Below, piece after piece: positions 1-64,000 of a stretch of DNA of 64,000 nt; the first letter of the stretch is position 1; the number at the start of each line of letters is the position of its first letter. The translations under genes and the position numbers were made by a program. Origin of the DNA: Owenia fusiformis (taxonomy: Eukaryota; Annelida; Polychaeta; Sabellida; Oweniidae); contig CAIIXF020000005.1 in assembly GCA_903813345.2 (NCBI GenBank), positions 35,531,375 to 35,595,374 of the forward strand. Reading direction: 5' to 3'. Under the pieces are notes generated by a model. That model did no database searches. It saw nothing but the letters and a program-made list of their open reading frames with translations, and was not told the DNA's origin.

Positions 1-35
1 TGGGCCCACTTGCTTAAATGCTGGGGAGATGACTG
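1..35 (-). repeat. End fragment of the CAGTGATCTCC-ended MITE
   Basis: The first 35 bases match the terminal part of the elements at 7587-7791 and 14291-14496 (GCCCACTT, then GCTGGGGAGAT before the end). It sits in the APEH intron just before the first visible exon, and the rest lies outside the window. Confidence 0.6.
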
Positions 36-121
36 AATTTGCATCGCCAAATTTTAGATTCTGCAATGCATAGCGTAGCAAGTTGAAAATCCAGTACAAA
101 CAAAACAACATTTTACTCCAG

Positions 122-1174
122 GTGACGACACCAGTGATGATTATGCTTGGGGCAATTGATTTGAGGGTGCCTCCCAAACAAGGACATGAATACTACAGAG
201 CATTGAAGGCTAACAATGTAGAAGCAAGGTATGTTTATTTAAAAAATAGAGCATTTTTAAGTAAATCTTGGAATTTTCAAAAAATGATCTTCATGGAATA
301 TTGGAAGCAGCATGATGATCTAAATATGGTTTATGAATACAAATAATACTGTATCATCATCTTTTTTACAGCTTAGTATGTGGCATCTTGATAAATTGAT
401 TTCATTTATTGAAACAGAATATGTACTTGACCCTCAATAAGACTACATGCACATAGGTTTGCTAAATGAAAATATTTCCTTACTCAAATAAATTGAAAGC
501 CTGTGATGATATCAATATAAACGTCGGTAAAACATTTAGGAGATTTTTTTATGATTAATTTGAAATCATACATTGAAAAGCTACTGGTAATGCCCCCCGA
601 GTGTGCATTACCAGAAGCATTCATGAAATTCCAATTGCGTCTTCTTAGCTTATGAATGACATCATGATTTCCACAATTACAAAAAATGGAATTTGATGAG
701 GGAGAATGTTCTTGCCTAACGAAGTGATGAATTAGGATCTTTTTGTGTAGTTTATGCTTGAATATTGGATACTTATTGCCATGAAGAAACAGTTTGTATT
801 AGAACTCCACTCAGCTGAAATTAGTGAGACATTTACTTTGGATGTTAGATTTGCAACTTCTTATGCCTCAGTGACATTTGATCTGTGGCAACCATATGGC
901 ATCCATAGCTTCCCAAAATCAAGAGAAATATGCAGCATAAAATATAGGAAAAATCAGCGCGATGTAGATTTTCTATATCGATTTTGTGAAGCTATGGCCG
1001 CCGTACATCCTCCGAAGAGCAATTGTGACTGAGGCTTATGCAAAATATACTGTATGTCCTTTCAGGATGCTTGTATATGAGGGGAACTGCCACCCAATTA
1101 ACAAAGTGGACGCTGAGGCTGATGCCTTTGTCAACATAGTGAAATGGTTCACTAAACACCTCAGTTCACCATAG
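122..1174 (+). CDS. APEH: Acylaminoacyl-peptidase (acylamino-acid-releasing enzyme), last two coding exons, partial
   Basis: A cytosolic serine peptidase of the prolyl oligopeptidase family (S9C) that removes N-acylated residues from blocked peptides. Only the C-terminal end of the alpha/beta-hydrolase domain is present. The first exon is 122-228, after an AG at 120-121 and before a GT donor at 229. It encodes VTTPVMIMLG then AIDLRVPPKQGHEYYRALKA. The second exon is 1066-1174, after TTTCAG and ending in TAG at 1172-1174. The split Arg codon (AG+G) keeps the frame. The Asp of the GxxDxRVP motif is the expected catalytic Asp, and the His of GNCHP aligns with the catalytic His of the vertebrate enzyme (KSTHA). 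The C-terminus (FVNIVKWFTKHLSSP) aligns with the family end. The nucleophile Ser lies upstream of the window. The two exons are separated by an 837-nt intron. Identity is from remembered family sequence, not a search. Confidence 0.9.
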
Positions 1175-1497
1175 ACGTGGGAAATACATCGAAATAGTGA
1201 CTGATGCCTTATCAGCATATTGGATGCTTCATAAAATACCCATCAAGAGACCACTACTGCTCAGTTTAAATTAAAAACAGCAGATAATTATGGTCCATTA
1301 AAGCTTAAAGGGGAATTCTGATGCTCATGGCATTTTTCTGTTTCTGGAAAAACGTGCTCTGTTGTTTTGATACATATTCTGTGCTATCGACACACCTGAT
1401 TAGTTGAATTATGTAAATCTTATTTAAGTGAGGTGCTTATCATGTAATTATTGCCCTTAATGTAGATACATTTCATAATACACATTCACATTCCAGG

Positions 1498-1665
1498 CCC
1501 GTAGCCAGGAATTGCCAAGGGGGGTTCACTTTTTGAAAAATTCACTTGTAACAAATTTGGTCCAAAAATGGCCAAGATCGCTTATAAAGTGCTCAGAATG
1601 GTGAAAAATGCATGATTTTGAAAGACTTTGTGGCCAGGGGGGTTCGAGCCTGCATTCTATTGTCA
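1498..1665 (+). repeat. Dispersed repeat with GGGGGGTTC ends
   Basis: Begins CCCGTAGCCAGGAATTGCC and contains GTGAAAAATGCATGATTTTG. A related copy in opposite orientation lies at about 19690-19830. Both have runs of G/C next to a TTC triplet at their ends. Class unresolved; probably a non-autonomous DNA element. Confidence 0.55.
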
Positions 1666-3800
1666 CTACCGTAAGATTAAGATATTAACACAGGCATGAG
1701 TAATTAATGAGTATTATCTCCACAAGTTAATGACCCCAAATCGAATAAGATGAAAGATGAAAGATCTCAAAATACCTCAAATCTTGGCTCTCTTTGATCA
1801 TCATATCTAACCCATAATATCATGGTGTCTCATTAAGCAAAAATTATCAACTGTGCTTATGTTTTAGCTCCAACCAATAAACACTCTTAAGACTATTCTG
1901 CATTTCATTAAAAATATCCACTTGCTGTATTCACTTTAAAATACCTCAAGGTTGACTAAATATCATGAATATGTGAAATGTATCAACTCTATATGTACCA
2001 TCTTGATTCACAAGGTGTCAGTTGTTCCAACTTCACCTTGATAATCCAGGAATGAATCCACATTCACTGAGTAAACAAAACAAAATGCTAAAAGTATTCT
2101 CAAAGTCATCATGATAAACCATGACATCTCATTTCTTCTCAGCCCTCAGGTGAAACAGAAAGATGCTATGAGTATCAGAAGGTCTCAAAGTAAAGATATC
2201 ATGATACAAAATCTTGTCATGATTATGTAAGATAAACATCAGTTCAAGGAATCTTTCAATAGAATCCCGATCAAGCTCCATTAAGGGCCATAAAAATATA
2301 ATTTATGAGTGAGTGACTGCTGGTGAAACAAATATTTGGACACTTTTGATTGGTGCGTGATGATATCCACGAGCATGAACCACCACACAGTGACAGGACA
2401 GAAAAATAAGCATTTGCCTCCAATGTGTGTTATAACACCTTGGAGGTCAAAGATGATATGTACTGAATGTACAAAGGATGAAATATATGTTGTCTCCTAT
2501 GTGATTTAGCTGTGCAATATGTCTGCCACCCCATTATTCCTTTGGTTGCCAAGTTAGTCTTCTGCAAAGACTAAAGAACCAGGTTGCCTCCAAGACATTA
2601 TTTGAGGCTCTGCAGAAGACTAAAGTTGGAATTATCTTCTTATAAAGGAGATAATACTGTCATGTAAAATTATACTGTAAATGTACCATTCAAAATGTGT
2701 ACATCAAATACTGAAATATATGATTTTTGAATAACAAAATGAATTCTATTCTTTTGTTCTCTGTTATAATATTATCTTATGAAGATTGGAAGTTTAACAT
2801 TTGGAATGCCTTTCACAGGCTGGTTGAGAAGGTACAACAAGATAAAGATGCAAAATGTAACCACCTGCCATATGTTACAGATGTCACCGTCCACAAAAAA
2901 GATGGAGACTATAGCAATATGTCAACACTTGTGCCTTGTGGTGGTGACATTATGGGTTGAGTGTGATTCTCTAAAAATATTTTACCATGTAATAATTATA
3001 ATATTTTTATGTACAATAGTTTTTGACTCCCATTCATCAATTCTATTGAATTTGGACCAATAACTTCCATATTTCTCAGAACACATACCTAGGATTATAA
3101 GTGAAACACTCGCAAGCTTTTCAAAACTTTACTTCCACAATAGCTACCTAAAGATTCACCAGGAATGCTCCAAAATCTCTGTTACAGACTTTCCGATTTG
3201 CTTCATTTCACAACAGTTTCATCTGTGCCTCTTGCCTCAAATAATTTAATTGTTCTTTCCAATAGTCGGAGGAGAGCTTTATTAATTAAATAACAGTTCT
3301 AGGAATGAAACATGATGTATGTCTTAATACTTGGTCATAACTTTTGAAGCAGGGTGGGTGCTTATAAGGAGGTGGGTGCTAAATACGGCAATTACAGTAA
3401 TTTCGATCTTCACCAGATACAATATTGTCATTTCTTTTCTTGCACAATATTCTATTTAAATTCAGATATTCCATTCAAATAACAGAGGCTGATATTTTCC
3501 AAAATGATGACTACATTTTTCTTAATATGTGACTCTTCAAATCAGCATTTTCCATAAACTTATTGAATGACTTGGTGTCGTGTCACAATTGCAAGACTCC
3601 ATGGGAACCATGTTCAGCATAATTGAAAGCTTATGAATAGCTATACATTATGTCTTGGGATGAAATTTATTTCTATACTATAAAGAAACCTGTGTATATG
3701 GAACAACCTTCACAATGTTAAAATTGTTCCTTGTAGACAGGGCGGTGTCCATTACAGAGATGACTCAAGGCGTTTTAACATGTAAGTCAATGGGACTTGG

Positions 3801-3935
3801 TTTTTTATGTCACAATCAGAAGTGGTGACACATTGTTATATTATGTCACCACCAAAAGTGGTGACATATTGTTAGTCTCCAATGTTTTTGTGGACAGTGG
3901 TTAGTGGTGACATTTTGCATGTTAATGCCTTGGAG
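3801..3935 (+). repeat. GTGACATTTTGCATG family, representative copy
   Basis: Carries AGTGGTGACATATTGTTA, then AGTCTCCAATGTTTTTGTGG, then GTGACATTTTGCATGTTAAT and GCCTTG. Further copies: 2828-2950 (-), 6812-6922 (-), 24175-24280, 29005-29188, 37921-38045, 46308-46430, 46972-47092, 52212-52340, 54961-55193, 58440-58550 and 61590-61672 (all +). Copies vary in the middle but keep CTGTAACAAATGGCAGGTGG. Confidence 0.8.
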
Positions 3936-4593
3936 AGGTGTTTTGTTGGACAGGTTTAACTGTGTATTGAACAATTAACCAGGTAGGCTTAATGAGCATC
4001 AGCTAAAATATCATGTGACCAACCATTACCACATCTTAAAGCTCACATCTAAATAAAGCATATGTTTAGTTACATCCTTCAAGATTAGGCATCGGTCACC
4101 TAGCTCATGGAAAGAATTGAAATACTCTTGGACCAAGGATGGTTTAGATATGCCTTACAAATATTTTATGCCGTAATGAGAACTAAAAAATAACACCTGA
4201 ACAAAATAAAAAATATTTGATTAATGTTTTTTCCCACAACAAAACCACATGATCAGGCATTCAAGAGATAATGGTATTTCGAGATAATGTTCCTTAAGTA
4301 AGAAAGTAAGCGGAAACAGTAATACAATATTCACATTATTTTCTATCTATTTGTATAATATTACACTCATTTAATTATATACAATTGAACAAAGAATTAT
4401 AGATCTGTTAGAATACAATACATGTACCATATACAAAACAGGAAATGTATATTAATATGACTTGCTGAGCTTGCACACTAAGGTCAGTTAGTCCTCAATT
4501 TTTACACTGATTAGAAAAAATAAATTTTCTTATTTTCCCACAACAATGTTTTACTAATTTTGCATCTGTCATGTAGAGTTTCTTATTACACTA

Positions 4594-4599
4594 TTTATT
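4594..4599 (-). terminator. AUH polyadenylation signal
   Basis: AATAAA on the minus strand, 14 bases after the stop codon at 4615-4613. A second AATAAA overlaps the stop itself (4617-4612). Confidence 0.6.
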
Positions 4600-4612
4600 G
4601 TTATTTCTTAAT

Positions 4613-7600
4613 TTATTCTCCTATAAAGTTTGGCTTTCTTTTTTCTTTGAAAGCTTTCAAGGCTTCAATTCTGTCTTTAGTTGGTATTACCTGAAACATA
4701 AAAAAGATTATTGGTAAAAGGAGAGACAGTAATACATGTAATACTGTAGACATGGAAAAATATGCTGTGTTTTAATTTACACTATATTCGCAGGGGGTAT
4801 TGCGTGCGCGTAAATATAAAGCCGTGTAATTAATCATCTCAATTGAAAATTGTCTCTAAGAATACATAATAGGAGAGGTTCTGAAATATAAATTATATAA
4901 AGTTTTAGAATTATAGAAAATCATAGAACAGTGATAATAGGACCAATCATTATATACATGTGTCTTACATACATTGATTTTATGTTTGTAAGTGCTATAT
5001 TTTCTCACAGCACATAGAATTTTATCTGATGATTTGAAATGTAAAACTGGAAATTAAATTCTCTGTTTCAATTTCTTTATTTTCTTTATGTTGTTAAGTT
5101 ATGTTTATGTTGAAAAATACAAGGAATACATATACAGTAAAACCTGTCTTAGTGAACACCTGTCTCCAGTGGACACCCTTCCTCCACACATGCTCAACTG
5201 ACTTCTGTTTAAATTACCCTCTCTGCAGTGAACACCTACCAACACTGAACGTTATTTTTCTCAGCAAAAAAATGTTCAATGTACACAGGTTCTACTATAC
5301 TGTACAATATCATGTGGAAGACACCCTAAAGGGCATGTTCCTAGTTTGTACCTGAGCATAACATAGTTGTTCATATTGTAGACCAGAGTCAAGGTCCACT
5401 TCAATCCCTCTGTTTATTGCAACTTTCGCCATCTTAACACCAACAGGGCCCTGGAATAAAGAACAAGGTTATTTACATGTGCAATATGATAGCTAATTAT
5501 AAAAAGAGAGGTTAAATAAAGATTGGTATTGTGGTTTATCAGGTTTATGTGGTTTATATTATCCTGATTATGAAACCCCATGAACCCCCATAAAGCATAA
5601 ATCAGAGAATGATGTTCTTTAACAAGATTTATTTTTACAACAATTAACATCTGGGAATATAAAGAATTACAAAACATTTGATGAAATATCATACTTATTG
5701 AAAGTTTCATCCGACAAAGTTCTTACCAATCATGGGATAATCTAATTTACCTTATAACAAAGACACGTAAAATGGTATTTAGAAAATACTGGACTAATAA
5801 AACTCATGTCTTACATTAGGCAAGATCTCCTGCGCTAACTCAACAGCTCTTTGATAAGCAGCGTCACCAGCCTCATTCTGGGGTACGGAATGGTTCACGA
5901 GTCCTATTTTACATGCCTCATCCCCGTCTATGACCCTCGCAGTGAATATTAACTCCTTTGCGATTGCTGGACCTACTAGGCGAGGAAGCCTCTGAGTCCC
6001 ACCTGGAAAATACACACAGAAAACATTTTATGATTAGAACATAAGAATCATACATGAATTTGAGTATATTCAAAATTAAATCTAACTAAAAAAAATCATA
6101 ATGTCTTATGATGTTTGCAGCAATTAATAGGCTCACATGAGGATTCCTTCAGTTTTGCACTTTTGCTGTTTCAATTGATTTTGATGACAACAAGTTGATT
6201 TTTCCAAAACAAGGCAAAGTTTAGATAAACAGCCTGCTTTAACAGAAACATTTATATCAACATACTTTTGATTGAAAAAGCATGGCACATCTATGAAGAG
6301 AAAATTCCAAACTATTTTTAACAATTCCAATAAGCAGTGAAAATCAGACATAGAAGGAACTACTCTTGGGCAATATTTAAATGTTGACCAAAATATCTTT
6401 TTTTTTATTTCCAAACCCTCTTCACCATAATACTATCTAACATTTTTTTCCTACAGTGTGATAAAAGTTAATAAAAAACACTGACAAAAGCCAACTGACT
6501 TTACCCCCCCCCCCCCCCTCCTCAAAGTGATTAATTATATTTGAAGGTGAACATTGGAATATCAACCTTCCCTCTGATAACCATGATGAATTCTTGTAGT
6601 ATATCACAGTATCAAAAGCAACTGTTTTACAGTACTTTGAACTTTCGGTGTATACTACATAGTACATATAGCAAACACCTTTGTTTTTATTGGTGCTAAA
6701 TTTTACTGAATGAGCATTTTCAAAGTTTAGCCAAGATTTAATTTCAATGAAGATATTTCACTATGATTTAAATTTCAATGAACGTTATGTAAGCCAATAA
6801 ATAGCAGAAGGCATTAACATGCAAAATGTTACCACCTACCATTTGTTACAGACACCAAAGGCCAACCATCGGACACCATCCACAAAAAACAATATGTTAC
6901 CATTTGTAGTGGTGACATAAAAATTTAAAAACAGTGATATTTTCACCTGCCTGTATATACTAAACTAGATATAGAATAACATAGAAACATGCTCCCTACC
7001 TCCACCTGGGATGATACCCAGTCTAGTTTCAACTACACCCATCTTGGCATTAGAAGCAGCAATCCTTAAGTCAGCGGCCATCGCCATTTCTAGCCCCCCA
7101 CCTAAAGCAGCGCCATCCATAGCTACTATGACAGGCATGGGCAGATATGTGAATTCATTAATTACCTGACGTCCCTTTGCCACAAAAGGCCCAACCTCAC
7201 CCTCTGTCATTTTAGCTCTCTCTTTTAAATCTGCGCCTACAATTAAATATCCCAAACTCCTAAGTTGTGTGGTTTAATCAACATACCTCCACCTGGTATT
7301 ATACCAAGTCTAGTTTCAACGACACCCATCTTGGCTACTGAAGATGCTGTTCTTAAATCTGCCGCCATCGCCATTTCTAACCCTCCCCCTAAGGCAGCTC
7401 CATCTATTGCTGCAATAACGGGCATGGGGAGGTAGGTGAAATCATTAACTATGCGTCGTAAGTTCGCAACAAATGGTCCAATTTCAGCCTCAGTCATTGT
7501 TGCCCTTTCCTTTAAGTCAGCACCTAGAATGTGATGAGAAAGTGTCCTTATCCTAAACATGGGGTTTCAAAATGTGAAATGGTAATCAGTGATCTCCCTA

Positions 7601-10600
7601 GCATTAAAGCAAGTGGGCACAGCACCCACGTGAGATTTTGAAAATAGGCTTGCACCCACCTGAAAATCCATTTGCACCCACTTGAAAATGAGAAAAATCA
7701 TGAAAAATTTGCATATTTTGACCAATTTTGGCCTGATTGTGAAAATGAGAATTTTGCACCCACCTGACTAAAAATCCTGGTGAGATCACTGGTAATGTTC
7801 TCATAGAAAATATAATACAGGATGGCATAAAAATGCCATTCTACTAATTTTAGAATAACCCTTGTCAGGAAATGAATCTTCTTGATTTTGTTGGAGTTGG
7901 TGTTTAAAATAGGTGGGATGTAAGTTTGTTAGAGGAAACACAGACTTTCTAAAATGCCCATCATGGTGTAAATGACTTTGAATTTAGAAAAAAACACTTC
8001 TCACAAGGTATGACGTTGTACAGAAACTGTTTGATCTCTAAATGACAAAGTCATTTCAATAAATATTTTCCACTGACAGACTACTTATACACATTGAACA
8101 ATGAACATGCTATCCACTTCAGAAGAATCAAGATGAATCCTTCATTTTTGACAAAGTTATTCAAAAAATAGTTTGTAGAAAGATCCTTAATCTAAACATG
8201 GGGTATATAGGATATATGTAACATGTGGAAGGTGAATAGATAAAACTGTACAGTCCTATCAAAATGATGAAAATACAGTTTTTCGACGATAATTTTAAAA
8301 CTATAGTTCAGTAATCATCAATAATAAAAATATAATTGCATTTAATAAACTGTTCAGCACTGACATCCTGAGCATTTGTATGTATTATATACATGTTATA
8401 TTATTATAAAAAAAACTAAGAATATTTGTACCTGCGCAGAAAATTCCAGGTGCGTCACTTCTCACTATAACAGCTCTCACTTTCTTGTCATATTTCACAG
8501 TCTGAAGGGCTTCATCCATCTTTAATACACAAAGAATGGAGCTTTATGTACAGAAGGGGGAAGGGACACTTACATGTGTAATGTACAGAGGGAGGGGACA
8601 TTTACATGTATAATGTACAGAGAAGGGGGACATTTACATGTGCAATGTACAGAGAAGGGAGGGGAACATTTACATGTATAATGTACAGAGAAGGGGGACA
8701 TTTACATGTGCAATGTACAGAGAAGGGAGGGGAACATTTCTATGTGTAATATACAGAGAAGGGAGGTGAACATTTCCATGTGTAATGTACAGAGAAGAGA
8801 GGGGAACATTTCCATGTGTAATGTACAGAGAAGGGAGGGGAACATTTACATGTGTAATGTACAGAGAAGGGAGGGGAACATTTAGATGTGTAATGTACAG
8901 AGAAGGAAGGGGAACATTTACATGTGTAATGAACAGAGATGGGAGGGGAACATTTACATGTGTAATGTACAGAGAAGAGAGGGGACGATTTACATGTATA
9001 ATGTACAGAGAAGGGGGACATTTACATGTGCAATGTACAGAGAAGGGAGGGGAACATTTACATGCAAATGATACATACTGTACAGAGGAGAACATTTACA
9101 TGTGTAATATACAGAGAAGAGAGGGGAACATTTCTATGTGTAATATACAGAGAAGGGAGGGGAACATTTACATGTGTAATGTACAGAGAGAGGGAAGGGG
9201 AAGTGTAATGCACAGAGAAGGGAGGGGAACATTTACAGGGAGGTGAACATTTCCATGTGTAATGTACAGAGAAGAGAGGGGAACATTTACATGTGTAATG
9301 TACAGAGAAGGAAGGGGAACATTTACATGTGTAATGAACAGAGATGGGAGGGGAACATTTACATGTGTAATGTACAGAGAAGAGAGGGGAACATTTACAT
9401 GTGTAATGTACAGAGAAGGGAGGGGAACATTTAGATGTGTAATGTACAGAGAAGGAAGGGGAACATTTACATGTGTAATGAACAGAGATGGGAGGGGAAC
9501 ATTTACATGTGTAATGTACAGAGAAGGGAGGGGAACATTTACATGTGTAATGTACAGAGAAGGGAGGGGAACATTTAGATGTGTAATGTACAGAGAAGGA
9601 AGGGGAACATTTACATGTGTAATGGACAGAGATGGGAGGGGAACATTTACATGTGTAATGTACAGAGAAGAGAGGGGAACATTTACATGTGTAATGTACA
9701 GAGAAGGGAGGGGAACATTTAGATGTGTAATGTACAGAGAAGGAAGGGGAACATTTACATGTGTAATGAACAGAGATGGGAGGGGAACATTTACATGTGT
9801 AATGTACAGAGAAGAGAGGGGAACATTTACATGTGTAATGTACAGAGAAGGAAGGGGAACATTTACATGTGGGAACATTTACATGTATAATGTAAAGAGA
9901 AGGGAGGGGAACATTTACACAAAGGGGAAAAACATGTATAAACATCTGCATGTGTGATATACAAAGATGTCAGGCAACATTTAGACATTACATGTATATG
10001 CATGTACAGGATGAACGGGAAACATCGTCATATGTTATATACTTTATGAAATGTCAACCACTTTTAATTATAACCAAATGCATTTTGCTTTAAATATGTA
10101 TGACTTAATACTTCATTTAGTTCAGTGCAAAGGGCAATTTTCAGTTTGGAGAACCAATTTCATCTGCATATTTCGAAGTTATCAATGTCACCAAAGACTT
10201 TCATATTTTTACGTATTGTAGATTTAAATGTCCTCTTTTTGGGGACATTGGTAACATCAAAATATGCAGATGACTTTGCTTCTCCAAATCGAAAATCGTC
10301 TTTGGTTTTCCAAACCAAAAATCGTCCTTTAGATTTGACTTACCAATTTGAGGAGATTTCTACTAAATGCATTCTTGGCCTTTGGGCGGTTCATGGCCAT
10401 CACGGCAATACCTGAAGACAACAAAATATTATGTTAATCTAAATTTCTTTATGTAACTAACTTTTAATGTTATCAGTCAAACAAACTGAACAAATCACAA
10501 ACAAACCAAAATTAAAACATATATCTCACTGGCGGATCTGAGGGGGGGGGCTGCCCCCCCCTTGGGTGGGCCTTGAAAAAAAATTGGGCCCAAAAAAAGG

Positions 10601-12881
10601 CCTTGAGGCCCCAAAAGTGGGCCTTTTTGGTCATTACTGAGCCTTTCAAGGCCTTATTTTTTAATTTCAGGCCAAATTTTAAAGAAAATAGGCCTCAAAT
10701 TTGGGCCCACTTTTGGCTTTATTTTTATTTTTCTCTGACCTAAAATTTGGGCCCCCCCCCCTTGTTGGTTCCAAGATCCGCCCCTGTATCTATTCTCTAA
10801 AAAGTTGGAAAATTCGTGGTTTGCCTCATCGCTTTTTACCAAATTTGACTCTTCGCTCACTTTTATTATCACACGCCCCCCACCTAACACAAAATCCTGG
10901 ATCCGCCCGTGATTCTGTATTATAAATATGAAGCTGCATAGCAACTGGTTTTAGTAAACTACACTCACACTCACTCTTTGGGTCATCCTCACTCATACAG
11001 GTAAGAGATACATGTTCCAAAGACAAAGTGAGTGTTTGGATTCCTAAGCTTATAGTCAAAACAGTAATGTTTGTGAGTACTTTGAATTTAAAAAATAAGC
11101 AATCAAATAACCAAATTCAAACAATTTATGTAAAAATAGAAACATATATTTATCCTAACTTTTGTTTATTTTAGTTTGTTTTCTAGTTTAGCTATCATAT
11201 CTGTGTCCTCGTATATTTTGATACTTCTCTGCCATGCACATGCTATCTATTGCAAGACTAACGCCTGGTGTAACCGTCACCATGTTATTCGGTGTTTTTT
11301 AAGTAGCGCAAGGATCCTGCCATGACCGTGGCAGTGTTATTTTGTATGCCTGGTATAACCGTGACAACGCTGTATTATATTGCAAGGCCTGTCATGACCG
11401 TGGTAATGTAAAAGCCCCGTATGACCGTGACAATGGTTGCATGGCCTGTCATGACCATGGTAATGTTAAAGCCCAGTATGACCGTGACAACGCTTGTAAA
11501 GCCTGCCATGACCGTGACAATGCTATGTTATATTGCCGTATATATTATATGACCGTCATAATGATTGAAAGGCCTGTCATTACCGTCAGAATGTTAAAGC
11601 CTGTCATGACCGTGGTAAGGTTAAAGCCTGATATGACCGTAACAATGCTATATTATATTGCAAGGCCTGTCATGGCCGTGGTAATGTTCAAGCCTGATAT
11701 GACCGTTACAAGGCTTGCAAGGCCTGTCATGACCGTGACAATGCTATATTATATTGCAAGGCCTGTCATGACCGTGGTAATGTTAAAGCCCCGTATGACC
11801 GTGACAATAGTTGCAAGGCCTCTCATGACCGTGGTTGTATTTAAAGTAGCATGAGAACATCGTAATGACAATTTTTCTTCGTGTTTAACTACCTTAAATG
11901 TAAATAAAGACTACTAAAAATGTGTATTAATTTCACGACGAAACCCTAATTTTTACTCATAAATAATTTTCGAACAAACTATATCTCTACTCTCATTCAA
12001 GGAGCTTCGATTCGAAAGCATATACTTTCTATAATGATCAATTAATAAGATTTATCCATAAAAAATACCAACAGCAACGGGCAAAACATGAAGGTCATTA
12101 ATGTCATATAAAGGTTGCGGTCGCGCCAGGCTTACACGATTACACTACCACGGTCATGGCAGGCATTTTAATATAATACAGCATTGTCGCGGTTATACCA
12201 GGCTTTCACGATAACATTACCACGGTCATGGCAGGATCCTTGCGGTACTTAAAAAACACCGAATAACATGGTGACGGTTACGCCAGGCGTTAGTCTTGCA
12301 ACAGATAGGGTCTCCTGCCATGTTATTTTCGGAAAAATTAACATGGCTGAAACTCCCTAAATTACAAAAGGCCACAGCTTTGCTGCACATTATACATTAC
12401 TATCTGAAATATACAAAAGTTAGGATAAATATAAATGTTTCTATTTTTACACAAACTGTTTCAATATGGTCATTTGATTTGATTTGATTCAAAGTACTCA
12501 CAAACATTACTGTTTTGACTGTAGAGAACCCCATAGACTAGAGGACCAATCGCCAAAAGAAACTTGATACGACTTCCTGTACACTAAAAATAATCCACTA
12601 GACTTACGTGGATTTTGAATTGTTCATAGACAAAAAGGGGTGGGAATGAATAGATTCTGATCTGAATGAATTCAATTGAATTGTCAACGATGAACTAAAT
12701 TGAATACTTATTTTCACCTATGTTGCAAGGCTGACAACTAACCTTCACTTTCTCCATCGAGATACCTTAGCTCAAACTCACTAAAACTTGCATCTGCACT
12801 GAATAATCTCTGACCTGAACCCAGATATTTCGTTAAATATCTAGAGAAATTTGGACTTTTGACTAGAAGTTTGAGGGCCAT
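4613..12881 (-). CDS. AUH: Methylglutaconyl-CoA hydratase, mitochondrial (AU RNA-binding enoyl-CoA hydratase), complete
   Basis: A crotonase-fold enzyme of the mitochondrial matrix that hydrates 3-methylglutaconyl-CoA to HMG-CoA in leucine degradation. Coding exons in transcript order: 12881-12743, 10411-10344, 8519-8432, then 7523-7287 OR 7236-7000, then 6002-5815, 5450-5352 and 4690-4613. With one copy of the duplicated exon this gives 897 nt, or 298 residues plus stop; human AUH is 339. All junctions are GT/AG and every split codon resolves. Residues 1-30 are basic, rich in hydroxylated and hydrophobic residues, with no acidic residue before D30, as in a mitochondrial presequence. Then come [28 protein letters not shown] (acyl-CoA and oxyanion region), ALGGGLEMA and [14 protein letters not shown] (the two catalytic Glu), GGTQRLPR and the C-terminal helix [14 protein letters not shown]. 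Strong alignment to remembered human AUH throughout. Confidence 0.95.
5135..5302. mobile_element. Pogo/Tigger-like MITE in the last AUH intron
   Basis: Flanked by TA and beginning CAGTAAAACCTGTCTTAG. It ends in the imperfect inverse with AGGTTCTACTA...ACTG before TA. About 168 bp, non-coding. TA target sites and CAGT-AACCT termini suit the pogo/Tigger branch of Tc1/mariner. Relatives lie at 31654-31840, 39863-40030 and 58888-59242. Confidence 0.6.
6506..6522. repeat. Poly-C tract in AUH intron
   Basis: A run of about 17 C on the plus strand in the intron downstream of alternative exon 4; G-run on the transcript. Similar C runs occur at 19809-19823 and 24706-24714. Confidence 0.8.
7000..7236 (-). 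other. AUH: AUH alternative exon 4, copy B (transcript-distal)
   Basis: 237 nt, phase 1 at both ends. Acceptor TTGTAG at 7242-7237 and donor GTAGGG from 6999. Encodes from [20 protein letters not shown] to GIIPGG, with all catalytic residues intact. A hand count gives about 55 nucleotide differences from copy A out of 237, most of them synonymous, so both copies look selected as coding. It is closer to human AUH ([19 protein letters not shown]). Only 50 nt separate it from copy A. Confidence 0.9.
7287..7523 (-). other. AUH: AUH alternative exon 4, copy A (transcript-proximal)
   Basis: 237 nt, phase 1 at both ends. Acceptor TTCTAG at 7529-7524 and donor GTATGT from 7286. Encodes from [20 protein letters not shown] to GIIPGG. 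It carries the oxyanion/CoA segment GADLKE and both catalytic Glu (GGGLE and VETRL), so it could form an active enzyme. It differs from copy B at 14 of about 79 residues, mainly in the helix after the GADLKE motif and in the TASSVAK segment, where B reads IAASNAK. It is somewhat farther than copy B from human AUH. Confidence 0.9.
7587..7791 (+). mobile_element. CAGTGATCTCC-ended MITE, 5-bp target duplication
   Basis: 205 bp with termini CAGTGATCTCC and its imperfect inverse GAGATCACTG, flanked by direct GTAAT at 7582-7586 and 7792-7796. Interior has repeated GCACCCAC blocks. The CAGTG end plus 5-bp duplication fits a hAT-type element with short target sites, though Transib also makes 5-bp duplications. 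It lies 63 bp upstream of alternative exon A of AUH. Confidence 0.8.
8548..9925. repeat. 36-bp minisatellite with 144-bp higher-order period, AUH intron 2
   Basis: About 38 units of a 36-bp repeat, core GTACAGAGAAGGGAGGGG followed by AACATTTACATGTG. Since 36 is a multiple of three, frames stay open on both strands, giving long artefactual ORFs of repeated 12-residue motifs; these are not genes. Between roughly 9340 and 9870 units recur in sets of four (variants AGAAGAGAGG, ATTTAGATG, GAAGGAAGG and ACAGAGATGGG), a 144-bp higher-order repeat. Units near 8548-8720 are more degenerate. On the AUH transcript strand the array is a series of C/T-rich tracts. Confidence 0.95.
10530..10795. repeat. 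GGCGGATC-ended G/C-run MITE
   Basis: Starts CACTGGCGGATCTGAGGGG and ends CCAAGATCCGCCCCTG, with internal poly-G and poly-C runs and repeated GGCCTTGA or TTGGGCC blocks. A fragment of the same family follows at about 10865-10912 (GGATCCGCCCGTG). Other copies lie at 15366-15590 and 57957-58168. It looks like a hAT-type non-autonomous element common in marine invertebrates. Confidence 0.65.
11054..12520. mobile_element. Long palindromic DNA element in AUH intron 1
   Basis: The outer ends are inverse copies: AGTCAAAACAGTAATGTTTG from 11054 matches the inverse ending at 12520. Inverted similarity continues inward: TATTTATCCTAACTTTTGT near 11150 pairs with the inverse near 12410, and the block at 11250-11335 (GTAACCGTCACCATGTTATT) pairs with 12225-12300. 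The middle carries a tandem array at 11342-11850. No transposase is visible, so it is non-autonomous. Part of the right arm (about 12310-12420) resembles the smaller palindrome at 59836-60230. Confidence 0.8.
11342..11850 (+). repeat. ATGACCGTG-rich tandem array inside the palindromic element
   Basis: Irregular repeats built on TGTCATGACCGTGGTAATGT and TATGACCGTGACAATG, some followed by CTATATTATATTGCAAGGCC. The open frame across it (170 codons) consists of [17 protein letters not shown]-type repeats and is not a credible gene. Confidence 0.75.
12743..12881 (-). other. AUH: AUH first coding exon with mitochondrial presequence
   Basis: Encodes 46 residues starting [20 protein letters not shown] and ending [10 protein letters not shown], followed by donor GTTAGT. 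Basic residues (K4, K8, R14, K18, R25) and no acids before D30 fit an amphipathic matrix-targeting sequence. [11 protein letters not shown] aligns with the stretch just before the crotonase domain in vertebrate AUH. Confidence 0.85.
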
Positions 12882-12943
12882 ATTTACTTATGCCACTTAC
12901 ATCATTGACAAAAATCAATCATCTGTTTAATCATAATACATGA

Positions 12944-12986
12944 TGACCCACTTAGCGAGTGCGCATGCGCGAGTTCTACTTCCTGA
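12944..12986 (-). promoter_or_regulatory. AUH proximal promoter: NRF-1, ETS and ROR/Rev-erb-like sites
   Basis: Bases 12960-12971 read TGCGCATGCGCG, a perfect match to the palindromic NRF-1 consensus YGCGCAYGCGCR, 79 bp upstream of the AUH start codon. An ETS-type core (CTTCC, or AGGAAGTAG on the other strand) lies beside it near 12979-12987. On the minus strand TAAGTGGGTCA at 12954-12944 fits the ROR/Rev-erb element WAWNTRGGTCA. NRF-1 and ETS/GABP sites are typical of nuclear genes for mitochondrial proteins, which fits AUH. Use of the sites is inferred. Confidence 0.6.
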
Positions 12987-14290
12987 GAGTAAAGTGAGAT
13001 TTTGCTGAATTTCTCGTTATTATTTAGAATATCACCGTTAATATAAATACTTGATTGTGCATAGCTTGCTATAAGTAAGAATCGATTATGAAGAAACATT
13101 TTATTGTATATATTCATGTTTCTGTCGTTCTGGAAAGGAAATAGATCGAATTATACGTCGTATTTTCACCTAATATCGCCCATATATATTCACATTTTCA
13201 GCTTCATACTTGATACTGTCTATGTTTGTGATGACTAAACACGGGTTTCTCTTAAAATTGTGAGTTATTTAGTTGTTTGACATTCCCTTAGAATTAAAAT
13301 AGCCTGAAAGTTTATTTTTTATTGCAGTTCCACACCGTCAGAATAACAGAATCATGCCCAAGTACAAACCAACAAAGGCAAAGAACAGGCCTGTCAACTG
13401 TCCCGCAATTTGCGTATTTGTCACGCATTTGCTGAAGAATTTGAAGTCACGCCAGTTATTTTTGCGTGACAGAAAATGTCACGCAAATACGCATTTTACC
13501 TGGTAATTGTCACGCAAAAATATTTCTGTAGAAAAATTTCTAAAAAAGATCGTCCACACAGCAAAAATACGAACGCCGGAAAAAAATGTACGCATTCCGT
13601 TCGGACTTTTCACGCGAATTACGTATATGTCACGCATTCCGTTCAAAATTTTTCGTACCTAGACCTTACCCAGTACTGAGTAGGTCAGCAGTCCCTAACA
13701 ACAACATGGTCAGGATGTCTGTCTTATACAAACATTGCTAATGTGCACTACCGAAAATAAAGTCCCTCAGTAGGTCTAGGCTCTAATAGAATGGGACTGA
13801 TTCCGGAGGGTTCATTCTAAATAATTTTGGAATGTATGTGCAGCACGGCCAATTTTGGCTTTGGGCATCAACCATGGAAATTGGCGAATCTGAGAAAAAA
13901 TGGAAAAATTGTCTACGACTCTACGAGAGTACCTTTTTGAGGTCAAAAATCAGTTCTTCTACAAAAAATGGTACTAAATTGGCTAAATCAGTTGCCGAGG
14001 GTCGGGACAAATCAGCCGAAAAGTGAATTTTTAGTCAATTTACCAGTATTTCTGAAAATTTAGTCCCAGCAAACTCCAGAGGAATTTGACATGGACATCT
14101 ATGAAGTTGAGAGAGGGAAATAAAATGGACTTTCATAAGTCTGAGAGGAATTTAACATTGAAAGTTTCAAACTTGAGAGGAAATTAACATCGAAAAAATG
14201 CTTAAAATATTGAAGTGAACTCCCTAGGGACTTACCTTATCGATATTTTACAACCAATAATGGTTGTACATGTAAGTACAGTACACATAA

Positions 14291-14496
14291 CAGTGATCTC
14301 CACAGGATTTTTTCACAGGCGGGTGCAAAATTTTCATTTTCACAATTTAGACCAAAATTGGTCAAAATGTGCCCATTTTTTATGATTTTTGTCATTTTCA
14401 AGTGGGTGCAAATGGATTTCCAGGTGGGTGCAAGCCTATTTTCAAAGTCTCAGGTGGGTGCTGCGCCCACTTCCTTTAATGCTGGGGAGATCACTG
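14291..14496 (-). mobile_element. CAGTGATCTCC-ended MITE, second copy
   Basis: 206 bp, inverted relative to the copy at 7587-7791. Ends CAGTGATCTCC and GGAGATCACTG, flanked by direct CATAA at 14286-14290 and 14497-14501. A second independent 5-bp duplication supports transposition. Confidence 0.85.
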
Positions 14497-15365
14497 CATA
14501 AGTTATACAGTATTGAATCAAAAAATACTTTTTGAGTTTTAAGAACAACCCACAGACTGAAATAACCTACCAAATATAAATTCTTGGGTATATTTTCACG
14601 GGGTGCCATCGAATAATTTTGGGGTCGTACTGGAGAATGACATTTTACTAGGAAATGGCAATAATTTAGCACAATATATTTTTTAACTAGCATTCTACTT
14701 TGATTTTGACAAAAGTAAGTATTCCATGCAATGACTATTTCATTCATGAGTTTGAAGGAATTCTGTTGGAACCCAGTTCTGATCAAGTAAGAAGTTATTG
14801 AGATCGGCGCAGACGGACTTTACTCCGAAAGATGGTTTTTTGATTATAACTTTTTACAACATTTACATATAGGCTTTTAAAAAATGTCCGACACAGTCCT
14901 TATACTGTTGAATACTTCTGTTAATTCTGATTCACACGTCTAGTACTAATACTAGTATAAGAGGCCACGCATTTCATTAGCCAAACCAAAAGCAATCCAA
15001 GATGTACTGATATACTGTTATATAAAAGTGGATTTCCCCTTTTTGAAGCTTTGAACTGAATTTACACTTCTTAATGCTGAAATTGATAGTTTATCCTTAC
15101 ATTTTAAGAAAAAATGTATGTCAAAGAAGATGTTAAGCCAAATGCTGCCTTGATAGCTCAGAAAAAGTTGAAATTTTCCTATTTACTCTCTACAGGCCTT
15201 GTTGCCACTTTAACTCATCAAGTCATGAGTGTCATGCAAAAATTTAGCTTTCTTGAGTAGATTATTTTAATTAGCCTATTAATTTGGGAATTCGTGTGAG
15301 AGCTTGAAATAAAACACAATGTGTTTATAATATACAAATATCATTCAAAGTTATGTAGGCTTCAC

Positions 15366-15590
15366 TTGCGGATACAGAAGCCAACAGAGGGGGGCACATT
15401 ACATGTCGGCAAAAAGATTTAAAACCAAAAATTAGGCCTATTTTTTTTTATAATTTGGCCTAAAAAGTCCAGAAATGCTAAGTCATGTGCCCAAAAATTT
15501 TTGGGACCCTAACATTTTTTTCTGGGCCCCGATAAGGGGGGAGGGGGCATGGCCCCCCTTGGATCCCCCTGGATCCGCCAGTGCACTTAC
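15366..15590. mobile_element. GGCGGATC-ended MITE inserted in another repeat
   Basis: Begins CACTTGCGGATACAG and ends GGATCCGCCAGTG. Host sequence on both sides (TATGTAGGCTT before, ACTTACACCATGGAAC after) matches the uninterrupted sequence near 16365-16385 (GTGTAGGCTTACACGATGG), so that copy acts as an empty site. Confidence 0.7.
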
Positions 15591-16339
15591 ACCATGGAAC
15601 TAAACATTCCTTGGACTGGGTTCGATTCTCAAACAACTTGATATTTGTATCTACATTTCAATTATCTTGAAGTTGATAATTATCCAGGCCAGGGTTACTG
15701 AACACTCCGAGGCGTACACTAATTTTAACTAAACCACATTAAAATAAGGGTCAATTTAATATATTGTATGAATATCTTTATTTTTCTATCTACAGTTAAA
15801 AAAACGCAGCAGTTTTTTTTAAAGATTATGAGACCGATGCAGAGTTGTTGCAAGTAGCAGAAGATTCGTCAGTGGTCCTCCAAGCACTACCCGACCATCC
15901 CCTATGGTGAGATAATATTTTAAATACATATTTAGATTATATTTGTCTCAATGTATAACTTTTAAGTATAAAATTGAAGAATATTCTGAAAAAATATTTA
16001 TTGAGAAATGCAAAGGGAAAAATTTAAATTCACAATTTTTATATGTTTGTATCTACTCAACTAATTTTGTATTGTTTTATTTTTTTCAACTCTGGCACAC
16101 CCAACCTGATTATGATTTCTGGTGATCCCACGCAACATGACAATGAGAAAGAATGATGGTGTATGACCCTGGCACACTCCACCCAACTTTGATTTCTGAT
16201 GATGATGCACCAAGCTGGAAGTTTAGTGTACACCAACAAACATATAATGCTACATCATGTACTTATCTTTGTTAGAAGGTCCCATGTCATTGGGAAACTG
16301 GAAAGTATTTTCAAGGAAAAGTCAAAAGTAATGTGATGT

Positions 16340-16440
16340 GATTTACAAATATCCTGCAAGTTGTGTAGGCTTACACGATGGAACTAATCATTCCTTGGAT
16401 TGGGTTCAATTCCCAAATGACTTGATATAGTATTCACATT
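16340..16440 (+). repeat. Short dispersed repeat with a tRNA B-box-like motif
   Basis: Shares about 100 bp with 15590-15660 plus the left flank at 15330-15365: GATGGAACTAATCATTCC and TGGGTTCAATTCCCAAATGA. GGTTCAATTCC fits the polymerase III B box GGTTCRANTCC, but I found no convincing A box, so a SINE origin is only a suggestion. Confidence 0.4.
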
Positions 16441-17627
16441 TCACTTTTATTTTGGCTTTTTATAGAAGCATATACATAGTTTCATCTAAAAAGTTAATTT
16501 TTTTATTTATTTATTTTAACACACTTTTACAGCAGTGGCACATGGGTCCTTAGGTCCCAGTGCGGCATATTACATATTAATTTAAAAATTACATAGTATA
16601 ACATTCAAATTATTTAAAAAGAACAGTTAAAGGGAGAATCAGATCTATTGGGAGAGACAAATTGCAAGCGACATGTACAGTTGACCTACCAATACATGTA
16701 CATTCCTTCGGGCTAAAATTAAAATATGATATCTCCCTAAAGATCCATGATACCTGTATGTTATGAACTGGTGAAATTATCAAAATGAGGAAAATTGTTT
16801 AAATTCTCCCAAATAAAAATGGTTACCATGAAATTAAAATAGAATGTATTATTGTAAAAATTCTTAAGTTTTTCTCAAATAATACAGCTGAGCTACATGT
16901 ACTTTGGAATATTTCAATAGAATATTGAAAGCCCATGAAAATAGGCATGACAAGGAATGCTATGAGTCTAAATATTTTGAAACTAAACAATTTTTGTAAA
17001 GAGTAACCATCTGGATTTTGCTAGATCTGCTTCTGCCTTTAAATGGTGCTGGGATAAAGTCCCAATGGTGCTTGATTGATGCTTGGCTGTGCTTGGCAGT
17101 GCTTGAATCACAGGGTAAGACTGGTTATTAATTGTTTTGATGTCCTTTTGGCTTAAATGAAATAATCCACTGGAAAACACCAGGTAAATTTATTAAATAA
17201 ATTATTTATTTAATCATATGCACTCAATGACCCCAATGGGGTTTCCCAGGGAATTCCCTCCAAAGGGTGTCAAACTAGCTCAGCGCCAAGACATCCAGGG
17301 CTACCAAATGTTGTATATTTAAGTGTCATTAGCTCAAATAATAGTTTTTTAAAGACTATCTACATGATGACATGATAGGGATACTATGAGTTGATGAACC
17401 ACTGCCAGTTGCCCGGGACCAGTTATCAATGTCAACGAAAAGTCGTACAAAACGTCTGCTCCAATGAGGGGGTATGTTATCACTTATTAATGGTGTAAAT
17501 TTCACCAATTTAAGGGAAATGATACATAGGGATCTTATATCAATATTGAAATGTAAAATAAGCAACAAAACAGCATGGTTATGGCATATGAGAAGAATTT
17601 GTGGGACCTATTCTGAACAATTTTACA

Positions 17628-17710
17628 CTGACTTCCTGTGTGAGAGTAAACCGGAAGTTGATTTTTACTCTCATGCGCAAGAAATGTGCGCAGGAAAATT
17701 AAGTGGGTCA
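17628..17710 (+). promoter_or_regulatory. Candidate distal promoter or enhancer with ETS, NRF-1 half-sites and RORE
   Basis: Within about 80 bp: ACTTCCTGTG, ACCGGAAGT (a consensus ETS/GABP site), two NRF-1 half-sites (ATGCGCA and TGTGCGCA), and TAAGTGGGTCA at 17700-17710, identical to the site upstream of AUH and followed in both places by TC plus a GTGTAT-like run. A block ending in TTTACTCTC is also shared. The sequence faces the nuclear receptor gene on the plus strand. Function is inferred. Confidence 0.4.
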
Positions 17711-17719
17711 TCGTGTATT

Positions 17720-20700
17720 TATTGCTTTGATCGCTAAATTTAGCATGTTTGACGACACATTTATCTCATTAAATTTTTGATCCGTAACATACAGCAATTG
17801 GGTCTAAGCAACTTACTTTTAATATTTGTTTTCAATTTGTTAATGTTGGTAGCGGCGGGTAATTTCTGGTCAAGGTCGGATAGTTCATCCTAGGACAAGA
17901 TTGTCGCTGATAAATAGGAATACGTCCACTTTGCTGCGTCTGATTGTAAGTATACACTGGTTTTGTTTTAAAGTAGGTAGTTTTGCAGGCATATGTATTA
18001 GTTTTAAATGAATAGGCTACATTTAAAGGTAGAATTTTGAAGGGACAAATCACGTCACGATCAATAACATCAATCATTTTTGCAAACTTCAGAACTGAAA
18101 ATTGTTTTTTAGTTTCGCTTCATTTATCTTGATGGATGTTATTTAGGAATAGCTTTAAGTTGTTTCTTTGTACTGAAAATATATGGCTGTCTGTTATTTT
18201 TGTATATATCGAACTGTTGTCATGCTGTCTTTAGTTATTCCCTGAACGAAGACAGTTTTATGGTGTTGTTGGTATAATTTACTAGATTTCACACGTGTGT
18301 GTCACTGTTTCACTCAACAGTTGTTATCCAACATCAAGTTTTGTCGCAATGAGCAATTATGATTGGACGTCGATGCATCTGTGATTTTCTTGAGTTCTTC
18401 TTCTTGATCCTTTTAAGTGTCCGTGTGACACCATTGGCACTATAATGCTGCCTTTGGACACTGGTTACTCAGTAATTCACTTTGGTACTACATGTATATC
18501 TCACTTGTACTTTTCACTTATACTCTACTAAGTTGGAGAGAGAGAGCGCTGAGAACATGTTATTTCAAAATTATGAACTGAAGTGGTAGTTAAATCCTAA
18601 GTTGTAGAAGAGTCACTATCTCATGAGTTTAGTATAGAGTCACTGTCTCTTTGAGTAGACATCTACATTGTACATTTTACATTTCCAGAGAGAATGGGTC
18701 CAAACGTTTTTTTGAATCCCCTCCCTCTCTCTTCCTCTTGATAAAGATGTACTGATTGTTAAAATTAGAGAAAGGATGGTTGCCCTAAACTGTCCTATGT
18801 CATGGGTTTGAACTTGAATCTAATTTAGCACTTCCAGAAAGGAACGGTACATGTCAGTTTCAGTACTTATCCTATGAACATGGTGATTCTGTTCAAAGAG
18901 CAAAATAATTAAACAATGGTACTTTCGATACTTTTGGTACTTTATGATACTTTGTGTGAAGAGTACTTGGTAACAGAACTATACTTGTCAGCTGGGTCTT
19001 ATTCTAAGATTGTCAAGTAAGGTTTTCTCTGGCTATGAACTGTCTCTTGAAATTCCTCTTTCCTTAGTTCCCATAACCATGGGCTTTCAATTAGAAATTG
19101 GCATGGACATTGGCTTTCTATTTGAAAGCCTATGTTATAACAATTTCATGGGTTTCATTAGCAGCAATCAACAGGCGATTTTCACCAGTTGTTTTCACAA
19201 AATCGCCTGTTGTTTTTAGGGACTTTCCAACTTGTCCATGTTAAATTTACGATTTCCATTAATTTTGCCTGTTGTTTTCAATTATTTAGCCTCTTGTGAG
19301 AAATTCTAGTGAAACCCCTGCATTTATAGTCAAACACAGCACAGCTGAACTGGCACTTCATTTGTTTATTTTGTATTTGGAGTAAAAGTAAATTAATTAA
19401 CAGATCTAGTATGAAATGTATAGATAATTATTTTCTGTATTTTGATTATTCAGTCATATTACGATTGTTCAGCAATATTTTTGAAGTATAATGTTTCAAT
19501 CTATTGATGAAATCTATCTTCTAATTTTCCAAGGGGTTTAGAAATTGCATTTGTATTTTTATGTCCTTCGGGATGCCTTCTGTCATGGGAAACTATGTTC
19601 ATAAATATGATATATTCCACAGGCCTGAAGCCTTATTCTAAGATTGTCAAGTAAAGTTTTCTCTGGCTTTGAACTGTCTCTTTGAAATTTGTTCGGGGTG
19701 TTCAAGCAAACCCACCCTTGGCTTCTTAAAATTCTTTCAAAATCATGCAATTTTTCACCTTTCTGAACACTTTTTTGAGCTAAAGTTGTCAAATCGGAAC
19801 CCTTGAACCCCCCCCCCCCCCCCTTTGACAAAATTTATTGAAAAGTCCTTAAAAACAACAGGTGATTTTGTGAAAACAACCGGTGAAAATCGCCTGTTGC
19901 CTGCTGCTAATGAAACCCCTGTAAATTATAAAAATTGCGTTTCAAACAGCAAAAAGATCACATTATACAGTATCAATCCTTTAGCTATTTATTAATCATT
20001 ACTAGATTTACTAGTTTTTAATTACTTCTTTCTGCTTTTGAATATTTTGCGTTTGTATAACATGAATGCCTGACATTAGCCTGTCAATATATCACTGGTA
20101 AATTATTCAGGTCTCTATCATAAACTTAGTTTAAAAATCAGCATTTCATAAATTATGTTCTTTTTTTCACTTAGATATTCATATTTATGCTATCAGCTCT
20201 ATACAAGGTTGAACATGGATTGATCAATGCTTTTACTCCAAACATTTGTATAGGGAACATTAATCAAAGATTGTTTGACATTTTAAGGCAATCTTGAGAT
20301 ACATCTAACTTTTGTAGTATAGAGAATCTATTTAGAATAGTTTGATATTGTAAATGACAAGATGTCACTTATTACTTATTAGGGCTTCTTATAAGGCCCA
20401 GGTATATAACGTTACCAATAGTAACAAAACAAACATAAAATATATTACAAAAATATATTTATTACATCATAATGCGATTTCATGTGCAGTTATCTGAAGA
20501 TTTAAAATGAAACTAGTAATAACTGAATTTCTTCTTCGTTTTCTTTATTTTCTTTAATAATTTCACTATATAGTCTAATATATTTATACATATATCCAAT
20601 GTTGTACTTCCATTACAAAAGCATTGGATAAAGAAATTGATCAAAATAAATAAAATCTAAAAAAATGATAGAGGTGAAATCCTCTCCTCAGTTTACAACA

Positions 20701-22800
20701 ATTTGATTTTGCTTCTTCAATTCATTGCTAGGTTTAGCCAGCATTCACAAATTCAATATTGTTCACTGATGCCTGACGATTTGAAATATTTTTTTCCAAC
20801 TCATTTAAATATGAAAAGTATTCAACTCATTTCGGTGAGTTGGCCATAAAATAGCAATCAAATCGCCAGCCATCAGTTGATAGTTAAATTTGTAATTATT
20901 TGTAATTTATTTAAAAATTTGCTAGCTTAGATAGAGAAGGTCTGAATTCATAGATAAATGTCATTTGCAACTCTTAGGTATAATTTTATTTTATTTTGGC
21001 ATATCCCCTCGCTATTCATTTTAAATGTCAAATTTCCCTTTGGATAGGCAGGATCCAATCAGTATGTAACCTACATGTAAAAGGTCTCATTTGATAAGTT
21101 ATTTGTTCTATTCACAAGTAATTTGAAGGATTTTCCAAGAAATACAGTCTGATAATGAAAAGAAGTGATGTTTAATTTGCTAGAAATGTCTTCATTCAGC
21201 TGTATTGAATAGCTAAGCTCCGAATCAAGAATAGTATTGATTTTTTGAAGGCAATATCATTTAGCCATATACAAGTCAACTTGGCCTTGAAATGGAAGGT
21301 TTCTTTGACCTAACTTAATGAACTCTTCTTCGGGGGGGAAATCAATCAATTGTGTGCGTCATGACGAAATCTAAAAAAATGTGAATGATTGCGTTAGAAT
21401 TAGTACAAAACATTTGAGATGTCATCTAAGTAAATAATTTATAAATTATACATGTATAAAGAAGTGGTGTTTGAAAATGTCATTAATCATTGGCATGTTT
21501 TATTTTTGCATTGAACAATAAAACAATTTGGTATGGATACAGTGGCGCTCTTCATCTGTCAGTCTCTCTGTCCATCTGTCAATAACTCATATATGAGTAC
21601 ACAGATATGATTTTATTTTGTCGTCATTCTTTTAGGTTTGAAAGTTGTGTTGATATTGTTGAGTTCTATGAAAAAAGATTGTTTCATCTTCATGTGTAAA
21701 TCAAAAGCATCTAAAGGGAGCATTTTCAATTTTGTATGGATTCGAGCCTATGAAATTTGAAAATCCATACTTGTCATTTCTTAATTACATGCAAATCAAA
21801 GGTAATGGGAAGTCGTTCCCAAATATGATATCATTTTTTAAAGTAAAAGGTTAAAGTAGCCAGTGAATTTGAGAAGCCATATTTGCTCTTCGGAGTTTGC
21901 TGCTCCGTGGAGTTGTTGTTTTTTGGTATTGCATGTAGCCAAAGTGTGATTTAATTATTCATGTCATGTAGACTTCACTTTATATCACGTGATTACGTTT
22001 TAAGTATAACACATTAGGTGTCATTAGATATAATAAGCCTTTTATATTTTTCGTAATTTAGCAATACATACTTTTTTCCCCAACCCTGTATGTTTTAGCT
22101 TAGCTAGGGAAATTTTAAATGTTGTATAACAAGGCTCTGTTGACATCAACATAAAGTCTCTAAAGTGAAATATCATTAATATGTAACTACATGTTCATAT
22201 TTGTCATTACATTGTGTAATTTCACAATTCACTTCGAGATATATTTGACAATATTGCAGTACAATACACTGTACATATTATGTTCAAAAAAGTTTCCATT
22301 GATTTTTATTTGGTAATTATGATAGCAAGGGGAGAAATGATTGATTATGCAGCATTTATCTCAGCTGATGTAATTCATTGCAAATTGTCCTAGACTTCTT
22401 CGATTGTTGCCATGGTGATTGCCTTTCTAAAAAGCATCAGGTTTTCTGATACTTCAAATTCTCAGAAATTGATTGATAGCTTTGGCATATATTTACATAT
22501 GCTCTGTTTAATATATTTTTGATATAGGGTGTATTATTTAACACTGTTGAAAGTAAAACAATGAAATGTTTATAGAACGAAATCGTGAAATTATCGAAAT
22601 TATCGTAAGAGAACTTCCTGAATCCATTAGTAAAAGAGTATCTTTGGGACTGTCTGACATTCATTCTTAGAATCGTCTAATTCATTGATGCTTTGTAAAG
22701 GATTCACATGTTACATTAGACAAATTACCCCTTTCTCAATTGATTACTATGACGATATGAAGAAGGTGGAATTAAGAAGACAGTTGGAGCCTTGGAGTAA
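17720..22800. other. Non-coding stretch with a few dispersed repeats
   Basis: No conserved exon recognised. Contains a local duplication (18994-19053 and 19626-19690, sharing TTCTAAGATTGTCAAGTAA), MITE copies at 19136-19320 and 19840-19922, and the G-run repeat at 19690-19830. From 19930 to 22800 I see only AT-rich single-copy-looking sequence. Confidence 0.5.
19136..19320 (+). mobile_element. AGGGGTTTCA-ended MITE
   Basis: Carries GGTTTCATTAGCAGCAATCA at the left and TTCTAGTGAAACCCCTG at the right, with inner CAACAGGCGATTTTCACC. Full-length relatives lie at 44684-44861 (inverted) and 45709-45879; a partial inverted copy is at 19840-19922. Confidence 0.65.
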
Positions 22801-22804
22801 ATAA

Positions 22805-23425
22805 ATAATATTTCACTCTTGTAACAAATTGACATTACTTATTTGAATATTTCACTCTTGTAACAAATTGACATTACTTATTTGAATATTTCACTCTTGC
22901 AACAAATTGACATTACTTATTTGAATATTTCACTCTTGTAACAAATTGACATTACTTATTTGAATATTTCACTCTTGTAACAAATTGACATTACTTATTT
23001 GAATATTTCACTCTTGTGACAAATTGACATTGCTTATTTGAATATCGCATACATGTTTTAACAAATTGACATCGCTTATTTGAATATTGCATACGTGCTT
23101 TAACAAATTGACATTGCTTATTTGAATATTGCATACATGCTTTAACAAATTGACATTGCTTATTTGAATATTGCATACATGCTTTAACAAATTGACATTG
23201 CTTATTTGAATATCGCATACATTCTTAACAAATTGAAATTACTTATTTGAATATCGCATACATTTTTTAACAAATTGACAGCACTTATTTAAATGTTACA
23301 TACATGCTTTAACAAATTGACATTACTTATTGCATATATGTTCTGACAAATTGGTATAACTTATTTAAATATAGCATACATGTTTAACAAATTGACATTA
23401 TTTGAATATTGCATACATTCTTTAA
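22805..23425. repeat. 39-bp tandem array with two unit types
   Basis: About 15 units of TTGAATATTTCACTCTTGTA followed by ACAAATTGACATTACTTAT. The first six or so are nearly identical. From 23040 the CACTCTTGTA part is replaced by GCATACATGCTTTA, and the last units (23220-23425) decay and shorten. The period is a multiple of three, which explains the repetitive open frames here. Confidence 0.9.
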
Positions 23426-23429
23426 CTTA

Positions 23430-24986
23430 GCATATTATCTATGTATAGAATAGAGAAATGTTGTTTTGCAACTTTGGGGAATGTGTTTTACCAAGTCTTA
23501 AGTTTATTCAACTCAGCATCTGCAATCAACAAATGGAGGTTACACAGTATGAAGGTTAAAGTTAACTTTTGAGCTATTTTGATACAAAATCACATGTTTT
23601 TACTAAACAAATGAAATTCTTTCTATAGGTAAATTCTCCTTACAACTTATGTTTATTATCTGTAAGTCTGAACTCAATGTTGTTAAGGGAAAATACAAGT
23701 AAAAGTCAATGTAACCTAGAATTTGAGCCTGTTCTGAAAGAAATGCTTTTGTAAAATAGTTCAATGACAAATATGTTATCTTCTTTGGTTAGACTTCAAA
23801 GCTAAAATTATTTTTGAAAGCTAGTATTATATTATGTCTTTGGATTGACATAAGTGTTTTGAAGTAGGTGGAGAACAATGAGCATGTTGGCTTATTAAGG
23901 TGGTCTTTATACATTTCGGTTTATATATTGGCAGATCCAGAATTTATCATTCTTGAAACCTTCAGCTAGTATTGTAAATTAATGAATTTTTATTGATTTT
24001 TCTCATATGAATCTCAGTAAGTCATTTTTAGGAACATCAATTTAATATAAAACATTAATCTAGCATATAAATCATATAATGCCCTAATCATCTGTACTTG
24101 TATGTCTGAACACTAAGATCTGATAAATACATGTTTATATAGAGTCTGCCATTTCCAATCTGTTCTGCATTGTTTTTATACCACCTGGCATATTGTTATG
24201 GTCTCCATTTTTTGTGACAGCAGTCGGCATCTGGCATTCAATTTCTGTAACAAATGGCAGGTAGTGACATTTTGACAGTTCTCATCAAGAATGTAAGAAA
24301 CGAGATATGATGTGTAAAGAGGGTAAAGAAACATCTGTATATTTGAACACCTTTCTAACCTGAACACCTTTGAATTTGAATGTGAATGTGAACACTTGCC
24401 AATATGAACACTTTTGACCTAGTAGTATTTGGATTAGTCAGGTTCAGCCTTGAAGCATCTGTGTAAAAAGTGTCCATTACTTATTGATCACCCCTTGTAC
24501 TATGTATGTATCTAGATTGACCTATGTATACTTAGAATGTACTTACCAGTGAATAATATTCATGTAATTTGATAATTAATACATATTGATTGATATTATA
24601 TAAGTCATTCATTGCATTATACTGTCTATTGTATAATGGCAGAGGGCTCACACGGTCATCAACATTTGTATATCAAGAACAAGTCTAGCTATATGCCCCA
24701 GTGTCCCCCCCCCCATGTCCCACTCACACTACTTGACTACACACCTTCTCATATTTTAAAGAGTGAGTGCTGAAGAGCAAGATGTCTATTTTCCGATTTC
24801 TTAACACATTAGTATGGACTCTGTATGATAGAAGAATGTCCTGATAGTTCACAGACCCATAAATAATTACCATATTACATGTGTATATATATATTAGTAA
24901 TGTTAATAATTCCCAAGCACGTAACAAGCTTGTATCAGAAATAACTGACATTTTCATTGTAAATTTCTCATTTTCAATGTTTTTAT
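23430..24986. other. Non-coding stretch between the 39-bp array and the first piggyBac-like MITE
   Basis: No exon recognised. It contains one copy of the GTGACATTTTGCA family (24175-24280), a degenerate pogo-like fragment (24334-24450, with GAACACCT and TTGGATTAGTCAGGTT), and a C run at 24706-24714. Confidence 0.5.
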
Positions 24987-24990
24987 TTAA

Positions 24991-25684
24991 CCTTTACCAT
25001 GCTGCCTTATTTCAGCAAATATATCCCACGCAACTGGCTTATTTTTCAAAGAGTGCAAAAAATGATATGCCTGGACTAAATAATTAATATCTCAATAACT
25101 ACTGAATGAATCTGGATAAAATTTTCACAAAGGGAAGATACAGTGGCCTGGCTCATGAAAAAAATGTTCTCATGAATTTTTTCGTACATTAACACGACTG
25201 GGCATAAATATACCATGAATACTCCTCCGGAATCCGCCGCTCCGCCTCTTCGTCTGGTCAGAATCCAAATCTGAATTTGCAGCGATCGAATGTTCAATTT
25301 TTCAATTCAGAAAATATTCTAGTTTCTATTTTCGATGACCGTTATCGGCTTCCAAGAGCCTAAAGAGCTCGAAATCGTAATCCATTTCCTCCACATTTTC
25401 GTTGTGATCGTATTTGTCCACCATTTTGTACGATTCGTTCACTAAAAACGACTAAAACACTGTTTAAATTGTTGAATTGAGAATTATTTTTCGAAATATC
25501 GCCATTTCTAGGTCAACAGGAAGTCATGTTAGGCACTGAATAAATCGGGCAATCTAATTGGACAATACGAATGGCGCGAAAAAGTAAAGTTTTTAAAAGT
25601 TTGAAATCGGGCGTACGGGTCCGCCGGCAGTTGTGAGAGACATTTTAGTCTCGGCGGACGAGTCCGCCGGCAGCACGCTAAAGG
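24991..25684 (+). mobile_element. piggyBac-like MITE, copy 1
   Basis: 694 bp flanked on both sides by TTAA (24987-24990 and 25685-25688). Imperfect terminal inverted repeats: CCTTTACCATGCTGCC at the left and CCTTTAGCGTGCTGCC read inward from the right. A subterminal GTCCGCCGGCAG occurs twice near the right end. TTAA targets and CC-starting termini are piggyBac hallmarks. No transposase is encoded. Confidence 0.85.
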
Positions 25685-26202
25685 TTAAAAGTAGTAATTT
25701 TGACCAGACTAATACCAATATTGATGAAAGAGGAACAGTAAATTCTCTTACAGAATATTTCACCCTTTTGATAGGACGCAAACAGAGTTTCAGCAGGGTG
25801 GCAGGTGAATTTTCAAACAATGTACCGCATTCATTTACTATAATGCTTCAAGAGATCACTACACTTCCCAACAACTTGGAAATAGACTGAGTCCTAATAT
25901 AAATTGATTTCTTAATCTTGCATATAAAAGCTTGCAATGTCAGTAACTGGATTGATTATCATTTATTATTCAGTGACAAAAAAGGGATTAGTCTTGAATA
26001 TAAGTCCCAGCTATAAAAGTACATCGAACCCGGTACCCTTTGGTGCTATTGTGTTGTTTTGTACAGAAAGGTTTTCTATAAATTGAATATTGATCATGCA
26101 AATATGTTATGCATTATCGAAGGTTACCCTGATATTGGTGTTTTGGGTGCCGGTATGCGGTATTTATTATTTTGTAAAAAATTACTGTATATACTGTATA
26201 TA

Positions 26203-26372
26203 TACCTGTAGATATGTACCACTCAAAACGACCTCTTCGTGCCTTGGTATGGAGAGAGGGACAAGGTATAGGACAGGGGTGGAGTTGAGCTATAAGGCCT
26301 TTCCTTTGGGAAACAATGCTACACACTTTAGTTGATGTGACTTCTTAACTGTGACATCACATAGCCTCATCA
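26203..26372 (+). repeat. GATATGTACCACTC dispersed repeat, copy 1
   Basis: Shares GATATGTACCACTC, GGGTGGAGTTGAG and AACTGTGACAT in order with 31045-31215. The two copies are clearly diverged. Class unknown. Confidence 0.65.
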
Positions 26373-26492
26373 AACCAACCAATCAATCAACCAACAGATA
26401 CCATTGAAAAAAGTATATTGGATTACATGTTCTGTATAAAAACAACCAAAAATAATTGGTTCCCAGCTTGACTTATATTATGGTTTACCTTA

Positions 26493-28943
26493 AGTAGCGG
26501 TCACACTAGCCGTGTAGGCTCACCGTTCACCACCGTTTGGCTAATTATGGCCAGACGGCGACGGCCGCATTGTTTTTATACATTTTTGACCGGGACTATA
26601 CCGTTCTATTCCGGGTCTGTACCGGCTTCTCATCGGCCTTGTACCGGACTTACCGTGTTTCAGAATTCTTGCTTACCGTTCTCGCCGTGTTCTCAACTGG
26701 CGCATACCATCCCCTCACCAGGTTTTCACCGGCCGGAACGCCTGGATATCGGCCGAACCGCCTTGATGGCGTCATGCAAACGCTCACAATATTTAACTCA
26801 CTTTTTGGTATGTATGCTCAACCATCCACGTGTTCAAAGCTAAATGATTTATATAATTAATTTGCTTATACATCTTAATTATGTTCAATAACATTACAAG
26901 TTTGTCTATATTTAACTGTACAGTGTGGCCACATAGCTTGTCCATCCTGTAAGCAGCTAGTTGGGTCAACCGAGTTAAGTCTTTCTCTGTAATAGTTAGT
27001 ATGTTTATTCCATGAAAATACGTTGAAAATGAATAGGTCTCGAGAACTTGACCAATTTTGGTAGACAAACATGCAATATCTATATTTCATCCGACCATAC
27101 GTTTTTACTATACGTTTTGAAACTAATTGCTCTGAGGGGTAACTATTTGTTTTGACATTACATTTTACGCAAAGCGTTATTGGAAGGTACAGATTAAACC
27201 TTTACTCCTCTCCAACGTTTAGAAATATTTTTCCTCATTAAAATGGAGGGATTCGGAGTGAACTGTACTCGAATTGGAATTGAAGTCAGTTTATTGAATC
27301 ACTAATAAAAAATATGCCAAACCTTATTTGATTTCGAAAAAAGACGGCGGTGTTTTATATTATTTTTATAACGTTTTGTAAAACGGCAACTACATATATT
27401 TTGTGATAATTGCGTCAACGTATATATTACAGGTCTTAGACCTGCGTCGTTTGAGTTATTTACCAAAAAATATTGACTTTTTGCACGCTGGTGACGTCGC
27501 GCCTTTTTAAATTAACCCTTTCACGACGATAGGCTCCATATGGAGCCCTATTATGTAATACCTTTCAGGACGATAGGCTCCTTTTGGCACCATTATTTTT
27601 ATCTATATACATCAATGAAATGACAATATCTCCAGTTCTATTCAGTATTTTTTCACCAAATTTTGACAAGTTGTTCTAATGTGATAATCCTTACTAAAAA
27701 TTGTATTTCAGTGATAAAATTCAGGGTATAGGTCCCGGGGCGTAGGTATTTTGCAGTTTTCCCCTAAAAACTGCTCTTACTTATCCGTCACCAGAGCCAA
27801 CATTTTCCTCTTATATTCACGTCGGGAAAGGGTTAATCAAATAACTCAGAAGGGTATCACTCGAAAATTCACGGAAGACTTCACATCTTTGTTATACCGT
27901 AGCTTAATCATTAAGGGATTAATGGGTGAACGTTAAGTTGTCATGAACATGAATATTGCAGTTTTATTGAATTTTCTGACAGAAATCGGCTCTTCCTCCA
28001 CCCTATTAATTTTTTCTTATATAATTGGTCGTGTAAATGAGAAATAAAGCTTTCACAACTTTTTGATGGACGGTAACGTGAACAGAAAGATCACGTAAAA
28101 TGCATAAAACAGTTGATAGTTCGAAGGTTGGCTTATAATGCTAACTGGATATTTATTTTCACTTTTATTTGAGCTATAATCATTTTTGCAATTTATTTAT
28201 TTATTCGTGTATGATAAAAGAAATATATTTGTAACTTGTTTTTCTCAGTGTCTTCAAAAGAATCTCTGTCAAAGTGGTTTGAGTGGATTTGTGGCTTCAA
28301 AGTACAAATGAGAAAGTCGAAGAATTGATGTCTCGAGTTACGGGACAAAACCTTGGACAATACCTGAATATTTAAATAAACTGGAGGCAAAATTGTTGAA
28401 ACGGCAGAACACGGTGACAACACTGCGTCACGAGGCGGTACAATTGCGAGTTCACGGTAATAGGATGTTTAGAGGATGTTATGGAGCAGTTATAAGGCCG
28501 TTAACACGTTAATGGACTGTTACCTAAGCGTTAAGCGGCTGGTACCGTGAAAACCCTTTTTATGTGACCTTTCAAACCCCCGTTTGAACCTCGTTTATCG
28601 GACGGTACCCAAGCGGTACACTCTCGTTCGCAGCCCGTCACTGATAGAGTCAACGTCCACCATCGTCCCATTACCGCTCTGCGAACGTGTCCTTAACGGC
28701 CGCACCATCCTTATACCATTCCCGTACCGCTATCACCGTTCGCAACCGAACGTTACTCAAACGGGAAAAGTTTTGAGCATGCTCAAAAAATTCGCCGGGT
28801 GTGGATGGACGGCAACGTTCCCTGAACGTTTCTCAACGGGCGGGAAACGACCCACCGTGTGGCCATACCGTGCACCGCCGTCTGTCCATAATTAGCCACA
28901 CGGTGGCGAACGGTGAGCCTACACGGCTAGTGTGACCGCTACT
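26493..28943. mobile_element. 2.45-kb terminal-inverted-repeat element, TTA target duplication
   Basis: Left end AGTAGCGGTCACACTAGCCG and its inverse at the right end are near perfect, and inverted similarity runs for more than 70 bp (GTGTAGGCTCACCGTTC, GGCTAATTATGG). Flanking TTA at 26490-26492 and 28944-28946 suggests a 3-bp duplication, as made by PIF/Harbinger elements. The GC-rich arms (26500-26780 and 28580-28940) contrast with an AT-rich centre. No transposase is recognisable, and the open frames in the arms (26537-26860, 28584-28895) are inverted-repeat sequence. Confidence 0.75.
27516..27832. mobile_element. Small piggyBac-like MITE nested in the 2.45-kb element
   Basis: 317 bp between TTAA at 27512-27515 and TTAA at 27833-27836. 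Termini CCCTTTCACGACG and, read inward from the right, CCCTTTCCCGACG. GACGATAGGCTCC occurs twice near the left end. Different in sequence from the pair at 24991 and 34259. Confidence 0.85.
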
Positions 28944-31044
28944 TTAGCCAGTTACAAAGCATGTAAAAGTTAAGAATTCAATATTTTTTGTGTTGATATT
29001 TGTATGTCACCACCATAACAGGTGATATATTGTTATAGTCTCGTACTTTTTGTGGCCTGTGTTTGGTTTCTGTAACATCATTTGACATCTGTAACAGCAT
29101 TTATTGGTCAGCATTTGTAACAGCATTCAGCTGTCAGCATCTGTAACAAATGGCAGGTGGTGACATTTTGCATATTAATGCCTTGTTTTATGTTTATGAC
29201 ATACATTTACTTCATCCCTGACAATGTTAGTAATTATTACAAATGATATTGTGATACATGGTGTAATTCATTAACCCAATGAGGCCATGCATTCCTTCAC
29301 ATTTGGTAAAAAGCAAAAATTTATTTATTAGTTCAAAAGATGTGATTCATTGAATACACAATAAGAGTAAAAAATGATCAATAGAAATAAAAACATAAAA
29401 TGGGTGTCTTTGATTGGTTAATGCTGTGGCTATATTTGCTCCTATCTTCAACACGGGTGCCTAGCCGATATTTTGTTCAAAACTGAATGCAATTTTGAAC
29501 AAAACACTCATCAGCCGGGTGCCGGTACTGAAAATTGGAGCACATGTGACACAGAATAAGTATTAAGCCAAACCTTAATACCCAATGGCAGATTTCTTGT
29601 TTCTACAACATGGCTTGTTTATTTATTTATAATATTTCCCAAGTTTAAAGGTGACTAACTAAGGTTTTGAAGGTTAGTTACCCTTTTGAACTTAATCTTC
29701 TGAACATTACGATTTAGACCTTCATAATCCATTTATCATGATATAATATTAACCCATTTTATACAATATCATTCTGTTTTGATCAAATATTTTTATTGGC
29801 CTTTATATATGTTATATTTACAAGTTGCCAAACGGTTTTGGTTAAGCTGCTTGTTTAGTGCATTTTAAAAGATATTATCCACATCAAAGGCTGTTTGAAA
29901 GTAAGTATAGTATTAAGATATAAATATTTAGAACTAACTTACTGTGGTCAGAATATCTGATCTGGGTCTTACTCTGTTTTGTATAGGGTAACTCATTGGG
30001 ATTTTCCAGTTACTATTCGTATCCAGTAAAACCTGTGTATATGGAACAACAGTGAAAATTATTTCTCAAAAGGAGATTTTGTTAAAAACAATACCTTTTT
30101 CTTGTTTCATTCTATTAAAAACTGGTCTTGATTCTGTTAAAATGTTTTACATGGAAGATGTTCTGGTTTAATTAACATTATAGAAAATGAATCAAAGGAA
30201 TTTGAAAAGTGGTCCTCTTGACATTTAAAGTGTTTTACTCGACACTTTTTGGAAAAAGAGGCTAGGGAAGAATTGAGGTCATTTCAATATGAACTTTCAT
30301 TCATAATTTCATATTCAGAAACAAAGTCTGGCCTTTATATTACAATCAGAAGTTTTCCATTATAATACAACTTCTGCGTTTTTAGTCTGAAACATAAAAT
30401 TAGGAGTTTGGGAAATAGAATTTGTGAGATATTATATGTGTTAGGATTCGCTACTCCCTGGCGTTGCCATTTTCTAGTTGTTTATTCATTGATCTTTGCA
30501 GTCTCCCCACTCTACTATTTCACACCGCAACCCTTGTATCATTCTGAAGGATGTTTTGTTGCATTATTATTAAAAAGAGTTTTGTGTGTCCACATATTTT
30601 TTATGATCAAACTTTTATTTAGAATTAGATGCTGGCTCTGAACTGAAATTAGCTACATCATGATCCATAGGAATGTTTGAAACTTGAAATTTGAAAAAAA
30701 TGAAACTGCGATGGTATGTGATAATGATGGGTAATGGGTAGGTTTTAGAGAGCTAAAAATACAGCCAGATAATGCATTTAAAAGCTCATTTACCATCAGA
30801 CCATAGGTGTTAGTCTGCTATCTCTGGGGAACCTAAGGTCAGCAGAATCAAAGTAGGCCAGGTATATGTAAGTGTTCAATTCACATTCTTGCTATATAAT
30901 TATTTTAGTGATACAAATATTTACATAAGCCTGTAGATGTAAATATTGACCACCTCAGAGTGCCACATATAAAAGTTATTGTCAAATAAATAATAAATAA
31001 ATAAATGGCAATATATACATTATTTTGGCAAAATTTAGTAGTAC

Positions 31045-31215
31045 TGTCTATATAGATATGTACCACTCGAAAGGACCCCTTGCCAAAGTATGAAGCGAGG
31101 GAAGACAAGGTATATAACATGGGTGGAGTTGAGTTATTAGGCTTCTCCTTTAGGAGAAAATGGGATATAGTTGATATGGCGACTAACTGTGACATAACAT
31201 GGCCCAAAGCTGATA
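31045..31215 (+). repeat. GATATGTACCACTC dispersed repeat, copy 2
   Basis: Counterpart of 26203-26372 in the same orientation, with the same ordered motifs. Short frames across it are not conserved between the copies. Confidence 0.65.
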
Positions 31216-31653
31216 CACTGGTGTAAATCAAAATATTATTCTCTTTTACCTTCAAGTAATGATAGCTCTGCTTCAAGAAATTTTGTTTTCAATTTAACCT
31301 TAAATTACACGAAACTGAAATACCTGTGGTCTGCGTGTTGATAAAAGTCAAGGGAAGAGATTCATCAATAAGAAACAACAAGTTTATCTAAGTTTTGATG
31401 CTTGTATTCATGGTACATCTTCAGTGTTTTTCTAGTTTTATGATTAGTTATAATACAGAAGTGACTTCAGCTTCATAATCTTGCAATTTCATTTAATGAT
31501 TGGTCTGCATTGAACCTCTTGTGGACTGCTGACATTTTTCTTTTCTACCGTATCATTGCAAGGTAAGTGTGTATGTTAAAGGGGGGGGGGCATATATAAG
31601 AGCTTGATTCAAGGCTATTGATATGAAATGTTGATAAAAGATATATAATAGTA

Positions 31654-31840
31654 CAGTGAAACCTGTATATCTGAACACCTCTCTTATCTGAACCCCTTCC
31701 AATAATAGAATACTTTTTTCTAGTTCTGATTGTTTCTGGTTCTGATTGTATGTCTTCCATTGAAGCTCATGTTAAAAAATCTCCTAAGCAGAACACCTCA
31801 GGTTGGTTCCAATGGCGTTTGGATTAGACAGGTTTTACTG
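31654..31840. mobile_element. Pogo/Tigger-like MITE
   Basis: TA-flanked, 187 bp, starting CAGTGAAACCTGTATATCTG and ending GACAGGTTTTACTG. Internal GAACACCTC blocks are shared with relatives. Confidence 0.75.
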
Positions 31841-34258
31841 TACATACTGTATATTCTTGTTTACAGAACAATTCATTATTTTAGAAGGCTACTTTGTATT
31901 TACTGGGGCATATTTTGATGAACAGTTAAAGTGTTTATAAGTTCTTATTCAGAGGTTTCAAATCTAAGGGAAGATTGCTGATTAATATATTGTTAAGAAA
32001 TGTATTTACAGGTATTGCAACTGGAAAAATTTTATGTATTTTATATAATCAAGAAAAAAATCACAGACAAACATGCTGAATCGAAAAATACAAGATATTT
32101 AAAGCTGGAATAAATGATCAAAGAAAACAACATAATTTACCATTACTAGCGTTAAATGTAATTAATAACATTGATTATTTTCTATTATTATTGTCTGAAG
32201 TAATAAATCATACAATTCGATCAAAGGTACCTACTGGCTTGGGTCAGTTCAGGTTAAGCATGCATTGACATTACCTAGGGATGAATCATGCATCTATCTA
32301 CAGTATACAGATGCTCCGAGGTATGCCTTGAGAACTTCCCATTGAATATATCGCAGAATTTGTGGTTTAAAACACAAAATATTGTGAAAAACAGTAGAAT
32401 TAACTAGGGATGTATGTCATTGATATTCTGAATCATAATATGTTGATATGCAAGAAAATCATATATTACATTCAAATATGAGAGATTTTGATAATGTAAA
32501 ACACACGGAATAACATTTAAGGCTAGGGTTTCTTACTTATTAGCCCCACCTGGTACCTTACTTAACACAATGAAAAAATGTTTTTATTTTTCAAATTTTG
32601 TTTTGAGCATGACATTAACAAATGTCTATTATAAAACTATCCTCAGTTATCTGTTTTCTCAGAGCTATTGAAAGATAGATAATATCTGATCCTTCAAATA
32701 ATATTTCATATTATTGTTGATAGATAACAATGAGCTAAAATTAGAATGGTAAAGGGAGCAGATTGTATGTTTCATTAAAAGGTTAATATACAAGGTGTTT
32801 GCAAAGAACCAGCTGAGGTATAAAGTCTAACTCTGATTCCCACCTGCGTATCACACACTGATCTTAAAATGATAATGATCTCAAATGCATGATCATTCAT
32901 GTTTTTGTTTTTTTATTGGACTTTGAATGTAAAATTAATGTAGGCTACTTATAAACAGAAAATGTATTGTCATCATTTTCCATTTGGATATCTTGATTAT
33001 CTGATTTCAAGAGGAGAGATTAAGTATAGGTCTGTCAAAGGGTAGTTACGGGATCCAGAAAAAGATCAAGAAATTATTAGGACGTATTCATTTTTGCAAG
33101 AACTCTATAAATATCTTCAACAATTGATCACTGGTCATTTTAGTACACTTCTTGAACTTTTCACTTTACACTATAATATCCTACTTATCTTATACTATAG
33201 GCCAAGCAATTGATTTGTCATTATACTTCATGTAAATCTGTATTGGCATTAAGTGTTGAGAGTGATACGTAAATAAGAGAACAAAACATAGGATATTGCT
33301 CTTAACTCCAAATACTACCTTGAAAATGACCACACTACTTTATAGTTCTGTCTTGAGTACCTCTGATAAAAGGATGTGTTTGTCAAAAAACCAAAAGTGC
33401 ATGTATGATTTTTTGACATAATTGTGTTTTTACTAGTTTTTACCATTACTGTCTTTTGATGATTTTGGATGATTATATAGTTTTGACAAGATTATTCTTG
33501 TGTATAGATAAATTCAGATGTATTCTTTATGTAATGATAGTTTACCTTCCATGTTGGGATGAAGGAGAGTAGGAGATGAAAAGATCTTCAAAAATGAATG
33601 ATGGCATTTTTACGATCTTGTACACTGAGTTTGATAATTAACGTTTATTTTAATAAAAATCAAAATCAAAGGCTATTGACTTTTTGTTTGTTTTTGTCTA
33701 ATATGTTTATTAGTAACGCAACAAAAACATATATGTTTGTTATTAATACAAAAAAAATATATTGAAAATGCAATAACTTGCAATTATTTATTTTTGATTT
33801 CATCATCACTCTTTCCATAAATTGTAGTTAAAACTCACTTGTAAAAAGTGTGATATCACAAAATTAAATGTCCTAAAGCTGAATATGCGTCAAATCATTG
33901 CTCCTATGCTATATTACAGTCTACCTTTTGCTTCTGTTACTACCTTAAATACATATAGGCGCCTAATACATTATGGTTGCAATTTATAGAGCAGCATATC
34001 CTAGTTATACAGAACAATGAATGTGGGAAGAAAGTAATATTTATAGATTCTGTATTACCTTTTTAGATGTCATATAGACCTCTAGGATTCAGGTCTAAAG
34101 AGGCCTAGAAACGTAAGGAGATAATAATGCCGATCATTAATCTAGATATCTTTAAATATCACAAATCACTATCATCATTTGTTTCTATCGCTTATCAGTA
34201 TTTATGTCTACACCTGTTAATTTATTTTAATAATATTGTTGCCTCAAGTGATATTTAA

Positions 34259-34941
34259 CCTTTACCATGCTGCCTTATTTCAGCAAATATATCCCACGCA
34301 ACTGGCTTATTTTTCAAAGAGTGCAAAAAATGATATAATAATTAATATCTCAATAACTACTGAATGAATCTGGATAAAATTTTCACAAAGGGAAGATACA
34401 GTGGCCTGGCTCATGAAAAAAATGTTCTCATGAATTTTTTCGTACATTAACACGACTGGGCATAAATATACCATGAATACTCCTCCGGAATCCGCCGCTC
34501 CGCCTCTTCGTCTGGTCAGAATCCAAATCTGAATTTGCAGCGATCGAATGTTCAATTTTTCAATTCAGAAAATATTCTAGTTTCTATTTTCGATGACCGT
34601 TATCGGCTTCCAAGAGCCTAAAGAGCTCGAAATCGTAATTCATTTCCTCCACATTTTCGTTGTGATCGTATTTGTCCACCATTTTGTACGATTCGTTCAC
34701 TAAAAACGACTAAAACACTGTTTAAATTGTTGAATTGAGAATTATTTTTCGAAATATCGCCATTCTAGGTCAACAGGAAGTCATGTTAGGCACTGAATAA
34801 ATCGGGCAATCTAATTGGACAATACGAATGGCGCGAAAAAGTAAAGTTTTTAAAAGTTTGAAATCGGGCGTACGGGTCCGCCGGCAGTTGTGAGAGACAT
34901 TTTAGTCTCGGCGGACGAGTCCGCCGGCAGCACGCTAAAGG
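34259..34941 (+). mobile_element. piggyBac-like MITE, copy 2
   Basis: 683 bp, same orientation as copy 1. By eye the differences are one 10-bp deletion near 34336, one 1-base deletion and about one substitution, which means very recent activity. The left flank is TTAA (34255-34258); the right flank reads TTTTAA, so the right target copy is altered. Confidence 0.85.
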
Positions 34942-34944
34942 TTT

Positions 34945-37900
34945 TAATGAGTGTTCATGTTTTGAATTGTTTTTTCCACTTTTCCGAATAACGTTCAGAG
35001 ACTAGAGTTGGTATTTTATTATAAATCAAAAGTTATAATAAAAAAATTAGAATTCAGACTCGCCTAAGATTCACTGGAGAAGTCCATCAGAAGTACCTGA
35101 ATTTTAGAATTTATTTCGCACAAAGTACTATCTTAAAGATTGTTAGTTTTTCCACATAAGATGCTACCTTGTGTAAACATCAACCATGATACAGTGGTAT
35201 CAACCATGGTTGATCATGATTGCCATTGAAATTACTATCAATTCTGACCATAGCAAATTCCTGATTTTGCAGTTGTGGTGAAAATGTGTGACATTTTGAC
35301 AGGGTATACACAAATTTTTGGTAGCATGGCATGTATTACTAATAGTTATATTTTAAAATCATCAACAGGCTGCAGTGTTCAGTATGTTGCTCTAATATTG
35401 AGGAAATCACAGATTTGGGATTTTTTAGCTGTTTCCCGTCCCATAAAAATAATTATCTCATTTTTAGGTCAGGCATATATTACTAATCAGACTTGTGCCT
35501 TTGGATATATCATTCATTAGGATTAATATGGAATCACTTTGCAGTTGATTGTTTTGCAAATTGAAAAAAGGATAAGTTGATTATTACTGATATGCTCTCA
35601 GAATGTAATAATAGAGATTAGCAGAAAGCTGACCAGTGCTATCAAAATCAATAGCCTTTTGTTACTCTTGATAATGTTTTACTGATCACTTTTTGATTAA
35701 CTTATGAAGCTGTTAGGTGTGCTGTTTTCTATGTATTCTTTCAGATAATGAGATAATTTTGTATTTAGTGATATGTATTCTGATACTCGTCACATCTCTT
35801 TGTTTTCTAACTGCAATATCAACATGAGACTGAAAAGAAAAGATGGCTTGGGTTATCATAATGGTGAAATGTAGGTTTATATTTGTTGGGAAAATCAAAC
35901 AATTGTGTATGATAAAAAGCAACAAACTTAAATCAATTGTAAAACCGAAAAACCAGTTATGACTGCGTTGGTTTCAATTCAATTCAATTTATTTCATAAT
36001 TTCTTATCAGTATGATTATTTGTTTCATTCAACTTACTCTGAAGCCATGTTTCCCCTCTCATTGTTATGGTTGGCTGAGTAACCATTCCTTTTGCACAAT
36101 GGGCCAAAGCCAGCTAGGGGAAGGTTGCATTTTTATTATGATTTTTTGACTTTGAGGAAGATTTTAATCCTAAAGATTAGTGAGATTGTGGTTAGATTGA
36201 ATGATTCTCCCCGTTAAAATAGCTTAAATATTACACAACTGTATCAAATTCACTCAGTTTTAGATATGCAAAAACCAGTTCACGGGCCTGTTTTTCAAAA
36301 GGAATGATTATTCAGCCAACCGTGACCACATATACATGTGAATAAATGACATATAGTTGAAAAGTGGAGAAATGTGGCTTCAGTGTACGTTGAATGAAAT
36401 CGATGCAGTCATCATTGGTTTTGTGGTTCTACAATTTATTTGTTTCTTGTGTTTTTTATATGCACTGTATAAAACTAATATTGTGGAACAAAGAAAATCT
36501 GAGTGATGGATATGTAAAATGCGAAATGCGAACAGTAGAACAAACATGAGATAAAAAGACACAAAGTACAAATTGAGTCTGAAAGAGATGAGCCTAATGA
36601 TGATGGTAAATTGAATTGTTGCTTAAATCAAATCAGTCATTGGAAGAAACTATGTCTGCACCTTAATTACTCGTGTCATGTTCATTAAGAAATGATGATA
36701 GATGAAAGAATGGAGTTGTCTGCAAGCAGGATTATCTGTCCTCATATGACGTTCTCAGTGGAGACTACATTATTTGAGAACTAAGAAATATAATCAAATG
36801 AAATGCTTCTGACACTTAAAAATGTGTTTTTTGCTGACTTGATATACGATTTGCATGATAGATACCCCAGCCCTAAGCTTAGGATTTATTTTGGTGTTTT
36901 CAAATAAGTTTTCACTTTTTTTATTGTGATTTTTTATAGCACCGGCCAGAACATCTATTGAACTTTTATACATGAATGCTTTTGCATGGCTACTTTCTTC
37001 ATATGGTTAATTAGCACTTGGCTGCTTCGCTATTGAGCTACTTGTGTGGGTACTGCAATGTTTTCGTGACATTTTATTCTCATTTTTTTCCTCTGCCACT
37101 TCAGGTTTGCAAACATCTTCGAGGTTTCTAAGAAACTTAATTAATATTAGAACAGCCCCATTTAATATCAATACACACAACTTGCTCTAATGACCGCTCA
37201 ATTAGTCCGAGAGAATACATTTCAATTACAACTTCCTTATAAGCTTCCTATTATTATATGGCAGTTTGATAAAAAGTGAAGTTAGCCATATTTATTGCCT
37301 CCTTTGACCCTTTATGAGTCTCCCCTTCAGGGTTTGAATAATAATGAAAGCGAGATGTAAATCGTGATATATAAGGATATCTATGGTTTTGGTTCTAAGG
37401 GGTCTATATCAATTTTTATAATCTAAATTATTTGGGAGTATGCTCCATTTATCTAACCATATTTAAAAACAAAATGTTATATAATATATACCCCTTTCAC
37501 AAACATGTACCTCCCTATTTTAACTCGCAGGTTATAACAGCCCAAATATAGGATCTGATTTTCCTTGCATTTTAGAATATTTACCCAGATAGTATCTCAC
37601 TTTTTAGATGACAGGGTCATAAAGGCTTGATTTTTTTCCTAAAAGCTTGACACTAGCTAAACCTTTTTTGACATGTTGATGACTGAGATGTCTGTGTATC
37701 ATTGTTATTTTGAAATATATACGAGTGGTCATTCTAAGCAAAACATTTTTAATTGATTTCAAAACAAAGAGTAGTTTACAATAATATTTATGTTGGCCTA
37801 AAAGGGGGTCAAATTACAATATACATGAAAGCTTGGCTATCTCTGGAGTCTTAAGTCTGTACTTTTTTACTTGAAGTTCTTAATAAGAATCTTTTGGGTA

Positions 37901-38880
37901 TAAATGTACATTTATCAGTCTATATATTGTTATAGTCTCCAACTTTTTTTCTGGTTAGTGATCGGTGGCTGGTGTTCAGCATTCAGTGGTTGGTGTCTGT
38001 AACAAATGGCAGGTTGTGACATTTTGCATGTTAATGCCTTGTTCTGCTTTGAAGATGTCATTTGACCACCAAGACATCAAGTCTCATCTTTTGTGTTATA
38101 AGCTATATTGTTTTTCGCAGTTTGTGAACATACTGCTGCTTTAAACATGTTTTGATCATTTAATAAAGAACGGATATTGCAAATGTAGATTGAATAATGA
38201 CACTGTCAATTTAAATTAACTTGGCTTGCACCCTTATTGTTCGTTGACACTGATTATATCAGTTGCACAATTCTTCAATCATGTACTACATTGTTTGTTA
38301 TTCCTTGAATAAATATCAATTTGATCTGTCAATGTAAGTTTTATCATGTGCTTAGCCGCAATAAAAGTTATTTTAATGTAATTGAATGGTCATAAATAAA
38401 ATTGATTTGCCAATAATTTGTTATATATTTGTAATGTGTAACTCTGCATATACGTGTACAACTATAAATGTCCTGTTGGTATTTTAGAATTAAAGATAAA
38501 TAGCTTTGTGGCATGTACGAAAACAAAACTTTATACTCCCAGTAATGAGACTTAAAATGAGATAAATAAAGTTATTTGAGGTGAATATTTATTTCATCAG
38601 TTCTCAAATGCCAAAGATAGCATTAGACAAAGTGCCAGAATCTTTGATATTGTTCATTTCACAGTTTTAACATTAGAATTATTTCAATCATTTGAGCAAA
38701 AGTATTGTGTTTGCAGACCTTATCTTGTACCCTTGGCTTGCCCAGGATACTTTTATTTCTCTTAAAATTCATGTTTAGTAAACAAGAAAGACATGGCACA
38801 TGCTATGCCATATATTACCCAATTCCTTTTATCATTAGTAAATAATATTTCAGGCCTCATACTTTTCTCAGATCAAATAC
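34945..38880. other. Non-coding stretch, mostly unremarkable
   Basis: No exon recognised on either strand. One GTGACATTTTGCA family copy at 37921-38045. The remainder is AT-rich with no evident tandem structure. Confidence 0.5.
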
Positions 38881-38924
38881 AAAAATTTCAGGCATTGTAT
38901 ATATTTTTAAGACCTTAAATATAT

Positions 38925-39362
38925 GTATTTCAGGCCTAATATAAATATTCGGGTCTAATATATATTCCAGGCCAAGTATATATATTGAGGCCTAGTATAT
39001 ATATTTCAGGCCTTGTATATATATTTCAGGCCTTGTATATATATTTCAGGCCTAGTATATATGTTTCAGGCCTAGTATATATATTTTAGGCCTAGTATAT
39101 ATATTTTAGGCCTAGTATATATATTTCAGGCCTAGTATATCTATTTTAGGCCTAGTATATATATTTCAAGCCTAGTGTATATGTTTCAGGCCTAGTATAT
39201 ATATTTCAGGCCTAGTATATATACTTCAGGCCTAGTATATATATTTTAGGCCTAGTATATATATTTCAGGCCTAGTATATATATTTTAGGCCTAGTATAT
39301 ATATTTCAAGCCTAGTGTATATGTTTCAGGCCTAGTATATATATTTCAGGCCTAGTATATAC
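38925..39362. repeat. 20-bp tandem array (TTTCAGGCCTAGTATATATA)
   Basis: About 21 units of 20 bp, variants TTTTAGGCC and TTTCAAGCC, preceded by degenerate units from about 38850. A seven-unit block recurs with an offset of 140 bp (compare 39143-39220 with 39283-39360), a higher-order duplication. Confidence 0.9.
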
Positions 39363-39862
39363 CTGTTTCTAAAAAGCTATGTGTTTCATCCCTCCATGAG
39401 ATCTAATGTTTCAGTGGTCCCTTATCGGCACTGAACAATAAGTCTGAATAGAATCATGCAATGTTTGTAAATATAACACAATAAATTGATGTCAGTTATA
39501 AGTATCTATTTAGCTAAGCATTAGTATACTTGCACAGTGTTCAAGGATTTGACCTTGGGATTAATATAGCCTTGTAAAAATAACAATTAACAATAAGTTA
39601 CTCCAATCTGCCAATCTCTCAGACCATTACACTATTGAGGAGGATTTTACAGTTTCAAAAATGATAAATCCTTTTATGAGAGTTAGAATGTGAAATAAAT
39701 GTTTGGTAAATTAAATGTTCATAACATGAAGGCAATTAACAGGAATTTTGTAAAGTTATGGATTCCTTGTCCAATTGTTATATTGTATGATATCACAGTA
39801 CAAGAAAACAAGAAGATTAAAAATTTCCCTAATATTCGGTCAACATTTTTTGTTTAGGTATA

Positions 39863-40030
39863 AAGTAAAACCTGTCTAATCCGAATGCCCCCGGGACCAG
39901 CCAAAAGTGTTTGGATTAGCAGGTGTTCACATTGATTCACAAGATTTTATAGACATTTGGGACTGGGAAAAAGTGTTTAAATTGACAGGTGATCGGATGA
40001 GAGAGGTGTTCAGATATACAGGTTTCACTG
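39863..40030. mobile_element. Pogo/Tigger-like MITE
   Basis: 168 bp between TA dinucleotides, left end AAGTAAAACCTGTCTAAT and right end ACAGGTTTCACTG. The open frame at 39907-40119 runs through it and is not a gene. Confidence 0.75.
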
Positions 40031-40119
40031 TATATAGGTTAAGGAATATAGAGTTTAGACAAACCCATGCTTGCATTAAGGGAAGTAAATCAAGTATTCT
40101 GTTTATATTGTTCGGATGA

Positions 40120-43100
40120 TTGGTGAGACTGTTACCATTGCTTCTGACATTTATATATTATTAATATGCATGTATATGATGTATTATGCCAATAAGCCGG
40201 CTGGGGATTTGATTCCATAGATATTCAGCTGTAATCAGTTTGTTGTACCATTCAGAGTTCATATTTTATCTTTTAGGCCATTTGGGGTTAGCATGGCCTT
40301 ATGCCAAAATATACAGCTCTGTTTTATTTTGCAGCTTAGACTTTAGACTTGTTTTAATGGTATCATCAATGTTGTGGGTGTCAGTGAAATGTATTGATAT
40401 TACATTAGCAAAGCATTTCTAGAAATATATGTAACCTATGTTATAGATGCTGTATTGATTTTACAGTATCTTGCTTATATGGCAAATACAAGATTTATAT
40501 CTAAAATACAACCCTGTGGTGAGATCTCTTGATTCCTATTGGTAGTATACCTCCTCATATAAGACCATGGTCTTATAAATTGTTCTCATAAGTTTAGCTT
40601 AACATATAAAAGTATAGAGAAAACAAAATGCAAATATTTTATCACCATAGTTTTTGTTAAAGCATGCACGTTATGCCTTTTCCATAATAACAACAGCTTT
40701 TCTTGTTGGATTCTTGAACATGGTTACTGTTATTTCAAAACATTGATTTTGGGCAGTTGCAAAAATTTTGCATCCGGTGCTTATACCTCAAGCAAAATCT
40801 TTCACTTAGAGTTTCAGGTATTTTGTTTCTGTTTTCAAGACAAATGATTCATTCAGTTGTAACCTGTACTTTAATAGTATTGCTCCCTTTATATCATGTG
40901 TTAAAACACATCCCTTTGAAGCTATATAGTTGATGAACATGACCCTTTAAGGGAGCATTTCAGGTCTCATATTTTTCAACAGTAATCAGTTCACCATAGA
41001 CAGAAGTCTTCCAATGTAGCATACCATTCATCTACAAACACATGCTTGGTATGATCTGTTGTTAGAGCAACATTTTACTTTGAAGGTGTGGAATTCTTCT
41101 TTTCAAGCAATTTATGTAATTGTCATCTGTACTTTATATCTTATCTGTTGAGATTTTTTACGAGAGTCTTATAGGAGCTCCCTTTCCTGTATCAAAACTT
41201 TTCCCATTCTTCTAATTCCCAAATCCCCCCCCCCCTTACCCTCCCCCCCTTATATTGAAAAGTGAAGCATGGCAAAGATTTTGATATATGTTAAGGTAAT
41301 TCAAGGATTACAAATAATTTTGCTTCCTTTGACCATTTGCATGTGCAGATGAGTCCAAGTATTATCTATTAGTTCCACCTTAGGCTATATGCTTTTAATG
41401 GTTGTTCGTTAGTTAAGAAAAAAGCGTGGCTATATTTACCAGGTGGGGGCCAAATTGCTTGGAAAATACCTTGGAGCTTTAACCAACAAAACAGAGTGTA
41501 GATTACTGCAAACAAAACAGTTAAGTTAATTCTGACAACTGACCATGCCTGAAAGCTGGTGTCTTGTTTCAAACTGTTTACTTTTCTTAGATTGAACTGT
41601 TTTATATCAATGTTTGCAGGCGCAAAACATATTATGCTGTTTGAAATCAGATTTCTGTTTGTGCTTCATGATTAGATAGTCTCAGATTCTTGAAAGTTAA
41701 ACTCCCAAAATTATTTTATTCGTTTTTATGATCGATATTGAAAAACCTTTGGAACTAATATATACCAATGTCAAATAATGGAATAAATGGTAAACCACAG
41801 CCAGTTATAAATTATGAATTAAAAAACAACTCTTGAATTGTAAAATTCATGAAAAGCTTGGTAAGCCACAACTAATCTTTTCCTTGAATAAGTGTTTTTT
41901 CTTAAAAACCATCTCAAATAATATCCATACAAAAACAATAAATTAGAGCGCTACATATATGAAGAAAGATGTACATCCCTGACATTTGGCTCGAACAAGA
42001 TATGTTTTGTGGGAAATATTTTGGAAGAAACAGTTCATGATTCCAATTGAACTTTCCTTCCAGATGTTTAGCAAACATCCCTTCTTGTCTCATTCTATCT
42101 TGTTTATCATAGATTATAGTATTACCCTGGCCGTGAAGGTGTGGCACTTTCTTGTTGCAAAACACTTTGACAAGTGGAGAATTTCCTTTCTATTGATTTG
42201 TGCGTTATCAGGTTTTCTGAGCGTGGTGTACTCTTATAACATAGCATTATGACAGTTCAGCATAACCTGCTTCTATTACACTAATATCAATATTTGCTTC
42301 GTTGATGGCTGTCAAGTTTAAATCATTACTAACCTTTTTAAGTTGCCTCGAATGCATTGATCGCATTTTTCTATATGATATATGTTTTTTATTCATAGTT
42401 TGGCAAAGGCTAAGGTTAAAGTCACAATTTGATGGATTTAGATATCTTAGATCAAGAAAGGGGACATGATTTTGCTATGTGGATATGCAAATCTTCAGCT
42501 CAACTTTCCAACCTGCATCCTCCCCAGCTTCCCTCTCCTACTTTTATTTGTTAAATTTGTTTCTTTAAAGGGCTCTGAAACTCTTTTGTTCTCCCCAGCA
42601 TACCCGCACATATTTGGAATATAATAACCTAATAGGGTACATATTACCCATTGAATTCATTTGACTTTTCTGCACTATATGCACTACAGGGTTGTGGACA
42701 CAGGGTCAACCCACAGTCATATGCCATATTATCAATCTACTAATTGAGAATGATTATGATTTGTCAATGATATGTTACAACTGGGGCGTGGTTGCTACAT
42801 AGAAACATGCAAGAAACACATACCTGTTCAAGTTATTCCAGGTATACATACCTTTATATGAGTATATATTATTATATGACATCTCCAGGGATGTTGTCAG
42901 TTTCACTATTGTTCTGATTAATTAAATGGGGCTTATCACCTGTGTCTTACCCTTTGGAAAATCCTAGCTTTCTTCACTTTTCAATTAAAGATATTATATT
43001 CTTTTATTCTACAGTATGTATCCAATCAAAATTGCATATTTTTAAGAAATATTTGAGGTTGTTAAGATCCTTGTTGAAACTCTGAGATGGTGATTAATGC

Positions 43101-44680
43101 CACTGTATGCCAATGTGTATCATGGTAGTATATAAAATTGATTGGAGATTTCCGAATTAAATTTCTATTTTATATTTGTATTTTGAAATCAAAAATCTGA
43201 GCTTAATTATATGTATTTGTGTTAAGGAATGATTCATTACCTCTCTGTAGTACTAGAAACTCTTAAACCCTAGAAACAAAAAACCTAAAAAATATATTGT
43301 CATGATGATGTTGTTATCAATAATGTAGAAATAATCCCTTACTGATCTATTGTAAGTAGGAAACGTAATTACGTAGTCATAATTACCCTTTCATATGAAT
43401 CAATATGTTCCAACATTTTTGATATTACCAATAAACTTATGGACTTGTTGAACCATTTAGAATCAGCCATTCTCAGCCATAGAAAATGAGATATGAAGTG
43501 ATATAAATTGATTGGTCGAACACCACTCTAAAGTTGTTGATCTAACCTAGAGGCTAGGTTTACCAACCCATATAATCAGGGTATGCCATTGGTCTGGAAT
43601 TGATCCATGATTATGCAATGAGACCTTGCCTGACCTCAGCAAGCAGTTTAGTACAACAGATCTAGATCTGCAGACTACTCTCTAAACTTCAGATATTTGT
43701 TGTGTACATATTTAATCTTTGGTGCAGTCATAACATTGGATATACTTCAGTTCAATTATACAGTTCCTATGTGTTATCATCATATTTAAACTCCATCTCT
43801 ATTCTCTTATCATAGGACATTCACTTGACTGCCTTTTGGGATTGATTCTATGGTTACTATGTCATAAATTGATATGAGTAAGGGACATGGGGGATACAGT
43901 GTCTAATTATCAATAATTGTGGGAAATAGAAGATATGGTTTGACTAGACTCGGCTCATCTAAAGAAATTTCAAAATGTTGATTCATCTATCATTTGAATG
44001 TTTAAAAAATTAACACTCTTTGCTAATGAAACCTAACTAATCTAACTTTGTAATATCAGAACTGTTGATAATTTAACATCATCCCTAGGTCAGTTTACAT
44101 TTAAATAATGTTCAATATTGATCATAAAATAAGCCATTCACATCAATAAAGCAAGCCTACATGTAACCAATTCCAGCGAAATCAGAGGTTCAAATTTCAT
44201 TTTTCCAAAAATGCTATTAGAGTGTCTTTAAAGCTATTAAGATAAGCATAAAATTTTCAAAAATATTTACGATTTTCCATGATCCATGTGAAGCAAAAAA
44301 ATATATGAAATTGCTGCTGTAACATTTTTCATGTAAATGTACATCATGTGTATGAATGGAGATTCATATTTATCAAAACATGTGATCATCCATCCATTTA
44401 TTTCTGTTATGTATGAAAAATGGTTTCTGAATGAAAAACAGTTTTTGCAAATTTAAATCAGGCAAATAATTCATCCTTCTGCTCAAACCTTAACTTAAAT
44501 CTACTTTGCATCTATTTAATATCTTTTTATTTTTACTCTGAATGATCTCTTATCAATGTGATCCACATTAGGTACCATCATTCTACCAATTAAAAGCATT
44601 GAGGTGTGACTATAGTAGTACTATGATACATTACCTTTGTTTTAGCTTTTTCAGCGCCATGGCTCAACATTGGCCCTCCA
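40120..44680. other. Non-coding stretch without recognised features
   Basis: No exon or clear repeat recognised. C runs near 41226-41250. Confidence 0.5.
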
Positions 44681-44683
44681 TTA

Positions 44684-44861
44684 TCAGGGGTTTCACTAGC
44701 TAAAATTTCTCACAACAGGCTAGATAAATGAAATCAACAGGCAAAATTAATTGAAATCATGAATTTAACATGGAAAATTTGAAAAGTTCCAAAAACAGGC
44801 GATTTTATAAAAATAACCTGTGAAAATCGCGTGTTGCCTGCTGCTTATGAAACCCCTGATG
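44684..44861 (-). mobile_element. AGGGGTTTCA-ended MITE
   Basis: About 178 bp from CAGGGGTTTCACTAGC to TGAAACCCCTGATGA, with terminal inverted repeats around CAGGGGTTTCA. Inverse orientation to the copy at 45709-45879. Confidence 0.75.
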
Positions 44862-45708
44862 ATAAACAATGGCATTTCAAGAGAAACAGAAATATATATG
44901 ATGAGTATTAGACTACCATTAACCTCGTTTAATATGATCTTATTGTGGTTTCCTTTGGTTTTTAGTAATGTTAAACTCTGGATCAAATGTTTTAATTTGA
45001 CGTCGAAACGGTGCCAAATTCAGCGTCAAAACGATATCGAAACGGCACCGGAACGGCGCCGAATTTATTCGAAAAACGAGCCGTGGATTTAGGTAGAATT
45101 TTTAATTTTTGGATGATGAAATTGTTTCATTATTTCATTTGTATGTATTACGCTCATTATCGTTTTTAGTGAACATTTCAAATGAAGCTATAACGTTTTG
45201 ATCGAATGGATACTTATATGCAGCAATAAAAACTAATAAAACTCTCATGATCACACTTTACGTGTAAATAGGGAATAATTATTTTCATTAATCTATGCAT
45301 ATTTCATGGTGATATGAATGTATGTAGGCATTTAACTGTTTATCTATTTTTAACATAACTATAGAGATACAAATATATATATTCAACATTTTATTTGTAT
45401 TATATTAAACCTCACACTATGATTGAATATAATACTATAAGTGAGAGTGTAACATGAATGAGTGAAGATAGATATATCACTTATTCAGCAATCTGAACAT
45501 CTTTACATCTCGTATATTTCTCTTATTCTTTCTTTTTCTGATGGAACACTGACAAAATAAAGTTGTGAAATTGCTATGTCAAATTAGCCCAAATCCTAAA
45601 TCCAATCGTGTGACAGATTCAGTACCCAGAAAATTTGATGAGTTGAAGATGTTTTATAATTTAATGAAATAAACAGATAGGAGTAAGGGGTTTATTCCTT
45701 TGTATGAT

Positions 45709-45879
45709 ACAGGGGTTTCATTAGCAGCAGGCAACGGGTGATTTTCACCAGTTGTTTTCACAAAATCACTTGTTGTTTTTATGGACTTTTTCACGTTAAG
45801 TTTATGATTTCCATTAATTTTGCCTGTTATTTTCATTTATTTAGCCTGTTGTGAGAAATTCTAGTGAAACACCTGATGA
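45709..45879 (+). mobile_element. AGGGGTTTCA-ended MITE
   Basis: About 171 bp from ACAGGGGTTTCATTAGCAGC to TCTAGTGAAACACCTGATGA. Inverted counterpart at 44684-44861, so the pair could form a large hairpin. Confidence 0.75.
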
Positions 45880-46827
45880 TATGACACTGATATGTCAACT
45901 TGTTCTGAAGAATAGGAGCTATAACCGTTTTATAATAACCATGGAAAGTGACTTTTATGATCGCTTAAGCCTCGAAACAAAACTTATAATAGCTTCTCTT
46001 TGTTCTATTCCTGGTTATTGATCTGAAGATATACATACATTGAAATGATAAAAATAGTTCATGTTTGCTTGCATACGATAGAATGACATTAACTTTTTAG
46101 CAAGCAATTATTGAACAGTAAACACATATTGCTTTTGTTGGTACATTTCGTTGTCACGAATAATTGTAGATATTTTCAAATCAACAAAGATGAAACACTA
46201 TTCGTTGATCAACACTTTATTTTGAATTAATTATGTATTTCATATCATTTTGATAATCAGTTGATTATGTTACATATTCAGATTTTGATTTTCATTCCAT
46301 TATCAAGAAGTGGTGACATATTGTTACAGCTTCCATTTTCATGAAGAGCATTAATATCTGTAACAATTGTTACACTTTTATCATTGTAACCAGCTGGTGA
46401 TATTTTGCAGTGTCAATACCATGTTTTTTTGTTCAACCCACAACATGCATCTCACAGCTGAGAAAAAAAGATAATTATTGTTTATCATGATGGTGCCCTC
46501 GTGATAGACCAGATTTCTTAGAATTTGTTATTTCTAAGAATTTGTTATTTCTGGATATTTTTATATTCTGTTGTTATGAGTTATTCACCTATACATTCAT
46601 CCAATTTAAACCTGTATTCAGCAAAAGTACATGAAGATGAATTACCCAATGAGCCAAGATTGGTAGAATATGGTGAAGCCCTCTGTCTGTCAGTCTCTAT
46701 ACCAGTCTGTTAATTTTCCCATCCAAGTGATACATAAGAGGAGATTCGCTAATGTTCATAATAGTTGAACTAAACTCTTCTGCACCCTACCTAATGTTAG
46801 TCACAAATTTGTCAGCATCCATTATCT

Positions 46828-46950
46828 GAATACCACTATTATGTGAAAACCACTATTATCTGAATACCACTATTATCTGAATACCACTATTATCTGAATA
46901 CCACTATTATCTGAATACCACTATTATCTGAATACCACATTTATCTGAAA
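46828..46950 (+). repeat. 17-bp tandem array (CTGAATACCACTATTAT)
   Basis: About seven units of 17 bp, one with GTGAAAACC in place of CTGAATACC. Nearly perfect in the middle. Confidence 0.9.
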
Positions 46951-47494
46951 TGATATCATTTTTATAAATCATAATGTCACTTTTGTCAACTTTTTGTTTG
47001 TTGACGGTGTTTGACATTCAGCATCAGGCATCCAGTATCTGTAACAAATGGCAGGTGGTGACATTTAATTGCATGTTAATGCCTTGTTTTGAGATCAGCT
47101 ACTCTATGGAGTTGCTGTTTCCTGTGTGTCATGCTTAGAATTAGGTATATGACAGGTAAGGTTCATTTTAGGACATCAATTACGCATTTCAGGAATTGAC
47201 AATGGATTCTTAGTAACCTGAGTTCACTTGTATTATGACAAGTGTAAAAAGTGTGTCTTAAGGTGGAAGTAAAGAGTAGAGAGAGAGTATGAGATGTTGG
47301 AAGCTATCCTTTCACAAAACATTCTTGAATGTTTCTATCTTTTAAAATCTAAATTGTAGAGATATTCAGGATGTGGTTATGATTTCTCTGGGTTAAAGTA
47401 TGCATTTTGGGATTTTCTGAGAATGCAATGAGCCTTAAAGATCATGAAATTGATTTTAATCATACCTAAAAAGGTACGATATTGTCGTCAGCTT

Positions 47495-48210
47495 GACAGG
47501 CGGCAGCCAGGCAGGAAGTGTCTCACTTTCTTGTCATCATGATTCCAGGAAAACTACTTGACGGATAACTTTAAATTTTCAGACATGTTACATGGTGAGA
47601 AGTTCTAGGGTTGATTTTCTTTTCGGTGGCCATCTTGCATTGTGGTGGCCATCTTGGAAGTTTTTAGATAAATCATGTCTCACTTTCTTGTTATCACGAT
47701 TCCAGAAAAACCACTTGACCGATTTACTTCAAATTTTCATATATGTTACATGGTGAGAAGTTCTAGGGTTGATTTTCTTTTCGGTGGCCATCTTGCATTC
47801 TGGTGGCCATCTTGAATAAATCGTGTCTCACTTTCTTGTTATCACGATTCCAGAAAAAACACTTGACCGATTTACTGCAAATTTTCATATATGTTACATG
47901 GTGAGAAGTACTCGAGCTGATTAACTTTTTGGAGGCCATCTTGCATTCTGGTGGCCATCTTGGAAGTTTTTAGATAAATCTTATCATCGTGATTCCAGGA
48001 AAACCACTTTACGGATTTATTTCAAATTTTCACACATTGTACATGGTAAGAAGTTCTAGACCTCTTTAATGTTTGGACAGCCATCTTGCATTAATTTAGT
48101 CATCGCGATTCCAGGAAAACCACTGAATGGATTTACTTCAAATTTTTACACATGTTACATGGTAAGAAGTTCTTGAACTGATCATTTTTTCGGCAGCCAT
48201 ATTGCTTTTT
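47495..48210 (+). repeat. Tandem array of about 150-bp units
   Basis: Five diverging units, each with GATTCCAGGAAAACCACTT, TTCAAATTTTCACA, TGTTACATGGTGAGAAG and GGCCATCTTGCATT. GATTCCAG recurs near 47541, 47699, 47846, 47990 and 48108. An isolated partial unit lies at 52615-52665. Confidence 0.85.
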
Positions 48211-48339
48211 GGGTCATCAAGCCCACACTGCTATGTTTTTGGTCCGATATTGTTCACCGTGTGCCTTGATTCTCTGTTACTGATTCTTCCTTAAAGGACT
48301 ACTTTTCATATTTTTGATCTTAAATTGCCCCAAAAAATA

Positions 48340-48625
48340 AACCTATTCATTCGACTTCAGTTCTTAAAATTTGAGAGCTTTGTCTTCACTCTTTCAGTTT
48401 ACAATAAATTTCTGAACTCAAAAAGCCAATCAGACTTCGACCTGGAAATACATTTCCTCCGACATCATCGCACAGTTATTGAGCATGCATTTAGCGCGTG
48501 TCTCTTCCAGCTCACTGATTGGTTGAGAAAAGGTCTGTGCAGTAGTCACAAGCACTGATTGTAAGGGCAGGATTGCTCAACTGTAGTTTATACTAATCAG
48601 AGGGTAGTTCATAACTAGACTGTGC
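48340..48625 (+). repeat. Duplicated segment with CCAAT motif, copy 1
   Basis: Shares with 50612-50940, in order, CATTCGACTTCA, GTCTTCACT, ACAATAAAT, AGCCAATCAGA, GAGCA and GCGCGTGT. Diverged; dispersed repeat or duplicated regulatory segment. Confidence 0.6.
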
Positions 48626-49329
48626 AAATAGGGTATGTTATTGTATATAACAGGGTATCATATGATTTATTTATACTTACTGTGCCATGTTATATTTTAT
48701 TGTTGTTGGCTGTCAGCCTTTGAGAAATGATGACATACATACAATAAGCAAGGTTAACAAGTTGATATGGTGTATGCCAAAGGGCCGATCCAGTTTTGAA
48801 ATCGATCATATTTTTTTTGTTTTTATAGAGTTTCTGTGATATTCATGGGATATCATGTCAAAATAAAAATGGTACATATTTATAAATAGTGGAGCAGAAT
48901 CATGTTTTCGAAAAAAATTCACTTAACCAAGGAATATGCTACACTCACTCATGCAGATAAATCCAGAATAAAAATCATATCACTCAGAAATCATAAGATA
49001 TCATATATGTTTAGAGAAAATGGGCTATGCTTATGTGTTGTTTTAATAGACAATAAAGAAGGTTTGAGGTTAGTAGACTTGCCTTAGGTTTATTGCTTAC
49101 TTTTTTATTTGTGATATGATTAAGCACAAAAGAAGTTGAAAGTCAGGTGAAAAAGAAGGCCTAGAGAGCAGGCTAACTCTACTGACTTCTAAATAAATTG
49201 GCCTCTCTGTTGTGAATACCTACCAACACTGAACATTTTTTCACAGCAAAAAATGTTCTCAGCAAAAAATGTTCAATATACACAGGTTTTACTGTAGTTC
49301 TAGACAGAGAGCAGTGCTTTTGAGCACAC

Positions 49330-49462
49330 TATGAATTGTAAGCTGTATTGTAAATTGTAAGCTGTATCATGAATTCTAAGCTGTATTGTGTATTGTAAGC
49401 TGTATTGTGTATTGTAAGTTGTATTGTGTATTATAAGCTGTATTGTGAATTGTTAGCTGTAG
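49330..49462 (+). repeat. 20-bp tandem array (ATTGTAAGCTGTATTGTGT)
   Basis: Six to seven imperfect units. The 95 bp upstream (49200-49294) are a pogo-like fragment ending GGTTTTACTGTA. Confidence 0.8.
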
Positions 49463-50611
49463 GTGGCATCTAGGCATCGCTACAGGGCTCAGTCACTGAC
49501 TGCCTCTGAACTTTGTAAGGTCACCCGCTATCAAACCTATCGATATTTGCAAAGTCGTCATAAATAGTGATAAATCGATATCAAAGATATGTAGTCAAAC
49601 AGAATTAAAAATGAATAGTAAATGTGTCTATAGAATTTCTTTTAGGTCTGCGTTATTGATTGACCAGGTTCTGATAGTTGATTAAGACACTCTGTTTATC
49701 TGAGTGATGTTTGATTGTGTAGTCATATTAAACATGTCAGAATTCAATGTTCGACTTGACCTTAAATGACTAGTTTTACTTGGTCTGTTTCACTGATAAG
49801 GGCAAAGTAGCGGCTGAGTTCGCAGTTTATTTTAGGCTATTGCAAAAGACGTACTACTATACATGCTGACTTAAAACATTGGATCACATTTGTTACTCGA
49901 CGGATTATATATACATATGGATATCTGTACAGTATGAATAATATATGAAAAAGATGTAAGTTAAACCATGAACTCTAAAAAGCTTGAAGTCATCACTATA
50001 TTAAGGTAGCTATATATAATGAAGCTATAGGATATTCAGGCTACCTATTTGAAGTGAATATAGTATAATAGATATATATTATACACTGTAGTATGCTGCA
50101 CCTTTATATAGGATTATAAACACATTTTGCCAGGGAGACACTATCTGGTAATTGTAAAAAAAACTAAAACGGAAAAACCCAAGAATTTGAACTTTAATCG
50201 ATCCTAATCTCTGATAACATCCATTGAAGACGTTAACGTAAAATTGCGATCGATAGGTAAGTGTAATACTTAATATGACATACATACGAGGAAGTAATAC
50301 TTTGAGATTATGCCACTCTATAAAGGTTATTGTGACATGTCAGTAAGTTATTCTTAGCTCTTGTAAATTATCTAAATCAATGACACTTAAGGCTTGCTGT
50401 ATACTGTATGTTTAAAGCAATGGTGATCGTTAAACATCACCTGTAATTATTGTGTATTAGGATGTAACTAAGTGGCTGGTAGAAAAGGTGCTGTAGAAAA
50501 TGATCATATTTCATATAATTTTACCAGACTCAGTGCTTCCCCTGGATTATTTTCTCAATGGGGGGAAAATCATGTGGGAGTTCTTAATGTAGGATTTCTA
50601 AATATTTACCC

Positions 50612-50940
50612 TTTGCATTCATTCGACTTCACTTCTTAAAAGAGAGCTTCGTCTTCACTATTTCATTTTACAATAAATCTCTGATCTCACCGAGCCAATC
50701 AGAATTCGTCGTCGAAATATGGAAGACTTTCTATATGGTCATTTTCTCTGACATCCCCGCATAGTTAATGAGCACGTATTTTGCGCGTGTTCCTTCCACT
50801 TTACTGAAAGGATCAGAAAGGATAAAGGATCAGCGTGGTAGATTTGAAATTATTTATTATCCGGGCTGCACCAATCTTCAGTGCGGGGCTGCTAAACTGA
50901 AATATAGTCTTTACTAGGCAGAGTGTAGTTAGGTACTAAA
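50612..50940 (+). repeat. Duplicated segment with CCAAT motif, copy 2
   Basis: Same orientation as 48340-48625, about 2.27 kb downstream, with the same ordered blocks including CCAATCAGA and TTGCGCGTGT. Confidence 0.6.
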
Positions 50941-50959
50941 TATCCTGGTTTCTAATATA

Positions 50960-51435
50960 TTTGTCATTGTGATGTTCTAAGCTTATGTCAAGTTGTGATG
51001 TTCCAAGCTTATGTCATTGTGATGTTCCAAGCTTATATTATTGTGATGTTCAAAACGTGCACCTATATCATTGTGATGTTCCAAGCATTTGTTATTGTAA
51101 TGTTCAAAACTTCCAGTTTTATCATTGTGATGTTGCAAGCTTATGTCATTATGATGTTCAAGACTTGCACTAATACCATTGTGATGTTTCAAGCATAATT
51201 GTATATAGTGATGTTCAAAACTTGCAGTGCTGTTATTGTGATGTTTTAAGCTTGGTATCATTGTGATGTGATATTCTAAGCTAGTCATTGTGATATTCTA
51301 AGTTTATATCATTGTGATGTTCTAAGCTTATGCTTTTATGATATTTTAAGCTTATGTTATTGTGGTGTTACAAGTTTATATCATAGCATGATGTTAAAAG
51401 TTTATATCATTGTGATGTTCTAAACTAATATCATA
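50960..51435 (+). repeat. 24-bp tandem array (ATTGTGATGTTCCAAGCTTA)
   Basis: About 19 imperfect units, alternating CCAAGCTTATGT-type and CAAAACTTGCA-type endings. The period is eight codons, which explains open frames of repeated peptides on both strands. Confidence 0.9.
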
Positions 51436-51659
51436 ATGATAATACAAAAAGGCCGATCACGACTAGACATTGCAGTTTACAAATATATACAGATTTTTTA
51501 TTGGCATCAAATTCCAACAATCATAACTTTGACCCTCTAACCCCAATCACCTTGATTTTTACGCAAAAAAGTGTCTTATATCTGTGGCTCAAACTAAAAT
51601 ATGTACTAAATGTTAAGGTTGACCACCTAAATCCGATAAATTGTGAACACTTTATTATA

Positions 51660-51856
51660 ATTAGTTAACATGTACAATACAATTAGGTAACATGTACAAT
51701 ACAATTAAGTAACATGTACACTACAATTAGTTAACATGTACAATACAATTAGGTAACATGTACAATACAATTAAGTAACATGTACACTACAATTAGGTAA
51801 CATGTACAATACAATTAAGTAACATGTACACTACAATTAGGTAACATGTACACTAC
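51660..51856 (+). repeat. 22-bp tandem array (ACATGTACAATACAATTAGG)
   Basis: Nine units of 22 bp. Variants GTTAAC, GGTAAC and AAGTAAC recur in the same order, giving a 66-bp higher-order period over part of the array. Confidence 0.9.
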
Positions 51857-51859
51857 ATG

Positions 51860-54800
51860 CTATCATACTGTGCCTTTACTTCAGTGCACTCATTTCCACG
51901 GTTAGTATCCATGACAGATCATACCATGAGGTGCTCCTGACCGTTTTCTAGTTCACTTACAAGTTTGTTATCTTGTTTCACATGTACATTTGGCAATTCA
52001 ATTTAGGTGGCCCTAGTATGAATAGTCTGGCTTTATTGACAGAGATTTTGAAGATGGACTTGAATTCAAATTGTCATATATTGCCTACCTTAAGATTAAA
52101 CATAACATACAGATGTTACTCAAAATAAACAAGGAATTTGTTTTCAAATGAAGTTAGATTAACTTGAGTATTGAGAAATATATTTTTTGAATTTCAATGT
52201 TATTGTCATTTCCAGAAAGTGGTGACATATTGTTACTGCTACTATTTTTGTTTTGACTTGTATTCAGTGTCTTCTGACCTGTATTCAATATAACAATTGT
52301 TACACTTATGTAATTGCATTTTCTTTATAAATACTTGTTTTGTATAAAGATAATTAATATGTAAATATTTAAACCATTGTTTTCTGTGTCTTTGCAGAGC
52401 TTAATACTACAAACAGACAACATGCAGTTTGGATAGGAGGTGTCTTTATCATATCCCATTTAGGATATTTTCCATATCCCGCATATTAGCAGCATAGCAT
52501 AAAAGGTATTGTAAGAGTTTATTTTGATCACATTTTTTTCAAACTGCCATACTATTGTCTTCTTATGATGATCGTGTATCTGTCTTGTTGGGTGGGCAGA
52601 CGGGATGGCATATAAATCTTGTCATCAAAATTCCAGGAAAACAGCTTGCCTGTTTTTAAAATTTTTACAGATGCAATAGCAGACTAGTGCCAAGATCTCA
52701 TTAGGTTTGAAAAAATTTAAGCCTGTATAGCCATTTGGAGTATCAAATGCTATATGAAAGGTAATCTGTACATTCTGATAAAAACTGCTGTCATTTAAAA
52801 ATGGTGAGATACTTAACATTGCCCCAGGTTAGTGGTTGCAAAACATATATACAAGTTATATTTAAAGATAGAAGAAATCTTCCTTTTACAACAAAATTAT
52901 AATAATTTCTCAGAGAAATAACATTGACCTTAAACGGTCTTTGTAAAAGTACTGAATTAACAGTTAGAAAGTGATGTATAACAGCCCACTATATAGTGTG
53001 AGTGATTACCCTGGATTCCACAGCTTGTGTTCTAGACTCTGACTAAAACAGATTATTTTAAAGATATGATGATAAGAACTAAAGCTCTAAAAGGCAGCTT
53101 TCATAGGCTATTATAAGAGTTTTCATGTAGTATCAGTGTAAACTACTTATTGGAAGAAATTGAAGTATCTTTGGACACAGGCTTCAGGGCTGGATCTGGA
53201 AATCAAAAAGGGGTCAAATATAAGGGTAAAAATTCTTGGCCGGAAATCTAAAAATTTGGGTCCAATTTTTTAAAAATATGGGGTGTCTACCAAAGGGGAA
53301 GGGCTCTCTGATTTTAAAGAAATCCTGATTAGTCATAGCCTATCAAAGTCTTGCAGAGGGTGGTAGATGGTTGTTTGGATTATAGAGAGTACACTGACAT
53401 GGAGATACTTAGGGGTCATACAAGGCCAACATATCCTGTTACTAACCACATTTATTATCACATCTCCCTTTCAATAGGCCTACATTATCCAAAGTTCTCA
53501 CTCACCCCTTTCTTATCGTGTATACATGGCCAAACCTGACTGTTATAAAGAGGTTCGATGATTGATTGTACAATACTGATGTTGAAAATCATGAATATGT
53601 TTTTGATCTGAATTTCCAAGGATTTTAGACCTCATACTTGGTTCTGCTATAGCATGTAAGAGAATACATGGTTGAAGATATTAATGCTAATAAATAATGA
53701 CCTCTAAAATGTCTACGTCTGTCTGACTATACTGACTTGTCATGATAAGATGTCAAATTATTGTAAGGCAATATCCACTTGTGGATATTAACGGAGAATA
53801 AGGCCTTTTTGAAAATCGAGGCTTCAATATTTAAAAAAATTGTTCTACATTTCCACACAACAGTTGTTTTAAAAATAAATTTTTTACTGCATCCCTTGTC
53901 ACGTTCAAGGTATGTCTTTGATATTTGACTTGTAGCTTTGCAAAATTGATTTTTAATAAGGTTATCTGTCAAATATTTTGAAAAAGTAGACATTTTCTCT
54001 ATCCTCTCTATATGAAATATAGAATTTAAAGGACTATATACTTAGGTATATGATTGCTTACAACATTTGACACTGTTCTGTATTGCATCTTATTTATAGT
54101 ATAGAAAAACAGAAAAACACATATTCAGACTTGTCTATTTTATAGGTTTAAAATATAAGTTTTCAGAATAAATAAATAGTGTTGATAAGTAATTTCAACA
54201 TTCACAGGGTTTAGCATACAAAAGTGAGAGCCGCACATTCCTCAAACTTTAGCAACACTTACTAAACTGCAATAGCACTTTTAACCTTACAGGTCTCACT
54301 TCTTACATAGCTAATACATGATATATTTTCAATTAAAACAGGTTTTAAGGAAATAAAAGCTGAATATCAAAAAGCCCACCATCCCACAATCGTATCATCT
54401 GCAGGGTAGTATTGAAATAGAAATGAGAAAATGTTTATCAATGTCAGTTTATATTGTAATCATGCTGCAAAGCAATTTAACACATCCTCTAGCCTAAGTA
54501 AAATAGACCAGCTTAACTTCTATGGAGGCATCTGGTTTTGAAATGTTTGATTGTCAAGGTTACCGTGACAACCTGCCTTTTCAAGTTTCCTAACATTGCA
54601 TTCAACAAATACCAAGCATCATGTTATCTCCATAGTTAACCTGACCTACATGGTTTATTTTCAAACACATGTAGTGTTAAATCACTTGGAGAGATGTCTA
54701 ACCTTCAATTATCCAGTTATGACCTATTTTTACTGCGATGTAGCATTTGCCTTATTTTAGTAACTAGGTGGTTTTTGGCATAAAATCAGGTTAGTCTACT

Positions 54801-54960
54801 ATATCGTTCTACAAGCTCATTATGGCTAAATTGTGAGTGTATTTTGGGTCAAAGCACAACCTCCTGTTTGTGGTACAGATTTATAGTAAAACCGCAAAGT
54901 CTGGGTTTTAAAGTCACATCACTGAGTTTCAATTATTCATTTAGAAAAAATATTTTTTAT
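51860..54960. other. Non-coding stretch without recognised gene
   Basis: One partial GTGACATTTTGCA family copy (52212-52340), one partial unit of the 47.5-kb array (52615-52665) and a possible decayed GGATC-type MITE near 53189-53320. No coding exon recognised. Confidence 0.5.
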
Positions 54961-55242
54961 TATACCACCAAGGGGAGGTAATTTTTTAGTATTGTTATAG
55001 CCTCTGTCCATCCATCTGTCTATCATAACAATTTTTAGACCAATGAGAAATACATGTATCATCATGAGGACTAATGCTTATATCCATTCTATAACATGGC
55101 CTCAGTATTCTGTAACCATATCTGTAACATAGAGTTACACTTTTGTAATTGCAGCCAGGTTGTTACATATTGATATTATAATGCCTTGTTTCAACCATTA
55201 GTTCTTTGCATTGGAAACACTGTCACTGTTAATGAATATGCC

Positions 55243-55375
55243 TAGTTTTCACATATGGTATTTTTCACATGTGGTATTTTTCACATATGGTATTTTTCAC
55301 ATGTGGTATTTTTCACATATGGTATTTTTCACATGTGGTATTTTTCACATATGGTATTTTTCACATATGGTATAC
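55243..55375 (+). repeat. 16-bp tandem array (CACATATGGTATTTTT)
   Basis: Eight units; CACATATGG and CACATGTGG mostly alternate, giving a 32-bp period. The 55211-55405 open frame is only this repeat. Confidence 0.9.
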
Positions 55376-55399
55376 ATTGACATGAAACATTTAATATAT

Positions 55400-57515
55400 T
55401 TATAACCTGTCTGTGTAATATAATTTATAACTAATCATATCAGCTTATTGCTTTGCCTCCTGTCCTTTATCATGTCATGTTGACCTAGTCTGTTCAATCA
55501 ATTCAATTTCAAAGAACAAGTCATTCAACCTTGGCATTGAGGCTGTAAACAAGTTACTACAAATATACAGATGTTTATTATTGCATATTTTGGCATCCTA
55601 AGATAAAGAGACAGCAAACGATATTAAAGAGTTTGAAAAAATGTCAAGTTATTTTATTTATTTCGTATTATATCTTTGCTTATATCATTCTATTTCATTT
55701 TCATTCTCTTAAAATGCCAGCACTTTTAACTCTCACTTTATGGAAATGCTATTTAGATTTTTAGGTTGGGTAATAATTCTGGATAAGGGAATGTTCCTTT
55801 TTCATTTCCAGTAAATATGGATATTCTTCCGTATTTTGTGGATTGTAAGTACAACATAGTATAGTCATGTTTATTTGAAATATCCCCTTCAATTTTCAAT
55901 TCTTCCAAGTGATATGAATGGTTAACCTCTTGACTACCTGGAGTGACAAGATTTCTTGTCACCTCAGAAATGACCTTGAAACCCAGAGTGACGAGAAAAT
56001 CTGTCACAATTTTTTCTACTAAAATTGCTCTTATTACAATTTTCATCAAATTTACACAAAAATTGTTTTAAAATGTGTAGAAATGATCTCTGCTATCTAA
56101 TTTCACTTAATTGAGCGTCTAAACATGTATGTGTATGTTGTCAAATGTCAAAAGGTGACAAAAATGAAAAATTTTCTGGTTTCAACCGAGCCTGGGATTC
56201 AAAAGGTGAAAGAGAAATAGAGCTATGAAAACCTATTGTTTGAAACTGCTATTGCATATTCTAGGCTATTTATGTGGTAAATGATAAATCACATTCCAAT
56301 ATAACATCTTAAAATATCTATGATATCTTATCAAATGGTTCACTTATTGAAGAATGATGACATCTGCGAATTCCTCATTCCGAGCACTTGTGTATTAGCA
56401 ATTGCCAACTTTCAAGCAGTTTTTAGATTTTTAGAAAATAGGCATCATATCAAATTACATTTACTAATTTAAAAGAAAAAGTTTCTCTCTATCTAGAATA
56501 AATACTAAGAGTAGAAAGTCAAGAAAGATCCCCAATAGAGCAAACCATCACTGTTCAAGTTAAACTATATTTTTTAGAATTCATTGAACAGTTTGATATA
56601 ACTTGAATGAAATTAGTAATTATGAACTTCATGATATGTGAATGGTGACTGTAGTATAAACACAACTAATTCCTGTAATACTTGGCAGAGATGTCGGTCA
56701 AACTTTGCCGCTGGCTTTCCTACCATTGAAATATTTCATCCTGCGTAGGTGGAACTTTTTTCTTTATAGAAGTTATATGATGCTTCAGGCATGAACCCCA
56801 TTTTCAGTTCAATTATTTCATAATCCCAAGAAATCCGATAGGGAATCAACCATCAGGTTTCAAAGGCTGTATAAAGAACCTGCATAAACAGTTTCTGAAG
56901 GGTGTACAGTCTCCAGCTACTCTTAATGTGGTGAAATGTTTTGGGAGAATAGACTTGTAGTCCCATGTTAGTGCTCTTCTCCCCCTCCCCCCTTTCTCAT
57001 CCCTTACGTGATCCCTTACTGGGACTTGGACACAGAAAGGGGTGAGACATTGACTAGTCATGTAATTGCTTTACCTTACTGCCATAGATATGTGTGGCTT
57101 GGGAGGGAGGGGTGGTAGATGATTGAGATAACATTGAAGGGCCCTAAACATATGGTAAAAGATAGAGGAGACTGGATATCAAAACAAAACATGGTTTATG
57201 ATATCTCACGTTTCATAAGGTTTAAAGATTTCTAAACTTATAAAAGGTTAGAGCAGTCTAGATCATGTTAAAGCAACCCCACCCCCTCCAAAAAAGAGAA
57301 TTGGGTATACTGTCTTAATATATAAGTGTTTATTCCATAATACTATTGTTTTCCCAAGGAAATATCAAGGAATAAAAATCTTATTGAATCGTATTACATG
57401 AAAAAATCGTATTGTCCCTGGGAAAAAATCGTATTAGAGCATATTAACCTATTTTCGGTTTCCCGGTTATTTGAATTATCCAAATGTAGCATTTTAGATG
57501 GGTGTATTATGGAAT
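55400..57515. other. Non-coding stretch without recognised features
   Basis: No exon recognised. 57320-57470 contains several CGTATTA or GTCCCTGGGAAAA blocks that may belong to the palindrome that follows. Confidence 0.45.
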
Positions 57516-57516
57516 A

Positions 57517-57706
57517 TATAGGTTATTTCTTGTCGGGATTGAATATGGGTTTTATTCCTCGAAAAATATGATATTGACCTTGGGCATATGATATTGACAC
57601 TCGGTCGCTGCGCTCCCTCGGTCAGTATCATATTACCCTTCGGACAATATCATATTGTCCCTCAGAATAAAATTCATATTCAATCCCTCCCAGTAAATTA
57701 CCTATA
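57517..57706. repeat. Imperfect palindrome with about 90-bp arms
   Basis: The left arm from TATAGGTTATTTCTTGTCGG pairs with the inverse ending CCCAGTAAATTACCTATA. The arms carry GATTGAATATG, TTTTATTC and ATATGATATTG, and the centre is GGTCGCTGCGCTCCCTCGG. Probably a MITE. Confidence 0.75.
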
Positions 57707-57956
57707 TATACTGCAATTCAAATACATCTAATTGCCAAGCTTACTTACTCTTTAATTGATATAATATCAGTTCTAACCAAAAGAGGGCATTATTGTATAT
57801 AACATGGATTTACTGCTGAATAGTTTAGATTTGCCTTTTGTAATGAAAATCATTGTAAGATTCAAAATAAGCATAAATTGTTCTACTATACATGTTCTAT
57901 ACCATTTACCTAAGAATGTGGAAAAATAAAAAAGCAATCCTGAACTATTCTACCTA

Positions 57957-58168
57957 ACCAGAGGCTGATCCAGGAACCAATAAGGGGGGGGGCCATATTT
58001 GAAGTATTGAAATTCCGCGCTTTCGTGGGGAAAAAAGTGTTGGGCCCCTAAAACCAAAAAGTGGACCCAATAAAAGATTATGCCTAACAAGGCCTGAAAA
58101 GGCCCATTAAAAAGTTTTTTTAGGTCACCCAAGGCCCCCCTTCCCCCCCCACGCAGATCCACCAGTGA
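57957..58168. mobile_element. GATCC-ended G/C-run MITE
   Basis: Begins CAGAGGCTGATCCAGGAACC, then a run of G, and ends with C runs and GCAGATCCACCAGTG. Same family as 10530-10795 and 15366-15590. The open frame at 57950-58177 is element sequence. Confidence 0.65.
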
Positions 58169-58887
58169 ATCTAACAATGAACTCTATTCAATCAAAGTTC
58201 AAATATGACACCTTTCTGCCACTATTAATTTAGAAAAGTTGTCAGTATGTCCCTTGTCCCACCATCCCACCATGTAGAATTTTAAAACCTGATTTATTTG
58301 ATGTTCTTCAAGAACTTACATGTGTCTATAAGTTGAATATGATTTGACAGATTTGGTTCAAAAGGCTAGTCTTGATTTGGAGAACGAAGTTCATCAGTCT
58401 ACTGCACGTTAAGCCTGCTTTGGACAATTTTGATATTTTTGTTAAAGTCTTCAACATTTTTTTGGCAGCAGTTGATGATCAGTGTTCGGAGTTCAGCGTC
58501 TGTAACAAATGGCAGGTGATGACATTTTGCATGTTAATACCTTGTTTAAACATTTATGAAAAGTAAAGATATTGAAATAAAAATGAAATTGATGTAAACA
58601 AATTTTCATGCACTTGAAAATGCTTGAAAGTACATATCTTCATTGCCAAGCTCCCAATGGGGTGGGGGCTTAGTCCATCATGGGTGGCATCTAAAATGCA
58701 TTGATGCAGAATGAATCTATTTGATATAGTAATTGTTTATTAAGGGGGAATATGGGTCTTTGGGTTGGGAAGCAGGTGTTCCCAGGTAGACGCAATATTG
58801 AAAGTTTACTTCTTGATGTTATGATCCTGATACTACACATACTTACATATTTTTATTATTGATTTGCATGAAATATTTTTTGAACAA

Positions 58888-59242
58888 CAGTGAAACTTGG
58901 ATGTCCGAAACCTCTCTTTGTCTGAACACCTCTAATTTTGAACCCTTATATTCCAGCTCGCATGATGTGAGCTTTGTTATCACCAACTTGTCTGTCCATT
59001 TGTATGCCTCTATCTCTATGTTTGTAAGTCTCTGAACATATGTCTCTGAACAAACGTAGCTTATTAGAAATCTTCTTTTAAATTTGTCCTCAGAAAGTCT
59101 TCAATTGCCACTTTCATGACTGGCTCATTTTGGTCCAAAAGTCAAAAAGTTTCCAATCAACTTGCTTGAAACTATACAACTACCTAATTTCATAAATAAA
59201 CAATAATACCAATAATGTGTTTCAGTTAGACAGGTTTCACTT
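58888..59242. mobile_element. Pogo/Tigger-like element, longer and decayed
   Basis: Starts CAGTGAAACTTGGATGTCCG and ends TTAGACAGGTTTCACTTTA, with internal GAACACCTC. About 355 bp, so it may contain a further insertion. Confidence 0.55.
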
Positions 59243-59835
59243 TACAAAACCAATATATTACCATAAGATTAGTGTGACACCTATGGGAATTAATACTCAT
59301 TTGCCATTAAACATGTCAGGTCAACCTAAATGATGCAAAAACCTTGAATTCCTATTCCAAACTCATGAATAAGATCATAATGCCACGCTACTATTCACAT
59401 TGATTTGATAATAATTGAGAAATCTATAATATATAAGGGCAATGAACAAATGCCATAATTGACACCTTACTATTTTTGTATTACATTTTTCGTATTGATT
59501 TATGACTCTGTATATCCTGCCTGTATGCTTTTAGAACCTCGCCCCCCCCCCACCCTGCTGTTTTGATGTAGATGAGTCTAAAATTTGGCATTTTCAATTA
59601 AACCTCATGGAAATCCAAGGAAGCCATATTTGAGATTGTTAATATTATATCAGCATCAAAACATCTGTAATAGTCAGACATCTGAAATAACGGGACGCCG
59701 GCAAACATCTTTGCATCACTGACTCTCCTCTCCCTTTCCTTAAATGTCCCAAATGCGCTCGTGAAAATATATATCTGTGTAGCTGTTTAGATGATCTAAT
59801 AGTTAATTTTTACCAATTTTACCATTTCTATAATG

Positions 59836-60230
59836 TAGAGTCCATTTCACTGCTTCAGTTCGTCAGTAGAACGGCAAAAATAAGAAATTGGGAGACCATT
59901 GTGCAATAATATATGGAAAAGTATATTCATAATGTACATGAATGACATTTGTATATTTCAGATTTTTTAGTTTTTTGTGCAATAAGCCTGTGCCGTCCTG
60001 TAATTTGAAGAATTTCAGCCATGTTAATCTTATTGAAAATAACATGCCAGTGAAACATCCAAATATAAGAGGCCACACACTTTATAAGCCAAACTAGAAG
60101 CAATCCAAGATATACAAATGTCATTCGTGTACATTATGAATATACTTTTCCATATATTATTGTACAATGGTCTCCCAATTTCTTATTTTTGCCGTTCTAC
60201 TGACGAACTGAAGCAGTGAAATGGACTCTA
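59836..60230. mobile_element. 395-bp palindromic element with about 105-bp inverted repeats
   Basis: TAGAGTCCATTTCACTGCTT at the left is matched by its inverse at the right, continuing with few mismatches through CGTCAGTAGAACGGC and TGGGAGACCATTG to about 59945 and 60127. TA at both ends would fit a Tc1/mariner-type target. The centre resembles the right arm of 11054-12520. Confidence 0.85.
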
Positions 60231-60234
60231 GTTA

Positions 60235-61585
60235 GTTGGGATATAGAGAAGCCATTCATATGTCCATCTGTCTGGCTGCCTTGGGTACTTAACTTAAATG
60301 CCAGTTGATTGATTTGGTTCACATATATTATTGGCTGATGCCTCATGTGCATAGACATTTTCAAGATGGCTGTTGAATTTAAAATGGCTACCACATTTCA
60401 TGAATAAATATAATTTTGATAACTTGAATACCAATCATCTTATTTGGTCTTTATTTTATTAGCTGATGTCTTAAACAAAGGACTTTTACTTGAGATATAA
60501 TTTTTGAAATTTTTTAATAAATCAAGTAGATTTTCTCATAAAGAGACAATTTTAATGTCTGGTTATTTCTATCAATTAAGTGTTAAAAATTACGATTGAT
60601 TTGCCAAAATATGATTTGTACGGTGGGGTATGCTACTCCAGGAGTTGCTGATTTACTGCTGTTTTAAACTGAAAAACCTATTGAATAGAATAAACTAGAT
60701 ATATGATTAATGTCAATTTGACATCATGTCATAGCGTATTGTTTTTATTAATAATGAGACATGAGAGCAATATATAGGATGAATACACAGAGTATTTATT
60801 CTTAGTATCCAGACCTTAGTGTGAAATGAGGTGAACATATATTAGATGATAATCCTGAGAAGAAGGCAAGTTTTTGAACTGGGTAGATTATATTGACATA
60901 AAAGTGACAAATTAGGATATACTATAGTACTTTGGAAAGTAAAAGGATATAAGGATTTTTTGATATGAACGTGTTATGTGCATGGTGTTATGCACATTGC
61001 AGAAGTGTTTATTATGCGTAAGTTTAACTTTAAAGTGGTTTTCTTAAACAATTTCCATAAGTGAATTATGATATTATATAATATATTTACTATTGTTTCA
61101 CCTAGCAAGTGCTACTAGTGCATTGTTTTATACATGTTATGCAATATGTATTAATTCAATCAGTGAATTTACTCATTTAAATTAATAAATAAATTAATAA
61201 TAAATCATGTTACATAAAAATATTATTAATATGAAGTTAACGATGTCAAAAATTATGACATTAGAATAATAGCAATTTTAAAGTTGATAAGTCAAAAATA
61301 AGATATTTTTCAATATCATTTAACGTAAAAGAAAATGTTTAAGAAACATGTCATCATTATCTGATTTTCAGCTTATGTATATAAAATGATAATATTGTAA
61401 TTTAGTTTTGACCACCAAATTTGAAATACATATAATGTCCCTTTCCAGTATAAATACAGTATTTGATGAAAAAAGACTGGTCAGTTTGTCAAAGAATAGT
61501 ACAATGTATATTAAGTAATACCAATTTCATCACTCAGAGATTTTTTCAAGGATTGTTATTATTTACATGGGCATTCTGATTTTTA
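60235..61585. other. AT-rich stretch upstream of the nuclear receptor exons
   Basis: No exon recognised and no repeat noted. Confidence 0.45.
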
Positions 61586-61589
61586 TGTT

Positions 61590-61672
61590 ACCACCAAAAA
61601 TTGTTGACATATTGTTATGGTCTCTGGCACTTGGCATCTGTAACAAATGTCAGGTGGTGACATTTTGCAACT
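61590..61672 (+). repeat. GTGACATTTTGCA family copy beside the nuclear receptor exon
   Basis: A short copy lacking part of the middle, ending about 100 bp upstream of the first coding exon recognised at 61773. Confidence 0.7.
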
Positions 61673-61772
61673 CTACTCACATTATTTTATCAATATTTTC
61701 TATCACTCAATTTGAAAATAAATTTTCAAGCAAGGATTTTAAAAAAGATTTCTTTATGTGTGTTTTAGTCAA

Positions 61773-62478
61773 ATGGATAGCTGTATACTAGCGATGTCGT
61801 CATCGGGGAAGACAAAGGGCCCCCAATGTCGTGTCTGTGGAGATGAGGCCTCAGGGTTCCATTATGGAGTTGACTCGTGTGAAGGTTGTAAGGTAAGTAT
61901 ATAGTGTATACTGTACTTCTACTTAATCTGGCAGCTGTTTTAATTTAGCGGATCCATATTGTTAAAGTCCGCCAAATTGAGGAGCCGCCATATTCCCCGG
62001 TAATTTAGGACCATAAGTACAATTCCCTGATTTTAAATCATCCGCTGCTGGTAAAAAATACCTGTATAAATGGAGCTCTTAAATCTTATCGGCTGTGACA
62101 CACTGGGTATGTATGACAAGTAAAGGTCATGTTGCTTTATAAATTTATTTTACCAAGTCACATTATCTCATTAATATTACCCTTTATCATGGAATTGCTT
62201 CCATATTACATAAATCTCGCTTCCTTATCACATAAATATCATTTTCTCATAATGTAACAGGAAGATGGGATGTGCTGCAGCTGTATTGTAATGGTAGATA
62301 ATCCTCATATTAAATGATTTCCTTCCTGTTTTCTAGGGTTTCTTCCGTCGCTGTATTACCCAGGGGATGACCCACAGGTGCTCTAATGACGAGAAATGTG
62401 AGATTACTCCGTTCAGTCGTAATAGTTGCCAGTACTGCCGACTAAAAAAATGTTTTTCTGTTGGAATGTCTCGTGAAG
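61773..62478 (+). CDS. Nuclear receptor DNA-binding domain, first two coding exons, partial
   Basis: A ligand- or ligand-independent transcription factor of the nuclear receptor superfamily. Exon 61773-61892 starts ATG (4 bases after a TTTTAG acceptor, so an upstream 5' UTR exon is likely) and encodes MDSCILAM... through zinc finger 1: CRVC, then [13 protein letters not shown]. Exon 62337-62478 encodes [15 protein letters not shown], finger 2 (C-x5-C-x9-C-x2-C, CSNDEKC to CQYC) and [13 protein letters not shown], with donor GTAGGG at 62479. All eight zinc-binding Cys are present. The intron (444 nt) falls exactly between CEGCK and GFF. P-box EGCKG and the finger sequences resemble NR1 members (E75/Rev-erb, PPAR, ROR and invertebrate NR1 groups), but the exact group is not resolved. 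A second in-frame Met lies at residue 8. The ligand-binding domain is outside the window. Confidence 0.93.
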
Positions 62479-62479
62479 G

Positions 62480-63750
62480 TAGGGATTAGCACATGCGGAA
62501 TAATTTCTGAAATTTTGGTAATCCATCCATGAATTAATCTTGGTTCTTCAAGATTTGAATTGTTACAAGGCTATACCTTGAACGTGTGAGAAACATATTT
62601 AGGCATAACTGAAAGTCTGTTAAATCATTAAAGATCAGAATATATATAGAAATATGTATAGGGGCGAGGAAATGGTGGTGCGCGACTTAAGATTTCACGT
62701 TTGCGATGTAAAGACCGTGGTTCGAGTGCAAGGAACATAGTTTGCGAGGTCAGAACTGATGTTGGTGTCGGTGGAAGTCTAGGAATGTCTAAGCTGTTCA
62801 AATAATATGAAAAAAATATTAAATTGTTATATGTGTAGTTATTGAATATATCATTTGGTTTTTGAAAATCAGCCAAAGATTACATTACATAAAAATACAT
62901 TGGAGTACGCTCAGTTCAGTAAACTCCTTATACCACATCACTTGATGTCAAGGACATTGATTTCACAATTCTGTACTTATTTACTTAACTTCTGTGTGTG
63001 GTTTCTATATAATTATATTGTTTTTTTGTCACTACAATTTCAAGTTCAGATGATGAATGATGATAGTTCTGGGTCTGGCCCAGAAAATGTATTTGATAAG
63101 GCATTGCATTATATGTGTATTGGTCTCATTTCAAAAAGACCAGGAAAGATTGATTGATATAAGTTTTTAGTTGTTTGCTCCTGTGTTGATTGTCATTAAT
63201 ATCTCATTGTTTGCCAGAGATGCTGACTTGATTGCCATAGATCTATCACATTGAATTTAGACATATTTTAATGAATGAATTTCAAATAGTAGTATAGTAA
63301 ATCCTGTCTTACAAAACACCTCTGTAAGGAACACCACCTCTTTTCAGTGAACAGTTTTCAAATGAACCAGTTTTTTTATTGACTTACATTTAAAAGACTC
63401 TGTATATATGGAGTACTTGCCTACTGGGAACAATGAGCAAATTCTGAAAAGTAACCTGTTCCCAACTTGAAACAAACGTACTTACAAATGAATAAAATAA
63501 CCACAAAATATTGAAAAATTCTCACATTCTCTTCATTACTCAAATCATACTGAATATTGTTCCATTCTGAAGTCAAATGATCTACAGTATTTATAAACTA
63601 TTCCAAATATGGATACTTGTATACAAGTACTTAAATATTATCACATCAAAGGAAGTTATGGGGATATGGAGGAAGGCACTGTCCATAAATCTCTCTGTCC
63701 GAATGTTTGTCCATCCCGGCAATAACTGTAACATCGTTGGAGCAATATTT
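62480..63750 (+). other. Intron of the nuclear receptor gene, no further exon recognised
   Basis: Follows the GTAGGG donor. The T-box/A-box extension expected after GMSRE was not found before the window end. 63297-63430 is a decayed pogo-like fragment (ATAGTAAATCCTGTCTTACA). Confidence 0.55.
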
Positions 63751-63754
63751 AGAG

Positions 63755-63866
63755 GTTATGTCACTATGACGTGAAATATGCCTGAGTTCTCCCAATATAG
63801 GCCGACCTTGGGAGGCTCTATATTTGGGCAAGAACGAAGGCATATTTCACGTCATAGTGACATAAC
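63755..63866. repeat. Inverted repeat (hairpin) in the nuclear receptor intron
   Basis: GTTATGTCACTATGACGTGA at 63755 and its exact inverse ending at 63866, with 28 perfect pairs continuing imperfectly to about 46 per arm and a short GC-rich loop. A palindromic CRE, TGACGTCA, follows at 63915-63922. Confidence 0.85.
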
Positions 63867-64000
63867 TGATGTATTACATGCCTTTGTTCCCATGGTTACT
63901 TTGTATCAATGACGTGACGTCATGATATTATCATGGTTATTAAAGAAATCTAATATCAAAACGAGGTAAGCGGGCTATATCGGGGTAATCGGGCAATATC

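Follow-up and report, generated by a model that had tools for sequence, protein, structure and literature searches.

Three precedents are in print for tandemly duplicated exons of mitochondrial enzymes, namely those of COQ2, OGDH, and the oyster alternative oxidase (AOX). In nematodes, flatworms, annelids, and molluscs, the mutually exclusive exons a and e of COQ2 constitute the rhodoquinone switch (excerpts of PMC7434440 and PMC12403961). Leu/Ser and Phe/Ala residues were reported for the COQ2 e and a forms, and deletion of either exon in C. elegans shifts the quinone that is made (excerpts of PMC7434440). Hence, such an exon arrangement can alter the product of a mitochondrial enzyme. In vertebrate OGDH, the exon pair 4a/4b confers Ca2+ sensitivity (excerpts of PMC7969005). 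In oyster AOX, exon 10 is duplicated and one copy is minor under normal conditions; the same source cites tandem exon duplicates in approximately 10% of human, fly, and worm genes (excerpts of PMC5589949).

Here we describe a gene for AUH (3-methylglutaconyl-CoA hydratase) of the annelid Owenia fusiformis, in which the catalytic-core exon was duplicated in tandem long ago; judged from its sequence, the gene would probably use either copy per transcript to give two 298-residue isoforms. In the open-licence literature, surveyed mostly through titles and the beginnings of abstracts, we found no description of alternative catalytic exon pairs in AUH or ECHS1; the original prediction likewise knew of none for AUH. 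Nor was a description of a duplicated exon in human AUH found there. Among the matches listed, the sole paper concerning both AUH and mutually exclusive exons reports that human AUH has an alternate terminator in tumours (excerpts of PMC6902018). Mutually exclusive tandem exons as such are well known; their AUH and ECHS1 members appear to be new.

Results

Structure and identity of the AUH gene

The window, that is, the whole stretch of 64,000 nt that was analyzed, contains a complete AUH gene on its minus strand (12881-4613). Its parts are listed in the order of transcription, in window coordinates.

12743-12881, minus strand: exon 1, coding part with the start ATG, 139 nt; in-frame model, GT donor
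10344-10411, minus strand: exon 2, 68 nt; in-frame model, splice ends
8432-8519, minus strand: exon 3, shared by the A and B forms on the 5' side, 88 nt; in-frame model, splice ends
7287-7523, minus strand: catalytic exon A of the alternative pair, phase 1/1, 237 nt; contains the two catalytic Glu and reads GADLKERAT...IIPGGG; tblastn E 5.5e-49
7237-7286, minus strand: intron separating A from B, 50 nt
7000-7236, minus strand: catalytic exon B of the alternative pair, phase 1/1, 237 nt; contains the two catalytic Glu and reads GADLKERAK...IIPGGG
5815-6002, minus strand: exon 5, shared by the A and B forms on the 3' side, 188 nt; in-frame model, splice ends
5352-5450, minus strand: exon 6, 99 nt; in-frame model, splice ends
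4613-4690, minus strand: last coding exon with the stop, 78 nt; in-frame model, splice ends

All introns are of the GT...AG type, and their lengths are 2331, 1824, 908, 50, 997, 364, and 661 nt. The protein was assigned to the crotonase superfamily by a Pfam ECH_1 match (E 2.5e-60). In the PDB comparison it was closer to AUH than to any other crotonase; the best solved relative was human AUH (1hzd, E 5.6e-107 over residues 34-298) and the runner-up reached only 4.1e-64. The expectation that either copy yields a 298-residue enzyme resembling AUH held. When the genome was searched at the protein level, the AUH exons were found at one place only and everything else was at most 51% identical, although the assembly has gaps and the best candidates alone were scored, so that a second AUH copy is not strictly excluded. 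Erythrocruorin linker domains (PF16915) scored above the cut-off in this genome, which is indicative of an annelid. The AU-rich RNA-binding lysines of AUH presumably lie in the upstream helix encoded by exons 2-3, outside A and B.

The introns also contain repeats. A minisatellite with a 36-nt unit repeated about 37 times occupies 8546-9871 of the window, between exons 2 and 3. Intron 1 contains an inverted repeat (11243-12308) whose 169-nt arms are 91% complementary and enclose diverged tandem units; it may be a non-coding mobile element.

Divergence and constraint of exons A and B

Two 237-nt exons of phase 1/1 with AG and GT ends had been predicted, and they were recovered exactly, A at 7523-7287 and B at 7236-7000. 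In either case 295 nt of coding sequence precede the exon, and the exon starts in phase 1. They are adjacent, homologous, and compatible in phase and length, with AG/GT splice sites of their own. In a repeat search, the pair appeared as a 77% match over 247 nt with the two units 287 nt apart, and tblastn with both cassettes detected no copies beyond A and B in the 64-kb window.

The copies differ at 55 of 237 nt, of which 7, 7, and 41 fall at codon positions 1, 2, and 3, respectively. At the protein level 66 of 80 residues are identical and 14 differ, and neither copy contains a stop or an indel. By the NG86 method, dN was 0.10 and dS was 1.44, a ratio of about 0.07. Because 41 of the 55 differences are at third positions and dN is so far below dS, it is well supported by the sequence that both copies have long been kept as protein under purifying selection, as had been proposed from the small number of residue changes. 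For an unconstrained copy, dN/dS would be expected to lie far above approximately 0.07.

These values bear on two alternative explanations. First, the pair could be an assembly error or a product of collapsed haplotypes. We found no evidence in support of this, and the 23% divergence concentrated at third positions, which greatly exceeds chance, the adjacency of the copies with separate splice sites, and the single genomic place of the AUH exons make its probability negligible. Second, only one copy could be in real use, the other being a decoy or a relic that is seldom spliced in. The acceptor of B looks weaker than that of A by eye, and the oyster AOX offers a case in which one copy is minor in normal conditions (excerpts of PMC5589949). 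Nevertheless, with dS of about 1.4, dN of 0.10, and neither stop nor indel, a disused copy is not expected to hold 66 of 80 residues, and this explanation is very unlikely.

Nine of the 14 differing residues are located at 107-126, in the region after GADLKE where clustering had been anticipated; two are at 136/138 and three at 157-161. The GAD, GGGLE, and VETRLG motifs, whose catalytic role we assume from the crotonase family, are identical between A and B, and both predicted isoforms therefore contain them. Against 1hzd, A scored 109.8 bits (E 8.7e-31) and B 114.8 bits (E 2e-32), and their identities to human AUH were about equal (53/80 and 56/80). Since A and B share 66 of 80 residues with each other, the duplication seems to postdate the split between annelids and vertebrates, yet to be old. 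Judged by dN/dS, a copy that had been without function for half that time would be expected to lose its protein sequence. At the 14 sites, human AUH agrees with A at 3, with B at 6, and with neither at 5. Among bacterial relatives (12 loci, 11 of which yielded rows), A was matched in 19 and B in 16 of 117 site comparisons, giving no pointer to which copy is ancestral. No clear functional signature emerged at these sites from either human AUH or the bacterial relatives.

A possible barrier to joining exon A with exon B

Translation models with A only, B only, both, and neither gave 298, 298, 377, and 219 aa, respectively, all in frame. Inclusion of both exons is thus not barred by the reading frame, 237 being a multiple of 3; that it would preserve the frame had been foreseen. 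Non-exclusive use is accordingly an alternative to be weighed: some transcripts would contain A and B together and encode an enlarged or regulatory protein, and the 50-nt intron between them does have proper GT and AG ends.

This intron is nevertheless short by comparison. The shortest of 78 intron estimates from elsewhere in the genome was 122 nt. Seventy of these came from adjacent exon matches in four family searches, with profile positions abutting within 6 (a few are counted twice, one gene being on two contigs), and the PF02771 search added 8 with a minimum of 142 nt. We also inspected 56 matches, picked from 215 for their length or stops, for short introns hidden inside; an excess of at least 24 nt was found in four (24, 36, 171, and 285 nt), and the two smallest values indicate that rare short introns are possible in this genome. 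Approximately 50 nt is the steric limit from the 5' splice site to the branch point (excerpts of PMC7969005), so that the AUH intron, well under the shortest of the 78 estimates, lies in its full length at this threshold, and any branch point in it necessarily falls within that distance. The only yTnAy branch-point candidates within it are at +9 and +44. If the intron were retained, translation would meet a TAA in frame 13 codons past the last Gly of the cassette, at nt 42-44 of the intron. Furthermore, a second GADLKE-to-IPGGG segment would double the core of a compact fold, and damage would be expected. Considering both the intron and the fold, we regard transcripts containing A and B together as highly improbable.

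Splicing from A to B being unlikely, given the 50-nt intron against the 122-nt minimum and the steric threshold of about 50 nt, each transcript would contain A or B. In the mechanism that we propose, A and B would not be joined, since so short an intron could not accommodate both a donor and a usable branch point; exon 3 would be spliced to either of them and the chosen copy then to exon 5. Exclusive use of A or B is likely, judged from these sequence features. Of the original prediction, the duplicated catalytic exon is well supported, whereas its mutual exclusivity is supported indirectly, by the 50-nt intron, the steric threshold, and the expected damage to the core. The acceptor of B has a purine-interrupted tract and two AGs shortly upstream, and lacks a well-placed consensus branch point. 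Owing to this weaker-looking acceptor, B could be the minor form.

A second case in ECHS1

An ECH_1 profile search revealed adjacent matches to one profile segment on contig C9, where the stretch 32936500-32946000 (L001) contains an ECHS1 gene with two tandem exon pairs at L001:2790-4420.

L001 2790-2908: ECHS1 exon 1a
L001 2989-3116: ECHS1 exon 1b, 80 nt from 1a
L001 3414-3513: ECHS1 exon 2a
L001 4321-4420: ECHS1 exon 2b, 807 nt from 2a

The gene was identified by PDB enoyl-CoA hydratase chains, several of them named mitochondrial (E <=2.5e-116 for the 1b-2b form and <=1.1e-107 for the 1a-2a form). Together the pairs span the GAD oxyanion motif to IPG, the segment that a single exon covers in AUH. 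All four combinations with one exon of each pair were open and in frame, the 1a forms having 294 aa and the 1b forms 297 aa. In contrast to these, the double inclusions that were translated (1a+1b with 2b, and 2a+2b with 1b) were both frameshifted and then ran into stops. The remaining introns measure 264 to 1900 nt. Pair 2 showed dN 0.12 and dS 1.7. The divergence within pair 1 is greater (dN 0.35 over 39 aligned codons, dS saturated), and 1a is three residues shorter, in a region that we take to lie next to the acyl pocket.

Because AUH is only a distant paralogue of ECHS1, the duplications are taken as independent. As judged from the two gene models, exclusivity would be imposed by the short intron in AUH and by the reading frame instead in ECHS1, over the same segment. 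Taken together, the gene structures suggest that each of the two enzymes is produced in alternative forms through splicing in this worm.

The ECHS1 case also bears on whether the choice of exon matters. It might be neutral, both AUH isoforms being made without regulation for the same job. The catalytic Glu and the GAD/GGG motifs are unchanged between the copies, the split of human AUH over the 14 sites carries no clear functional signature, and tandem exon duplicates are common, at the proportion of genes cited above (excerpts of PMC5589949). However, the same segment was duplicated in two paralogous enzymes, and ECHS1 1a differs strongly from 1b, with its shortening by three residues. Neutral choice is possible on balance, but we think it somewhat unlikely. 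If exon choice does matter, the two AUH isoforms would keep the same catalytic glutamates in different surroundings, and the 14 changes, nine of them after GADLKE, may tune substrate fit or subunit packing.

Tandem exons in other families

Tandem pairs were counted as same-segment exon matches within gene clusters, after inspection, at E <=10 for crotonases and <=1 for the others. Among clusters with multiple hits, they were present in 2 of 13 for crotonases (one gene, on contigs C35 and C46, being counted twice), 2 of 11 for acyl-CoA dehydrogenases (PF00441), 0 of 5 for thiolases, and 0 of 12 for Cpn60/CCT. The excess over the controls was not significant (p 0.10), and no tandem pair was detected in 12 multi-hit clusters of PF02771. 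Aldehyde dehydrogenases (12 of 214 candidates scored) and aminotransferases (9 of 37 scored) were covered too partially to serve as controls. The crotonase gene on the small contigs C35 and C46 occurs there in opposite orientation with identical match scores, and the two are perhaps alternative haplotypes.

A thiolase cluster flagged as tandem was dropped, as it showed no DNA repeat. Two flagged overlaps in a Cpn60 cluster were also dropped, one being a recent 95% partial duplication and the other a match with two stops that overlapped its neighbour. In a chaperonin (Cpn60/CCT) exon at C1:58969300-58970300 (L017), a recent 159-nt tandem duplication (95%) covers part of the exon.

The acyl-CoA dehydrogenase cases involve last exons; the names of the genes are our assumption. 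A presumed ACADL-like gene (C1:35555800-35565500; L002:7315-8000) has two last exons that are homologous to each other and contain a stop apiece; they differ at 35 of 159 nt (dN 0.08). A presumed ACAD10/11-like gene (C12:32320400-32332500, minus strand; L003+L004) has four last-exon copies with their own stops and one set of upstream exon matches; a tandem array of genes is the less likely reading here.

In the AOX of this worm, no repeat was observed in the 3' part of the gene examined. A UbiA-family gene (C2:21736300-21744200) contains an exon pair, with LTLNWG...DTIYSHQ in the first exon (L020:2290-2420) and MTFNWG...DTIYAHQ in the second (L020:5920-6053). These motifs fit Leu/Ser of the e form and Phe/Ala of the a form, respectively, so that the known rhodoquinone pair is present, and the gene is read from its sequence as COQ2.

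Discussion

The COQ2 pair suggests that the worm can live with little oxygen. By analogy with COQ2 exon choice, the choice between A and B in AUH might be a regulated metabolic switch, which we infer more weakly than the exclusivity, and it is a guess that the AUH and ECHS1 exons could be part of the COQ2 switch itself. More broadly, AUH, ECHS1, and the ACADL-like and ACAD10/11-like genes could form, with COQ2 a/e, a splicing-controlled module. It would set acyl-CoA enzymes either for oxidation driven by oxygen or, in anoxic sediment, for an anaerobic branched-chain acyl-CoA pathway that possibly runs in reverse. We consider so extensive a module rather improbable. If it did exist, a single animal would have made the catalytic core of the crotonases a swappable cassette on two independent occasions.

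The ECHS1 twin case adds interest to the AUH finding. If the catalytic core is indeed swapped in two related enzymes, splicing would act on the active sites of metabolic enzymes, as opposed to their regulatory parts or surface. AUH with its 50-nt intron and ECHS1 with its frame-shifting pairs offer a natural contrast between two routes to exclusivity. It also becomes a testable question whether a set of acyl-CoA enzymes is retooled by exon choice in facultatively anaerobic worms, as with COQ2.

Compared with described systems, human AUH (1hzd, 2zqq, and 2zqr) is the orthologous enzyme. The oyster AOX resembles the present case in being a spiralian mitochondrial enzyme in which a coding exon is duplicated, the isoforms have the same size, and both copies retain the functional residues, but its exons are terminal, its splicing is 3' alternative, and its stress switching was measured (excerpts of PMC5589949). 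In OGDH the branch points were mapped, whereas those in AUH are guessed. COQ2 is a different enzyme with a different fold, and its splicing, its effect on substrate, and its exon deletions were demonstrated, whereas use of the AUH pair is predicted from sequence. In both COQ2 and AUH, a core exon of a mitochondrial enzyme is tandemly duplicated, and the swapping by splicing that COQ2 undergoes is predicted for AUH.
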